From positions 1 to 54,253 of the forward strand of contig CAMBNY010000011.1 of the NCBI GenBank assembly GCA_945869165.1: a DNA stretch of 54,253 nucleotides, in the 5' to 3' direction. Source of the DNA: Comamonas sp. lk. Lineage in GTDB: Bacteria > Pseudomonadota > Gammaproteobacteria > Burkholderiales > Burkholderiaceae_C. Both the position numbers and the translations under genes were made by a program. The notes beneath the pieces were generated by a model that did no database searches, had not been told where the DNA came from, and worked only from the letters and a program-made list of their open reading frames with translations. The stretch's first letter is position 1. Each line of letters begins with the position of its first letter. This document shows, piece by piece, positions 1 to 54,253 of the stretch.

Positions 1-42
1 TTTCTGTACAAGTGGTACTGGATGCAAGACGAGCTTTAATAG

Positions 43-933
43 ATGGGTCACATGGTCACAATTCTCGATGGCGGCATGGGCCGTGAACTCAAGCGCATAG
101 GCGCACCTTTTCAACAACCCGAATGGTCTGCGCTGGCGCTCATGCAAGGCCCGCAGTTTGTGCGCCAGGCGCATGATGCGTTTGCCCACAGCGGCGCGCA
201 GGTGCTAACGACCAATAGCTACGCGGTTGTGCCTTTTCATATCGGCCAAGAGCGCTTTGAGGCGCAAGGCGTTGCACTAGCCCGCTTGTCCGCCGAACTG
301 GCCCGGGCCAGCGCTGATGCGGCTGTGCACAAAGTGCTGGTAGCCGGTTCGCTGCCACCGGCGCTGGGCTCGTACCGGCCTGATTTATTTGTGCATGCGC
401 AGTCGGTAGCGATACATCGCAAATTGATTGAAGGCATGGATGCGCTGGTCGATGTGTGGTTGGCCGAGACGCAAAGCTCGATTGCCGAAATCCGCGCCGC
501 GCATGAAGCGCTGGGCAGCAATACCAAACCCTTGTGGATTTCTTTCACGCTAGACGATGAGCCTGAAGGCGATGCCGTAACGCTGCGATCGGGGGAAGCC
601 GTCGATGTGGCGGTGCGCGAAGCGCTGGCTCTGGGTGCCAAAGCGGTGCTTTTCAATTGCAGCCAACCCGAAGTAATGGAAGCGGCGGTAGTTGCGGCGC
701 GCAAAGTGATTGGTGACGGCGGCGTGGACATCGGCGTGTATGCCAATGCATTCCCGCCACAGTCCAAAAAAGCCACGGCCAATGCGGTGATTTTGGACAT
801 ACGGGCTGACCTGGACCCACTGTCGTACACCGGCTGGGCGCAGCGCTGGGTGAACCAGGGCGCCACCATGGTGGGCGGCTGCTGTGGCATTTCGCCTGAG
901 CACATTGCCGAGCTGTCACGCACATTTTCTTAA
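43..933 (+). CDS. Homocysteine S-methyltransferase family protein
   Basis: A 296-residue protein of the homocysteine S-methyltransferase (MHT/BHMT) family, which moves a methyl group from S-methylmethionine, betaine or a similar donor to homocysteine to make methionine in the cytoplasm. It opens with the family's ILDGGMGREL motif. The three zinc-binding cysteines are visible: one in FNCS (about residue 203) and the pair in GGCCG (about 280-281). The length is normal for the single-domain form. An in-frame ATG three codons downstream (52) is an alternative start, and neither has a strong ribosome site. A thioesterase gene follows 12 bases later, so the two are probably co-transcribed. The methyl donor cannot be read from sequence. 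An MmuM-like role is the best guess. Confidence 0.88.
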   Translation: MGHMVTILDGGMGRELKRIGAPFQQPEWSALALMQGPQFVRQAHDAFAHSGAQVLTTNSYAVVPFHIGQERFEAQGVALARLSAELARASADAAVHKVLVAGSLPPALGSYRPDLFVHAQSVAIHRKLIEGMDALVDVWLAETQSSIAEIRAAHEALGSNTKPLWISFTLDDEPEGDAVTLRSGEAVDVAVREALALGAKAVLFNCSQPEVMEAAVVAARKVIGDGGVDIGVYANAFPPQSKKATANAVILDIRADLDPLSYTGWAQRWVNQGATMVGGCCGISPEHIAELSRTFS

Positions 934-945
934 AGCGAGCGCCGT

Positions 946-1371
946 ATGCGTATCTGGCAAAAACCGATCAGCGTTGAGTTACTCACCGCCAACACCCGCA
1001 GAGGCGCGGACGAGCGACTGGGTATTGAGTTTGTAGAAGTAGGCGACGACTACATCGTGGGCCGCGTGCCGGTGGATGAACGCACGCGCCAACCCTATGG
1101 GCTTCTGCACGGCGGCGTGTCCGTGGTGTTGGCCGAAACATTGGGCTCGTGCGGCGCGGCTTTTTCCTGCCCACCAGGCTACCGCGCCGTGGGCCTGGAC
1201 ATCAATGCCAACCATTTGCGCGGCGTATCCTCAGGCTGGGTTACCGGCACCGCACGCTCGGTGCATCGCGGGCGCACTACGCATGTGTGGCAAATTGAAT
1301 TGCGTGACGAGGCCGGCAATATGACCTGCATCTCGCGCATCACGATGGCGATCTTGGCGCCTGCGGCTTAA
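946..1371 (+). CDS. Hotdog-fold acyl-CoA thioesterase (PaaI/YdiI-like)
   Basis: A 141-residue hotdog thioesterase, a cytoplasmic enzyme that hydrolyses acyl- or aroyl-CoA thioesters. The core motif GLLHGGVSVVLAETLGS (about residues 50-66) carries the HGG turn and the glutamate (AETLGS) that acts as catalytic base in the EntH/YdiI/MenI branch. The length fits that branch. It follows the methyltransferase gene by 12 bases, with the RBS-like purines AGCGAG just before ATG. The substrate is unknown: no menaquinone or siderophore genes lie nearby, so a proofreading or clean-up role is only an inference. Confidence 0.87.
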   Translation: MRIWQKPISVELLTANTRRGADERLGIEFVEVGDDYIVGRVPVDERTRQPYGLLHGGVSVVLAETLGSCGAAFSCPPGYRAVGLDINANHLRGVSSGWVTGTARSVHRGRTTHVWQIELRDEAGNMTCISRITMAILAPAA

Positions 1372-1514
1372 ATGGATTGCTTGCGATGATGGGGGTTCGG
1401 CGAGGCAGGTGGATGTTGCCCACCGCTCCATCAAGCTGCAAGAGCTAACGCAGCCGCTTCTGCATCGAGCGCGCAAACAGCGAAAAAAATGATTCCCCAA
1501 ATTGCGTCACTTGG

Positions 1515-2930
1515 ATGAGCCAGCAGACCCAACCCGCTACTACTTTGCCTGCTGCTGATGCGGCCCAGCGACGCTTAGTGCAGGTGCTGTTTGTCGGTGT
1601 CTTCATGGCGGCACTCGATTCGGCCATCGTGGGACCGGTTCTGCCTGCATTGCGTGCGGCTTTTGATATCGACAACCGGACTGCAGGACTGCTTTCTACC
1701 GTGTTTTCGCTTTGTTCGATGTGCAGCACGGCGCTGATGGCTTACTTCAGCGACCGCCATGGCCGCCGCCCGGTGTATCTGGCCAGCGTGGCGCTTTTCG
1801 CCATCGGCTCGCTGTGCATCGCTGCGGCCCCCAGCTTTGACCTGCTGCTGCTCAGCCGTGCGATCCAAGGCATTGGCGCAGGGGGCATTGCGCCAGTGGC
1901 CAGTGCGGTGATTGGCGATGTGTTCACCGCCGAGCGGCGCGGCCGTGTACTGGGGCTGCTTGGGGCCACCCACGGCATGGCCTTTGTGCTCGGGCCGCCA
2001 CTGGCTACCGTGCTCACCTCCACGCTGGGCTGGCGTTGGCTGTTCCTGGTGAATATTCCCGTTGCGCTGGTTGTGCTGGTTTTGGGCGCACGCAGCTTGC
2101 CAGGCCAGCGCAGCGGCGCGGCACCAGGGCCCGTCGACGCAGCGGGTATTGCCGTCACCTTGTTGTTCCTGCTGTGTTTGGTGATGGGGATATCGCGGCT
2201 GGCAGACTCTGCCACCGCGATGGTGCTATGGCCCTGGTTTCTGGCTGCCAGTGGCGTACTCCTAGCCGCTTTGGTGGCGATTGAAAAGCGCCAGGCGCAT
2301 GCGCTGATTCCTATTGCGCTGTTTGCCAACCGACAACTCGCTTACACCTATCTGCTGACGCTGGGCGTGGGTTTCTCCATGGGTGGCATTGTGTTTTTAA
2401 CCACCATTGCCACGCTAGCTTATGGGGTCAGCGTGGAGCACGCGGGGCTGGCACTGCTGCCTTTGGTGCTGTGCTCCATGGTGGGCTCGATGGCGGCAGG
2501 AAGGCTACTAAACCGTCTGGGTGCCCGCAATATGGTGATTTTTGGTTTCGCACTGTTGACGCTGGGCTACCTGCAAAGCGCAGTGCCACAGACCGGCCTT
2601 GGCGCGTTCGCGGTGGCGTCTGTACTGGTGGGTATTGGTCTGGGTGTAGTGGTCAGCGGTGCGCTGCGCGCGATTGCGATTGATGAAGCACCACCGACCC
2701 TGCGCGGCACAGCCCAAGGGCTGATCAATATTTTCAATGCGGTGGGCACACTGTTGGCGGTGACCTGCATCAGCGCCATTGCTGACTTTGAAGGCGGCGG
2801 GCTAAGCGGTTTTAGCCACGCGTATCTTGCTGTGGGCGTGAGCATGTTCGTGATGCTGTTGATTGCTTTTGGGCTGAAAAGGAAGTCCATCGCGGCCGTG
2901 GCTGGAGGGACCCCTTCCGTAGGAACGTAA
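1515..2930 (+). CDS. MFS transporter, DHA2-like drug:H+ antiporter
   Basis: A 471-residue inner-membrane protein of the major facilitator superfamily, with hydrophobic segments along its whole length. The first loop motif after TM2 is present (FSDRHGRRPVYL), followed by the LLLLSRAIQGIGAGG stretch and the GPPLATVL motif of TM5 that is typical of proton antiporters in the DHA families. The length suits a 12-14 TM multidrug exporter. A non-coding gap of about 140 bases separates it from the thioesterase, so it may be transcribed on its own. The start ATG has only a weak ribosome site. The transported compound cannot be predicted. Confidence 0.85.
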   Translation: MSQQTQPATTLPAADAAQRRLVQVLFVGVFMAALDSAIVGPVLPALRAAFDIDNRTAGLLSTVFSLCSMCSTALMAYFSDRHGRRPVYLASVALFAIGSLCIAAAPSFDLLLLSRAIQGIGAGGIAPVASAVIGDVFTAERRGRVLGLLGATHGMAFVLGPPLATVLTSTLGWRWLFLVNIPVALVVLVLGARSLPGQRSGAAPGPVDAAGIAVTLLFLLCLVMGISRLADSATAMVLWPWFLAASGVLLAALVAIEKRQAHALIPIALFANRQLAYTYLLTLGVGFSMGGIVFLTTIATLAYGVSVEHAGLALLPLVLCSMVGSMAAGRLLNRLGARNMVIFGFALLTLGYLQSAVPQTGLGAFAVASVLVGIGLGVVVSGALRAIAIDEAPPTLRGTAQGLINIFNAVGTLLAVTCISAIADFEGGGLSGFSHAYLAVGVSMFVMLLIAFGLKRKSIAAVAGGTPSVGT

Positions 2931-3028
2931 CTCACCAGACCGGTGTCTCAATTGCGTGGGGTGCGGTTCCCGGATAACAAGAGTTACCCCCAACAAACTG
3001 ATAAGCCTGAATACTTGTTTTACACGCC

Positions 3029-3601
3029 CTACTCTCCCCGCGCCAACCGCTCACTCTTCCAATACACATCATCCCCTACCGTCCCATCAGTGCGATGGCG
3101 ATTGAGCACACGGGCCAGCACAAACATCAGGTCGGACAAGCGGTTCAGGTATTGGCGCGGAGCTTCTTTCAAAGCCTCTTCATTACCCAGCGCTACCACG
3201 GCGCGTTCGGCGCGGCGGGCTACGGTGCGGCATACATGCGCCAGCGATGCGGCGCGGTTGCCTGCGGGCAGGATGAACTCTTGCAGCTTGGGCAAGTGCT
3301 CGTTGTGCTGCGCCAGGGCCTGGTCTAACGCCATCACCGCCTCGGGCTTGAGCAACTCAAAACCAGGGATGGACAGTTCGCCGCCCAGGTTGAACAACTG
3401 GTGTTGCACTTCGACCAATACGCTGCGCACGCTCTCGGGCATGGCTTCGCACAAGAGCACGCCGATGTGGCTGTTGAGCTCATCGACCTCGCCCATGGCG
3501 TGCACGCGCAAGCTGTTTTTGGATACGCGCGAGTTATCGCCCAATCCGGTGGTGCCGTTGTCGCCAGTGCGGGTGGCAATTTGTGTCAAACGTTGTCCCA
3601 T
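3029..3601 (-). CDS. Cob(I)alamin adenosyltransferase, PduO type
   Basis: A 190-residue ATP:corrinoid adenosyltransferase of the PduO/MMAB family, which adds the 5'-deoxyadenosyl group of ATP to cob(I)alamin to make coenzyme B12. The N-terminal ATP-binding motif is clear (TRTGDNGTTGLGDNSRVSK, residues about 10-28). So are the later family signatures GEVDELNSHIG and FILPAGNRAASLAHVCRTVARRAER. It is the last gene of the long minus-strand run that starts at mnmG. About 80 bases separate it from the HD-GYP-like gene. The assignment is firm. Whether the host makes B12 or only salvages it cannot be told from this window. Confidence 0.93.
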   Translation of the reverse strand: MGQRLTQIATRTGDNGTTGLGDNSRVSKNSLRVHAMGEVDELNSHIGVLLCEAMPESVRSVLVEVQHQLFNLGGELSIPGFELLKPEAVMALDQALAQHNEHLPKLQEFILPAGNRAASLAHVCRTVARRAERAVVALGNEEALKEAPRQYLNRLSDLMFVLARVLNRHRTDGTVGDDVYWKSERLARGE

Positions 3602-3681
3602 GGGGTGTGCTTTCTGTGGGTTGGGTGCAGCTTTGCTGCAAGTTATTTTTCGGTATGCGCGGTGGGCGATTCAGATGGCGT

Positions 3682-4425
3682 TCAATGAACTGGCGGCTCG
3701 GCCAGTGCGTCATCCAAAAATTCCATTTTGCGTTGCAGGTCTTGCTCGGTATCGGCCAGACGCTGCGCTATCCGGCGCATGGCGTGGCCTTGCTTGATAA
3801 AGGCATCGACCACATCGGGGTCAAACTGCACGCCGCGTTCTTGCCAGAGCTGCGTCAAGGCTTGCTCATGCGTCAGGGTGGCTTTATAGACTTTGTTGCT
3901 CACCATCGCGTCGTAGGCATCGGCTACAGCCATGATGCGCGCTGACGCAGGAATGGCCGTGCCTTGCAAGCCCTGCGGGTAGCCTTGGCCATCCCAATGT
4001 TCGTGGTGCGAGAGAGTTACCTCTTTGGCCACGCGCAGCGCATGGTCGCTGTACAGCATAGTTTTTTCCGCCTGCTGCAAAGCGGCAAATCCGCGCACCG
4101 TATGCGCTTGCATGGCGCGCCGCTCGTCGGGCGTATAAACGCCGGGCTTGAGCAAAACGCGCTCGGGCACGGACAGCGTGCCCATGTCATACACCCAGAC
4201 GCTGGCCAACAAGTGGCGGATGTCATCAGGCGTGAGCAAAGCCAGCCAGCGCGGATGCGATTGCAGCGCTTGCGCCAGCACACCCACATAGGCGTGCACG
4301 CGCAGCAAATGCTGGTGGGTTTGCGTGTCGCGCTGTTCTAGTAAGGTCGCCATGGCCAACAGCAACACGTCCGTCGCCTGTACCTTGTTGGCAGGCTGTG
4401 CGTCCAGCTGGGTTGCGTCAGTCAT
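3682..4425 (-). CDS. Degenerate HD-GYP domain protein
   Basis: A protein of about 247 residues with an HD-GYP-type domain, the family that degrades cyclic di-GMP. It keeps the second half of the signature almost intact (HHEHWDGQGYPQGLQG, then IPASARIMAVADAYDAM). The metal-binding HD pair is replaced: where active proteins have HDIGKIGIP this one reads YDMGTLSVPERVLLKPG. Loss of the first metal-ligand histidine suggests reduced or no phosphodiesterase activity and perhaps a binding or scaffold role (inference). There is no receiver domain. The start at 4425 overlaps the stop of the upstream methyltransferase, which suggests translational coupling. An ATG at 4431 and one at 4470 are also in frame. 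Confidence 0.8.
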   Translation of the reverse strand: MTDATQLDAQPANKVQATDVLLLAMATLLEQRDTQTHQHLLRVHAYVGVLAQALQSHPRWLALLTPDDIRHLLASVWVYDMGTLSVPERVLLKPGVYTPDERRAMQAHTVRGFAALQQAEKTMLYSDHALRVAKEVTLSHHEHWDGQGYPQGLQGTAIPASARIMAVADAYDAMVSNKVYKATLTHEQALTQLWQERGVQFDPDVVDAFIKQGHAMRRIAQRLADTEQDLQRKMEFLDDALAEPPVH

Positions 4426-5209
4426 GGGCATAGACAAAGGGCGTTTGGTAAATCCAAACCATTTTGCCATTGGGAGCTTGGTAGCGCGCTTTTTCTACCA
4501 AGTCGTGCGCCTGAAAATCCAGGCTCACCAAATACGCGCCGGGGCGCAATTGCTTGGCGGCTTTGGCGACTGCACGCGGCATGCTTTCGGGGCGCTGAAA
4601 GGCATAAACCATATCGTAGCCAGACCAGTCGGCCTCCCAAATATCGGCGCGGCGTATGCGTGCCCAAGGCAGGCGCAGCGCGCACCACCAGCGCAACACC
4701 ACGCTCCACTCCAAGCCAAAAAAATGCGCTTGCGGATAGGCCAGGCGCAAAGCACGCAAACCATGGCCCATACCGCAACCAGCGTCCACTATCTTTGCGC
4801 CTACGGGCAGCGGCGCATGCGCGGGTAATTCCAGCAAAGCCTTGGCTGGCGTGGGAAACAAGGGCGCATCCGACCAGGCATTGACCGGATAGACCAAGAG
4901 CATGATGGCCAGCGGCAATAGCCACATCCAGCTAGGCATATCGCCTTGTCCCAGCACTTGCAAACTGAGCGCAAAAGATACCGGGAAACCCCCGGCAATA
5001 AACAGCTTGCGCCACCAACTATTGCCCCACACGCTGAGCAACACGCCCACCCCCGCCGCCATCACCAAGGCCCACACCGGCGACCATCCTTGGCTGTTTA
5101 AAAACCGAAACAAAACCCAGCTGGCGCCCCAGGATAAAAGTGCAGGCGCAGGCCAGGGCGGCGCTTTGCGCCAGCCGCTGGCAGTAGGTTCGGGCGGGGT
5201 GTCGAACAC
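4418..5209 (-). CDS. Membrane-anchored class I SAM methyltransferase
   Basis: A 263-residue protein with a hydrophobic N-terminal half (about residues 20-110, several likely membrane segments) followed by a Rossmann-type methyltransferase domain. The SAM-binding motif I is KIVDAGCGMGHGLRALRL (about residues 138-155), and LEWSVVLRWWCALR follows at the motif II position. It starts with GTG four bases after the parB stop and overlaps the next gene, so it belongs to the par operon transcriptionally. The substrate is unknown. The anchored layout suggests a lipid, quinone or membrane-protein target, but nothing in the sequence settles this. Confidence 0.75.
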   Translation of the reverse strand: MFDTPPEPTASGWRKAPPWPAPALLSWGASWVLFRFLNSQGWSPVWALVMAAGVGVLLSVWGNSWWRKLFIAGGFPVSFALSLQVLGQGDMPSWMWLLPLAIMLLVYPVNAWSDAPLFPTPAKALLELPAHAPLPVGAKIVDAGCGMGHGLRALRLAYPQAHFFGLEWSVVLRWWCALRLPWARIRRADIWEADWSGYDMVYAFQRPESMPRAVAKAAKQLRPGAYLVSLDFQAHDLVEKARYQAPNGKMVWIYQTPFVYAHD

Positions 5210-5212
5210 GGT

Positions 5213-6166
5213 TTAACGTTCCGCTTGCGGCGACAGGCGTTCCACTAAACCATTGAGCGCATCGAGCGAGCCAAACTGAATCACCATCTCGCCCATGTCG
5301 TCCATGCGGCCATTGCGTTTGACGCGTTTTTTGATGCGGATTTCTACCTCGGCGGCCAGGGTGTCTGACAACTCTTCTTCCAAACGCTTCAAATCGCGCG
5401 ACTTTTCTTTTTTCGGTTTGGCCGATGTCAGTGTGAATTCAGCACCGAGTTTTTTGACCAAACTTTCGGCTTCGCGCACCGACATTTTTTTGCCCACGAT
5501 CTGGTTGGCGGCGCTTATTTGCGTGGCCTTGTCCAAGGCCAATAAAGCGCGCGCATGGCCCATGTCCAGATCGCCTGCCATGAGCATGGCTTGCACCGGC
5601 TCGGCCAGTTGCAAAAGGCGCATCAGATTGCTGGCCGCGCTGCGCGAGCGCCCTACCGATTGGGCGGCAGCTTCATGTGTGAGCCCAAATTCTTTGATTA
5701 AGCGTTGCAGGCCTTGGGCTTCTTCCAGCGGATTTAAGTCCTCGCGCTGCATGTTTTCAATCAGCGCCATGGCGGCAGCGGCCTGGTCGGGCACATTGCG
5801 CACCAGCACCGGCACCGCGTGCAAACCAGCTAAGCGGGCCGCGCGGAAGCGGCGCTCGCCAGCGATGATTTCATACAGCGGCTTGGCGCCGCGTGCCGGT
5901 TGCGCAGCTTGCGCTTGTTCGGCGCTTAGCTGGCGCACCAGCAGCGGCTGCATGATGCCCTGGGCTTTGATACTTTCGGCCAATTCGTACAAAGCGCCTT
6001 CGTCCATGTGGGTGCGTGGCTGGTATTGGCCTGCGACCAGATCGTCCAAGGCCAGGCTAACTGGCAAGGCGTTTTCATCCGATGTGCCAGGTGCTTTGTC
6101 TTGCACTTTGGGGCCGAGCAAGGCTTCCAGGCCCATGCCCAAGCCTTTGAGTTTTTTAGTTGCCAT
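5213..6166 (-). CDS. parB: ParB chromosome-partitioning protein
   Basis: A 317-residue ParB, the CTP-dependent clamp that loads at parS and spreads along the origin region. The N-terminus (KKLKGLGMGLEALLG) is the standard ParB opening. The CTP-binding GERRFRAARLAG motif lies near residues 125-136. It is followed by the ENMQREDLNPLEEAQG stretch and a helix-turn-helix (HEAAAQSVGRSRSAASNLMRLL) that contacts parS. The longer reading frame back to 6346 is rejected because the family N-terminus begins at 6166. The gene overlaps the 3' end of the hydrolase gene by 11 bases and is the partner of parA and of the three parS sites at 8.2-9.5 kb. Confidence 0.97.
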   Translation of the reverse strand: MATKKLKGLGMGLEALLGPKVQDKAPGTSDENALPVSLALDDLVAGQYQPRTHMDEGALYELAESIKAQGIMQPLLVRQLSAEQAQAAQPARGAKPLYEIIAGERRFRAARLAGLHAVPVLVRNVPDQAAAAMALIENMQREDLNPLEEAQGLQRLIKEFGLTHEAAAQSVGRSRSAASNLMRLLQLAEPVQAMLMAGDLDMGHARALLALDKATQISAANQIVGKKMSVREAESLVKKLGAEFTLTSAKPKKEKSRDLKRLEEELSDTLAAEVEIRIKKRVKRNGRMDDMGEMVIQFGSLDALNGLVERLSPQAER

Positions 6167-6713
6167 GCGCGTCGTCCTTTGTTTCCAACATTTGCGTGAG
6201 GTGTGCGTGTCCCTCGGGCCAGTCGCCCAGGCCCGAGTCCGCGTTAATGTGTCCGGCCATGCCGTAGTCGATGCAGCGTGCGCCCCAGGCCGTAGCCATG
6301 GCGCTGGTGCGTTCAAAGCTGCAATAGGGGTCGTTGCGGCTGGCAAATAGCACGCTGCTAAACGGCAGTGCCTGCATAGTCACCGGCGCCCAACTGGCGA
6401 GCAAGGGGCGCAAGTCTTCGCGCTCCGCATCGCCAGGCGCTACCAGCAAGGCCCCACGCACTTTGGCCGTGTTGCGCGAATGCGCGGCCCAGCTCGCGAC
6501 CAGCAAACAACCCAGGCTATGCGCCACCAGCATGCAGGGCTGGCTGTGGCTGAGCACGGCTTCTTCGAGCTGCGCCATCCAGTCACCGCGCAAGGGCCGC
6601 ATCCAGTCGTGTTGCTGCACCCGCGTGTAGCCATAGCGCGCTTCCCAGCGGCTTTGCCAGTGGTCGGGCCCGGAGTTTTGCCAACCGGGCAAGAGCAAAA
6701 CTTGTGCGTGCAT
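6156..6713 (-). CDS. Alpha/beta hydrolase, RBBP9/YdeN family
   Basis: A 185-residue serine hydrolase of the RBBP9/YdeN family. It starts with VLLLPGWQNSGPDHWQSRWE, the family oxyanion-loop region. The nucleophile elbow is LVAHSLGC (serine near residue 67), and the late GHINADSGLGDWPEG stretch supplies the catalytic histidine. These are small cytoplasmic hydrolases with poorly known substrates. It sits between parA and parB, 10 bases from parA, and its stop lies inside the parB start region, so translation is probably coupled. Neither chromosome partition nor hydrolase literature known to me gives it a role in segregation. It may just be a stable passenger of the operon. Confidence 0.85.
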   Translation of the reverse strand: MHAQVLLLPGWQNSGPDHWQSRWEARYGYTRVQQHDWMRPLRGDWMAQLEEAVLSHSQPCMLVAHSLGCLLVASWAAHSRNTAKVRGALLVAPGDAEREDLRPLLASWAPVTMQALPFSSVLFASRNDPYCSFERTSAMATAWGARCIDYGMAGHINADSGLGDWPEGHAHLTQMLETKDDAHGN

Positions 6714-6723
6714 CGGGTTCTTG

Positions 6724-7509
6724 TTACATAGTAGGAATGCGGCGAATCATCTCTTGCGCAAAAGCCACAAAAGCCTGCGCGCCTTTAGACGCCGGGTCAA
6801 ACGCCACGCCGGGCAAGCCGTAGCTGGGCGCTTCGGCCAGACGCACATTGCGCGGAATCACGGTGTCAAACACTTTGTCGCCAAAATGCGCCTTCAGCTG
6901 ATCGCTGACCTGCTGCTGCAAGGTAATACGCGGATCGAACATCACCCGCAATAAGCCAATAATTTTTAAATCGTCATTCAAATTGGCTTTCACTTGCTTG
7001 ATGGTGTTGACCAGATCGGTAAGGCCTTCCAGGGCGAAGTATTCGCATTGCATAGGCACGATCACACCATGCGCGCAACACAGGCCGTTGAGCGTGAGCA
7101 TGGACAGTGAGGGCGGGCAGTCGATCAGCACAAAGTCATACTGGCTATTGACCTCGGCCAAAGCAGCTTTGAGGCGGCGCTCGCGGCGCTCTAGCTCCAC
7201 CATCTCGACCTCGGCACCGGCCAACTCGCGGTTGGCGCCCAAGATGTCGTAGCTGCATTTGGCCGCGATCAGTTTGTCGCTGCGGGTTATGGCATCAGCC
7301 ATGCTGGCGGATTCGAGCAAAACGTCATAAACCGAGAGCTTTAAGGTGCGCTTGTCCACGCCCGAGCCCATGGTGGCGTTGCCTTGCGGGTCCAGGTCTA
7401 CCATCAGCACGCGCTGGCCTTGCAGCGCCAGACCGGCCGCCAGATTGACGGTGGTGGTGGTTTTACCGACGCCACCTTTTTGGTTGGCAACACAAAATAT
7501 CTGGGCCAT
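6724..7509 (-). CDS. parA: ParA chromosome-partitioning ATPase
   Basis: A 261-residue ParA/Soj ATPase that forms an ATP-dependent, DNA-bound gradient pulling ParB-parS complexes apart. The deviant Walker A motif KGGVGKTT is at residues 11-18, the switch I region MVDLDPQGN is near 40, and Walker B VLIDCPPSLSMLT is near residue 130. It has no N-terminal helix-turn-helix, so it is the small chromosomal (type Ib/Soj-like) form. Start 7509 is preferred to the codon at 7521 because the family begins MAQIFCVANQ. It lies downstream of the LysE-type gene after an 84-base gap and upstream of the hydrolase and parB. Confidence 0.97.
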   Translation of the reverse strand: MAQIFCVANQKGGVGKTTTTVNLAAGLALQGQRVLMVDLDPQGNATMGSGVDKRTLKLSVYDVLLESASMADAITRSDKLIAAKCSYDILGANRELAGAEVEMVELERRERRLKAALAEVNSQYDFVLIDCPPSLSMLTLNGLCCAHGVIVPMQCEYFALEGLTDLVNTIKQVKANLNDDLKIIGLLRVMFDPRITLQQQVSDQLKAHFGDKVFDTVIPRNVRLAEAPSYGLPGVAFDPASKGAQAFVAFAQEMIRRIPTM

Positions 7510-7593
7510 AGGCTGTCTCAATCAAAGTCGTTCAACAAGAGGGCGGGTTCAGCAGCGCGGCGGGGTTTTGTGGTGAGGCAACAAGCCGGGCGG

Positions 7594-8208
7594 CTATTGC
7601 GACACCACCAGCTTGATGCCAAAACCTATCAAGACCACGCCGGCCAGTTTTTCTAGCGCCTGGCTGATTCTGGGGCTGGCGCGCACGCGCTCGGCAAAAA
7701 AGTAGGTCAGCAGGGTCGCGGCCAGGCCGTACAAAAAAGTGAGGGCGGCAATCGTCGCCGCCATAAAACCATAAGTGAGCACACCTTGCTGCTGCACCGG
7801 ATCGACAAACAGCGGGAAAAAGGCCATGTAAAACAAAATGGCTTTGGGGTTGAGCAAGGTAATAAACAAAGCTTGGCGCAAAAACTGGCTGGGCCGAATC
7901 TCGATGGGCGAAGGCGCACCGGGCTTGGCAAACAACATATAAGCACCCAGCCAGGCCAGGTAAGCCGCGCCCGCCCATTGCACCAGATGAAACGCCGTCG
8001 GGTAGTGGCTGAGCAAAGCGGCCACACCGGCCACTGCCATCCACATCAAGACTTGGTCGCCAAGGATGACGCCCAAGGTCGCCGCCAAACCGCCGCGTAT
8101 GCCGCCTTTGCTGGTGGAGAGCACCAGCGCCAAATTGCCCGGCCCGGGAATCAGAAGAAATATCAGCACGGCAGCCACAAAAGTGCCGTAATCGGTGACG
8201 CCCAGCAT
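7594..8208 (-). CDS. LysE/RhtB family amino-acid exporter
   Basis: A 204-residue integral membrane exporter of the LysE/RhtB family. The hallmark near the N-terminus, IPGPGNLALVLSTSKGG (residues about 20-36), matches the family PGP motif, and the spacing of hydrophobic segments fits the usual six. It probably exports an amino acid or derivative such as homoserine or threonine, but the substrate is not readable. It sits between rsmG and parA. The 66-base gap from rsmG contains a parS site, which may explain why this spacer has stayed in place. Confidence 0.9.
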   Translation of the reverse strand: MLGVTDYGTFVAAVLIFLLIPGPGNLALVLSTSKGGIRGGLAATLGVILGDQVLMWMAVAGVAALLSHYPTAFHLVQWAGAAYLAWLGAYMLFAKPGAPSPIEIRPSQFLRQALFITLLNPKAILFYMAFFPLFVDPVQQQGVLTYGFMAATIAALTFLYGLAATLLTYFFAERVRASPRISQALEKLAGVVLIGFGIKLVVSQ

Positions 8209-8251
8209 CGCAAACCCTCAGGAAACAAGGGGCGAGTTTACGTGATCAAAC

Positions 8252-8265
8252 GTTTCACGTGGAAC
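8252..8265. other. parS: parS centromere site 1 (intergenic)
   Basis: GTTTCACGTGGAAC, a near-perfect match to the bacterial parS consensus (core GTTTCACGTGAAAC) with one asymmetric base. It lies in the gap between rsmG and the LysE-type gene. It should bind the ParB encoded 2 kb away. Confidence 0.92.
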
Positions 8266-8274
8266 AGCGCTTGG

Positions 8275-8934
8275 CTATGCACTCGCGCGGCGCATCCAGA
8301 CGATGCAGCGCTGGGCATCCAGGCCCGGCACTTGCAAAGGTTCCACGTGGAACACCTGCACTTGCGGCGGTAGCACCTGGATTTCTTCGTCCGGGGTTTT
8401 GCCCTTCATCGCCATCCAGAAGCCGCCGGGCAGCAAGGCCTTGTCCGAACCCGCCACCAAATCGGGCAAAGACGAGAAAGCGCGGGCGCTGACCACTTGG
8501 TAGGCCGCGGTCAAACTTTCCACCCGTGCATGCAGGCCGCGCAGGTTCGCCAGCCCCAGGCTGAGGGCGGCTTGCTGGATAAAGCTGGCTTTCTTGGCCA
8601 CGGTGTCGACGCAGTCGACCTGCAATTGCGGCAGGCAGATCGCCAACACCAAACCGGGCAAACCGGCGCCTGAGCCCACATCGAGCAAGCGTATCGGGGC
8701 CGTCATCGCCAGCGCCGCCAGTTGTAAATGCAGCGGCGCGACCACGGCCAGGCAATCCAAAAGATGGTGGCTGAGCATGGCTTGCGGGTCGCGCACCGCC
8801 GTCAGGTTATAGACCTGGTTCCATTTTTGCAGGAGGGCCAGGTAGTCCAGCAAAGCCTGGCGTTGCGCTGGGCTCAGGTCTAAAGCCAGCGCTTCCAGCC
8901 CTGCATCCAAGCCCGCCGCCAGGCTGATGCTCAC
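8275..8934 (-). CDS. rsmG: 16S rRNA m7G527 methyltransferase RsmG
   Basis: A 219-residue RsmG (GidB), which methylates N7 of G527 in 16S rRNA using SAM. The SAM-binding motif [17 protein letters not shown] lies near residues 76-92. The stretches [20 protein letters not shown] and [11 protein letters not shown] are typical of the family. It starts with GTG, and the GTGA overlap with the mnmG stop indicates coupled translation in the classic gidA-gidB pair. The 3' part contains a parS palindrome. The identity is certain by motif and context. Confidence 0.97.
8340..8353. other. parS: parS centromere site 2 (inside rsmG)
   Basis: GTTCCACGTGGAAC, a perfect 14-base palindrome of the parS class, 75 bases from site 1 and inside the 3' part of rsmG. 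It encodes the FHVE residues of RsmG, so the protein tolerates the DNA constraint. Confidence 0.92.
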
Positions 8935-10961
8935 TGCGCGGCCTCGGTCGCAGGCTGCGGTGGCTTGGCCGCAAACTCGCGGAAGTTGCCTTTTTTCAGG
9001 TGGATGAGCAAGAGCGAGATCGTGGCCGGGGTGATGCCGGACATGCGCGAGGCCTGACCCAGGGTTTCGGGGCGCTGCTTGTTCAGGCGCTGGCGCGCCT
9101 CAATACTGAGCGCGGACACCTGCATATAGTCCAAGGTCTCAGGCAAGCGCAGGTTTTCGTAATGTGCAGCGCGGCCCACGTCCTCTTTTTGCCGGTCGAT
9201 GTAGCCGGCGTACTTGATCGCAATCTCCACCTGCTCGATGACGCTTTGCACAAACACATCCTGCGCCGGGGCAAGCACCACTTCAGCAGAAGCTTCGCCC
9301 TGCCCTGCCGACACCGGCAAATCTGGATTTGCAAACCGGCCACCTGCCATAGCCATCAAATCCGCGTAGCCCACTTCGGGGCGGCGCAATAAATCCGCCA
9401 AGCTGTATTCATGTTCCAAAGCCTTGCCCAAGACGCGCTCGGCCTCGGGCGCGGCCAGGTTTTTAGGGCTGACCCACAGGCTGCGCAGGCGCTCGGTTTC
9501 ACGTGAAACAGCGTCTTGCTTGCGACTGAAAGCCTCCCAGCGCGCGTCGTCCACCAGGCCCAGCGCGCGACCTACCGTGGTCAGGCGGGCGTCGGCATTG
9601 TCTTCACGCAGTTGCAGGCGGAACTCGGCGCGACTGGTGAACATGCGGTAAGGCTCGGTCACGCCCTTGGTAATCAGATCATCGACCAACACGCCGATAT
9701 AAGCCTGGTCGCGCGCGGGCAGCCAGGTATCACCGGTGTAGCTGGTGCGGGCACCGGCTTGCAAGGCGGCGTTAATGCCAGCAAACAAGCCCTGCGCCGC
9801 CGCCTCTTCATACCCGGTAGTGCCGTTGATTTGCCCGGCAAAAAACAGGCCCCGGATAGCGCGGGTCTCGAAGCTGCTTTTGAGCTCGCGCGGGTCAAAG
9901 TAGTCGTACTCGATGGCATAGCCGGGCCGCAAAATATGCGCCTTCTCCAGCCCCACCATGCTGCGCACCAAGTCGTACTGCACATCAAAAGGCAAGCTGG
10001 TGGAAATCCCGTTTGGGTAGTACTCGTGGGTACTTAGGCCCTCGGGCTCCAGAAAAATCTGGTGGCTTTCCTTGTCGGCAAAGCGGTTGACCTTGTCTTC
10101 CACGCTGGGGCAGTAGCGCGGGCCCACGCCCTCGATGGTGCCGGTAAACATGGGACTGCGGTCAAAACCGCTGCGGATGATCTCGTGCGTGCGCGCATTG
10201 GTATGCGTAATCCAGCACGGCACTTGCTGCGGGTGCTGCGCTGCCCTGCCCATGAAGCTGAACACCGGCAACTGCGCGCCCATGCCGCCGGGCATGCCGT
10301 CACCCGGCTGCTCCAGGCAGCGCGAGAAATCGATGCTGCGCCCATCCAGACGCGGCGGCGTACCCGTCTTCAGGCGACCTTGCGCCAGCTTCAGCTCTTT
10401 AAGGCGCGCACTCAGGCGCGCCGCTGGCGGGTCCCCGGCACGACCTGCGCCGTAGTTATTCATGCCGACGTGGATCTTGCCGTCCAAAAACGTACCCGCC
10501 GTCAGCACGACCGTAGTCGCTTTAAAAATAATTCCTATTTGCGTAACCGCCCCCACCACGCGGTCGCCTTCCACCAGCAAATCATCGACTGCCTGCTGGA
10601 ACAAAGACAAATTAGGTTGGTTCTCCAGCATGCGGCGTATCGCTGCCTTGTAGAGCACCCGATCGGCCTGGGCGCGGGTAGCGCGCACGGCGGGGCCTTT
10701 GCTGGAATTGAGAATACGAAACTGGATGCCGCTCTCGTCAGTGGCCAGCGCCATCGCGCCGCCCAGAGCATCGACTTCTTTGACCAAGTGGCCTTTGCCG
10801 ATACCGCCGATCGAAGGGTTGCAACTCATCTGCCCCAGCGTCTCGATATTGTGCGTCAGCAAGAGCGTGCTGCAGCCCATGCGCGCTGCCGCCATTGCCG
10901 CTTCGGTGCCGGCATGGCCGCCGCCGACAACGATCACATCAAAGTGTTGGGGATACAGCAT
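8931..10961 (-). CDS. mnmG: tRNA U34 carboxymethylaminomethyl-modification enzyme MnmG
   Basis: A 676-residue MnmG (GidA), the FAD-dependent partner of MnmE that installs the cmnm5 group on the wobble uridine of several tRNAs. The FAD-binding motif [12 protein letters not shown] is at residues 11-22 and [20 protein letters not shown] is near 50-69. The second family signature, [17 protein letters not shown], lies near 375-391. Its partner mnmE is also in this window at 50.5-51.9 kb. It is the first gene of the long minus-strand run, so its promoter should lie between 10962 and the divergent aldolase gene. A parS site lies inside it and encodes VSRET. Confidence 0.98.
9496..9509. other. parS: parS centromere site 3 (inside mnmG)
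   Basis: GTTTCACGTGAAAC, an exact match to the 14-base parS core, inside the 3' half of mnmG where it encodes VSRET. It is about 1.2 kb from the other two sites, so the three form a small ParB-loading cluster. Confidence 0.95.
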
Positions 10962-11095
10962 GGCGCGCAGTCCAAATCAAGGGGGGACTGCATTTTAGGC
11001 GGCGCTGTCGCACACGTGATGGCTTAGTCATTTCCCTCAATGCGCGCGCGAAAGCTATGGGTTAGAGTGAAGTGCACATCCACAGGAGTTTTCGT

Positions 11096-11851
11096 ATGCA
11101 TATCCCCTCGGTCAAAGACCAAGTTAGCGAGCAAGAATGGCAATTACGCGTGGACCTGGCCGCGTGCTACCGTCTGGTCGCCGCCTATGGCTGGAGCGAC
11201 CTCATCTTCACCCACATCAGCGCCCGCCTGCCCGGCGAAGAGCACCATTTTTTGATCAACCCCTACGGCTTGCTGTTTGAAGAAATCACTGCCAGCAGCT
11301 TGATCAAAGTGGACCAGCAGTGCAACAAATTAATGGACTCGCCCTTCCCGGTCAACCCAGCCGGGTTTGTCATCCACAGCGCAGTGCATGCGGTGCGCGA
11401 AGACGCCGGTTGCGTGCTGCACACCCACACCCGCGCCGGCGTCGCGGTCAGCGCCCAGGCTTGCGGCGTGCTGCCCATCAGCCAGCAATCGACCTTTGTG
11501 CTGGCCTCTTTGGGCTACCACAGCTACGAAGGTGTCGCCCTGCGCGACGATGAAAAACCGCGCCTGCAAGCCGACCTGGGTAGCGCCAACCACCTGATGC
11601 TGCGCAACCATGGCCTGCTGACCGTAGGCACCTCCATCCCGGAAGCCTTCTTGCTGATGTACAACTTTGAGTCCACTTGCCAGATCCAGATCAGCGCGCA
11701 AGCAGGCGGCGAACTCACCCAGGTAGACCCGCGCATCATCGACGGCGTAGGGCACGCGATGCGCACCCAAAGCAATGGCATCGGCGGGGCGTTTGCTTGG
11801 CCGGCGATGTTGCGTAAGTTGGATCGGATGGATAGTAGTTTTCGCAGTTAA
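11096..11851 (+). CDS. Class II aldolase/adducin family protein
   Basis: A 251-residue protein of the class II aldolase/adducin family, zinc enzymes related to fuculose- and ribulose-phosphate aldolases. The metal-site histidines are seen in HTHTRAGVAV (about residue 107) and in the later MLRNHGLLTVG. The GWSDLIFTHISAR stretch is also typical. Members with this architecture often act as aldolases or decarboxylases on small sugar-like or hydroxy acids, but no substrate can be assigned. The start at 11096 is chosen because ACAGGAG lies 7 bases before it. The gene is divergent from mnmG and ends in a terminator hairpin. Confidence 0.85.
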   Translation: MHIPSVKDQVSEQEWQLRVDLAACYRLVAAYGWSDLIFTHISARLPGEEHHFLINPYGLLFEEITASSLIKVDQQCNKLMDSPFPVNPAGFVIHSAVHAVREDAGCVLHTHTRAGVAVSAQACGVLPISQQSTFVLASLGYHSYEGVALRDDEKPRLQADLGSANHLMLRNHGLLTVGTSIPEAFLLMYNFESTCQIQISAQAGGELTQVDPRIIDGVGHAMRTQSNGIGGAFAWPAMLRKLDRMDSSFRS

Positions 11852-11889
11852 TTTTGTCTCCCGCTTGTTTGTCCCCCGCTTCCCCCCCG

Positions 11890-11917
11890 CCCCTTCACCC
11901 CCGCCGGGGTGAAGGGG
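11890..11917. repeat. 12-bp perfect inverted repeat after the aldolase gene
   Basis: CCCCTTCACCCC and GGGGTGAAGGGG pair perfectly around a 4-base loop (CGCC). There is no T-run directly after it. It may assist the downstream terminator or be part of the repeat-rich spacer. Confidence 0.75.
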
Positions 11918-11926
11918 AGCTGGAAT

Positions 11927-11944
11927 ACCCAATTTGGGTTTTTT
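11927..11944 (+). terminator. Rho-independent terminator after the class II aldolase
   Basis: A short GC-containing stem (ACCCA/TGGGT with a 3-base loop) runs straight into six T residues. It lies 75 bases after the aldolase stop and is correctly oriented for it. Confidence 0.65.
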
Positions 11945-12334
11945 AGGCCGGAGGCGAGTGTTGGTGCGGGAGGCTGCGGTGCGGGTTTGTTAGCCCAGAT
12001 TGGTGAGCGTGGCTGTCGTAGTCAATCGATGGGCGCCCGGTGCGGCGATGGCTGCGGCTGCGGCTGCGGCTGCGAGCAAAAGCAAAAGCAAAGGCAAGAA
12101 CAAAAACAAGCGCGCGAGGGCGCGCGCACTGCGCCCCAACAAGCATGTGCAAGGTGAGCGCAGCGAACGAGCACACGCGGGCTTCCTGGGCCATCGGCCG
12201 TGCTGAGCAACGCAGCGGCGACCGGATCAGGGCGGGCGCTTGTTTGAGCGAAGCGAGTTTGCGCACGACCCCGGGCGGCGCGAGTAGCGCAAGGTACCCC
12301 GAAGGGGCACGGCCTTTGGCTCGCCTTTCTTTTG

Positions 12335-12369
12335 CTTATCTTTTCTTTGGCGAAGCAAAGAAAAGTAAG
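12335..12369. repeat. Hairpin repeat, copy 1
   Basis: A long stem of the type CTT(T)TCTTT / AAAGAAAAGTAAG closes on the loop GGCGAAGC, with one unpaired base in the left arm. The surrounding 60 bases (about 12311-12372) match copy 2, 120 bases downstream, with scattered differences. Confidence 0.75.
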
Positions 12370-12454
12370 GCCCGCGGCAGGCGCAAGCCCAGCAGCAAGC
12401 AAAAAAGCCGGCTGCAAGCCAAACACACAAGGCTATTGGCTCGCCCTTTCTTTG

Positions 12455-12488
12455 GCTACTTTCTTTAGGCGAAGCAAAAGAAAGTAGC
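12455..12488. repeat. Hairpin repeat, copy 2, also likely terminator of the YbfB-type MFS gene
   Basis: GCTACTTTCTTT and AAAGAAAGTAGC form a perfect 12-bp stem around AGGCGAAGCA. It ends six bases beyond the stop of the minus-strand MFS gene, so it is placed to stop that transcript. The same GGCGAAGC loop occurs in copy 1. Confidence 0.75.
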
Positions 12489-12493
12489 TCGGC

Positions 12494-13696
12494 CTACAGG
12501 CCGAAACCGGTATTCAAAGCCAGCGGCTTTTGCCGCCAAGCCAACCCCGCCCCCACCCACAACGCTATCGCAGAAACCAACAAGCCCCACGCCAAACCAC
12601 CCTCGCCATCGGCAATCCAACCCACCATGGTCGGCCCGGCAATCTGGCCCGCTGCAAACACCACAGTAAAAGCGCTGATACCAGCAGCCCATTGGTGTTG
12701 CGGTAAGTTGTGCCGCACCAGTGCGGTACTGGAGGCGACGATAGACAAAAACACCCCACCAAACACGATGCCCGAAAACATCAACACGGTGAAGTTGTCG
12801 GACACCGCTGGCAACAGCGTAGCCAAACCCAGCAAACCATTGAGCAAAGCCATGGCACGCCCGCCTTTTTCGCGGTCCAGCAAGCGCGCCCACACCCACG
12901 AAGACGCCATCACTGCCACGCCGAGTACGGCATAAAAAATCACGATGGACTGCGTGCTATTGCCCTCGGCGCGCAGCAAAGCCACGACAAAAGTCATATA
13001 GCCAATGTAGCCAACACCAAACATGCCGTAGCCCGCCAAGCCATAGGCCAAGGGCCGCAAAGCCACAGAATTTCGCTTAGCTTGCTGGCCCGCTGGTGCG
13101 CCATTTGCCAACTGCCTGGCGGGCCAACGCAACACCAAACTGCCCAGAAAACACACCGCCGCCATCAACCACCAGGCGTAGCGCCAGCCGTGGGGCTGCG
13201 CCGCAAAAAACTCCAAAGCCCAGGGCACTAACACCGCCGACACCGTGATACCCAAGCCGGTGCCGCCGTAATACACCCCGAGCAACCAGCCCGCTCGCTG
13301 CGGATCTTGTGCGCCCAAACGCGCTGCCAGCAAGCCGCCAGTGACAAACACCGAGGCACTGGCAAGCCCTGCAAGAAAACGCTGTACCAACAGCACCGAA
13401 GCATCCGTAAAGAAACCGCTCAAAGCCATAAACACCGTCGCCGCCAGCGCGCCGCGCGACAAAAGCAATACCGGGTCCCAACGCCGCAAGGCCCAAGGGG
13501 CAAGCAAAGCGCCCATCAAATAGCCAGCGGCATTGACCGTGTTCATCGCACCGGCCAGGGTGTAGCTCCAGGCCAGGTCCTCGCGCATGGCGGGCAGGAG
13601 CAGGCCATATGCAAAACGGGTAATACCCAATGAAAGCGCAGCGCCTACCGACAAAGCCAATGCGAGGGCAAAAAGGCGCCCTGGGGAAGCTTGCAC
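12494..13696 (-). CDS. MFS transporter, YbfB/YjiJ family
   Basis: An inner-membrane transporter of about 400 residues of the YbfB/YjiJ branch of the major facilitator superfamily. The N-terminal segment LGITRFAYGLLLPAMREDLAWSYT-like, followed by MNTVNAAGYLMGAL, is characteristic of this branch. Hydrophobic segments continue to the end. GTG at 13696 is chosen because GGAG lies 5 bases upstream. GTG at 13702, two codons further out, is also possible. It is divergent from the old yellow enzyme gene across about 110 bases and could share regulation with it. The substrate is unknown. Confidence 0.83.
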   Translation of the reverse strand: MQASPGRLFALALALSVGAALSLGITRFAYGLLLPAMREDLAWSYTLAGAMNTVNAAGYLMGALLAPWALRRWDPVLLLSRGALAATVFMALSGFFTDASVLLVQRFLAGLASASVFVTGGLLAARLGAQDPQRAGWLLGVYYGGTGLGITVSAVLVPWALEFFAAQPHGWRYAWWLMAAVCFLGSLVLRWPARQLANGAPAGQQAKRNSVALRPLAYGLAGYGMFGVGYIGYMTFVVALLRAEGNSTQSIVIFYAVLGVAVMASSWVWARLLDREKGGRAMALLNGLLGLATLLPAVSDNFTVLMFSGIVFGGVFLSIVASSTALVRHNLPQHQWAAGISAFTVVFAAGQIAGPTMVGWIADGEGGLAWGLLVSAIALWVGAGLAWRQKPLALNTGFGL

Positions 13697-13744
13697 ATAC
13701 ACTCCAAAAAATTCATCAGTCGCCCAATTGTGAGGCCTGCATTG

Positions 13745-13762
13745 CGCAAGCTACTCGCAAGC
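13745..13762. promoter_or_regulatory. Direct repeat in the MFS/OYE divergent promoter region
   Basis: CGCAAGC occurs twice, starting 11 bases apart (13745 and 13756), about one helical turn. This is a plausible operator for a regulator controlling the divergent MFS and ene-reductase genes, but no regulator gene is adjacent. Tentative. Confidence 0.3.
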
Positions 13763-13807
13763 GATACACCGGCACCCGAACACAAGGAATACAGGAAAAC
13801 ACACACC

Positions 13808-14929
13808 ATGGCCGATTTGTTTGAACCCCTGCGCGTAGGCGCTCTTGACTTGCCACACCGCCTGGTTATGGCGCCCTTAACGCGCAACCGCGCGCCCGGC
13901 TCTTTGGCCCATGCGGGCATGGCGCGCTACTACGCCCAGCGCGCCGACCCGCAGCAAGGTGCGGCCCTGATCATCAGCGAAGCCACCGCGATCAGCCACC
14001 AGGCGCAAGGCTATTCTGACGTACCCGGCATTTGGAGCGATGCGCAGGTAGCGGCCTGGAAACCCATTACCGCAGCAGTGCATGCGGCAGGCGGACGCAT
14101 CTTTATGCAGCTTTGGCATGTAGGGCGCGTCTCGCATGTGGACTTGCAGCCAGAGGGCCAGGCGCCGGTTGCGCCCTCGGCGATTACCGCGAACACCAAG
14201 ACCGTGCTTATCAAAGATGGCGCTCCTAAATTCGTCGCCACCTCGGCGCCACGCGCTTTGGCCATCGAAGAAATTCCCGGCATCGTGGAGGACTACCGGC
14301 ATGCTGCGCGCAATGCGGTAGCCGCAGGTTTTGATGGCGTAGAACTACACGCAGCTAACGGCTATTTGATTGACCAATTTTTGCGCTCAGGCAGCAACCG
14401 CCGCGAGGACGCTTATGGCGGGCCGGTGCCCAACCGGGCGCGCTTGCTCATCGAGGTAATGCAGGCTTTGTGCGAGGAAATTGGCGGGCCGCGCTGCGCA
14501 CTACGCCTCTCGCCCGTAACACCTGCCAACGATGCGTTTGACCCCGAGCCCAAAGCCTTGTTCACGCATGTAGTGCAAGCGCTCGGGCCCATGGGTCTGG
14601 CCTATGTGCATGTGATCGAAGGCTCGACCATTGCCGAGCGCGATTACCAGCAGGGCGAGGGGCCTTTTGACTACGCGGCTTTGCGCCAGGCCTACCGCGC
14701 TGCCGGAGGACAAGGCGCCTGGATGGTGAACAACGGCTACGACCAGGCCCTGGCCGAAAAAGCCTTGGCCGAAGGCGCGGACCTGGTGTCTTTCGGGCGC
14801 TTGTTTATCGCCAACCCCGACCTTACCGAGCGTATGCGCCAAGGCGCCCCACTCAACACGCCGGACCGCATGACGTTTTATGGCGGTGGTGACAAGGGCT
14901 ATACCGATTACCCGGTGCTTAAACCCTAA
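13808..14929 (+). CDS. Old yellow enzyme family alkene reductase (NemA-like)
   Basis: A 373-residue FMN-dependent ene-reductase of the old yellow enzyme family, which reduces activated C=C bonds or nitro groups with NAD(P)H. The N-terminal FMN region (LPHRLVMAPLTRNRA), the catalytic His/Asn motif ELHAANGYLIDQFLRSGSN, and the NRREDAYGG stretch are all present. The length matches NemA. The start at 13808 is preferred over an upstream in-frame ATG because family members begin with ADLFEPLRVG. It ends exactly one base before the convergent copA stop. A role in electrophile or nitro-compound detoxification is likely; the natural substrate is unknown. Confidence 0.92.
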   Translation: MADLFEPLRVGALDLPHRLVMAPLTRNRAPGSLAHAGMARYYAQRADPQQGAALIISEATAISHQAQGYSDVPGIWSDAQVAAWKPITAAVHAAGGRIFMQLWHVGRVSHVDLQPEGQAPVAPSAITANTKTVLIKDGAPKFVATSAPRALAIEEIPGIVEDYRHAARNAVAAGFDGVELHAANGYLIDQFLRSGSNRREDAYGGPVPNRARLLIEVMQALCEEIGGPRCALRLSPVTPANDAFDPEPKALFTHVVQALGPMGLAYVHVIEGSTIAERDYQQGEGPFDYAALRQAYRAAGGQGAWMVNNGYDQALAEKALAEGADLVSFGRLFIANPDLTERMRQGAPLNTPDRMTFYGGGDKGYTDYPVLKP

Positions 14930-17245
14930 TCAAGGCCCTTTCCAACGCTTGAGCAACAAGGCATTGGCCATCACACTGACCGAGCTGAGTGCCATGGCGC
15001 CACCGGCCAGCACCGGATGCAAATAGCCTAAGGCAGCCAGCGGAATGCCGGCTGCGTTGTAGAAAAATGCCCAAAACAGGTTTTGACGGATCTTGGCGAC
15101 CGTCAGGCGCGAAATGTCCAGGGCCGCCAGCACCAGGCGCGGATCGCCGCGCATCAGGGTAATGCCCGCAGCCTGCATGGCCACATCGGTGCCGCCGCCA
15201 TCGGGGTTGGACATGGCCATGCCCACATCCGCAGCGGCCAGCGCAGGTGCATCGTTCACGCCGTCGCCGACCATGGCTACGGTATGCGCTTTGCCGCCAT
15301 GGGCTGCGGTTTTCAAACCGCGCACGCGCTGGGCTTTGTCGCCCGGCAAAACACCGGCCAGTACCTCGGTACTGCCCTCGCTGGCATCAAGCCCCAGGCG
15401 CACCGCCATGACCCTTGCTGCACCCCAGTTGTCACCCGAAATCATGACCACTTGTATGCCCTTGGCGCGCAGACCGGCAATCGCTTGCTGCGCCCCGGCT
15501 TTGGGCTCGTCGTTAAAGCCCATGCAAGCGCGTACCTGCCAGCGGCCGTCTTGCAAACAGGCCAGGGCCGACACACTGCTGCCCTGGGCTTGCAGCGCAC
15601 GCGCTTGCACGCCTAGGGGCGAGGCATCCAAAGCCTCGCCGCCGCCTTGCAATTCCAGTATCCAGGGCCAACTGCCCAAGGCATAGCTTTGCCCATCGAC
15701 TTTGCCAAAACTGCCCCGCCCAGGCACAGCCTGTACATCTTGCGGCGCGACCCAGGTAGTGCCTTGCGTTTTCGCATAGGCCAATACGGTGCGGGCCAGC
15801 GGATGTTCGCTGCCGCTTTGCAAGCTGGCGCACACGCGCAGCAGCTCGTGCTCTGGCAAACCAGGCAAGGGCAAAGAGGCTCCCACCGCGCCGGCAGGCG
15901 GCATATCCGCCACCACAAAACGCGTCAACCTGGGTCGGCCCTCGGTGAGCGTGCCGGTTTTGTCAAAAGCAACTACATCCACGCGGTGCGCAAGCTCTAG
16001 CGCCTCTGCATCCTTAATCAAGATGCCGTATTTCGCCGCCACACCCGTACCGGCCATGATGGCCACCGGCGTCGCCAGGCCCAGCGCGCAAGGGCAGGCA
16101 ATCACCAGCACCGCCACCGCGCGTATCAGCGCTACTTCCAGCGGCTGGCCCACTAGCATCCAGCACGCCACCGTAGCCAGCGCCAGCACCAAGACCACCG
16201 GTACAAATACCGCACTAACTTGGTCCACCAGACGCTGTATCGGCGCTTTCGCGGCCTGCGCGTCTTCCACCAGGCGGATGATGTGCGACAGCACGGTTTG
16301 CGTGCCCACCGCAGTCAAGCGCACCAGCACACGCCCATCGCCATTGATGCTGCCGCCATGGACACGCGCACCCACGTTTTTGCTAACGGGCATGGATTCG
16401 CCCGTCAGCATGGATTCATCGGCCTGGGTCTGGCCTTCGCTAATCAGGCCATCGGCGGCAAAGCGCTCGCCGGCTTTGACCACCACCACATCACCGACCA
16501 GCAGCTCGGACACCGGTACATCCACTTCGCCGTCCGGGCCCAGCCAATGTGCGCGCGCCGGGCGTAACGCATGCAAGGCGCGTATGGCAGAAGTGGTTTG
16601 GCGCTTGGCGCGCACTTCTAGCCATTTGCCCAGCAGCACCAGCGTAATCACCAGGGCCGAGCCTTCAAAATACAAATGCACCATCGCCCCTTGCGGCGCG
16701 CGCAGCCATAGCCACACCGACAAAGCCCAGCCCGCCGTGGTGCCCAGCGCGACCAGCAAATCCATATTGCCACTGGCCGCCCGCACCGCATGCCACGCAG
16801 CCTTATAAAAGCGCGCACCCAGCACAAACTGCACAGGGGTAGCCAGCGCAAACTGCCAGGCCGCGGGCAACATCCAATGCCATCCCGCAAGCTCACCGAG
16901 CATCGGCAAAACCAGGGGGATAGACAAGGCAAAACCCCAAGCCACCGGGCCAAAACCGGCCCAGGCAGAAGGATCAGGGGCATCTAGCGCCGCGTCCGAT
17001 TCTTTGGGTTCATAACCGGCATCGCGCACCGCTCTGCGCACCAGGGCGTCCACCGGCGTGTCGGCGTTTTGGTTGGCGACATAGGCCACGCGGGCGGACT
17101 CGGTAGCTAAATTCACACTGGCGCTTTGCACACCGGGGACGCGCAGCAGCGCTTTTTCCACCCTCCCTACACAGGACGCGCAAGTCATACCGCCAATGCC
17201 AATATCCAGGGAAAGCGGCACGCTGGTACTTGTGGTGTCAGGCAT
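14930..17245 (-). CDS. copA: Copper-exporting P1B-type ATPase
   Basis: A 771-residue heavy-metal P-type ATPase that exports Cu(I) across the inner membrane. In order: an N-terminal HMA domain with GMTCASC (about residues 18-24), the actuator motif TGES, the membrane metal site CPC in [12 protein letters not shown], the phosphorylation site DKTGTLTEG, and the hinge [13 protein letters not shown] together with the HMA motif points to copper (CopA) rather than zinc. There is one HMA domain. A copper chaperone gene is divergent 89 bases away. I see no clear CueR dyad between them. Confidence 0.93.
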
Positions 17246-17334
17246 GAGAGAAGCCTTTGTTGTGGGTCAAAAAAATCACGCCCGCGCCGATGCACAATGG
17301 CAGGAAGCTATCACGCTGTTTTGAAAGTTGTACC

Positions 17335-17532
17335 ATGAACTATGAATTTACCGTGACCGGAATGACCTGCGGCCATTGCGAAAAAGCAGTGACCAAAGCC
17401 GTTCAAAAACAAGACCCTGAGGCCCAGGTGCTTATCTATCGGGACCAGAATCTGGTGCAGATAAGTTCCACCAAGGAGCGTGAAACACTGCGTCAGGCGA
17501 TTGTCGAGGAAGGCTATGCGGTCGCGTCTTGA
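17335..17532 (+). CDS. copZ: Copper chaperone, HMA domain
   Basis: A 65-residue single HMA-domain protein with the Cu(I)-binding GMTCGHCEKAV motif (about residues 8-18), a size and motif typical of CopZ. It would hand Cu(I) to the CopA encoded on the other strand. The start at 17335 is chosen because the domain's first strand (MNYEFTVTGMTC) begins there. The upstream reading frame has no domain. No clear RBS precedes it. An inverted repeat CTTGAC-ACGC-GTCAAG begins just inside its stop region (17527-17542). Confidence 0.9.
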   Translation: MNYEFTVTGMTCGHCEKAVTKAVQKQDPEAQVLIYRDQNLVQISSTKERETLRQAIVEEGYAVAS

Positions 17533-17703
17533 CACGCGTCAAGCTCCCTGCGCAGTAGCAGCAAAAAGTACAACGGACCCGCGAAAAACCGCCCAACTTT
17601 ACAAAGCCTTGCCATGGCGTAACACCGGCCACATACAGGCAGCGCACTATAGAGCGGTCCGACAAAGCATCCCGCTCGATCGGAACTCCTAAGGAAACTT
17701 GTC

Positions 17704-18180
17704 ATGAAAATTCGCACCACTTTATGGCTCTCGAGTGCCGCGCTTACTTTGTTCACCGGCTACGCCAGCGCCCAAAACGGCCCGCCTAAAGACGAGCCCT
17801 CCAAACCCGGCATGCACGCGATGTACGACAAAGACGGCGAGCACATGGGCATGCGCATGAAACACCACATGCAAAAGCTTAAAACCGAGCTCAAGCTAAG
17901 GCCCGAACAAGAGCCTGCTTGGGTTGCGCTAGCAAGTGCGATCACGCCACTGGCCCGTCCGCCGCGGCCTGATCGCGTCGAAATGGAAAAGCTCAGCATG
18001 CCCGAACGCCTGGACAAAATGAAACAAATGATGTCGCAACACCATGAAGCACGCGTAGCCGAGATGGACAAACATGCAGCAGCTGTAAAAGTTTTTTATG
18101 CGGTGTTAACGCCTGAGCAGAAAAAAACGTTTGATGCCAAAGCCATGCCAGGCTGGGTGCACGGGCCACACCGCGGTTGA
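17704..18180 (+). CDS. Periplasmic Spy/CpxP-like chaperone
   Basis: A 158-residue secreted protein with an N-terminal signal peptide (MKIRTTLWLSSAALTLFTGYASAQ). The mature part is helical, rich in Met, His and Lys, and carries LTPEQKKTFD near the end, the LTxxQ motif of the Spy/CpxP family. Spy-type proteins are periplasmic chaperones induced by envelope or metal stress. The many Met and His residues, together with copA and copZ upstream, suggest a copper link, which is inference. AAGGAAA precedes the ATG and a strong terminator follows. Confidence 0.8.
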   Translation: MKIRTTLWLSSAALTLFTGYASAQNGPPKDEPSKPGMHAMYDKDGEHMGMRMKHHMQKLKTELKLRPEQEPAWVALASAITPLARPPRPDRVEMEKLSMPERLDKMKQMMSQHHEARVAEMDKHAAAVKVFYAVLTPEQKKTFDAKAMPGWVHGPHRG

Positions 18181-18201
18181 ATGCTCCATACCCATTGCGC
18201 C

Positions 18202-18230
18202 AAAAAAACCCCGGTCTTCGGGGTTTTTTT
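18202..18230. terminator. Bidirectional rho-independent terminator
   Basis: AAAAAAACCCCG pairs with CGGGGTTTTTTT around a 5-base loop. The A-run and T-run make it work in both directions: for the Spy-like gene (+) and for the glutaredoxin-like gene (-), whose stop overlaps its last base. Confidence 0.93.
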
Positions 18231-18595
18231 TAGGCCAGCATTTTTTTCAATTCGCCACTGGCAATCAAGGCTTGCACATCGGTTGCGCCGCCCACCAACA
18301 TGCCTTTCACAAATACCATGGGAAAAGTGGGCCAGCCGCTCCACATCTTGAGTGCGTTGCGCTCGCGCCAGCTGTTGAAATAGCTACCAAATTCCACGTA
18401 ACCATGCGCAATATCAGCAGCGTCCAAAGCCGCGCGTGCTTTTTTAGGCATGGGATTGAGTGCCATTCCTACGACCAGTACGGGATGCTTGGCAATCTCT
18501 GCTTCCACCCGGTCCACCATATGGCGGTGATGGTCAGCAACAGTGGCGCGTACGCTTGGATGAATCCGTGACTCGTCCAACAAATGTCTAGGCAT
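18230..18595 (-). CDS. Glutaredoxin-fold protein without cysteines
   Basis: A 121-residue protein whose second half follows the monothiol glutaredoxin (Grx4/CGFS) pattern: PVLVVGMALNP, then WSGWPTFPMVFVKG and LVGGATDVQALIASGEL. WPTFP and the GG turn are the glutathione-binding landmarks. The active-site cysteine motif is missing: the position reads NPMPKKAR, and the whole protein has no cysteine. It therefore cannot act as a thiol reductant or an iron-sulfur ligand in the usual way. The preceding 35 residues (about 1-35) are a separate helical part. It ends in the shared terminator. The function is unknown; a glutathione-binding or structural role is only a guess. Confidence 0.72.
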   Translation of the reverse strand: MPRHLLDESRIHPSVRATVADHHRHMVDRVEAEIAKHPVLVVGMALNPMPKKARAALDAADIAHGYVEFGSYFNSWRERNALKMWSGWPTFPMVFVKGMLVGGATDVQALIASGELKKMLA

Positions 18596-18637
18596 AGTGA
18601 AAACTCCGCTAAATCTCGATTATGGCCCTTCGCTTTT

Positions 18638-19216
18638 TTATGGGAAAACTTGTACGCCTATCAACCATCCATGGGCCCAGCCGACAAATACAAGCCACAT
18701 GGCAAATCCAATTTCTACCGTCAAGATCGTAGAAGCTAAGTTTGCCGGCGCATAGACCACTTGATTGCGCTTGTCCCGCGCTCTAGATGCTTTGAACAAT
18801 AAAACACTCCACAGCAACATGCTGCCAAATAAAAGCAGATGGGCCACTGTGCCATTTGCCAGCAAATGTGCCAAAGCCCATGTCTTTACCGACAAGACCA
18901 TCGGGTGGTGCATCTTCGCTTTAATCGCGTTGCGCGGAACATAGACGGCCGCCATGAATACCATGGCTACCAAAGTCAATAGATAAGCGACATGTTTCAT
19001 TGCCGGTGCTGGCGTCCAAAGTAATTCGGGGGTGTCGCGAGCAAGCCCAAAGCCGTACACCATCATGGAAAACCCGAGCAATGAAGCCAAGGTGTACAAC
19101 ATTTTGAAACGCGTGGGGCCTAATTGAGCGATAAACCACGTATGCAACGCGTCACCCCCTATACGCAATGAATGGGTACCAAGAAAAACCAGTAAACCTA
19201 ACACTAAAAACAACAT
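18638..19216 (-). CDS. NnrU family membrane protein
   Basis: A 192-residue polytopic membrane protein of the NnrU family. The HSLRIGG segment near the N-terminus, the middle MVFMAAVYVPRNAIKAKMHHPM stretch (spanning about 88-109) and the late VHLL/HLLLFG region match the family. NnrU was named for its link to nitrite/nitric-oxide metabolism, and related proteins carry out membrane hydride chemistry on carotenoids and tetrapyrroles in other organisms. Its role here is not known. The ATG at 19216 is used; the codon at 19222 is TTG. It lies on the far side of the AT-rich minCDE leader. Confidence 0.82.
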   Translation of the reverse strand: MLFLVLGLLVFLGTHSLRIGGDALHTWFIAQLGPTRFKMLYTLASLLGFSMMVYGFGLARDTPELLWTPAPAMKHVAYLLTLVAMVFMAAVYVPRNAIKAKMHHPMVLSVKTWALAHLLANGTVAHLLLFGSMLLWSVLLFKASRARDKRNQVVYAPANLASTILTVEIGFAMWLVFVGWAHGWLIGVQVFP

Positions 19217-19612
19217 AAACAAGCCTTTTACTTTGGTTGGTGTGTAAGCATACGCCTGCTAGCCTGGCTGAACAAGGTTGTGCATAAGATTAGAACAACT
19301 ATCGACTTATCCACAGGACTGCTTAAAAATTGGATGTTATTCATGTTCATGTACAACGATTGCAGTACTTGATACACATGCTATACCTTGACTTAAGTGA
19401 TTGATATATATAAAGAAAAATTACTTTACGCGTAAAAAATGGGCACACTATCTACTACTACTAATTTGAAATACAGATATAGAGAAAAGATAGTGCACAA
19501 AAGATCAGTGCATAAGTCCAAATCCATTGAAGCGGCTAATCGTTTGATAAACAGGAATCGATTTTCCCTCAGGTAAAATCGGTCCTTCGATTCCACCTCT
19601 GTGCAGTTCACT
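19217..19612. promoter_or_regulatory. AT-rich minCDE leader with DnaA boxes and palindromes
   Basis: A gene-free stretch of about 400 bases, clearly more AT-rich than its surroundings. It holds two exact DnaA boxes (TTATCCACA at 19307-19315; TTATGCACA on the minus strand at 19279-19287) and two with one mismatch (19370-19378; 19507-19515, minus). It also has an AT tract with TTGACT and TATATATAAA (19388-19414), the perfect palindrome TTTACGCGTAAA (19425-19436) and an 8-bp inverted repeat CACTATCT/AGATAGTG (19446-19453, 19488-19495). Divergent promoters for NnrU and minC should lie here. Confidence 0.6.
19554..19594 (+). promoter_or_regulatory. Competing hairpins in the minC leader
   Basis: GGAATCGA (19554-19561) can pair with TCGATTCC (19587-19594), and CGATTTT (19559-19565) can pair with AAAATCG (19575-19581). 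The two stems share bases 19559-19561, so they cannot both form fully. The structure ends about 20 bases before the minC start. Its role is unknown. Confidence 0.4.
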
Positions 19613-20443
19613 ATGCCGGTTCAACCAGATCTTGCTTTTTCTGCCAGTGACGCGCCTGCGTTTGAAATCAAAAGTGCCCAGTTGACGCTGATTGCTTTGT
19701 TGGTCAAAAGCCCAGATTTGGCAAAGGTGGCTGCTGAGTTGCTAAAAAAATTCGGCCCCAATGGGGAAAGTCCAGACTTTTTTGATACCGATGGCATGGT
19801 CCTGGATTTCAGTGCCGCCGGTGTAAGGCTTCCACACCCGCAATGGAATTTGCTGCTTAACACCTTGGGTCAATGTCGCTTAGTCGCCAGCGCAGTACGC
19901 GGCCTGGATCCAGCGAGTCTGGAAGTAGCAAAAAAATCGGGGATTGCCGAAGCACCACCCGAAATTCGCCGCACTTCAAGCAGCAAAACAATCCCGCTAG
20001 AAGTTCCAAAACCCGTAGCACCCGCTGTTGCGCCTGCGAAGGCTGCTAGTGCGGCGCCAAGCTCAGCACCTACCCCCCCGGCTGCTAGAGAGGGTGGCAA
20101 TCCGACTATGGTGGTTAGCAAGCCTTTGCGATCGGGTCAAAAGGTCTATGCCCGTGGTGCTGATTTAATTGTGATGGCTATGGTCAATCGGGGTGCTGAG
20201 GTGATCGCAGATGGCAATATTCATGTTTATGCGCCTTTGCGGGGCAAAGCCATGGCTGGCGCCAGAGGCAATACCTCAGCTCGGATATTCGCCTTGGCGC
20301 TGGAGCCCGAACTCGTTTCCATTGCCGGTGTGTACCGCACTACGGAGCAAGAGCTAGGTCCGGATGTCCTGGGTAAACCGGCCCAAGTCCGTTTAAGCGA
20401 CGACGGAAAAGAAAAAATTATTATTGAACCGTTGAAAACGTAA
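19613..20443 (+). CDS. minC: Septum-site determining protein MinC
   Basis: A 276-residue MinC, the FtsZ polymerisation inhibitor that keeps division from the cell poles. The N-terminal FtsZ-binding domain spans roughly residues 1-105. A variable Ala/Pro-rich linker (about 125-160) follows, then the beta-helical C-terminal domain with RSGQKVYARGADLIVMAMVN and NIHVYAPLRGKAMAGARGN, which dimerises and binds MinD. Start ATG 19613 is used; an in-frame GTG at 19601 is possible, and neither has a good RBS. minD follows 41 bases after the stop. Confidence 0.95.
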   Translation: MPVQPDLAFSASDAPAFEIKSAQLTLIALLVKSPDLAKVAAELLKKFGPNGESPDFFDTDGMVLDFSAAGVRLPHPQWNLLLNTLGQCRLVASAVRGLDPASLEVAKKSGIAEAPPEIRRTSSSKTIPLEVPKPVAPAVAPAKAASAAPSSAPTPPAAREGGNPTMVVSKPLRSGQKVYARGADLIVMAMVNRGAEVIADGNIHVYAPLRGKAMAGARGNTSARIFALALEPELVSIAGVYRTTEQELGPDVLGKPAQVRLSDDGKEKIIIEPLKT

Positions 20444-20484
20444 AATTCAGCGCATTGACCCTCTCTTTGGAAAGATAGCTCTTC

Positions 20485-21300
20485 ATGGCAAAAATTATTG
20501 TGGTCACTTCTGGCAAAGGCGGTGTTGGTAAAACAACCACTAGCGCCAGTTTTGCAACCGGTCTCGCATTGCGCGGACACAAAACAGCGGTTATTGACTT
20601 TGACGTGGGCCTGCGTAACCTGGACCTGATCATGGGTTGCGAGCGTCGCGTGGTGTATGACCTGATTAACGTCATCAGTGGCGAAGCCAATTTGCACCAA
20701 GCGCTGATCAAAGATAAGCAATGTGAAAATCTGTATGTGCTGGCAGCCTCCCAAACCCGCGACAAAGATGCGCTGACACAGGAAGGCGTTGAAAAAGTGC
20801 TCAACGACCTGGCTGCCATGGACTTTGAATTCATTGTTTGCGATTCACCCGCCGGTATTGAAACTGGTGCCCTGATGGCCATGCACTACGCCGATGAAGC
20901 ACTCGTTGTGACTAACCCGGAAGTCTCTTCCGTACGTGACTCCGACCGCATTTTGGGTATGTTGGCCAGCAAAACTAAGCGCGCCATTGAGGGCTTGGAA
21001 CCGATCAAAGAGCATTTGCTCATAACCCGCTACAACCCTGCCCGTGTGGACCAGGGGCAAATGCTGTCTCTCGAAGATATCCAAGATATTTTGCGTATCA
21101 AACTTATAGGTGTGATCCCCGAGAGCGAAACCGTCTTGCAAGCCTCCAACCAAGGTGTGCCTGCGGTGCATATGGCCGGCAGCGAAGTCGCGGAAGCCTA
21201 TAAGGACGTGATTGACCGATTCCTTGGCAATGACAAACCTATGCGCTTTACCGAGGCGGTGAAGCCCGGCTTTTTCAAGCGCTTATTTGGTGGGAACTAA
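20485..21300 (+). CDS. minD: Septum-site determining ATPase MinD
   Basis: A 271-residue MinD, the membrane-cycling ATPase that recruits MinC and is released by MinE. The deviant Walker A KGGVGKTT is at residues 11-18 and the family stretch [20 protein letters not shown] is near 36-55. The C-terminal amphipathic helix that binds membrane is visible as [11 protein letters not shown]. It is the middle gene of minCDE and lies four bases before minE. Confidence 0.98.
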
Positions 21301-21304
21301 GAGC

Positions 21305-21565
21305 ATGTCCTTTCTCTCTTTTTTGCTGGGTGAGAAGAAAAAAACCGCCAGTGTTGCTAAAGAGCGCTTGCAACTCATACTTGCCCACGAGCGCAGCGGC
21401 CGCAACGCTTCCGAGCCCGATTACATGGCCGATTTGCAGCGTGATTTGATTGCGGTGATTGGCAAGTACATCAAAATCAATCCGAACGATATTAAGGTGC
21501 AACTCGAGCGTCAAGACAATCTGGAAGTGCTCGAAGTGAAGATTGAACTGCCCGACGCACGCTAG
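21305..21565 (+). CDS. minE: Division topological specificity factor MinE
   Basis: An 86-residue MinE that stimulates MinD ATPase and drives Min oscillation. The N-terminal membrane-targeting MSFLSFLLG, the anti-MinCD helix [16 protein letters not shown] (about residues 20-35) and the C-terminal topology domain ([23 protein letters not shown] spans about 59-81) are all present. Start 21305 is chosen over 21287 because the conserved N-terminus begins there. It ends four bases from the convergent Lrp-family gene. Confidence 0.97.
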
Positions 21566-21569
21566 TTTC

Positions 21570-22046
21570 TTAGACAGAACCGGTGGCTACGTCCACCGCA
21601 GTTTTGTCCAGCACCCGGCGCAGCACAAAACTCGAATGCACACCGGTAACACCGGCAATACGGGTTATGCGTTGCAATAACAAGGATTGGTAGTGGTCCA
21701 TGTCGCGCACGATGACCTTGAGCTGGTAATCGGCTTCCTGGCCGGTGATCAGCAGGCACTCTAAAACCTCAGGGACGACGGCAATTTCGGATTCAAAATT
21801 CGCAAAACGCTCGGGTGTGTGAATGTCCATGGAAATATGGATGAGCGCAATCAAAGTCAAACCCAGCTTGCGCGCATCCAGGTGTGCCCGGTAGCCCAAA
21901 ATCAAACCCGCTTCTTCTAAAGCGCGTACCCGGCGCAAACAAGGCGAAGGAGATAAGCCGATGCGGTCGGCCAAGTCCTGGTTGTTGATGCGTCCATCTT
22001 CTTGCAACACTTGGAGAATTTGTTGGTCGTAGCGGTCGAGTTTCAT
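21570..22046 (-). CDS. Lrp/AsnC family transcriptional regulator
   Basis: A 158-residue Lrp/AsnC regulator. The N-terminal helix-turn-helix is clear (LDRYDQQILQVLQEDGRINNQDLADR then IGLSPSPCLRRVRALEEAG, residues about 2-46). It is followed by the RAM effector domain with HISMDIHTPERFANFE and LLITGQEADYQLKVIVRDMDHY. The family senses amino acids and forms octamers that wrap DNA. The start at 22046 (or 22049) is chosen because the HTH begins there. No amino-acid metabolism gene is divergent next to it, so the target is unknown. Confidence 0.93.
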   Translation of the reverse strand: MKLDRYDQQILQVLQEDGRINNQDLADRIGLSPSPCLRRVRALEEAGLILGYRAHLDARKLGLTLIALIHISMDIHTPERFANFESEIAVVPEVLECLLITGQEADYQLKVIVRDMDHYQSLLLQRITRIAGVTGVHSSFVLRRVLDKTAVDVATGSV

Positions 22047-22324
22047 CATTTGCCTGTATCTCCCGGAGTCCGGGCTTTGCCAGTGAAAACAGTATTTTGA
22101 GCTGGTGTTCACCTAGCCCGCGCAGTCCTTACATCTTAGGCTTTGATCGTCGCGTGTTACATTAGCCTTGCAGACGAGGCGTTCCGCACGCCCCGTACCA
22201 TCCCGGCAGAGGACGGTGCCCGAGCATCTGCTAGTCGCTGCCACAACAGGTATTTACACCTGCATTGCGACTTTTCTTTCCCTTTTCACCTGTGCCCTGC
22301 CGAGCGCGGTGAATTTCACTTTCC

Positions 22325-22576
22325 ATGATGTACAGACAATTTTCAGCGGCACAAGAAGCCGCGACCACCATCGGTAAATACCGAATTGCCGCATTGCCGG
22401 CCCAACTTGGCACAGACCAGTTTTGCGCCCAGGTGTCTATCGCCAGTGGCCAAGGACAGGCCAGTACCGATCGCGTTATGCGCTTTACCCCTGTTTTTCA
22501 AAGCCATGATGCAGCGGCCCAATATGCCTTGGAGCAAGGCATCGGCTGGGCACACAGCGCCATCGGCAGCGCCTAA
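22325..22576 (+). CDS. Small conserved protein of unknown function
   Basis: An 83-residue protein with no recognised domain. It shows a pattern I associate with small Burkholderiales proteins: [19 protein letters not shown], then a second half [18 protein letters not shown] in which the AAxxYAxxQGxxW spacing looks like a conserved helix. Two ATG codons are adjacent (22325, 22328). It lies 46 bases upstream of infA on the same strand, so the two may be co-transcribed. It is soluble and cytoplasmic by composition. The coding call rests on pattern and context. Confidence 0.6.
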
Positions 22577-22622
22577 ATCCCCCGAACATGCCACAATCCG
22601 CATTGCGAGCAAAGGAAACCCT

Positions 22623-22880
22623 ATGGCAAAAGAAGAGTTAATTGAAATGATGGGCATCGTCAACGAGGTACTACCCGATACCCGTTTTCGCGTGACCCTC
22701 GATAACGGTCACCAGCTAATTGCCTATTCGGCCGGCAAGATGCGTAAAAACCATATCCGTATTTTGGCCGGTGACCGCGTGTCACTGGAACTGTCACCCT
22801 ATGATTTGACCAAAGGCCGTATCAATTTCCGCCATATCGAAGGCCGTGGCCCCATGGTGCCACGTCGTACTGCCGGTTGA
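22623..22880 (+). CDS. infA: Translation initiation factor IF-1, stand-alone copy
   Basis: An 85-residue IF-1, the S1/OB-fold factor that binds the 30S A site during initiation. The core is well preserved: [37 protein letters not shown], and the [13 protein letters not shown] motif. The C-terminus runs about a dozen residues beyond the classical 72-residue protein. The classical Burkholderiales infA sits in the ribosomal-protein spc operon. This copy is alone, with AAAGGAA before its ATG, and may be a second paralogue, possibly for stress or cold conditions (inference). It converges on the DAHP synthase gene with a three-base gap. Confidence 0.93.
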
Positions 22881-22883
22881 AAT

Positions 22884-23969
22884 TTAAGCGCCCGAGCGCG
22901 CCACGGCGCGCCGCTTGCGCACCGCCGTCGCTAAGCTTTGTAATACCGGCGCCGTCTGCGCTGTACCGATACAGGCATCGGTCACAGAGACCCCGCGCTC
23001 TAAGGCTTTCCCTGCCACTTTGTCCTGACGGCCTTCACGCAGGTGGCTTTCAATCATGAGCCCGGTAATGCGCTTATCGCCCACCGCCATTTGATCGGCG
23101 ACGGCTTGCGCGACTTCTATTTGCCGCGCGTATTGTTTGCTGCTATTGGCATGCGACACATCGATCATGACTTGCGGCCGCAGACCCGAACCTTCTAGCA
23201 AATTGCAAGCAGCCTGAACATCGGCAGCGCTGTAATTGGGCTGTTTGCCGCCGCGCAAAATAATGTGGCAGTCCGCATTGCCCTGCGTTTCGAACACCGC
23301 AGCCTGGCCCCACTTGGTCATACCCATAAAAGCATGCGCTGATTGCGCGGCGAGCATGGCATCCACCGCCACTTTGATTCCGCCATCGGTGCCATTTTTA
23401 AAACCGACGGGGCAACTCAGACCGCTGGCTAACTGCCGGTGACTTTGGCTCTCGGTAGTCCGAGCGCCTATAGCGCCCCAACTCACCAGGTCGCTGATGT
23501 ACTGCGGGCTGAGCAAATCCAAAAACTCCGTGCCAACCGCTAAACCTGCACTAACGATATCGAGCAACAAGGCGCGGGCCAAGTGAAGACCCTCATTGAT
23601 GGAAAAGCTGCCATCCATGTGCGGGTCGTTGATGTAGCCCTTCCAACCCACGGTGGTGCGCGGCTTTTCAAAGTAACAACGCATCACGATCAGCAAATCA
23701 TCCTCTAAGTTTTTGGCCTGGGCTTGCAGCCAATGGGCGTATTCCATGGCCTGCCCATGGTCGTGGATGGAGCAGGGGCCGACGACTACCAACAGGCGTT
23801 CATCACGCGCATGCAGCACATCGCAAATAGCTTGCCGGCTTTGCTCAACGCGGGCCAACACCGCCTCTGAAGCAGGTAATTGTTCTTGCAGCAGGGCCGG
23901 CGCAATGAGAGGCCGCACTGCGCGGATGCGGGTGTCGTCGGTGCGATTTTGGTCTGGGAAAAGAGGCAT
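22884..23969 (-). CDS. 3-deoxy-7-phosphoheptulonate synthase, class I (AroG-like)
   Basis: A 361-residue DAHP synthase that condenses phosphoenolpyruvate and erythrose 4-phosphate, the first step of aromatic amino-acid synthesis. The family motifs are VVGPCSIHDHGQAMEYA (about residues 62-78), YFEKPRTTVGWKGYINDP, LPVGxE-type AVGTEFLDLLSPQYISDL, and the metal-site DVSHANSSKQ. The length and motifs match the E. coli AroF/G/H type. Which aromatic amino acid inhibits it cannot be read safely. It is monocistronic and convergent with infA. Confidence 0.96.
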   Translation of the reverse strand: MPLFPDQNRTDDTRIRAVRPLIAPALLQEQLPASEAVLARVEQSRQAICDVLHARDERLLVVVGPCSIHDHGQAMEYAHWLQAQAKNLEDDLLIVMRCYFEKPRTTVGWKGYINDPHMDGSFSINEGLHLARALLLDIVSAGLAVGTEFLDLLSPQYISDLVSWGAIGARTTESQSHRQLASGLSCPVGFKNGTDGGIKVAVDAMLAAQSAHAFMGMTKWGQAAVFETQGNADCHIILRGGKQPNYSAADVQAACNLLEGSGLRPQVMIDVSHANSSKQYARQIEVAQAVADQMAVGDKRITGLMIESHLREGRQDKVAGKALERGVSVTDACIGTAQTAPVLQSLATAVRKRRAVARSGA

Positions 23970-24093
23970 GGTGGCGGTGAAGAATCAAAACCGGCATTGT
24001 CCTGCTAAAACACCTGGCCTTTAGGGCCAAGTAGGACCCGTCCTCATAGCAACAGAAGCCTTTATGATGGAATCCCACCCAAAGGAGATGGCG

Positions 24094-24405
24094 ATGCCAG
24101 AAGAAACACGGATTCAGACCTTTGCCGAGTTTTACCCTTTTTACTTGGATGAACATGCAAACCGCACGTCGAGGCGTTTGCATTTTGTGGGTTCAAGTAT
24201 CGGCTTGGTCTTGCTGATCACCGCGGCTACAACGCGCAACGCCTGGTTGATTCCTTTGTCCTTTTTGCAGGGCTATGCTTTTGCTTGGGTAGGTCATTTC
24301 TTTTTTGAACATAACCGCCCTGCGACCTTCAAGTACCCCCTCTTCAGCTTTATGGGCGATTGGCGCATGTGGTGGGATATTTTGCGCGGTCGCATCCATT
24401 ATTAA
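24094..24405 (+). CDS. DUF962/Mpo1-like membrane protein
   Basis: A 103-residue membrane protein of the DUF962 family, related to yeast Mpo1 (YGL010w), a dioxygenase acting on 2-hydroxy fatty acids. The N-terminal FYPFYLDEHANRTSRRLHFVG and the later GYAFAWVGHFFFEHNRPATF carry the paired histidines expected of an iron-binding membrane enzyme. Four in-frame ATGs exist (24064, 24067, 24088, 24094); 24094 is chosen because AAGGAG lies six bases before it. Lipid oxidation is the likely role by family. Confidence 0.85.
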   Translation: MPEETRIQTFAEFYPFYLDEHANRTSRRLHFVGSSIGLVLLITAATTRNAWLIPLSFLQGYAFAWVGHFFFEHNRPATFKYPLFSFMGDWRMWWDILRGRIHY

Positions 24406-24444
24406 GCGCAGCTTGGGGCGGCGTTTTAAGCCCCGTGCGCATCG

Positions 24445-25695
24445 TTATCCAGCTGCCCCATCGGCGCCTTGACGCACACGCGCTGAGCCCGGAACGCCGA
24501 GTTCCGGATGTAAGCGCCCAGCGAGTTGCCAGGCGCCTAGCAAAATGAGGGCCCCGACACCAAACACGCCCACGACCGGCGAAAACTGCAGCACCAGCCA
24601 GGCAATAGCCGGGGAAATAATGCCCGAAACATCACGGAAACTGGAGTACACCGCCGACATTTCTGTGCGCTCTGAAGGCTTAACAGACATCAAAAAAGGC
24701 AGACCGGCGCAGGTGTCGAGCAGCACCAGAAACAAGGTACCTGCTAACAAACAGCCCACGGTGGCCCAAGGCCAATGCGATAACGCTGCCGCTGCCAAAT
24801 AGCAAGCGCTGGCACCCAGACACCCCACACGGATGGCAGTGCGTACCGAACGTCTTTGCATCCATAGCAGCATCAGAGGAGCCAAAAACAAGCCCATGTT
24901 CGCCACCGAACTGGCTATACCGCCAACTTGCTCGCCCAAGTTATTCTCCAGGGCAAAAATTCCTAAGTAAACAAAAAACATCCACCATCCACAGGAACGC
25001 ACCAAAGGTAAAACCCAAGCGGTTACTAAGCGCGGTTGTGAGAAAAATCGGATGACCAGCCCCAGAGGGTTCGCGCTGCGTGAATCATGCGCTTGCTCCG
25101 CGCCGCTGCCCGATCCACGCGCCAGGAACTTGCCCTCTCCTAAGGGGGTTTTCCAAATCAGCCAGGCCATCGAGCTAGCCGACCCGGCCAGCAAAACAAA
25201 GGGCGCCCCTTCCCACACGGTCAGCAACCAAACCCCGGCAAACGGCCCTACCACCCACCCAGCACCGCCGTAAAACAGGCGCATCGTCTCCAGGCGGCTG
25301 AAATCGGTTTTCTCGAGATGGTCCAGCACATAGCTGTTGTAGCAAACAAAAGAAATCGCGGCAGCAATGATGGCGCATAAAAGCGCCAGCGTCGTCCATT
25401 TGCCTTGCAGCATGCCCAAAGCCGAAGCCACCAGATACAAACTTACTGCGCCTAGATAAACCTGGCGACGGCTGAGCACCCGCACTAGAGCCGGCACCAA
25501 TAAGGCCGCCATCAAGGACGCCAACCCGACACAAAAATAGATTTCAGAAACCAGTTGCGCGCTGCCCCAAGCGCGGTACAGCAGCAAAGGAAAGACCGAC
25601 AAGGTGCAGCCCCGGCATAAGGCCTCTAGGCCGGCAATACGGGCAAAGGACTCGACAGTGGGTTGCGGGAGAACCGAAAGTGCTTGGCTGGACAT
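24445..25695 (-). CDS. MFS transporter
   Basis: A 416-residue polytopic membrane protein with the overall spacing of the major facilitator superfamily but weak textbook motifs. RVLSRRQVYLGAVSLYL resembles the TM2-3 loop, and SVKPSERTEMSAVYSSFRDVSGIISPAIAW resembles the TM10-11 region of exporters. The start at 25695 is chosen because the preceding in-frame residues are hydrophilic and Arg/Ala-rich, unlike a transporter N-terminus. The gap to the acyl-CoA dehydrogenase gene upstream is about 70 bases, so they may be co-transcribed. The substrate is unknown. Confidence 0.78.
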   Translation of the reverse strand: MSSQALSVLPQPTVESFARIAGLEALCRGCTLSVFPLLLYRAWGSAQLVSEIYFCVGLASLMAALLVPALVRVLSRRQVYLGAVSLYLVASALGMLQGKWTTLALLCAIIAAAISFVCYNSYVLDHLEKTDFSRLETMRLFYGGAGWVVGPFAGVWLLTVWEGAPFVLLAGSASSMAWLIWKTPLGEGKFLARGSGSGAEQAHDSRSANPLGLVIRFFSQPRLVTAWVLPLVRSCGWWMFFVYLGIFALENNLGEQVGGIASSVANMGLFLAPLMLLWMQRRSVRTAIRVGCLGASACYLAAAALSHWPWATVGCLLAGTLFLVLLDTCAGLPFLMSVKPSERTEMSAVYSSFRDVSGIISPAIAWLVLQFSPVVGVFGVGALILLGAWQLAGRLHPELGVPGSARVRQGADGAAG

Positions 25696-25763
25696 GGCGC
25701 TCGATAGAAGAGCGCCGATTGTGCCCTGCCCCCTGGCGCCCACCATGTCTCCCGCGTCGGCGA

Positions 25764-27056
25764 TCAGCGGATCTGCGGCGGCACCCGCAATTGTTCGGGC
25801 GTGGTGAAGTAAGCCGCCAGCGCTGCGGCTTGCGCAGCGGATTGGCGCAAGGCATGGCGGGCAATCGTGCGCAGATGCACCTCGTCGGGCCCGTCCATCA
25901 GGTGCATGGCCCGTCCCCAGGACCAAAAATAGGCCAGCGGCGTGTCGGGTGATAAACCCATGGCGCCGAACATTTGCATTGCACGGTCGACCACTTGGGT
26001 TTGCAGTTGTGCTGCCACCACCTTGACAGCGGCCACATCGCTGCGCAGTTGTTGTGGGTCGCTATCGGGCTGGTCGAGTCGCCAGGCGGTGTGCAAAAGC
26101 AGCAGGCGGGCCTGGTCAATCGCTACCCGCGACTGGGCGATCCAATCCTGCACATTCGAAAACTTGGATACATGCTGGCCAAAGGCTTCGCGTTCCCGGA
26201 CCCGGGCACAGGCCAATTGCAAAGCCAGCTCGCACTGCCCAATGCTGCGCATACCGTGGTGCAAGCGCCCCGGCCCGAGGCGCGCTTGCGCCATCGCAAA
26301 AGCCGCACCGGCTTGCCCCAGCAAAGCCTCTGGCCCCAAGCGCACGCCTTGCAACACGATTTCGCAATGCCCCTCAGGCGCCAAATGGTGCAGCACTGGG
26401 ATATTGCGCAGCACCTGCACGCCCGGCGCATCCATGGGCACCAGTACCAGGCTGTGCTGCCGGTGCGCGTTTGAGTCCGCTTGCCCCGCCAAGTCCAGGT
26501 CGCGGCACATAAGGATGAGCAGGTGGCAATCCGGGTGCGCCGCGCCGGTAATAAACCATTTGCGGCCTTGCACCACTAAGGTGTCGCCCTCGCGGTGCAA
26601 CGAGGTTTGTAAATTGGCCGGGTCGGAAGAAGCCACATCCGGCTCGCTCATGCCAAAGGCCGAGCGTATTTGCCCGCGCAGCAAAGCTGCCAGCCAGCGT
26701 GCGCTTTGCGCTGCATCGGCAAAGCGCAACAGCAATTCCATATTCCCGCTATCAGGCGCCTGGCAATTGAATACCTCCGGGGCCCAGGGCAATTGGCCCA
26801 CAAGCTCGGCGATCGGTGCGTATTCCAGATTGGAAAGACGCGTGCCCGGTGCGTCAAACGGCAGGTTTGGCAGGCACAGATTCCATAAACCCTCGTCTTG
26901 GGCTAGCGCCTTCAAGTCCTCTAAGAAGGGCGGCGGGTACACGCCATCAGCCACGCTTTGGTGCCAGGCTGCGTTGTGCGGTAGCACGTAGCGCTCAAAA
27001 AATACCTTTGTCTTTTGCAACCATTTGCGGGAAGTCGCAGAAGCGGAAAAATCCAT
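25764..27056 (-). CDS. Acyl-CoA dehydrogenase family protein
   Basis: A 430-residue flavoprotein of the acyl-CoA dehydrogenase superfamily, FAD enzymes that introduce a 2,3 double bond into acyl-CoA. Features in order are the N-terminal helical domain, the beta domain with SAFGMSEPDVASSDPANL and KWFITGAAHPDC, and the C-terminal helices with FGQHVSKFSNVQDWIAQS. The late DGPDEVHLRTIARHAL motif is typical of the ACAD10/11-like branch. It starts at 27056, as the upstream residues are not conserved. The acyl substrate is unknown. Confidence 0.9.
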   Translation of the reverse strand: MDFSASATSRKWLQKTKVFFERYVLPHNAAWHQSVADGVYPPPFLEDLKALAQDEGLWNLCLPNLPFDAPGTRLSNLEYAPIAELVGQLPWAPEVFNCQAPDSGNMELLLRFADAAQSARWLAALLRGQIRSAFGMSEPDVASSDPANLQTSLHREGDTLVVQGRKWFITGAAHPDCHLLILMCRDLDLAGQADSNAHRQHSLVLVPMDAPGVQVLRNIPVLHHLAPEGHCEIVLQGVRLGPEALLGQAGAAFAMAQARLGPGRLHHGMRSIGQCELALQLACARVREREAFGQHVSKFSNVQDWIAQSRVAIDQARLLLLHTAWRLDQPDSDPQQLRSDVAAVKVVAAQLQTQVVDRAMQMFGAMGLSPDTPLAYFWSWGRAMHLMDGPDEVHLRTIARHALRQSAAQAAALAAYFTTPEQLRVPPQIR

Positions 27057-27314
27057 GGCGTGGATTGTTGGCGCCAACCCGCGAAAAGGTCTTGATCCAA
27101 GTCAAAGCCGAACTCGGGTTGAGCGCGGGCTGGGCCAGATCGCGAGCCATCGCCGTGTTGATCGAGACGGCATCGCGGTGCTGGAGAATTGCATTTTTGT
27201 GCGCCAAGCGTCTTAGGACTTTTTGGCCACGCAGGTGGCGCAAAGCTTGGGCGCGTGGTGGTGAACACGCAGACCAAGCGCAAGCCTGGTCCGATACGGC
27301 TTTAAAAGAATGTA
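27057..27314. other. Gene-free spacer
   Basis: About 260 bases between the divergent acyl-CoA dehydrogenase and antitoxin genes. I see no gene, tRNA or strong hairpin. Only its right-hand end, next to the antitoxin promoter, is AT-rich. Confidence 0.5.
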
Positions 27315-27330
27315 TAATATGTACATATTA
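27313..27330 (+). promoter_or_regulatory. Toxin-antitoxin promoter and operator palindrome
   Basis: A consensus -10 box TATAAT (27313-27318) overlaps the perfect 16-base palindrome TAATATGTACATATTA (27315-27330), 20 bases before the antitoxin start. A partial copy (AAAGTACATTT) follows. An operator lying on the -10 box fits the autorepression usual for antitoxins. No good -35 box is seen. Confidence 0.65.
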
Positions 27331-27350
27331 AAAGTACATTTAGAATAATT

Positions 27351-27644
27351 ATGTCTATATCTATTGCCCAATCCCGCCAGCAGCTTTCTGCCCTGATCGC
27401 AGCGGCTCAGCAGCATCCCCAGGTCATCACCAAGCACAACACCCCCGTGGCAGTGCTAGTGTCTGCCGACTACTTCGCCCGCAGCGAGGCTTCCGTCAAA
27501 CCCGTGGCAGAGAGTATTTATAAGCAGGTGCTGCAACTAAGAGAGAACTTTGCGCCACAAGATAATGCCGGCCTTTCCGGGCCAGACCTGGCAGCCCGTC
27601 AATCGGCATGGCAGCGCGCCAATGCCTTTGCTGACCCTAGCTAA
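27351..27644 (+). CDS. Antitoxin, Phd/YefM family
   Basis: A 97-residue protein with the Phd/YefM antitoxin fold at its N-terminus: SIAQSRQQLSALIAAAQQHP, VITKHNTPVAVLVSADYF (residues about 4-45). The hydrophilic C-terminal half would wrap the toxin. It binds its own operator and neutralises the PIN toxin encoded 12 bases downstream. The gene is preceded by AT-rich DNA with a palindromic operator. This is a chromosomal type II module, and it is the only element in the window with an acquired look. Confidence 0.88.
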   Translation: MSISIAQSRQQLSALIAAAQQHPQVITKHNTPVAVLVSADYFARSEASVKPVAESIYKQVLQLRENFAPQDNAGLSGPDLAARQSAWQRANAFADPS

Positions 27645-27656
27645 GGCGGCCTCACG

Positions 27657-28067
27657 ATGAGCGCCACTGTCGTTCTGGCTGACACCAACGTGATCAGTGA
27701 GTTCGTTAAAAGCACCCCCGACGGCCAGGTAATGCGCTGGCTCGAGTCGGTGCAGTTGATGGCCATCTCAGCCATCACCCTGGAAGAAGCCCACTTCGGG
27801 CTGGCCTGGCAACCCAACACCCGCAAACTCGCGCTGTTCAACGCTTTAGTGGAACGCTTGCACGCCGTGTACCCCATAACGCCTGCCATTGCGCAGCGCG
27901 GCGCCGTGTTACGTGGTCAGTTCCAGGCCCAAGGCATTGTGCGCAGCGCCCCCGACATGCTGATTGCCGCCACCGCCATCGAGCACCAATTGGTGCTGGC
28001 CACCCGTAATGTGCGCGACTTCATAGGCTGCGGTGTGCAAGTGGTCAACCCCTTTGATGGTGTTTAA
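27657..28067 (+). CDS. PIN-domain ribonuclease toxin, VapC/FitB type
   Basis: A 136-residue PIN-domain protein, a metal-dependent RNase that cleaves specific RNAs when free of antitoxin. The acidic active-site residues are visible: the aspartate in VVLADTNVISEFVK (residue 9), the glutamate in ITLEEAHFGL, and the aspartate in SAPDMLIAATAIEH. The NVRDF stretch near the end is also typical. All look intact, so the toxin is probably active. The closest pattern is FitB of the fitAB pair. It forms a module with the upstream Phd-type antitoxin. Confidence 0.9.
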   Translation: MSATVVLADTNVISEFVKSTPDGQVMRWLESVQLMAISAITLEEAHFGLAWQPNTRKLALFNALVERLHAVYPITPAIAQRGAVLRGQFQAQGIVRSAPDMLIAATAIEHQLVLATRNVRDFIGCGVQVVNPFDGV

Positions 28068-28203
28068 GTCCAATGTGCACCCATCCCCGCAAAACGTGGG
28101 CGAAAATCTAACGCACAAGGGGTCGCTGGGAAGCGTGGCGCACTAAGCATGCACATTGACCGAAAGTTCGAAACACTGTTAACCGCCCCCATAAACTCTA
28201 CCC

Positions 28204-28842
28204 ATGCTCCACTACGAAACTGTCCCCGTTACCCCGTTTGAGCAAAACTGCTCCATCGTTTGGTGCGACCAGACCCACAAGGCGGCCATCATCGATCCGG
28301 GTGGCGATCTGGACTTGTTGATTGCCACGGCCAAAAGCCTGGGCGTGACGCTGGAGCAAATCTGGATTACCCATGCCCATGTGGACCATGCGGCTGCCAC
28401 GCAAGATTTGGCAGACCGCCTAGGGCTGCCCATCATCGGACCGCACCCGGGCGATCAGTTTTGGATTGACGGCCTGCCAATGGCGGCTGCTACCTACGGC
28501 TTTCCCCCTGCCCGGCCCTTTAAGCCCACGCGCTGGCTTAAGGATGGCGACACGGTCACATTAGGCGCGTATGTGCTGCAAGTGCGCCACTGCCCCGGTC
28601 ACACGCCTGGGCATGTGGTGTTTTATTCGGCAGAAATGAACCGTGCCTTTGTGGGCGACGTCCTGTTTGCAGGCAGCGTAGGCCGCACCGATTTTCCGCA
28701 AGGCAACCACGCCGATCTGATGCACAGCATCACCCATCGCTTATGGCCCATGGGCGACGAGACCATCTTTATTCCAGGCCACGGCCCGGAGAGCACTTTT
28801 GGCGTAGAACGTGATACCAACCCCTATGTCGCGGGCACTTGA
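28204..28842 (+). CDS. MBL-fold metallo-hydrolase, glyoxalase II-like (YcbL type)
   Basis: A 212-residue metallo-beta-lactamase-fold hydrolase. The metal motif THAHVDH is at residues 56-62. Further ligands are in CPGHTPGHVVFYS, FVGDVLFAGSVGRTDF and IPGHGPESTFGVER. The layout matches the short YcbL branch of hydroxyacylglutathione hydrolases, which lacks the C-terminal substrate domain of classical GloB. It may hydrolyse S-lactoylglutathione or another thioester. It is followed 15 bases later by a YbaK-type gene on the same strand. Confidence 0.9.
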   Translation: MLHYETVPVTPFEQNCSIVWCDQTHKAAIIDPGGDLDLLIATAKSLGVTLEQIWITHAHVDHAAATQDLADRLGLPIIGPHPGDQFWIDGLPMAAATYGFPPARPFKPTRWLKDGDTVTLGAYVLQVRHCPGHTPGHVVFYSAEMNRAFVGDVLFAGSVGRTDFPQGNHADLMHSITHRLWPMGDETIFIPGHGPESTFGVERDTNPYVAGT

Positions 28843-28857
28843 ATTGGCGCAAGGCCT

Positions 28858-29316
28858 ATGAGCGTCGCGTCCGTACGCGCTTTCTTTGCGGCGCACCAGA
28901 TCGACATGCCGATAGTGGAGTTGGAGGCGATCACCTCCACCGTAGCCCTGGCGGCAGAGGCCCATGGTGTGGAGCCCGCGCGCATTGCCAAAACGCTGGC
29001 ATTTAAGTTGGCCGACGGCAAAGTGTTTTTGCTGGTGGCCAGTGGCGATGCGCGCATCGACAACGCAAAATTCAAAACTGCGTTTGGCAAGGGCAAGATG
29101 CTTGCATTGGATGAGGTCGAGGCACTCACCGGTCACCCGGTAGGAGGCGTCTGCCCCTTTGGTTTAGCGACCCCTTTGCCTGTGTATCTAGACCGCAGTT
29201 TGCTGGCTTTTAATGAGGTACTACCCGCCGCCGGTTCGGTCAACAGTGCCTTGCGTATCAGCCCACAGCTGATGGCCGAATTGACGCAGGGCCAATGGGT
29301 GGATGCCTGCGTGTAG
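28858..29316 (+). CDS. YbaK/EbsC-type aminoacyl-tRNA deacylase
   Basis: A 152-residue protein of the YbaK/ProX superfamily, trans-editing enzymes that hydrolyse mischarged aminoacyl-tRNAs. The conserved lysine context is seen in RIAKTLAFKLADGKVFLLVASGDARID, and the family GGVCPFGL motif is at about residue 97. It lacks an aminoacyl-tRNA synthetase domain. Which tRNA it edits cannot be told. It probably forms an operon with the MBL gene and is convergent with the EamA transporter, five bases away. Confidence 0.88.
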   Translation: MSVASVRAFFAAHQIDMPIVELEAITSTVALAAEAHGVEPARIAKTLAFKLADGKVFLLVASGDARIDNAKFKTAFGKGKMLALDEVEALTGHPVGGVCPFGLATPLPVYLDRSLLAFNEVLPAAGSVNSALRISPQLMAELTQGQWVDACV

Positions 29317-29321
29317 TGTGC

Positions 29322-30182
29322 CTAAGTCGCGCGCGCCCAATAGACGCCCCACACCACGAGGCCCATACCGATAAGCGCAGTGCCGGCAAACGATTCGCCA
29401 AACAGCAACCAGGCCACCACGGCGGTGCAAGGCGGCACCAGGTAAAACAGGCTAGCCACATTCACCGAGTTGTTGTTGCGGATCAGCCAGTTCAGCAAAC
29501 TGACCGCGCCCAGCGACAGTACCAATACCAGCCAGCCCATGGCGAACACCATTTCGGGCACCCAGTCGATGCGCAATGTTTCGGTCAGCGCTGCTGCGAT
29601 ACCAGTGAACACCACCGTGGGAACGAACTGCGCCACCGCACCAGTGCGCCAGTCAAACTGCGGGCAAAAGCGTTTTTGGTAGAGATTGCCGCAAGTGATC
29701 GCCAGCAGCGAGACCACGCAGGGCAACAAGGCTTGTAGCTCAAAACCGGTGCCCAGTTGGTTCGCCAATACGAGGGCCACGCCGGCCAGCCCTAAGACCA
29801 GACCCATCCATTGCCGCCGCACTACCGTCTCATGCAAAAACAGACCCGCACCCACGGCTACCAGCAAGGGTTGCAAGCCGACCACCAAAGCGGCCACGCC
29901 AGAAGGCAGACCCATCGAAATGGCAATAAACACGCCGCCCAGGTAGACGCCATGAACCAGCAAACCGGCCACGCCGATGTGTAGCCAATCCATGCGCCGC
30001 GCGGGCCAGGGTGCTTTGCTCAGCACCGCCAGGACCAGGAGCAGCGCCACCACCAGCAAATAGCGCACAAACAAAAACGTCAGTGGCTCGCTATGCGGTA
30101 AGCCTAAGCGTGCGCCGATAAAACCGGTGGACCAAAGGACGACGAACAGCAGCGGAAAAACGCGGGGAAGGCGAGAGGGCAT
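29322..30182 (-). CDS. EamA/DMT-superfamily transporter
   Basis: A 286-residue inner-membrane protein with two EamA repeats, roughly residues 8-135 and 145-283. Each repeat ends in a GxxLxxxG-type helix, for example LVLGLAGVALVLANQLG and ALIGMGLVVWGVYWA. Family members export amino acids or other metabolites; no substrate can be named. The N-terminal LFVVLWSTGFIGARLG is characteristic. It is monocistronic, convergent with the YbaK gene. Confidence 0.88.
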   Translation of the reverse strand: MPSRLPRVFPLLFVVLWSTGFIGARLGLPHSEPLTFLFVRYLLVVALLLVLAVLSKAPWPARRMDWLHIGVAGLLVHGVYLGGVFIAISMGLPSGVAALVVGLQPLLVAVGAGLFLHETVVRRQWMGLVLGLAGVALVLANQLGTGFELQALLPCVVSLLAITCGNLYQKRFCPQFDWRTGAVAQFVPTVVFTGIAAALTETLRIDWVPEMVFAMGWLVLVLSLGAVSLLNWLIRNNNSVNVASLFYLVPPCTAVVAWLLFGESFAGTALIGMGLVVWGVYWARAT

Positions 30183-30362
30183 GAATAGGGCTTAGGTCTG
30201 CGGCGACCAAAAGACCGACGCCAAGCGGCCCACTCTAACAGCGCGCAGCTGTGCGATAGGGGGCCCGGCTTGCCCGCATTCTGCCCGGATCATTTTCCAG
30301 GTAGGTCCGCTTCGTAATCGCCTATTGCGCCTCGCTCGCCAGCGAAAGCACGAGCCAAAGGC
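30183..30362. other. Spacer between EamA and response regulator genes
   Basis: About 180 bases with no gene, clear terminator or strong repeat that I can see. Part of it should hold the promoter of the EamA gene. Confidence 0.4.
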
Positions 30363-31055
30363 TCAGGATTGAACAAGCAAGGGAATGCACAATCGGTAGC
30401 CCTTGCTACGTAGCACCTTGATACTGGCGCCGCCGCCGAGCGTGGGGGCGAGTTTTTGGCGTACCCGGCTGACCAGTTGCTCGACCCGTATCTTGTTGAC
30501 TTGTTCGGTAACTTCATCATCGCCCAGCACTTCAAAGAGGCGGTGAAAAGTCAATAAATGCGCGGACAGGGCAAGCTCATGCAAGAGCAAACATTCCCGC
30601 CCGGTGAGGTCGATGGCATGCCCTCCCGGTGGCACGATACGATGGCCGCGCAGATCCAGAATCCAATCATTGCCTTGCACCGCAGGCGCAATACGGCGGC
30701 ATACGCTTTTAAGCACCGTGCTGACTTCATCGGCCCCAGCCGGTTTGGTGAGAAAGACATCGGCGCCGGCTTCGTAAGCCAGCTTGCGGTCAATGCTGCG
30801 CACCCGTGCTGTCAACACTACCACCCCCAAACGGGGATAGGCGCGCTTTACGCGCTTGATAATGTCAATACCGTCTTCATGGGGTAAGTTGAGATCCATC
30901 AGGATAGCGTCAGGCGCATTTTCATTGATGGCGCTACTTAAGTTCTCGCCGTCTTCGAGCGCACGTACCTGAAAACCTTCTTGCTCTAGGTGGTCTTCCA
31001 AGCCCAAGCGCAGCTCGGTGTTGTCTTCGACGATGATGATATTGAACAAACTCAA
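30363..31055 (-). CDS. Orphan OmpR/PhoB-type response regulator
   Basis: A 230-residue two-component response regulator. The receiver domain (about 1-118) has the acidic pocket VEDN, the phosphoacceptor aspartate in ILMDLNLPHEDG (about residue 54), the threonine in VVLTAR, and the lysine in FLTKP. The C-terminal winged helix (about 135-228) has the TGRECLLLHELAL and RVEQLVSRVRQKL stretches. The reading frame opens with TTG codons (31055 or 31049); no in-frame ATG or clear RBS is present. No histidine kinase gene is adjacent, so partner and target are unknown. Confidence 0.87.
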   Translation of the reverse strand: MSLFNIIIVEDNTELRLGLEDHLEQEGFQVRALEDGENLSSAINENAPDAILMDLNLPHEDGIDIIKRVKRAYPRLGVVVLTARVRSIDRKLAYEAGADVFLTKPAGADEVSTVLKSVCRRIAPAVQGNDWILDLRGHRIVPPGGHAIDLTGRECLLLHELALSAHLLTFHRLFEVLGDDEVTEQVNKIRVEQLVSRVRQKLAPTLGGGASIKVLRSKGYRLCIPLLVQS

Positions 31056-31261
31056 AAACGCAGCATTAATTGCGTGCGAACATAACGAATGGGTACCGTT
31101 GAACCTGACAAAGACTGATGTCCACGCCTTGTATGCCTAGCAGGGCTGCATGTTGAGGGGGTGCGAATTTAGGGCGACGCGCTATCAGTCTGAGATAGCC
31201 AGCCACGACCACACCGTGTGGAGCTGATGAAGCGCGGAGCATGCCTATGTCAAGATCAGGC

Positions 31262-31696
31262 ATGGATACCCCTTACGTCAAGAATCTAGCATTACGCAGT
31301 ATCGAAGCCGGCGTGCTGCGCGTCGATTACCAAGACCTAGGCCCATCCGGGGGGGCCGGCTGTGATTTTGTTGCACGGATTTCCCTACGATATCCATGGC
31401 TTTGAAGAAGTCGCTCCGCCACTGGCACAAGCGGGTTTTCGCGTGATTGTGCCTTTTCTGCGCGGTTTTGGAGAGTCGCGCTTTTTACACGCCGACACAC
31501 CGCGATCCGGCCAGCAGGCCGCCATGGGCTATGACCTTTTGATGTTGATGGACGCCCTGGCCATCTCCAGCGCAGTATTGGCCGGCTATGACTGGGGCGG
31601 GCGGGCCGACTTTCTTGCCGTTGTCAGCCATTCCTGCCGCAGGAGGCCCCCGCCGCTTTTGTCGACGCGGTGTTGCGCTTAGTTGCTAAGACTTGA
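31262..31696 (+). pseudogene. Broken alpha/beta hydrolase gene
   Basis: Remnant of an epoxide-hydrolase-like alpha/beta hydrolase. The first frame (ATG 31262) gives VLRVDYQDLGPSGG. A seven-G run (31349-31355) then shifts the frame, and ILLHGFPYDIHGFEEVAPPL continues in another frame from about 31360. The nucleophile region AGYDWGGR follows and then stops matching. A typical C-terminal end, FLPQEAPAAFVDAVLRL, appears in yet another frame (31631-31696). The gene thus has one frameshift and has lost most of its lid and C-terminal core. Six Gs would restore the first frame but not the deletion. Confidence 0.85.
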
Positions 31697-31722
31697 CATA
31701 CCGAAGCGCTCGGCGTCTGACC

Positions 31723-32508
31723 TTATCCATTTGATGGTTTCGTCAGCGCTTGGGCTAGCGCGACGAACTCAGCAACCGACACTTCTTGCGCACGCCTTTG
31801 CAGGTCAAAAGTGCCGGTGAAAACCTGCTTTTCCAAATACGGCCCGAGCGTATGCCGCAGGAGTTTGCGCTTTTGGCTAAAAGCAGTTTGCACCAGCGGC
31901 GCGAGGACTGCGCTGTTGGTCAAAGGTGGCGAGGGCAGCGGCACCATGCGAACCACAGCGCTGTCCACCCGTGGCGGTGGCGTGAAACTTTGCGGGCCGA
32001 CGGCCAGCACGTTTTCCATCTGGTAGCGCCACTGCAGCATCACACTGAGGCGGCCGAAGTCTGCGCTGTCCGGCGCAGCTACCATGCGATGTACGACTTC
32101 TTTTTGCAACATGAAATGCTGGTCTTCAATTTCGGACGCAAACTCTAATAAGTGAAAAAGAATCGGCGTGGAAATGTTGTAGGGCAAATTGCCAACGACA
32201 CGTAGTTTTTTGGATGGATCAGATGCGCCTGCTTTGAGGACATTGAAATCGACGCACAGCACGTCTGATTCAATTACCTTGAGCTGCCCATGCAGGCGCA
32301 GCCTTGCTGCCAGGTCACGGTCTAATTCAATCACGGTGAGCGCACCTAGGCGCTCCACCAAGGGTTGCGTCATGGCGCCCAGGCCTGGGCCGATTTCCAC
32401 CATAGATTGGCCCGCTTGCGGTGCGATGGCTTCCACAATGGCGTCAATGGTGGGCGCATCACTTAAAAAGTGCTGCCCAAAGCGCTTGCGCGCGATGTGT
32501 GGCTTCAC
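31723..32508 (-). CDS. rsmA: 16S rRNA dimethyladenosine transferase RsmA
   Basis: A 261-residue RsmA (KsgA), which dimethylates A1518 and A1519 of 16S rRNA late in small-subunit assembly. The N-terminal [10 protein letters not shown], the SAM site [14 protein letters not shown] (about residues 37-50) and the catalytic [16 protein letters not shown] are all present. It starts with GTG. It follows surA on the minus strand after 39 bases. In many proteobacteria pdxA lies between surA and rsmA; here it does not. Confidence 0.97.
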
Positions 32509-32547
32509 GTCGTTCCTGCCCGATGAGACGGCTTTGCAGCGACCCGA

Positions 32548-33843
32548 TTAACCAGGGTCACGTATTTCAACAAAAGCGCGATCGCGCACTTCGCGTGACC
32601 AGGTTTCGAATATTTCATCTGCGCGTTTGGCGCGCAAGATATTGCGCTCGCGCTCGCGCAATTGTGCCGGTGTGAGCGCTACGGTACGCCGCTCAAGCAA
32701 TTGGATCAAATGCACACCGAAACGCGAAACGATAGGCAGGGCGATTTCGCCCTCGCGCAGGTTGCTCAGTACTTGCTCAAATTCTGGAACAAACATGCCT
32801 GGCGTAGCCCAGCCCAAGTCGCCCCCCTGCGATGCACTGCTGTCCTGAGAAATAGCTTGTGCCTGGAGTTCAAAACGGGTACTGCCAGCCACAATACTTT
32901 CGCGCACCTGCGCTAGCCGCGCGAGGGCTTGTGCTTGGGTTAGGGATGCGTCAGGTCGCAACAAAATATGCCGACCATGGTGCTGGACCATGGTGTCCGA
33001 TAAGCCATTAACCCGCCGCTCGATCAGCTTGAGCAAGTGAAAGCCGGCATCGGATCGCACCCATTGCGAGACTGCCCCGACGGCCAGCGCCTGCGTTGCT
33101 GTAACAAATAGGGGCGGATAGCGATCAGCACGGCGCAAGCCTAGTTGACCGCCGTTATTCCGATCGGCGGCAGAGAGCTCTTGTACCAGCGCTTCAAAGG
33201 ACTCGCCGGACCCAAGTCGCGCGAGTATTTTGCGATTCAGTTCTTGGGCCTGCGCAACTACTGCTTGGCCAGGGTTTTCCGGCAGCGCAATAAACAAATG
33301 GCCCAGATTAATTTCCTGATTGAGCGGGTCTTTTGCAGCTAGCTGCCGTGCAGCCAAGGCGGTTTCTATTTCGGCATCGCTCACTTTGAGTCGGGCGTCA
33401 ATCTCACGCTCTTGTATTCGGGTGATGAGTAGTTGATCGCGCAGTTGTTGGCGAAAGCTTGCAATACTTTTTCCACGCTTTTCCAGACTGGCGCGCAATT
33501 GCGCGACATCTATTTGGTTTTGTGCGGCAATATTGGCTTCGGCCTGGTCTAAAGCAGCCGCGTCGACACGTATGCCGTATTCCTTCGCTAACTGGAGTTG
33601 GGTGCGATCATTGATCATGCGATCGAGGACGGCGGCGCGAAGCTCTGCAGCAGGCGGTACAGCCAAGTTTTGCCGGCTTCGATTTTCGATCACCTGTTCG
33701 ATTTGAAGTTCAAGCTCAGCATTGGTAATCGGTTCAGAGTTCACCAAGGCTACGATGTAGTCGGACCCCGCTGTACTTTGCGCCAGCGTGTTAGCGCTTA
33801 TGACGGCAAAGAGAAGCGAAAAAATCAACAAGTGCAACTTCAT
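32548..33843 (-). CDS. surA: Periplasmic chaperone and peptidyl-prolyl isomerase SurA
   Basis: A 431-residue SurA that guides unfolded outer-membrane proteins, LptD among them, through the periplasm. A signal peptide is visible (KLHLLIFSLLFAVISANTLA). The N-terminal chaperone domain follows (DYIVALVNSEPITNAELELQ). Two parvulin domains come next, roughly residues 175-275 and 285-385, with GGQLGLRRADRYPPLFV and GGDLGWATPGMFVPEFEQV. The start at 33843 is chosen because the signal peptide begins there. It lies 41 bases after lptD in the same direction. Confidence 0.95.
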   Translation of the reverse strand: MKLHLLIFSLLFAVISANTLAQSTAGSDYIVALVNSEPITNAELELQIEQVIENRSRQNLAVPPAAELRAAVLDRMINDRTQLQLAKEYGIRVDAAALDQAEANIAAQNQIDVAQLRASLEKRGKSIASFRQQLRDQLLITRIQEREIDARLKVSDAEIETALAARQLAAKDPLNQEINLGHLFIALPENPGQAVVAQAQELNRKILARLGSGESFEALVQELSAADRNNGGQLGLRRADRYPPLFVTATQALAVGAVSQWVRSDAGFHLLKLIERRVNGLSDTMVQHHGRHILLRPDASLTQAQALARLAQVRESIVAGSTRFELQAQAISQDSSASQGGDLGWATPGMFVPEFEQVLSNLREGEIALPIVSRFGVHLIQLLERRTVALTPAQLRERERNILRAKRADEIFETWSREVRDRAFVEIRDPG

Positions 33844-33884
33844 AAGTTTCCAGCTAAATAGTGACCAAACACACCATCGGGTGT

Positions 33885-36179
33885 TTAGCGAAGGTTTTGG
33901 TAACGCGCAATGCCATCGGTCAAGGACTTGAAGGGATCGATTCCGAGCCGAGTAAAGCCTACGAATTCCAGTTGCAACATCAGCTTGGTGTTGCTGGTTT
34001 GGGGCGTGAGCACGGTTTGCGTCAACACAACACGTGAAATCCAGCATCCTGCATCGTACTCCAGGCCCAGCAGGCTATCGACCAACTTGGCATCGCGCAA
34101 ACTGTAGGACAGTCGGCCTAAGCCGTAGTAGCGCCCGGCGTCACTGTCCGTTTTACGATCTGCCCATCCCCAGAGGCGATCTAGTGGCCATTGCCAGCTC
34201 AGATCGACTTGTTCACTGGCATTGCGTTGCAAGAGGTAGGACAGATTGATGGTCTGAAAATTGCCGGGGTGATAACGCCCGCCAATCACGGAGCGAACGG
34301 CAGCATCGGTTTGAATGTTGTATTGGGCGCTTGCGTCTAGGACCCATTGATTCCCAAAGTTGACACGCGAGCCCAGCAAAATATCGCTCAAACCCGTTGA
34401 ACTGCTCGGCTGGCCGGGGAGCAGGGTTACTTTTTGTTCGTCAAAACGCCAGCGCTGCGCGACGCCAAAACTAGCGATCTGTGCGCCTGAATCTGGATTG
34501 AGAAAGCGCGTCGTGAGCCCAAGGGTTATGAGGTTGTTGTCTGAAATTTTGTCATGCCCGACAAATGCATTTTCCGTAAAAACCGAGGTCAAATTCAGGT
34601 CAGTAGTCGCTGTGTCGTAATTGGGCAAAAAGCTTTGGTCAACGTAGGGGGTGTACACATAAAAAGCACGGGGCTCTAGCGTTTGTAAATACTTGACTCC
34701 AAAAAATTCGGCATCGCGCTCAAATACCAGACTGCTGTCAATGCTAAAGGTGCTCACCACGCTGTTTGCCGATTGTTTGTTATTTACTACAGAGTCAAAT
34801 TGGTAAGCCGCAAGATGCGTCTGTACTTTGGGCGTTATGTAGAGCGCTGGCCAAATGAACGGGTAGCTAAATTGCGCAATTGAAAAAGCGCGTTGGGCAT
34901 TGGGTTGACGCATTGCCAAACTGTCGCCTTCAAATCGGGTTAAGTCGGTGTCTACGGACCAATCCAAACCAAAGACGTTGGCTTGGGCGTAGCGCAGAGT
35001 CCATTGCGGTATGCGGTCGTAAGGCGCAGTGACTTGCAGCCCTTGCCATTTTTGAATTTTCAGCATGGAGGACAAGTCGCCGCGGCCCCAAGATGCGCTG
35101 ATGTCCGTTGGCAAAGTGCGGGGTGTTCCGCCCAGCGGTGCTCCGCTTGTCAAGATGGGACTTGCGCTGAAGTCAGACCAGTAGTCGTTGTCACTGACCC
35201 GGTTGATATTGGCAGAAATAGCGATATTGCCAACCGGGCTTGGGAGTTGCCCTGCATGCACTAAGCCAATTCCCCAGCGATCGCTGTCGCGAAGACGGTC
35301 ATTAGGCATATAACTGAACTTGAAGTCACCCGCATAGGAAGGCTCGAGGTAGCGGACCTGACCCTCGGTATTAACGCCTCGGGTGGTCATAAAGTTGGGC
35401 GTCACCGTCAAGTCGTAGTTGGGCGCAATATTGAGGTAATACGGCGTCGACAAGGTAACACCGCTTGCGGTATCCAGGCCAAACAAAGGAGGCAAAAATC
35501 CTGATTTGCGTTTTTCCGTGATGGGAAAACTAAAGGGAGGAACCGGGAATATCGGAACACCTTGGAACTCCAGATAGGCGCCTTGCGCGATGCCGATTTC
35601 CCGTTCGTTGTCAATTTCCAATTGCGCTGCGGTCAATACCCATTCAGGAACCCATTGCGGGCCGGGCTGGCGCCGGCACGTGGTGTACGTCCCTTGTTTG
35701 GCCGTCATGTGCTTGCTGTCCGCGAAATCAGCGCGCAGCGCTTCGCCATGTCCTTTTTCGGCGCCTAAGCTGTAAGTTATCTCGGTAAAAAACCCTTCGA
35801 AGCGTCCAACGTCAAAATCTAAGTAGCTTCCGGTGTAAACCCTGTCCTGGCCTTCAATGACTACATTGCCACTGGCGCGCAAACGATCTGTGCTTTGTTC
35901 GTAGCGCAAGTGGTCCGCCGAAATCACCGTGTCTGACTTGCGCAACTGCGCATTGCCTTGAAGCTCTGTCTCCGCATTGGTATGGCCGCTCAGGCTATCG
36001 CCGCTTAGGTAGACCCAATCTTTTTGCGGCGGGACATCCATCAAGCTGGGGCTGGCCGAGAGCTCCTCGTAGGCGGGCGTTGCTTCTTGCGCGCGCGCCA
36101 GCATGGAAAAGACCAGCATCGATACGCCCAGCCAAAGGGCCGCCCGGCAGCGGTGCCTGGCGCTTTGCGAAATCGCCAT
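33885..36179 (-). CDS. lptD: LPS-assembly outer-membrane protein LptD
   Basis: A 764-residue LptD, the beta-barrel that inserts lipopolysaccharide into the outer leaflet together with LptE. A signal peptide opens the protein. The periplasmic OstA/jellyroll domain follows (GNAQLRKSDTVISADHLRYE, about 85-104), then the barrel with FQGVPIFPVPPFSFPITEKR and the GRYYGLGRLSYSLRDAKL region. ATG 36179 is used; an in-frame TTG at 36221 would add 14 residues without a signal-peptide benefit. It heads the lptD-surA-rsmA run and is divergent from amgK. Confidence 0.95.
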   Translation of the reverse strand: MAISQSARHRCRAALWLGVSMLVFSMLARAQEATPAYEELSASPSLMDVPPQKDWVYLSGDSLSGHTNAETELQGNAQLRKSDTVISADHLRYEQSTDRLRASGNVVIEGQDRVYTGSYLDFDVGRFEGFFTEITYSLGAEKGHGEALRADFADSKHMTAKQGTYTTCRRQPGPQWVPEWVLTAAQLEIDNEREIGIAQGAYLEFQGVPIFPVPPFSFPITEKRKSGFLPPLFGLDTASGVTLSTPYYLNIAPNYDLTVTPNFMTTRGVNTEGQVRYLEPSYAGDFKFSYMPNDRLRDSDRWGIGLVHAGQLPSPVGNIAISANINRVSDNDYWSDFSASPILTSGAPLGGTPRTLPTDISASWGRGDLSSMLKIQKWQGLQVTAPYDRIPQWTLRYAQANVFGLDWSVDTDLTRFEGDSLAMRQPNAQRAFSIAQFSYPFIWPALYITPKVQTHLAAYQFDSVVNNKQSANSVVSTFSIDSSLVFERDAEFFGVKYLQTLEPRAFYVYTPYVDQSFLPNYDTATTDLNLTSVFTENAFVGHDKISDNNLITLGLTTRFLNPDSGAQIASFGVAQRWRFDEQKVTLLPGQPSSSTGLSDILLGSRVNFGNQWVLDASAQYNIQTDAAVRSVIGGRYHPGNFQTINLSYLLQRNASEQVDLSWQWPLDRLWGWADRKTDSDAGRYYGLGRLSYSLRDAKLVDSLLGLEYDAGCWISRVVLTQTVLTPQTSNTKLMLQLEFVGFTRLGIDPFKSLTDGIARYQNLR

Positions 36180-36256
36180 GGCGAGTTGACGAAGCAGGGA
36201 GATGGGGGGAAAGAGGGGCAAGGGGGAGGGTTAAAAAGGTGGACAATGGATTATCC

Positions 36257-37426
36257 ATGAGCCCCAATAATCTGCCGCCCCATCCATCCCTAAGCCCAAG
36301 TACCCCTGCCAGGCCGCATGAGAACGCGTTGACGCAGCAAGCGCCCCCCAACAAGGCCGTGGCCCATGGCCCCCCGGTGCATTGGGAGCAAAGCGACCGA
36401 CAGCAAGCCTTTGACCGCTGGATTGTTGCTCTGCAGTCGCGTTTCGGTCTGCACCTGAACAGCCTGCGTTTGGCGTCGGCGGACGCCAGTTTCAGGCGCT
36501 ATTTGCGTTTGGAGAGCACGCACAGTACGTATGGGCCCAGCCTGATCGTGATGGATGCACCGCCGGACAAAGAAGACAGTGCGCCTTTCGTCAAGGTCGC
36601 CGGTTTGATGCACAAAGCGGGCATCCATTGCCCGCAGGTTCTGGATTGGAACCAGGATCAGGGTTTTATGTTGCTCAGCGATTTGGGCGATCACACCATG
36701 ATGCAGCGTATCGACCCGGCGGCCGCACCTCCTTTGGATGCCTATGTGGATGCGGTGGATACTTTGATCGCTTGGCAAAAGGCCTCCCAGCCCGGCGTGT
36801 TACCGCCGTATGACTACGCGCTCTTGCGCCGAGAACTCGATTTGTTCCCGCATTGGTATATCGCGCAGCACCGCCAGTTGCGCCTGGACGACGCCCAAAG
36901 CAAAGTGTTGGAACAGGCATTTGAAACCATCCTGGCCAACAATTTGTCTTGGCCCTCGGTGTATGTGCACCGCGACTTCATGCCACGCAACCTGATGGAT
37001 GCCGGGCGCAAGCATCCTTTGGGTGTGCTGGATTTTCAGGACGCGGTGTACGGACCCATTACCTACGACATTGCCAGCCTGATGCGCGACGCTTTTCTTA
37101 GTTGGGAAGAAGATTTTTGTCTGGATGTAACGATACGCTATTGGCAAAAAGCGCGGGCGGCCGGATTGCCCGTGGGCGATGACTTTGGCGAGTTTTACCG
37201 CGCCGTAGAGTGGATGGGCCTACAGCGACATATCAAAATCGCCGGCATCTTCGCCCGTCTCACCTTGCGCGACGGCAAGCCGAAATACCTCGCGGACACG
37301 CCACGTTTTATCGCTTATATCCGCGCCACGTGTGCCCGCTATCGAGAGCTCAAACCCTTGTTGCGACTCGTGGAGCGTATTGAAGGCATAGAACCGCCCC
37401 AGGCGTTTTCTTTTGGTAGGGTCTAG
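36257..37426 (+). CDS. amgK: Amino-sugar kinase AmgK-like phosphotransferase
   Basis: A 389-residue aminoglycoside-phosphotransferase-fold kinase that matches AmgK, the N-acetylmuramate/N-acetylglucosamine 1-kinase of the peptidoglycan recycling bypass. The catalytic loop is VYVHRDFMPRNLM and the magnesium site is VLDFQDAVYGPITYD. The SADASFRRYLRL stretch at the nucleotide-binding start is characteristic. The N-terminus (about 50 residues before the kinase) is Pro-rich and longer than usual, so the true start could be further in. It is divergent from lptD, as in pseudomonads, but the partner gene murU does not follow. Confidence 0.85.
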   Translation: MSPNNLPPHPSLSPSTPARPHENALTQQAPPNKAVAHGPPVHWEQSDRQQAFDRWIVALQSRFGLHLNSLRLASADASFRRYLRLESTHSTYGPSLIVMDAPPDKEDSAPFVKVAGLMHKAGIHCPQVLDWNQDQGFMLLSDLGDHTMMQRIDPAAAPPLDAYVDAVDTLIAWQKASQPGVLPPYDYALLRRELDLFPHWYIAQHRQLRLDDAQSKVLEQAFETILANNLSWPSVYVHRDFMPRNLMDAGRKHPLGVLDFQDAVYGPITYDIASLMRDAFLSWEEDFCLDVTIRYWQKARAAGLPVGDDFGEFYRAVEWMGLQRHIKIAGIFARLTLRDGKPKYLADTPRFIAYIRATCARYRELKPLLRLVERIEGIEPPQAFSFGRV

Positions 37427-37474
37427 GCGCTTGTAGCCCCTTGTTTGCACCACACCGCTAAGCGCTTCGCATAC

Positions 37475-38242
37475 ATGCCTCGTTTTTACTGTCCGACCCC
37501 CTTGCAGACCGGCGCCGTGCTCGACCTGCCGCCCGGCCCGGCGCGCCATGTGCAAGTTTTGCGCATGCAGCCAGGCCAGACGATTACCTTGTTCAACCGC
37601 GGTCCTGGCTGGGATGCAGGCTTGCAAGCCGCTGCGCCGTCCGGCGAGTATGAAGCCGAAATCACGCTGATGGGCCGCAGCCAAGTGCAGGTGCAAATTG
37701 GGGTACACAGCGCGCGGGAATGCGAAGTCTCGCGCCCTGTTTCTATCGCCATCGTAATGCCGGCCAATGAGCGCATGGACTGGCTGGTAGAAAAGGCGAC
37801 CGAGCTGGGCGTGGCTGCGATTTATCCCTTGACCAGCGAGCGCAGCGTAGTGCGATTGAGCGGGGAGCGCGCGGATAAAAAAATTGCGCACTGGCAAGCC
37901 GTAGCGATTGCGGCTTGCGAACAGTGTGGCGCTAACCGCGTGCCACTTGTAAACCCGGTGCAAAGCCTGTCGCATTTTTTGCGCGATGACTTGCAGTCCT
38001 GCCACATGGATGGGGCCCCGGCGCGGCTTTTGATGTCTTTGCAAGCGGGCGCGCTGCCATTGCGAACTTGGCATGGCATGGCGAGCAGTCAGCCCGTTAT
38101 TTGTTTGTCCGGCCCGGAGGGCGGATTCAGCCCGGGCGAAGAAGCCTTGGCGCTTGAGGCGGGCTTCGTTCCCCTGTCCCTGGGTGATCGCACTTTGCGC
38201 GCAGAGACAGCTGCCTTAGTTGCGCTTGCAACATTGATTTGA
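37475..38242 (+). CDS. rsmE: 16S rRNA m3U1498 methyltransferase RsmE
   Basis: A 255-residue SPOUT-fold methyltransferase acting on U1498 of 16S rRNA. It has the N-terminal PUA-like part (MPRFYC, ARHVQVLRMQPGQ), the middle WLVEKATELGVAAIYPLTSERSV signature and the knot-forming CLSGPEGGFSPGEEALA (about residues 210-226). The start at 37475 matches the family N-terminus. It follows amgK by about 50 bases on the same strand and may be read from the same promoter. Confidence 0.96.
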   Translation: MPRFYCPTPLQTGAVLDLPPGPARHVQVLRMQPGQTITLFNRGPGWDAGLQAAAPSGEYEAEITLMGRSQVQVQIGVHSARECEVSRPVSIAIVMPANERMDWLVEKATELGVAAIYPLTSERSVVRLSGERADKKIAHWQAVAIAACEQCGANRVPLVNPVQSLSHFLRDDLQSCHMDGAPARLLMSLQAGALPLRTWHGMASSQPVICLSGPEGGFSPGEEALALEAGFVPLSLGDRTLRAETAALVALATLI

Positions 38243-38284
38243 AAGCACGCACCCCAACCGGTTGTGGACCCTAGGCCCTTGCCA

Positions 38285-39166
38285 TCAAGCTGTGCCGGTA
38301 ACGTGTTGTGCCATATCGGTCCAACCTACGTTTAACCAATGCTGCAAGGCCGCGAAAACGCGCGATGCATCGGCTTCGTTAAAGATCTCGTGGTACAGCG
38401 CCTCAAAGCACAATGACTGGACGATGGCGCTGGGGGCCAGTTTCAAAAAGTCGCGGCTGCCTTGCGGGCTGACCAGTTTGTCCTGACCGGCAAACAGCAC
38501 CAGCGTAGGCGTATTCCATTGCGGTGCCGTGGCCAAAACCGCGCGACCGGCCTGCGCAATAAACAAAGCCAGGCGCGCGCAAATGCGGTCATGCACCAGC
38601 GGGTCCGCCTGGTAAGCGGCAACCACCGCCGGGTCGTGCGACAGGTATTTCACTTGCAAGCCGTTGCCCACGCGCAGATTGGGCGCGATGCCGGGCAGCG
38701 TGGCCAGCAGCATTTTTTGAAAGGCATTAAGGCCGGGGTCTAAGGCGGGGCTGGATAGAACCAGCGCGTCTATGGGCCGCATACGTAGCGATACAAAGCG
38801 CGCGGCGATCAAGCCGCCTAGGCTGTGGCCCAGCAAGACCAGCGATTGCCCAGGTGCCATGGCTTTGCGCGTATGGTCCACCACGGCGGCCAGATCGTCC
38901 AGCATGGCGTGTTCATCGCGCATGCTGCCGCGCTCGCCATCGGACAGGCCGTGGCCCCACAGGTCAAAGCTGCGCACCGCATAGCCCCAGCTATTGAGTT
39001 TTTGCGCTACGTGCTCGTAACGCCCGCTGTGTTCGCCCAGGCCGTGCACGATAAGCACTTGCGCTTTGGCCAGCGCCGCATCGGCCAGCGGCCAATCGCG
39101 CAGCGCCAATTGCATGCCTGGCGCAAGGTGTAGTTTGGAAAGCTTGGAGGTGTCGGTCATGGCCAT
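38285..39166 (-). CDS. Alpha/beta hydrolase, monoacylglycerol-lipase-like
   Basis: A 293-residue serine hydrolase of the Hydrolase_4 (monoacylglycerol lipase/lysophospholipase) type. The oxyanion motif is VHGLGEHSGRYEHVA (about residue 40), the nucleophile elbow is LLGHSLGGLIAARF (about 110) and the late FAGQDKLVSPQGSRDFL holds the catalytic aspartate. There is no signal peptide, so it is probably cytoplasmic. ATG at 39166 or 39160. Nine bases separate it from the M20 peptidase gene upstream, which suggests an operon. The substrate is unknown. Confidence 0.88.
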   Translation of the reverse strand: MAMTDTSKLSKLHLAPGMQLALRDWPLADAALAKAQVLIVHGLGEHSGRYEHVAQKLNSWGYAVRSFDLWGHGLSDGERGSMRDEHAMLDDLAAVVDHTRKAMAPGQSLVLLGHSLGGLIAARFVSLRMRPIDALVLSSPALDPGLNAFQKMLLATLPGIAPNLRVGNGLQVKYLSHDPAVVAAYQADPLVHDRICARLALFIAQAGRAVLATAPQWNTPTLVLFAGQDKLVSPQGSRDFLKLAPSAIVQSLCFEALYHEIFNEADASRVFAALQHWLNVGWTDMAQHVTGTA

Positions 39167-39175
39167 GCGTTTGAA

Positions 39176-40648
39176 TCAAGGAAAACGGGCAATCACCTGC
39201 GCCACTGCCGCAGTGAGTTTTTTAGCGTAAGGCACATGCAAAAACTCATTGGGCCCGTGCGCATTGCTTTTGGGGCCGAGCACGCCGCAGACCATCATTT
39301 GCGCTTTCGGGAAGCTGCGGCTGAGCATATTCATCAGCGGAATCGTGCCGCCTTGGCCGATGTAGCCGCAGCCTGCGCCAAAGTGCGCTTGCGAGGCTTC
39401 GTTGAGCGCCTGTTTAAACCAAGGCGCAGTGTCGGGCGCGTTCCAGCCGGTGGCGCCGCCGGAGGTTTCAAAGGTCACTTTGGCCTGGTAGGGTGCGTTG
39501 TCTTCCAGCAAAGTTTTCAGCGCCTGCACCGCCGTGGCGGCTTCCACCAGCGGGGGCAAGCGCAGCGAGAGTTTGAAAGCGGTAAAGGGGCGCAGCACAT
39601 TGCCCGCATCTTTCATGGCCGGAAAGCCTTCAGCGCCGGTGACGCTGAGCGTGGGCATCCAGGTGCGGTTGAGCAAGGCTTGCAGCGGGTCGGTGGTGGT
39701 CGGCAACACCGATTGCGTGGCGCCACCGCAGTCGTAATGCGCCCAGGGAAAGCGCTTGTACACCTCGTCGCCCAAAATGTCTGCGGTGGCACGCGCCTGC
39801 GCCAAGCGCTCGGGCGGCACTTCGCAATGGAAGATACCCGGCAGCAAGCGCCCGGTAGCGCTGTCTTCTAACCGGTCTAGCACCTGGCGCAGGACGCGAA
39901 AGCTAGAAGGCACCACACCGCTGGCGTCGCCGGAATGTACGCCCTCGGTCAGCACATCCACCCGCAGCACGCCGCTGGCCATGCCACGCAAACTATTGGT
40001 CAGCCACAACTGATCGTAATTGCCAGCGCCCGAATCGAGGCACACCACCAGACCGACATCGCCCAGGCGGGTGCGTAGTGCATCGACATAGGGCAGCAAA
40101 TCGTAAGAGCCGCTTTCTTCGCAAGTTTCAATCAAACCCAGAATGCGCGGATGCGCCACCTTCTGGTCTTTGAGTGCGGCGATCGCCGCGATCGCTGCAT
40201 ACGCGGCATAGCCGTCATCTGCGCCGCCGCGCCCGTAGAGCTTGCCGTCCTCGTATTTGGGCGTCCACGGCCCCAGGTCTTTGCGCCAACCGGAAAACTC
40301 GGGCTGCTTGTCTAGGTGGCCGTACATCAGCACGGTTTGCTCTGACACACCCGATTGCGCATTGCGCGTGGCCGCTACCTCGAAAAAAATCACCGGTGTG
40401 CGGCCGGGCAGGCGCACCACTTCCAAAGTCAGGCCTTCGAGCTTTTGCGCCTCAATCCACTGCGCCGTGTTGCGCACCACGGTCTCTAGATAGCCATGGG
40501 CCAGCCAGTCGGCGTCAAACATCGGGGATTTAGCGGGAATGGCGATGTAGTCGCTCAGGCGCTGCACGATGTCGCCGTCCCAGGCCTGGCTGACGTGGGC
40601 AAGGGCTTGGGCGGTGTTGAGTATGGAATCAGGTAGGCGGGCGGTCAT
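39176..40648 (-). CDS. M20 family metallopeptidase
   Basis: A 490-residue zinc-dependent peptidase of the M20 family (carnosinase/ArgE-like). The metal ligands lie in VLMYGHLDKQPE (about 123-134), GRGGADDGYAAY (about 157-168) and LIETCEESGSYDLL. A dimerisation domain interrupts the catalytic one, as in the family. The start at 40648 is chosen because AAGGAG lies just upstream and the longer frame is not conserved. It is probably a cytoplasmic dipeptidase or deacylase. It heads the two-gene unit with the lipase-like gene. Confidence 0.9.
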   Translation of the reverse strand: MTARLPDSILNTAQALAHVSQAWDGDIVQRLSDYIAIPAKSPMFDADWLAHGYLETVVRNTAQWIEAQKLEGLTLEVVRLPGRTPVIFFEVAATRNAQSGVSEQTVLMYGHLDKQPEFSGWRKDLGPWTPKYEDGKLYGRGGADDGYAAYAAIAAIAALKDQKVAHPRILGLIETCEESGSYDLLPYVDALRTRLGDVGLVVCLDSGAGNYDQLWLTNSLRGMASGVLRVDVLTEGVHSGDASGVVPSSFRVLRQVLDRLEDSATGRLLPGIFHCEVPPERLAQARATADILGDEVYKRFPWAHYDCGGATQSVLPTTTDPLQALLNRTWMPTLSVTGAEGFPAMKDAGNVLRPFTAFKLSLRLPPLVEAATAVQALKTLLEDNAPYQAKVTFETSGGATGWNAPDTAPWFKQALNEASQAHFGAGCGYIGQGGTIPLMNMLSRSFPKAQMMVCGVLGPKSNAHGPNEFLHVPYAKKLTAAVAQVIARFP

Positions 40649-40736
40649 AGGGTCTCCTTGGCGGCGTGCAGGTTGTGCATGATGCCATGCCCGCAACTAT
40701 CATCCAAGTACGATTTACTTTTGCCCAGGCTTGGCT

Positions 40737-41444
40737 ATGCGAAACACCACAGCAGAGATTCAGGTTTTGGCTTTCGACATCTTCGGCACCGTGGTGGATT
40801 GGCACGGCAGCATTGCGCGTGAAATACAGACCGCTCATCCAGCCGTAGACGCAGATGCCTTTGCCTTGGCCTGGCGCGCCGGCTACCAACCGGCCATGCG
40901 CCGCGTCATGGCCGGTGAACTGCCCTGGACTTTGATCGACGATTTGCACCGCATGATTTTGGATGAGGTGCTAGTGCAATTTGGCCTAACGCACTGGGGC
41001 GAATCGGCGCGTGCCGACCTCAACCGCGTTTGGCATCGCCTAGACCCCTGGCCTGATGTGGTGCAAGGCCTGGAGCGCTTGAAAGCCCGCCATATCCTCT
41101 GCACCCTGTCCAACGGCAACCTCAATTTGCTCACCCGCTTGTCCAAGCGCGCGGGCTTGCCCTGGGATTGCATTTTGAGCGCTGAAGTGTTTCGTGCCTA
41201 CAAGCCCGACCCGCGCACTTACCTCGGCGTGGCACAAACTTTTGATGTGCCCCCGGACCAGGTGATGTTGGTGGCGACCCACCACGACGATTTGCAAGCC
41301 GCCCGCGCCTGTGGCTTGCAATCCGCCTATATCGAAAGGCCACTGGAATTTGGTGCGCGTAATCCCAAAGATGTAAGTCCGCGCGCGGCTAACCATCTGC
41401 ATGCGCGTGATCTGCTGAATCTGGCGGATCAGCTAGCTTGTTAA
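40737..41444 (+). CDS. Haloacid dehalogenase type II
   Basis: A 235-residue HAD-superfamily enzyme of the (S)-2-haloacid dehalogenase type. The nucleophilic aspartate is in AFDIFGTVVDWHGS (about residues 12-25), motif II is LCTLSNGNLNLL, the lysine is in FRAYKPDPRTY, and the last acidic motif is VATHHDDLQAA. The FGTVVDW stretch is diagnostic of the dehalogenase branch. A dehalogenase or related phosphatase activity is likely, but natural halogenated substrates are not implied. ATG 40737 is preferred to TTG 40731. Confidence 0.9.
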   Translation: MRNTTAEIQVLAFDIFGTVVDWHGSIAREIQTAHPAVDADAFALAWRAGYQPAMRRVMAGELPWTLIDDLHRMILDEVLVQFGLTHWGESARADLNRVWHRLDPWPDVVQGLERLKARHILCTLSNGNLNLLTRLSKRAGLPWDCILSAEVFRAYKPDPRTYLGVAQTFDVPPDQVMLVATHHDDLQAARACGLQSAYIERPLEFGARNPKDVSPRAANHLHARDLLNLADQLAC

Positions 41445-41451
41445 CCTAGGC

Positions 41452-42033
41452 TTAACGCGCCAGCTTGTACACCGAAGTCCCCGCAAACCAATTGGGCATC
41501 CAGCGCACGACTTCACCATCTTGCAGGCCGAAGCTATCAATCACGCGCAAGCCGTTTTTGCGGGCCAGCGCACCCAGGTCGGCATGCGTGCCGACGCGGA
41601 TATTGGGCGTGTCGTACCACTGGTAGGGCAGGCGCTTGGTCACCGGCATGCGGCCTTGCAGCACACTGAAGCGGTTGGGCCAATGTCCAAAATTGGGGAA
41701 GGCCACAATGCCGATGCGCCCCACGCGCGCGGTTTCGCGGAGCATCACCTCGGCATTACGCAAGTGCTGCAAGGTGTCGATTTGCAGTACCACGTCAAAC
41801 GAGGCGTCGTCAAACATCGCTAGGCCTTCGTCCAAATTGAGCTGTATCACGTTGACGCCGCGCTGCACACAGGCCAGCACATTGGCGTCGTCGATTTCAA
41901 CGCCATAGCCACTGCAGCCGCGTGTGGCTTGCAAATGCGCCAACATGGCGCCGTCGCCACAGCCCAAGTCGAGCACGCGCGCGCCTTCGGGCACCAATTG
42001 CGCCAGCGCGTTTTGGATAGAGAGGTCGCTCAT
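41452..42033 (-). CDS. metW: Methionine biosynthesis protein MetW
   Basis: A 193-residue SAM-dependent-methyltransferase-fold protein of the MetW family, required with MetX for efficient homoserine acetylation in many proteobacteria. The SAM-site motif is [16 protein letters not shown] (about residues 19-34) and the [20 protein letters not shown] stretch follows. It overlaps the metX stop by four bases (ATGA), so translation is coupled. Family papers describe MetW as an activating partner of MetX rather than a proven methyltransferase. Confidence 0.94.
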
Positions 42034-43184
42034 ACGCGCACCTCGCGTGCCAGCGAATCAAAGTAAGAGCGCACTACGCTGTGGTAACGCACATCATCGA
42101 GCAAAAAAGCATCATGCCCATGCGGCGCATCGATCTCGGCGTAGCTGACATCACGCTGGTTGTCTAACAAGGCCTTCACGATTTCGCGGCTACGCGAAGG
42201 CGCAAAGCGCCAGTCGGTCACAAAGCTCACGAGCAAAAATTTGCTGCGCGCTGCCGCCAGCGCTTGGGTCAAGCTGCCACCAAATGTGCGCGCCGGGTCA
42301 AAGTAGTCCAGCGCGCGCGTGATGAGCAAATAGGTATTGGCGTCGAAGTAATCAGCAAACTTATCGCCCTGGTAGCGCAAATAGCTTTCGATCTGAAACT
42401 CCACGTCTTGCGTGCTGTAGCGGTAGTCGGTGCTGGCCGCCGCGTCTTGCACCGCATGGCGCAACTGGCGGCCAAACTTGGCGTTCATCACATCGTCGCT
42501 TAGGTAAGTGATGTGCCCGATCATGCGCGCGATGCGCAGCCCGCGCTTGGGTACCACGCCATGGCGGTAAAAGTGGCCACCATGAAAATCCGGGTCGGTG
42601 GTGATGGCGCGACGCGCCACTTCGTTGAACGCAATGTTTTCCGCCGTCAGATTAGGGGCGCTGGCGACGACCACCGCGCGACGCACACGGTCTGGGTATT
42701 GCAGCGTCCATGCCAGCGCTTGCATGCCGCCCAAACTGCCACCCATCACGGCGGCCAAAGTCCTAATGCCCAGTTGGTCGAGCAAGCGCGCTTGCGCGTC
42801 CACCCAGTCTTCCACGGTCACCACTGGAAAGTCCGCGCCATAGACCTGGCCGTCTGCGCTATCAGGGTTGATGTGCATCGGGCCGGTAGAGCCAAAGCAA
42901 GAGCCCAGGTTGTTCACGCCGATGACAAAAAAGCGATTCGTATCCACCGGTTTGCCCGGCCCGATCATGCTGTCCCACCAACCTTCGGATTTGGGCTGAT
43001 CCGCATACACGCCGGCCACATGGTGCGAAGCGTTGAGCGCGTGGCAAATCAGCACAGCATTGTTCTTGTCGGCGTTGAGCGTGCCGTAGGTTTCAAACGC
43101 CAGGTCGTAGGCGCGGATGGATGCGCCGCTTCGCAATGGCAGCGGCGCCTCAAAATGCAGGGACTGGGGTGTGGCAATCAACAT
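42030..43184 (-). CDS. metX: Homoserine O-acyltransferase MetX
   Basis: A 384-residue alpha/beta-hydrolase-fold homoserine O-acetyltransferase (or succinyltransferase), the first dedicated step of methionine synthesis. The nucleophile serine is in [14 protein letters not shown] (about residue 145), and the catalytic histidine lies near the end in HGHDAFLLD. The [13 protein letters not shown] stretch is typical. Beta-proteobacterial MetX proteins often use succinyl-CoA, so the acyl donor is uncertain. The start at 43184 matches family N-termini ([10 protein letters not shown]). It is preceded by a terminator and a SAM-II type aptamer. Confidence 0.95.
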
Positions 43185-43190
43185 AAAAAA

Positions 43191-43223
43191 CGAAACCCGG
43201 CATCGCTAATCGCGGGGCCGGGT
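43191..43223 (-). terminator. Terminator hairpin in the metX leader
   Basis: On the minus strand, ACCCGGC (43217-43223) pairs with GCCGGGT (43195-43201), with a possible inner CGC/GCG stem. The run TTTCGTTTTTT follows and ends at the metX start codon. Placed between the SAM-II type aptamer and the gene, it looks like the expression platform. It also leaves no room for a normal ribosome site. Confidence 0.7.
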
Positions 43224-43241
43224 CAAGCAAAGATCGCGGGG

Positions 43242-43295
43242 GTCCGTGTTTAGCTGAATTTATTAAGCGCCCGCAAGCTGGAGCAAATTGGCGCT
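43242..43295 (-). promoter_or_regulatory. SAM-II type riboswitch upstream of metX
   Basis: Read on the minus strand, a 6-bp P1 stem AGCGCC/GGCGCT (43290-43295 with 43266-43271) encloses a loop. The loop has the UUU, CC and UUGC elements in the order seen in the crystallised SAM-II metX aptamer from the Sargasso Sea. The 3' side reads AATAAATTCAGCTAAACACGGA, where the known aptamer has GAUAAAUGUAGCUAAA and a final GG. The loop CC can pair with this GG to make the H-type pseudoknot. Position before metX is where SAM-II normally acts, shutting the gene off when SAM is plentiful. One base pair of the second pseudoknot helix is not ideal. Confidence 0.82.
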
Positions 43296-43334
43296 GTGGG
43301 CAAAGTATAGCAACGCCCGTCTAGGCGCCCCGCC

Positions 43335-43895
43335 TTAGATTGGCAGCAGCGCCAGCACGCCCAACACCGCAAACACCAGCGCCGAGACGATATGCACCAC
43401 GCGCATAGGCACCAAGCGCGTCATGCGCTCGCCCAGGTAAACCACCGGCACATTGGCCAACATCATGCCCAGTGTGGTGCCCGCTACTACCCAGTAATAG
43501 GCATCAAAACGCGCCGCCAGCATGACGGTGGCAATCTGGGTTTTATCGCCCATCTCCGCCAGAAAAAAGGCGACGACCGTAGTGCCGAAAACGCCCCAGC
43601 GCGGCTCTTCGCCTTGCGCTTCGTCGTCCATGGTGTCAGGTATCAACATCCACACTGCCATGGCGATAAATGATGCGCCCAGCACCCAGCGCAAGATCTC
43701 TGGCCCGATCACCTGCGTCAACCAAGCCCCGAGCGCACCGGCCAAGCCGTGGTTAACGATGGTGGCCACGAAAATACCCAGCACGATAGGAATAGGCTTG
43801 CGAAAACGCAGCGCCAGAATCAGCGCGAGGAGTTGTGTTTTGTCGCCCATTTCGGCCAGGGCGACGATGCCGGTGGAGACCAGGAATGCTTCCAT
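43335..43895 (-). CDS. GDT1/TMEM165 family Mn2+ (Ca2+) exporter
   Basis: A 186-residue membrane protein of the UPF0016/GDT1 family, cation exporters that in bacteria mostly remove manganese (MneA-type). The two signature copies of ExGDKT are clear: ALAEMGDKTQLLAL near residue 15 and FFLAEMGDKTQIATVML near residue 117. The internal repeat and hydrophobic segments are as expected. It lies 40 bases after a small secreted-protein gene, with a hairpin in between. No yybP-ykoY manganese riboswitch fits in that short gap. Confidence 0.9.
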   Translation of the reverse strand: MEAFLVSTGIVALAEMGDKTQLLALILALRFRKPIPIVLGIFVATIVNHGLAGALGAWLTQVIGPEILRWVLGASFIAMAVWMLIPDTMDDEAQGEEPRWGVFGTTVVAFFLAEMGDKTQIATVMLAARFDAYYWVVAGTTLGMMLANVPVVYLGERMTRLVPMRVVHIVSALVFAVLGVLALLPI

Positions 43896-43912
43896 TGCGT
43901 AGTTCTTTTAAA

Positions 43913-43930
43913 ACGCCTGATGGCGTCGGG
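43913..43930 (-). terminator. Possible terminator between the Rap1a-like gene and the Mn exporter
   Basis: On the minus strand, ACGCC-ATCA-GGCGT is followed by TTTTAAAAG. The stem is short (5 bp) and the T-run is only four bases, so it may attenuate rather than stop read-through into the exporter gene. Confidence 0.45.
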
Positions 43931-43935
43931 GCTTA

Positions 43936-44340
43936 TTACGCACAGGGGTAGGCGTTTTGCAAGGCGTTGCGCATCACCAAAGCAACCGGCATATCGGCTT
44001 CGTACATATCGCGGTTGCGCTTTCGCTCGGCCTCGAACAAGCTGTGCGCCATGGCCGGTTCCATGCGTTTGCCTTCGGGGCATATATTTGCCGGGGCGCC
44101 GCTGGTCGAGCGCGCCTTTTCGGCGTCCATCAGGCCTTCCATCACGCCCACCAGGTAATAGCGCACATAGCTGGCGCCTTGTTTATCTTGTTTTTCCAGG
44201 GCGCTGAGCTGGCGCAAACTCATGGCTTGGGCTTGGGCATTTGCCAGTAGCAGGGCGAGCGCCAACATCAGCGTGGTGCCGCTGCTCCCGGCAAGCAGTT
44301 TGGTGTGTTGCAAAGGGCGGCGGACTCGGCAAAGGGGCAT
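43936..44340 (-). CDS. Small secreted protein, Rap1a/Tai-like
   Basis: A 134-residue protein with an N-terminal signal peptide (basic start, then LMLALALLLANAQA). The mature part has the pattern of the Rap1a/Tai domain: ASYVRYYLVGVMEGLMDAEK, a cysteine in ICPEG, and an ending ALQNAYPC with a second cysteine that should form a disulfide. The domain was named after type VI secretion immunity proteins, but many members are not linked to secretion systems and none is nearby. An in-frame ATG at 44268 is an alternative start but would weaken the signal peptide. Confidence 0.6.
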   Translation of the reverse strand: MPLCRVRRPLQHTKLLAGSSGTTLMLALALLLANAQAQAMSLRQLSALEKQDKQGASYVRYYLVGVMEGLMDAEKARSTSGAPANICPEGKRMEPAMAHSLFEAERKRNRDMYEADMPVALVMRNALQNAYPCA

Positions 44341-44487
44341 CCTCCGATTGTCCCTTGTAATGCGTCGCCAAATCCTGCAGTGCTTTTTGCCAGACCGAGC
44401 AATGCATTAGGCGCAGCTAGCGCTGAAGCCAGGTCAGTCGTACGCATAGCAATGGCGCCGCCTTGGTGCTGGCCTAGATTGCAAGTC

Positions 44488-44556
44488 GCACCAAATTTTG
44501 GCGTAAATTTTGCTTACTTTTAGTGCGCTGATGGTGTAAATATTCAATTTGCACCA
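44488..44556 (+). promoter_or_regulatory. Sigma-54-like promoter and NtrC-like repeats before amtB
   Basis: TGGCGTAAATTTTGCT (44499-44514) has the GG-N10-GC spacing of a sigma-54 promoter, 70 bases before amtB. It overlaps the inverted repeat GCACCA-AATTT-TGGCG (44488-44503), which resembles an NtrC site. A second inverted repeat, TGGTGTAAAT and ATTTGCACCA with a 5-base spacer (44532-44556), lies downstream. Nitrogen control of amtB by NtrC and sigma-54 is known in proteobacteria; the assignment here is by pattern. Confidence 0.6.
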
Positions 44557-44583
44557 AAACAAAGCATATTTCCCGAGGAGCGA

Positions 44584-45789
44584 ATGATGGATGCACTGCA
44601 ACAGGGCGCCAATACCTTGTTTATTTTGTTGGGCGCTGTGATGGTGCTTGCCATGCATGCGGGTTTTGCCTTTCTGGAATTGGGCACGGTGCGGCGCAAA
44701 AACCAGGTCAACGCCTTGGTAAAAATCCTGGCGGACTTTTCGGTGTCCACCGTGGTGTATTTCGCCGTCGGCTACAGCGTGGCCTATGGCACCCATTTCT
44801 TCGTTGGCGCTGAGCAATTAGCGGCCAACAATGGCTACGGCCTGGTGAAATTCTTTTTTCTGCTGACGTTTGCAGCAGCGATTCCGGCCATTATTTCGGG
44901 CGGTATTGCCGAGCGGGCCAAATTCTGGCCCCAACTGATCGCCACAGCGGTGTTGGTGGGGCTGATTTATCCCCTGTTTGAAGGCGTGGCCTGGAACCAG
45001 CGGTTCGGCGTGCAAGCTTTGTTGCTGGCGCATACCGGCGCGGAGTTTCACGACTTCGCCGGTAGCGTGGTGGTGCATGCCGTTGGCGGCTGGGTCGCCC
45101 TAGGCGCGGTGCTGCTGCTGGGCGCGCGCAGTAACCGCTACCGCAAAGACGGCGCCATTTCTGCCCATCCGCCCTCCAGCATTCCGTTTTTGGCGCTGGG
45201 CGCCTGGGTCCTCACAGTAGGTTGGTTTGGTTTTAATGTGATGAGTGCGCAAACCCTGGACAAAGTGTCCGGCCTGGTAGCAGTCAATTCATTGATGGCG
45301 ATGGTGGGCGGCACCTTGGTAGCTTTGGTTATGGGCAAGAACGACCCGGGCGTTGTGCACAACGGGCCCTTGGCCGGTTTGGTGGCGGTGTGCGCCGGTT
45401 CTGATTTGATGCACCCGCTGGGCGCCTTGGTCGTGGGCGGTGTGGCCGGTGCGATTTTTGTTGTGATGTTTACCCTGACGCAAAACAAATGGAAGATAGA
45501 TGACGTGCTGGGCGTTTGGCCTTTGCATGGTTTGTGCGGCACCTGGGGCGGCATCGCTGCCGGTATTTTTGGTTTACCGGCTTTTGGTGGTTTGGGCGGG
45601 GTAAGTTTCAGTGCGCAATGCGCTGGCACCCTCCTAGGCGTGGTGTGGGCGCTTTTTAGTGGCCTTGTGGTCTATGGTTTGCTGAAAATGACCGTGGGTT
45701 TGCGCATGAGCCAGGAGGAAGAATTTGACGGTGCCGACCTTTCTACACACAAAATAAGCGCCACCCCGGAGCGCGAGGCCAATTGGTAA
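44584..45789 (+). CDS. amtB: Ammonium transporter AmtB
   Basis: A 401-residue ammonium channel of the Amt family, a trimeric inner-membrane protein. The family landmarks are MHAGFAFLELGTVRRKN (about residues 24-40), the pore region FHDFAGSVVVHAVGGWVALG with the first central histidine, and WPLHGLCGTWGGIAAGIFG with the second. It lacks the signal peptide of E. coli AmtB. GAGGAG precedes the two adjacent ATGs. No glnK gene is next to it, unlike the common glnK-amtB pair. Confidence 0.96.
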   Translation: MMDALQQGANTLFILLGAVMVLAMHAGFAFLELGTVRRKNQVNALVKILADFSVSTVVYFAVGYSVAYGTHFFVGAEQLAANNGYGLVKFFFLLTFAAAIPAIISGGIAERAKFWPQLIATAVLVGLIYPLFEGVAWNQRFGVQALLLAHTGAEFHDFAGSVVVHAVGGWVALGAVLLLGARSNRYRKDGAISAHPPSSIPFLALGAWVLTVGWFGFNVMSAQTLDKVSGLVAVNSLMAMVGGTLVALVMGKNDPGVVHNGPLAGLVAVCAGSDLMHPLGALVVGGVAGAIFVVMFTLTQNKWKIDDVLGVWPLHGLCGTWGGIAAGIFGLPAFGGLGGVSFSAQCAGTLLGVVWALFSGLVVYGLLKMTVGLRMSQEEEFDGADLSTHKISATPEREANW

Positions 45790-46040
45790 AGCAAAGGGTT
45801 TTCCCTAGATATTGCAGTTAATCGGGCACAAATACTGAAAATTAGTATCTTTTTTTAGTGGTTTATAAAAAAAACGCTTGCAAACTGCGCAAATAGCGCA
45901 TAATGAAATCGCTTTGCCTTTTATTGGCAAGGCAGGTTTGCGGTGTTTGGTCAGTTTCGCGTCTGCTCTAAGTCTTTAATGGTTTGTTGATTGCGGTTTT
46001 GGGCTCCATCGCGTTTTGAGTTATTTTGAGGAGTCCCAGC
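45790..46040 (+). promoter_or_regulatory. Promoter and long leader of the RRM gene
   Basis: About 250 bases without a gene. A likely promoter is TTGCAA (45878-45883) with CATAAT (45899-45904), though the 15-base spacer is short. This leaves a leader of about 130 bases containing the hairpin TTGCC-TTTTATT-GGCAA (45915-45931), then GAGGAG before the start. Long structured leaders are common in cold-induced RNA-binding protein genes. Confidence 0.45.
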
Positions 46041-46475
46041 ATGGGCAACAAACTTTACGTTGGCAATCTGCCATATTCTTTCCGTGACGAAGACCTGCAA
46101 CAGGCATTTTCCGCACACGGTTCTGTCACCAGCGCCAAGGTCATGATGGAGCGTGACACCGGACGTTCTAAAGGCTTCGGCTTTGTGGAAATGGGCAGCG
46201 ATGCCGAAGCGCAAGCAGCTATCAGCGGAATGAACGGCCAACAATTCGGTGGTCGAGGTCTGGTGGTTAACGAAGCGCGTCCCATGGAGCCGCGCCCTCC
46301 CCGCACAGGTGGCGGCGGTTTTGGTGGCGGAGCAGGCGGCGGCGGCGGTTACGGCGGCGGTGCCGGTCGTAGCGGCGGTGGCGGCGGCGGCGGTTACGGC
46401 GGTGGTGCCGGTCGTAGCGGCGGTGGCGGTGGCGGCGGTTACGGCGGTGGTCGTAGCGGCGGCGGCGGTTACTAA
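46041..46475 (+). CDS. Glycine-rich RRM RNA-binding protein
   Basis: A 144-residue single-RRM protein. The RRM (about residues 3-80) has RNP2 as LYVGNL and RNP1 as KGFGFVEM, both with the aromatic residues needed for RNA stacking. The C-terminal tail (about 90-144) is almost only Gly with Tyr, Arg and Ser, built from two 15-residue repeats and a shortened third (YGGGAGRSGGGGGGG). The start at 46041 follows GAGGAG. Such proteins in betaproteobacteria and cyanobacteria resemble plant glycine-rich cold-induced proteins and bind mRNA. Confidence 0.93.
   Translation: MGNKLYVGNLPYSFRDEDLQQAFSAHGSVTSAKVMMERDTGRSKGFGFVEMGSDAEAQAAISGMNGQQFGGRGLVVNEARPMEPRPPRTGGGGFGGGAGGGGGYGGGAGRSGGGGGGGYGGGAGRSGGGGGGGYGGGRSGGGGY
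46350..46472 (+). repeat. 45-bp coding tandem repeat in the glycine-rich tail
   Basis: Two 45-bp units and a partial third encode Tyr-Gly3-Ala-Gly-Arg-Ser-Gly7 blocks. The unit number is likely to vary among strains by slippage. Confidence 0.85.
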
Positions 46476-46505
46476 TCGCATCCGTTTTGTGGCTTCAAGC
46501 CACAA

Positions 46506-46532
46506 GCAATTAGGGCCCCTAGGGGCCCTTTT
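46506..46532 (+). terminator. Rho-independent terminator after the RRM gene
   Basis: AGGGCCCCTAGGGGCCCT, a perfect 18-base palindrome, is followed by a run of six T residues. A second small hairpin (TGTGGCTT/AAGCCACA) lies just before it. Confidence 0.9.
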
Positions 46533-46596
46533 TTATGTCTGCAAATTAGCTGAGCGCTTGCAATTGCGCTGCGGCTTGAAGCAAAAACCCATGTAT

Positions 46597-47379
46597 TCAA
46601 ACACCGCGATGTTTACGCGGTTGCCGTGCCAGGATCCGGTCCCATAGGGTGTTGGGAATGAGCCGCATCAGCTTTGACACCAAGCCCATCTGCCAGGGAA
46701 TCACGCGGTAACTGTCACCTGCTGTTATGGCTTTGTACGCCAGATCGGCAAACCTGGAAGCTGACATTAAAAACGGCATCGGATAGCGGTTTTTCCGCGT
46801 TAGCGGCGTGTCCACATACCCGGGCGCGATGGTTATCACTTGCACACCCGTGCCGCGCAATTCGCCACGCAGAGCTTCGCAGTAACTAATTACCGCGGCT
46901 TTGCTGGCGCAATAGGCCGCATGCCCCGGCAGGCCGCGAATGCCCGCTACGCTGGCAATGCCTACCAAACGCCCGCTACCGCGCGCGCGCATGGCCTGCA
47001 TAAAGGGCTGAAAACTGGCCGCCAGGCCGATGTTATTGGTCGCGAAAACTTGGGCCATCGCATCTATGTCTTCGCGCAGCGCGCTATCAATGCCGATGCT
47101 GATACCCGCATTGGCGATGACTACATCGGGCAGCCCTTGGCGCGCGATGCAGGCCTGTGCGGCAGCTACGATGCTGTCGGTATCGGCTACGTCCGCTCCA
47201 TAAACGGCGTAACTATCCGGCGTCAAACCAAGCTCTACCGCCCAGGCCTCTATGGCCTCGCTGCGCCGTGCCACCAAGGCCAGGCGGAAACCGGCCTGTT
47301 GGTAGCGCAGCGCCAAAGCCTGTCCGATGCCGCTGGATGCGCCGGTAATGAACACCAAGCCTTGGCCGGGCATGTTCAT
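46597..47379 (-). CDS. Short-chain dehydrogenase/reductase
   Basis: A 260-residue classical SDR. The cofactor motif TGASSGIGQALALRY is at residues about 12-26 and a catalytic YxxxK is present as YCASKAA. The NAG motif occurs in VIANAGIS. It is an NAD(P)-dependent oxidoreductase of unknown substrate. The membrane-associated-looking C-terminus (about residues 200-260, with hydrophobic and basic stretches) resembles SDRs that act on lipids. Its ATG overlaps the lptC stop by four bases (ATGA), so it is translationally coupled to LPS genes where lptA would normally be. Confidence 0.88.
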   Translation of the reverse strand: MNMPGQGLVFITGASSGIGQALALRYQQAGFRLALVARRSEAIEAWAVELGLTPDSYAVYGADVADTDSIVAAAQACIARQGLPDVVIANAGISIGIDSALREDIDAMAQVFATNNIGLAASFQPFMQAMRARGSGRLVGIASVAGIRGLPGHAAYCASKAAVISYCEALRGELRGTGVQVITIAPGYVDTPLTRKNRYPMPFLMSASRFADLAYKAITAGDSYRVIPWQMGLVSKLMRLIPNTLWDRILARQPRKHRGV

Positions 47380-47987
47380 GGCTTGCTGTCTTCGTTGACC
47401 AAGATCGCTTGCACACGCCCGTCCATTTGCAGCGTGCGGGTGCTGCCATCGTATTGCAGGCTGTCCGCGCGGATGCGATGTTTGCCATGAACCAATTGCA
47501 CCGGGCGGTCCGACTCGACTTTCTCAGGTTCGGTCCACATATGTAAAAAATCCCCGCGAATCTCCAGGCGCGGATAGTCGCCCGCAGGATGCGCTTCGCG
47601 CACCATGCGTGCCCGGCCGCTTAATTGAAGTTCATTGTTGTCCGGGCTACTCAAACCCTGTTCTGCCGAGGCCCATTTGATTTGCCCTTGCGCATCGGTC
47701 AAGCGGAAGGTGAATTTTTGAATCTCTATCCAAGGCGCATTGGGTAAACGCTGCGCCGATGCGCCTTGCAATAAAGCGCTCAGCTGCCCCTGAGCGTCAA
47801 ATTTTTGGACGATGAAACCTTCTATCAAATAGTCTGGTGTGTCGTCCGGCGGCCTGGGCAATTCACCGGTGTCTAAGCCGGGCGCGCTGCGTACCATCCA
47901 ATAGCTGCCCAGCGCCAGCATGGCCACCATCAGCAGTGGCAGCGCCAGCACAAAGCGGTCAATAACAATTGCAAGCAGCCGGATCAC
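47376..47987 (-). CDS. lptC: LPS export protein LptC
   Basis: A 203-residue bitopic protein of the LptC family. A single N-terminal membrane helix (FVLALPLLMVAMLALGSYWM, about residues 12-31) precedes a periplasmic beta-jellyroll domain with DYLIEGFIVQKFDAQGQ and the typical LDGRVQAI-like ending. It links the LptB2FG transporter to the LptA bridge. It starts with GTG, overlapping the kdsC stop (GTGA). lptA and lptB, which usually follow, are not here. Confidence 0.9.
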   Translation of the reverse strand: MIRLLAIVIDRFVLALPLLMVAMLALGSYWMVRSAPGLDTGELPRPPDDTPDYLIEGFIVQKFDAQGQLSALLQGASAQRLPNAPWIEIQKFTFRLTDAQGQIKWASAEQGLSSPDNNELQLSGRARMVREAHPAGDYPRLEIRGDFLHMWTEPEKVESDRPVQLVHGKHRIRADSLQYDGSTRTLQMDGRVQAILVNEDSKP

Positions 47988-48529
47988 AGTGCGTATTTCG
48001 CAGCGATGGATGGATAGTGACCGGTGGCGCCAAGCAGCAGGTCACACACCTCACGCACTGCGCCCTGGCCGCCCTGGCTCTGGCTGAGAAAGTCAGCGCG
48101 TACCAGCAGCTCGTGATGGGCATTGGCCGGTGCGCAGCGCAGCGCGGCCTCTTGCATCATGGGCCAGTCCGGCCAGTCGTCACCCATGGCCGCAGCCTGG
48201 CTCCAATCGAGTTGCAGCTCAGCGAGGATGGCTTGCGCTGCCGGTAGTTTGTCGTCTATACCGTAGCGTGCATGGCTTATCCCCAGCGCAGCTAAGCGCG
48301 CGCGCAGCGGTTCGGAGTCGCGGCCGGTAATCACCGCGGTAGTTATCCCTGCGCTGTGCAGCATCTTCAGGCCATGGCCGTCCAGCGTATTAAAGCGCTT
48401 GAGCGTCTCCCCTTGTGCTGAATAAAACAGGCCGCCGTCGGTGAGGACGCCGTCCACATCGAGCAGCAAGACCTTGATATTGCGGCCGCGCGCCAATAAG
48501 GCTTCGGAGAATCGAGAATCGCCGGACAT
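47984..48529 (-). CDS. kdsC: KDO-8-phosphate phosphatase KdsC
   Basis: A 181-residue HAD-family phosphatase that removes phosphate from 3-deoxy-manno-octulosonate 8-phosphate in KDO synthesis. The nucleophile motif LLLDVDGVLTDGGLFY (about residues 20-35), ITGRDSEPL, and the acidic AAMGDDWPDWPMM motif are in place. The C0-type short cap agrees with tetrameric KdsC. It overlaps kdsD by one base (TAATG) and lptC by four. Confidence 0.96.
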   Translation of the reverse strand: MSGDSRFSEALLARGRNIKVLLLDVDGVLTDGGLFYSAQGETLKRFNTLDGHGLKMLHSAGITTAVITGRDSEPLRARLAALGISHARYGIDDKLPAAQAILAELQLDWSQAAAMGDDWPDWPMMQEAALRCAPANAHHELLVRADFLSQSQGGQGAVREVCDLLLGATGHYPSIAAKYAL

Positions 48530-49542
48530 TAAATCACCTTAGCCCGCATCAAGTCGTTAGAAGTAAGCGCGCCGATTAAGTGACCCAGCCGGTCCACCAC
48601 CAAAACGCTATTGATACGTCTGCTCTCCATGAGCTCCACGGCGTCAACCGCCAAGGCGTCTTGCAAAATGGTTACCGGCTTGGTGCGCATGACATCGGCA
48701 GCCGTTTTTTCCCGCAGGTCAAGGCCTTGCTCCACCAAGCGGCGCAAATCACCATCGGTGAATATGCCCAATACCTGCTGGTCTTCGTTGACCACTGCAG
48801 TAGCGCCGAATCCTTTGGCGCTCATTTCGCGCATTAAGGCACTGAAGCTAGCCTTTGGCCCTACCTGCGGTAAGGCATCGCCAGTGCGCATCACATCGCT
48901 CACGTGGGTGAGCAAGCGCCGTCCTAGCGCGCCTCCCGGGTGTGAGCGGGCGAAGTCTTCGGCTTGAAAACCGCGCGCCTCCAACAGCGCCAGCGCCAGC
49001 GCATCGCCCATCGCCAGTTGCGCCGTGGTGCTGGCGGTCGGTGCCAGGTTGAGTGGACAGGCCTCTTTGGCGACTGCCGTGTTCAACCAGAGCGTGGCGT
49101 ACAGTGCCATGCTCGATTGCCCGTTGCTGGTCATAGCGATCAGCGGCGTGCCCAGGCGCTTGAGTACCGGAACAATGGCATTGATCTCGTCGGATTCGCC
49201 GCTGTTAGAAATCATCAGCACCAAATCCTGGGGCGTTACCATGCCTAAGTCGCCATGGCTGGCTTCGGCTGGGTGTACAAACAAGGCGGGGGTACCGGTA
49301 GAGGACAAGGTCGCTGCAATCTTGCGGCCTATATGCCCGCTCTTACCCATACCCATCACTACCACGCGCCCGCTGATGGACAGCGACAGGGCGACAGCCT
49401 GCGCAAAGCTGTCGCCCACTTGGGCTTTGAGCCCCAGGATGGCCGCCGCTTCAATGTCGAAAGTGGTATGCGCCATGGCAATCGCGCGCGCAGTGTCCGA
49501 GCTTGGTGCTGTCGCTATGGGTGGCGTGACGGGAGCTTGCAT
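48529..49542 (-). CDS. kdsD: Arabinose-5-phosphate isomerase KdsD
   Basis: A 337-residue KdsD/KpsF isomerase that makes arabinose 5-phosphate from ribulose 5-phosphate for KDO. The SIS domain (about residues 40-180) has VVMGMGKSGHIGRKIAATL and HPAEASHGDLGM. Two CBS domains follow (about 215-270 and 280-335), with FSALMREMSAKGFGATAVV and VLVVDRLGHLIGALTSNDL. It heads the kdsD-kdsC-lptC-SDR unit, and all four genes overlap. Confidence 0.96.
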   Translation of the reverse strand: MQAPVTPPIATAPSSDTARAIAMAHTTFDIEAAAILGLKAQVGDSFAQAVALSLSISGRVVVMGMGKSGHIGRKIAATLSSTGTPALFVHPAEASHGDLGMVTPQDLVLMISNSGESDEINAIVPVLKRLGTPLIAMTSNGQSSMALYATLWLNTAVAKEACPLNLAPTASTTAQLAMGDALALALLEARGFQAEDFARSHPGGALGRRLLTHVSDVMRTGDALPQVGPKASFSALMREMSAKGFGATAVVNEDQQVLGIFTDGDLRRLVEQGLDLREKTAADVMRTKPVTILQDALAVDAVELMESRRINSVLVVDRLGHLIGALTSNDLMRAKVI

Positions 49543-49554
49543 CTGGGCATTTTA

Positions 49555-49752
49555 GGCAGGCCTACTTGTGTCGCCCAAAAATGCCGTGCATGCAGCCACT
49601 AGGCGCATAACGATGATCAACGAGCGGGCTGCGTCAAATGCGCGCCGGCGCAAGCTAATGGCAGGCCGCACAGGCTTGCGCAGCGGTGACAATAGGGCCC
49701 ATATGACAGCGGCGCCCATGGATTGCGGCCCGCTCTCACCAGCCCTTGTTTG
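49555..49752. other. Spacer between kdsD and apt
   Basis: About 200 bases with no supported gene; a 61-codon open frame here is not convincing. It should hold divergent promoters for kdsD and apt, but I cannot pick clear boxes. Confidence 0.4.
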
Positions 49753-50319
49753 ATGGCCGACTTTATGCAACACACCCACGTTACCGAATACCTGCGCAAC
49801 CATATCCGCACTGTGCCTGACTGGCCCGCGCCCGGCGTTCAATTTCGCGACATCACGCCCCTGCTGCAAGACGCCAAAGTTTTTCGCGTCCTGATTGATG
49901 CCTTTGTGCACCGCTACATGGATAACGCCCACCGGCCCGATGTGGTGGCGGGTTTGGACGCGCGTGGTTTTATCCTTGGCGCCGTCGTCGCTTACGAGCT
50001 GAATGTGGGTTTTGTGCCGATCCGCAAAAAAGGCAAGCTGCCCTTTACCACGGTGGAGGAAACTTATGAACTCGAATACGGCAGCGCCACCGTAGAGTTG
50101 CACACCGATGCGGTACACCCTGGCGACCGGGTGCTGTTGATAGATGACTTAATCGCCACCGGCGGCACCATGATGGCGGGCAAAAAACTACTGGAAAAAC
50201 TCGGCGCTATCGTGATGGAAGGCGCCGCCATCGTGGACCTGCCCGAGCTCGGCGGTTCCGACAAATTACGCGCCACCGGCATGCCACTATTTACCCTGCT
50301 GGACTTCGCTGGGCATTGA
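49753..50319 (+). CDS. apt: Adenine phosphoribosyltransferase
   Basis: A 188-residue adenine phosphoribosyltransferase that salvages adenine to AMP with PRPP. The PRPP-binding motif [17 protein letters not shown] lies near residues 127-143. The N-terminal [22 protein letters not shown] and the [10 protein letters not shown] stretch are diagnostic. The start at 49753 gives MADFMQ; ATG 49765 is also possible. Divergent from kdsD across about 200 gene-free bases, which should hold both promoters. Confidence 0.96.
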
Positions 50320-50478
50320 GCCTTAGGTACGCGCTTGAAGCTAGGCGGATGCCCGGCGTTCGGGTGCAGGCGTGTGCCAGTGAAGCCAATTATTCGGACG
50401 CAGCGGTCCGCTGACCCGGTAGCGCACAGCGCCGCATAGACAGCTGCCATGGGTGCTTGCTTTCACTGTTTTCATCGC

Positions 50479-51882
50479 TTATTTCCCAATACAAAAGCTG
50501 GAAAAAATCAGGCCTAGTAAATCGTCAGAGCTAAAAGCGCCGGTGATTTCGTTGAGGGCGTTTTGGGCCAGTCGCAACTCCTCGGCCAATAAATCCAGCG
50601 CCTGCGCCTGGGCGCCCAAATGGGCGTGGGCTAGGTACAGGTGCGCGCTGACCTGGCTGAGCGCCTGCACATGGCGCTGGCGCGCCATGGAAATGCCTTC
50701 AGCACCTGCTTGCCAGCCTGCCAACTCCAACAAATGCTGGCGCAGCAAGTCCAGGCCTTGCCCGGTTTTAGCGGACAGGTACAAGCCCGGCACTTGCGCA
50801 TCGGGCGCCTGCGCATCGCATTTGTTCCACACGTCGATGACCGGAACGGTGGCGGCCAGTTTGTGCCCCAAAGTATGAGCAATGCGTGCGTCATCGGCTT
50901 GGTATTGAGCTTGGTTTGCACGCGTTAGATCATGCAAAAACACTACTGCGTCGGCGTGTAGCACCGCGTCCCAGGCGCGCGCAATGCCGATGGCCTCCAC
51001 CTCGTCAGCGCCCTCGCGCAGCCCGGCGGTGTCGATTACATGGACCGGCACGCCCTCGATTTGTATCGTCTCTTGCACCTTGTCGCGGGTAGTACCGGCA
51101 ATCGGTGTGACGATGGCCAGCTCGGCACCGGCTAGGGCATTGAGCAGCGAGGATTTGCCGGCATTGGGTTGGCCGGCAATCACTACGCGTATGCCGTCGC
51201 GTAGCAAAGCGCCCTGGCGGGCGGCGCCCAGTACTTTGGACAGCGCTGCATGCAGGCCGTCCAGCTGCCCTTGGGCGTCGGACTTACGTAGGAAATCAAT
51301 TTCTTCTTCTGGAAAATCTAGCGTCGCCTCCACTAACAGGCGCAGGCGTACCAGGCCGTCGCGCAACTGGTCCACCTCCCGCGAAAAATCCCCAGCTAGC
51401 GAGCGCACTGCGCTGCGGGCTGCCGCTTCGGTACTGGCATCTATCAGGTCGGCAATGGCTTCGGCCTGCACCAAGTCGATCTTGTCGTTGAGAAATGCGC
51501 GCTCGCTAAATTCACCGGCTTGCGCCAGGCGCAGACCCGGCAGACGGGCTTGGCCATGTTCGTCGCTACTGCTTGCAAGCTCCAGGCAGCGCGCAAGCAG
51601 CAGTTGCAGCACCACCGGGCCGCCATGGGCTTGCAGCTCCAGCACATCTTCCCCGGTAAAAGAATGCGGTGCCGGGAAATAAAGGGCCAACCCGTGGTCT
51701 ATGGGCGCGCCCTGGACGTCCGTGAAGGGCAGGTAGTGCGCGTGGCGCGCATCCAGGCTGTACCCGAACCAGGCTTTGATGAGCGGACGCAAGTCCTTGC
51801 CGCTGATGCGTACGATGCCTACCGAGGCGCGGCCGGGGGCCGTGGCGATAGCCAGAATTGGGTCGTGGTGGCGGGCGAGCAT
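50479..51882 (-). CDS. mnmE: tRNA modification GTPase MnmE
   Basis: A 467-residue MnmE (TrmE) that works with MnmG to modify the wobble uridine. It has the N-terminal tetrahydrofolate-binding domain ([16 protein letters not shown]). A helical domain holds an inserted G domain (about 225-380) with [29 protein letters not shown] and NKCD. The C-terminal motif CIGK, whose cysteine is important for function, is intact. It lies downstream of yidC in the usual rnpA-yidD-yidC-mnmE order, separated by a terminator. Confidence 0.98.
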
Positions 51883-51957
51883 GGATTGGGGCTTTTTGCG
51901 GACGCGCCATTATCTGCGCGCCTCGCGCGGTGGCACAAGCGTCGCGCCTTCAAACGA

Positions 51958-51981
51958 ACAAGGCCGCTTGCGCGGCCTTGT
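51958..51981. terminator. Strong hairpin between yidC and mnmE
   Basis: ACAAGGCCGC pairs perfectly with GCGGCCTTGT (10 bp) around TTGC. On the minus strand TTCGTTTG follows, a weak T-run. It probably terminates or reduces read-through from yidC, 23 bases after its stop. Confidence 0.75.
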
Positions 51982-52004
51982 GGCATCTGGCGGTAGCGGT
52001 CCGC

Positions 52005-53756
52005 TTATCTGAACTTGGGCAAATTAAATTCCGGCGGCACGCCCATGCGGGTGTTAATAATCCACTGCTGCGCAATCGACAGAATGTTGTTGGTAATCCA
52101 GTACAGCACCAGACCCGAGGGGAAAAAGAAGAACATCACGCTAAAGACCAGCGGCATCATCCACATCAATTTGGCTTGCATGGGGTCCGGTGGCGCCGGG
52201 TTGAGGGCGGTTTGAATCAGCGAGGTCAAGGTCATCACAATGGGTAATACGCCAATCGGAACACCAAACCAAATCCCCAGAGAGGTGTCCGGCGCCGACA
52301 AATCGGTAATCCACAAAACCCAGGGCGCGCTGCGCATTTCCACCGTAGACAGCAGCACCCAGTACAGCGCGATGAACACTGGAATTTGCACCATGATGGG
52401 GAAGCAGCCGCCCATGGGGTTGACTTTTTCTTCGCGGTAAATACGCATCATCTCCTGCTGCATTTGCTGCGGGTTGTCTTTGAGGCGCTCCCGCATCTCT
52501 ATGATTTTTGGGTTGATCGCCTTCATCTTGGCCATGCTGGAATAGGCCTTGGCATTGAGCCAATAGAACGCGATTTTGAGTAGCAATACCAAGGCAACAA
52601 TGGCCCAGCCCCAGTTTTGCAGCACACCGTGCAAACGGTCGAGCAACCAGTACAAGGGCTTGGACAGGATGGTAAGCCAGCCGTAATCTTTGAGCAGCTC
52701 CAGACCGGGCGTCAGCGCCTCGAGCATTTTTTCTTCCTGCGGGCCGACAAACAGCGTGGCCTCGACGCTACGGCTGGTGCCCGGCGCAATCGCCTCGACA
52801 GGCGCCACCATGGCTGCGCGGTAGCAGCAGTCTGCCAGCGTGCCAGGCATGTCCACGCCGTCGAGCGAAATGGTGCGGCTCACGCCCTCGGGCAATATCC
52901 AGGCGCTGGCAAAGTAATGCTGCACCATGGCGATATAGCCATTGCTGGCCTGCTTTTCATACTCTGCATTTTTCTTTTTGATGTCGGCAAACTCCACTTT
53001 TTGGTATTTCTTGGCCTCGGTATAGACCGCAGGGCCGGTGAAGGTAGAGTAGAAAGACGACTCGCCCGCCGGCTTGTTGCCATCACGCAGCAGTTGCAAA
53101 TACAGCTGCGGCGCGATGGGGGCGTCCGAATGGTTGCTCAGCGCGTGGCTAACTTGGACTGCGTAAGAGCCCCGGTGTAGCGTATAGGTTTTGACCAGGC
53201 TGATACCGCCCACATCGGGTGAGCTGAAAGTGAGCTGCAGACTGTCCTGCCCGTCTTTGAGCTGCGTCGCACCGGAAAAAGCCATGGGCGTTTTGTGCGT
53301 CGGGAAGTTGCCCGGCACCGCGCCCGCTACTACGCCGGACTGGGCCAAGTAGATGCGCTCTTTGCTTTCGTCGAGCAGCTTGAAAGCCTTGTTCTTGTCA
53401 CCGGATTCGCCGTATTTCAGGAATTCTGAGCCCACCAGGGTGCCGCCCAAGGTGTCAAACTCTAGCGACAACACATCGGTGATGACGCGGATGCGTTCGC
53501 CGCGCGCAAGCGGGCCAGACTCCACCTTCGCTGGCGCATTGGCAGTCGCCGGTGCTGCAGCTACCGGCACAGAACTGGGTACGCTGGCATCCGAGGCGGC
53601 TGCTTTGGCTACGTCAGGCGCGGCCATGCTCACTGCGCTGGGTGGACCGGGGAAAAACGTCGGCGCGTTGCCATTGTGAATCTGCCATTTGTCCCACAGT
53701 AGCACCATGGAAAAGCCAAAAATCACCCACAAAATAGTGCGGCGTATATCGTTCAT
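52005..53756 (-). CDS. yidC: Membrane protein insertase YidC
   Basis: A 583-residue YidC that inserts and folds inner-membrane proteins, with or without Sec. It has an N-terminal membrane anchor (TILWVIFGFSMVLLWDKW), a low-complexity Ala/Pro linker, the large periplasmic beta domain (about 75-345) and the conserved insertase core with NPKIIEMRERLKDNPQQMQQEMM and GGCFPIMVQIPVFIALYWVL. The end is the last transmembrane segment VLYWITNNILSIAQQWIIN. It overlaps the yidD stop by four bases. Confidence 0.97.
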   Translation of the reverse strand: MNDIRRTILWVIFGFSMVLLWDKWQIHNGNAPTFFPGPPSAVSMAAPDVAKAAASDASVPSSVPVAAAPATANAPAKVESGPLARGERIRVITDVLSLEFDTLGGTLVGSEFLKYGESGDKNKAFKLLDESKERIYLAQSGVVAGAVPGNFPTHKTPMAFSGATQLKDGQDSLQLTFSSPDVGGISLVKTYTLHRGSYAVQVSHALSNHSDAPIAPQLYLQLLRDGNKPAGESSFYSTFTGPAVYTEAKKYQKVEFADIKKKNAEYEKQASNGYIAMVQHYFASAWILPEGVSRTISLDGVDMPGTLADCCYRAAMVAPVEAIAPGTSRSVEATLFVGPQEEKMLEALTPGLELLKDYGWLTILSKPLYWLLDRLHGVLQNWGWAIVALVLLLKIAFYWLNAKAYSSMAKMKAINPKIIEMRERLKDNPQQMQQEMMRIYREEKVNPMGGCFPIMVQIPVFIALYWVLLSTVEMRSAPWVLWITDLSAPDTSLGIWFGVPIGVLPIVMTLTSLIQTALNPAPPDPMQAKLMWMMPLVFSVMFFFFPSGLVLYWITNNILSIAQQWIINTRMGVPPEFNLPKFR

Positions 53757-54025
53757 GAGGGTTTCTTTTCAGAAGAGGGGGAAATCAGGCGGCTAAAGAG
53801 CCGGGGTTTATCTTTGGGAACCGGGTCTAGCCCGCCGGCGCACCAGGGGTGGCAGCGCGCAAGACGGGCGATTGTCAGGTAGGTGCCGATGCCGGCGCCA
53901 TGGCTTTCTAAAGCCCCTAGCGCGTAGCGGGAGCAGGTCGGCTCAAACCGGCAGGCGCTACCCAACCAGGGGCTGAGTAGCAAACGATAGCCTTTGACCA
54001 GGCCGATCAGCAGGTATTGCATCAT
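53753..54025 (-). CDS. yidD: Membrane protein insertion efficiency factor YidD
   Basis: A 90-residue YidD, a small membrane-associated protein that helps YidC-dependent insertion. The family core is complete: LVKGYRLLLSPWLGSACRF, then EPTCSRYALGALESHG and RLARCHPWCAGGLDPVP, with the conserved cysteines. It sits between rnpA and yidC with four-base overlaps on both sides. Confidence 0.96.
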   Translation of the reverse strand: MMQYLLIGLVKGYRLLLSPWLGSACRFEPTCSRYALGALESHGAGIGTYLTIARLARCHPWCAGGLDPVPKDKPRLFSRLISPSSEKKPS

Positions 54026-54253
54026 GGGCTGGCTGGCAGAGCTGCGTGGCCCGCCTGCCCGAACAAGCCTATGAGCTCTTGGCGCAGCGCGGCGCGCAAA
54101 GGAACCGAAGTAGCACTGGGGAACTGCTTGGTGTCAAACGCGCTGCGCAGCCGCACCACATGGGCGCCGGGGGCAAGTTGCGTTTCAAAAAGCAGGCTCA
54201 CGTGGTAAATCTGGCGCTTGATGGTGTTGCGGGTGACGGCGCGTTTGGCCCAG
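54022..54253 (-). CDS. rnpA: Ribonuclease P protein component (5' end outside the window)
   Basis: The last 76 codons of rnpA, running off the right edge. The RNR-type motif is visible as AKRAVTRNTIKRQIYHV, the region that binds RNase P RNA. The C-terminus ends in PASP just before the yidD start. The stop overlaps yidD (ATGA type). The rpmH gene and then dnaA should lie beyond the edge by family gene order, which cannot be seen here. Confidence 0.93.
   Translation of the reverse strand, partial: WAKRAVTRNTIKRQIYHVSLLFETQLAPGAHVVRLRSAFDTKQFPSATSVPLRAALRQELIGLFGQAGHAALPASP

Follow-up and report, generated by a model that had tools for sequence, protein, structure and literature searches.

The metX leader

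The window, that is, the whole stretch of 54,253 nucleotides analysed here, carries metX followed by metW on its minus strand, preceded in the same direction by a GDT1-like gene. The 150-base gap between the GDT1-like gene and metX holds, in this order, a TATACT box, a SAM-II-like aptamer and a hairpin with a U-run. Besides exceeding the MetX_succinyl cut-off given below, the metX product scores over the cut-off of the general MetX model NF001209 (562.4, cut-off 331) and under that of the acetyl-type model TIGR01392 (452.5, cut-off 500). The features are, in the direction of reading:

43335-43895, minus strand: GDT1-like gene, upstream of metX and in the same direction
43304-43309, minus strand: TATACT, a -10-like box by sequence; the preceding TGC makes it an extended -10
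43241-43296, minus strand: predicted SAM-II aptamer, the region matched by the covariance model R1 (RF00521 match, 43228-43304)
43290-43295, minus strand: AGCGCC, 5' strand of P1, forming six pairs with GGCGCU
43285-43287, minus strand: UUU (of AUUU), by sequence
43280-43281, minus strand: CC, outer pseudoknot pairs of P2, by sequence, the exact register here being uncertain
43273-43276, minus strand: UUGC, 5' strand of the P2 core, its GC pairing with the GC of GCUAAA
43266-43271, minus strand: GGCGCU, 3' strand of P1, pairing with AGCGCC
43259-43264, minus strand: AAUAAA, by sequence
43249-43255, minus strand: AGCUAAA, 3' strand of the P2 core and proposed antiterminator strand; CUAAA is invariant in alignment A3, whose rows were picked by a pattern requiring it
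43244-43245, minus strand: GG of P2, by sequence
43185-43223, minus strand: likely terminator hairpin, ACCCGGC...GCCGGGU with the U-run UUUCGUUUUUU, by sequence and folding
43205-43209, minus strand: UUAGC, within the loop of the hairpin and complementary to GCUAA at 43254-43250
42030-43184, minus strand: metX (homoserine O-acyltransferase), its ATG beginning at 43184; NCBIfam MetX_succinyl 646.8 bits, cut-off 560
41452-42033, minus strand: metW, after metX; Pfam MetW E 3.9e-57, TIGR02081 230 bits, cut-off 189.5

The original prediction had named a six-base-pair P1, UUU, CC, UUGC, AGCUAAA and GG on the minus strand, and every one of these elements was recovered where it had been placed, with the conserved core AUUU..UUGC..GCUAAA present in order. 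The outer helix of P2 is formed in this copy by CC/GG alone, in a register uncertain by one base. The nine-base direct repeat CCCCGCGAU occurs on the minus strand at 43241-43233, after P2, and again at 43217-43209, in the 5' half of the terminator; both copies contain CCCGCGA, which is able to pair with UUGCGGG of the aptamer, and the repeat is also found in some close relatives.

Of 132 metX leaders, 103 have a TATA[CAG]T box immediately ahead of the motif, at a distance of 4-9 nt in 99 of them, against a shuffled mean of 1.8. The transcript thus probably begins at P1, with a start predicted at about 43297 in the window; a simple sigma-70 scan of the leader listed no two-box promoter. By eye, no Shine-Dalgarno-like sequence was seen just before the metX ATG (43184-43196, minus strand), and the terminator U-run occupies the place expected for the metX ribosome site.

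Assignment to the SAM-II class

The Rfam model RF00521 (SAM_alpha) aligns end to end with the leader and scores 25.1 bits, with E 5e-4 for the 201 bases searched. This falls short of the gathering score of 36, which is a detection cut-off and not a structural trait, and a scan at that threshold therefore reports nothing. The original prediction had staked itself on a score over the Rfam threshold, and this is the sole item in which it failed; homologous leaders at metX in the same family do exceed the cut-off. The window copy is the best of 19 RF00521 matches in its genome (the next scoring 17.3 bits) and, since all 14 control genomes also match at that loose limit, with none over the cut-off, it is this rank and the place at metX that carry weight. 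R1, a covariance model built here from 80 sequences, gave 63.0 bits for the window in its own genome and 17.9 for the next match, the former score not being independent because the window is one of the model's rows. By fold energy the leader does not stand out (z -1.70), 12 of 200 shuffles folding at least as well. SAM-V, which we take to be RF01826, was not among the three matches obtained in the leader at E<=10. A plus-strand DnaX frameshift match (23.4 bits, cut-off 35) proved to be the other strand of the terminator hairpin and was rejected. Elsewhere in the same genome, a SAH riboswitch (RF01057) was matched over its cut-off at 59.1 bits on the minus strand (G000:C2:111004-111092).

Among the 80 named loci nearest to this MetX, 74 carry the motif within 400 bases upstream of metX on the same strand, the six others being L019, L034, L050, L056, L068 (where the contig is cut) and L075; the motif likewise precedes metX in 26 of 29 further loci of the family. 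R1, of which 11 of the 80 named loci are rows, matches 74 of the 80 at E<=0.01, most copies with an insert in loop 3 being matched only in part, and 29 of the 30 best RF00521 loci of the family stand before metX. The frequency in the family had been left open in the original prediction. In a sample of 200 family genomes, the window's own included, RF00521 matches 161 at E<=0.1 (as it does two of the 14 control genomes, neither over the cut-off) and 50 over the cut-off, and R1 matches 163 at E<=1e-4; the Rfam cut-off thus misses the majority of the SAM-II copies in this family. Further afield, RF00521 was matched in 142 of 300 genomes of an order sample at E<=0.01 (51 over the cut-off) and in 83 of 398 genomes of a phylum sample at E<=0.001 (69 over the cut-off). 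Leader conservation had been named as a test that could overturn the prediction, and it held, the metX leaders of relatives keeping P1 and AGCUAAA or a near form; the CC/GG pairing is kept in the window's clade and varies further away.

Pairing was followed in alignment A3, whose 80 sequences come from the family, its order and the phylum at large; they are the window plus 79 of 113 listed sequences, and L011 is identical to the window there. Alignment A1, whose rows were picked by the pattern GCGC..GGCGC and which is uninformative on P1 conservation, enters no count. P1 is paired in 98.1% of cells and the P2 outer helix in 66.9%, each with both-sided changes in five of its six pairs, and the nearly invariant P2 core is paired in 99.4%. 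Both-sided changes in P1 and P2 together amount to 151 cells vs 65.5 in shuffles, none of 500 being as high, much of the change in P1 reflecting a single split between alpha-type and beta-type sequences and hence few independent events. When the partners are slid against each other, pairing falls from 87.2% to 33.9-46.9%. In beta-type rows, P1 almost invariably reads GCGCC/GGCGC and the CCGG runs of the alpha-type P2 are mostly missing, which is why many copies score below the Rfam cut-off; beta- and alpha-type sequences nevertheless align across the whole core, with P1 and P2 covarying.

In 27 of 132 metX leaders (for example L024:1096-1173, L030:1362-1438 and L073:1372-1449), loop 3 holds an additional helix immediately following P1. 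Both-sided changes occur in five of its six pairs across these 27 rows of alignment A2 and, on a FastTree tree of MetX covering 132 leaders, 62 of them with the six-base-pair word treated below, the helix changed state at least six times with GCUAAA retained. To our knowledge, this helix has not been described.

A chance resemblance could draw on the score under the Rfam cut-off and on a fold energy z of only -1.70; the copy is, however, the best match in its genome, stands at metX and is kept in relatives, and conservation refutes chance, the probability of which is practically nil. The SAM-II class proposed in the original prediction is backed by the covariance model, the metX-metW context, the conserved leaders and the covarying P1 and P2. 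On these sequence comparisons, we regard the class assignment as firm: the metX leader is predicted to be a genuine SAM-II riboswitch, very probably sensing S-adenosylmethionine, and is one of many such predicted switches in this bacterial family.

Likely terminator and proposed antiterminator

After the aptamer, ACCCGGC (43223-43217) pairs with GCCGGGU (43201-43195) and the U-run (43195-43185) abuts the metX ATG. An automatic finder returned a terminator-like hairpin after the aptamer in 180 of 193 distinct leaders, the beta-type pattern used for leaders having left out 66 of 268 loci (48 from the phylum sample, 7 weak own-genome matches and 11 others). The window's own copy (L001) is among the 13 leaders in which the finder saw no terminator, probably because its U-run is interrupted, and a simple terminator scan with a loop limit of eight bases did not list the hairpin either. 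That the hairpin and T-run abutting the start codon make termination the output, as originally suggested, gains backing from the relatives; an intrinsic terminator between aptamer and start codon, and termination with it, is likely.

Control on translation only, with P2 hiding the ribosome site and an incidental hairpin, would suit leaders such as L164 and L224-L226, in which the GG of P2 lies within AGAGGU a few bases before the ATG, much like a ribosome site, and in the last three of which no terminator was found; the available text on a well-studied metX SAM-II riboswitch also describes it as blocking the ribosome site (PMC10907184). In the window, by contrast, about 60 bases separate the GG from the ATG and contain a strong hairpin with its U-run, nothing resembling a Shine-Dalgarno stretch was seen by eye at the ATG, and terminator-like hairpins are the rule in the other leaders. 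Translation-only control is therefore unlikely here, and termination is the preferred reading.

For counts of complementarity, the 180 hairpins were reduced to 155 distinct ones. TTT[AG]G[CT], the complement of GCUAAA, lies within 63 of them, against 3.1 when the interior letters are shuffled (at most 9 in 500 shuffles) and 12.9 under dinucleotide shuffling (at most 21 in 200). The word TTTAGC ranks first of 120 letter permutations (median 2), several others reaching 43 to 52 of 155, perhaps by matching the GGGUUUU hairpin end under the G-U rule. Complementary pairs are found in L055 (UGCUAAAGAC with GUUUUUAGCG), L073 (UGCUAAAGAG with CUCUUUGGCA), L135 (UGCUAAAU with AUUUAGCA) and L267 (GCUAAACAG with CUGUUUAGC). 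The other 92 hairpins are without a six-base-pair complement, as is L120, the sole same-genus leader in the sample.

The bases that flank GCUAAA covary with the hairpin on the 3' side. Positions +2 and +3 pair with it in 46 and 51 of the 63 cases (permuted means 25.1 and 31.0; none of 2000 permutations as high), and +1 in 48 (30 of 2000 as high; none of 2000 for Watson-Crick pairs); at -1 to -3 and at +4, no covariation with the hairpin was seen. On the MetX tree, branch-independent pairs of leaders differing at +2 were paired in both members in three of four cases (permuted mean 0.2; 0 of 2000 as high), those differing at +3 in five of six (1.9; 13 of 2000) and those differing at +1 in three of seven (1.3; 214 of 2000). 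With so few independent events on the tree, covariation between hairpin and aptamer is supported but modest.

The best helix over the whole aptamer proved uninformative (149 of 155 observed vs 128.2 shuffled), and region-by-region tests were used in its place. The P2 3' strand forms 55 helices of score >=16 with its own hairpins, vs 1.9 under letter and 7.2 under dinucleotide shuffling, and 35.4 when leaders are swapped (at most 44 in 20 swaps). For the P1 and L3 strands there was no helix excess over dinucleotide shuffles, P1 3' helices across leaders lying below the shuffles and P1 5' within the dinucleotide shuffles. The P2 5' strand has a smaller excess at score >=18 (17 vs 6.0 or 8.5 shuffled), with 12 pairs in L158, for example, and some lineages may use this strand instead; set against 14.7 with leaders swapped, its 17 helices amount to no clear covariation. 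Leader by leader, 55 of 93 distinct pairs reached p<=0.05 and 38 did not. Leaders of the phylum sample, mostly alpha-type, gave a weak hint of the same, with a mean own score of 16.12 vs 15.00 swapped (at most 16.09 in 300) over 38 distinct leader/hairpin pairs drawn from 47 leaders, five of which were without a terminator.

Since the hairpin often complements GCUAAAnnn in relatives and the flanking bases covary, this strand is probably also an antiterminator. For beta-proteobacterial SAM-II as a whole, we lean towards the view that the SAM-binding strand GCUAAAnnn, the 3' strand of P2, is itself the antiterminator: its partner would be UUGC, around SAM, in one state and the terminator's loop and 5' half in the other, and that loop would track its changes. 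The hairpin would be of a different nature if it were the plain terminator of the upstream GDT1-like gene, which runs in the same direction and ends about 110 bases before it, with the metX promoter elsewhere and metX unregulated. This is highly improbable: a -10-like box stands ahead of the aptamer, the U-run abutting the ATG leaves no space for a promoter after the hairpin, the hairpin and the aptamer strand covary in relatives, and a simple scan found another terminator-like site at 43329-43312, though 0.7 such sites are expected in shuffles.

Growing transcripts were folded by a method that ignores pseudoknots and SAM. P1 is kept in the window's transcripts (0.95-0.98) save for a brief alternative at transcript end 43210 (P1 0.10), and GCUAA pairs with UUAGC with a probability of 0.96 and 0.97 at ends 43205 and 43201, falling to <=0.01 once the 3' arm reaches 43198. 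When the whole window hairpin has been made, the terminator is favoured (-37.4 vs -25.7 kcal/mol). Across the leaders with the six-base-pair word, the antiterminator helix exceeds 0.5 in 79 of 81 before the 3' arm and in 7 of 81 after it. Since the equilibrium fold is the terminator, the proposed switch would have to work by kinetic competition. An antiterminator drawn from the GC-rich P1/UUGCGGG segment was considered and rejected; in the window, UUGCGGG (43276-43270) pairs with CCCGCGA (43216-43210) at a likely 0.80 only for transcript end 43210, and is displaced by GCUAA with UUAGC at end 43205; across leaders, the P1 strands have no excess.

The window's own antiterminator amounts to GCUAA with UUAGC, five pairs in all, and the five-pair helix lies within interior shuffles in two near copies (L011, p 0.15; L014, p 0.20). 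With so short a helix, the window copy may switch weakly or differently; as judged from sequence, the antiterminator is supported in relatives and thin in the window.

Transcription would start at P1, which would form at once. Without SAM, GCUAA(A) would be free to pair with the nascent terminator hairpin, in its loop and 5' half (at UUAGC in this copy, with relatives reaching up to 10 pairs), and this pairing would delay the terminator until the polymerase is beyond the U-run. With SAM, GCUAAA would be locked with UUGC in the P2 pseudoknot, the terminator would fold, and transcription would end before the ATG. The proposed antiterminator is compatible with P1 and exclusive with P2, which fits the published picture of SAM-II, where the available text reports P1 as protected with or without ligand and P2 as SAM-dependent (PMC10907184). 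We consider it quite probable that the leader is a SAM-II riboswitch shutting down metX-metW at ample S-adenosylmethionine, through kinetic competition between antiterminator and terminator; for the window copy, we infer that SAM is the ligand, that control is in the off direction and that the competition is kinetic. For the window itself this would be ordinary gene regulation; for the SAM-II class, it offers a testable antiterminator.

Relation to described elements and other matches

The closest known system is SAM-II/SAM_alpha (RF00521; Corbino et al. 2005, PMC1273637; Barrick and Breaker 2007, PMC2258182), whose descriptions, as far as available, share with the leader the order of the core, P1 and the P2 pseudoknot, a start just before P1, a terminator between P2 and the gene, and methionine genes downstream. 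Unlike RF00521, the sequences here have the beta-type P1 GCGCC/GGCGC, mostly lack the alpha-type CCGG runs, and carry the loop-3 helix in 27 of 132 metX leaders. SAM-II is indeed best known from alphaproteobacteria, as the original prediction had it; terminator-bearing SAM-II in beta-proteobacteria was nonetheless in print by 2007, in a paper whose available text calls the mechanism not experimentally established (PMC2258182). In the accessible part of Meyer et al. (2009, PMC2704228), alpha-, beta- and gamma-proteobacteria are named as the groups in which SAM-II is commonest, and the pseudoknot and ligand-contacting bases of SAM-V are similar to those of SAM-II. The metZ SAM-II riboswitch of Sinorhizobium meliloti, an alphaproteobacterium unlike the present host, is alike in its predicted SAM-dependent terminator (PMC9373788, partial text).

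Leyn et al. (2014, PMC4239095, available in part) described, from 35 beta-proteobacterial genomes, a metXZ element that carries a terminator and precedes metXW or metZ, giving no ligand and speculating that its GC-rich regions 3 and 4 act in antitermination. It resembles the present leaders in standing before metX-metW (elsewhere metZ), in its occurrence in 10 of 11 Comamonadaceae and in its six conserved blocks, pseudoknot and terminator; here, by contrast, it is placed in SAM-II, with GCUAAAnnn as the proposed antiterminator strand. As place, gene, group and block order agree, the metXZ element and beta-type SAM-II, compared by description, are taken here as one. The same partially available study reports SAM_alpha from no orders but Rhizobiales and Rhodobacterales and presents metXZ as new (PMC4239095), which, along with the near-constant beta-type P1, would suit a distinct RNA class with another ligand and a mere likeness to SAM-II. 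Such a class is very unlikely, given that RF00521 scores over its cut-off in a quarter of the family genomes sampled, with its best loci nearly all before metX, and that the beta- and alpha-type align through the whole core with P1 and P2 covarying. Assignment to SAM-II would account for an RNA element described in 2014 without a ligand, and the GCUAAAnnn antiterminator, if true, would give this orphan both ligand and mechanism.

Judged by title and abstract, with most subscription journals lying outside the search, no paper was found that links metXZ to SAM-II or describes a GCUAAAnnn antiterminator; in a 2026 paper on whole-riboswitch covariation (PMC13273304), 'SAM-II' occurs in the available text in the reference list only. 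What is new here is the frequent complementarity, in relatives, between the terminator hairpin and the SAM-binding strand GCUAAAnnn, with covariation of the flanking bases.

Outside the family, SAM-II matches also stand before other methionine or SAM genes, named by eye: metK-like in L162, L209 and L267, metH-like in L176, L236 and L243, and metZ-like in L153, L165, L170 and L220, the gene of L209 having been named from its DNA and the others from translations. A second SAM-II-like motif, with the loop ..UUAA.CGACAACUUGC or the like, lies near the first aptamer in L214, L215, L233, L238 and L240, and also in L177, L216 and L227; in L247, only this second kind was seen. The small 'MFDCL...' proteins that follow the motif in L177 and L216 (114 and 109 residues) had no Pfam match at E<=0.01. 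One contig (G121:C1) carries a divergent pair of SAM-II matches separated by about 1.9 kb, at 1655340-1655416 (minus strand) and 1657257-1657333 (plus strand), the metX of that genome being distant, at 4737353.
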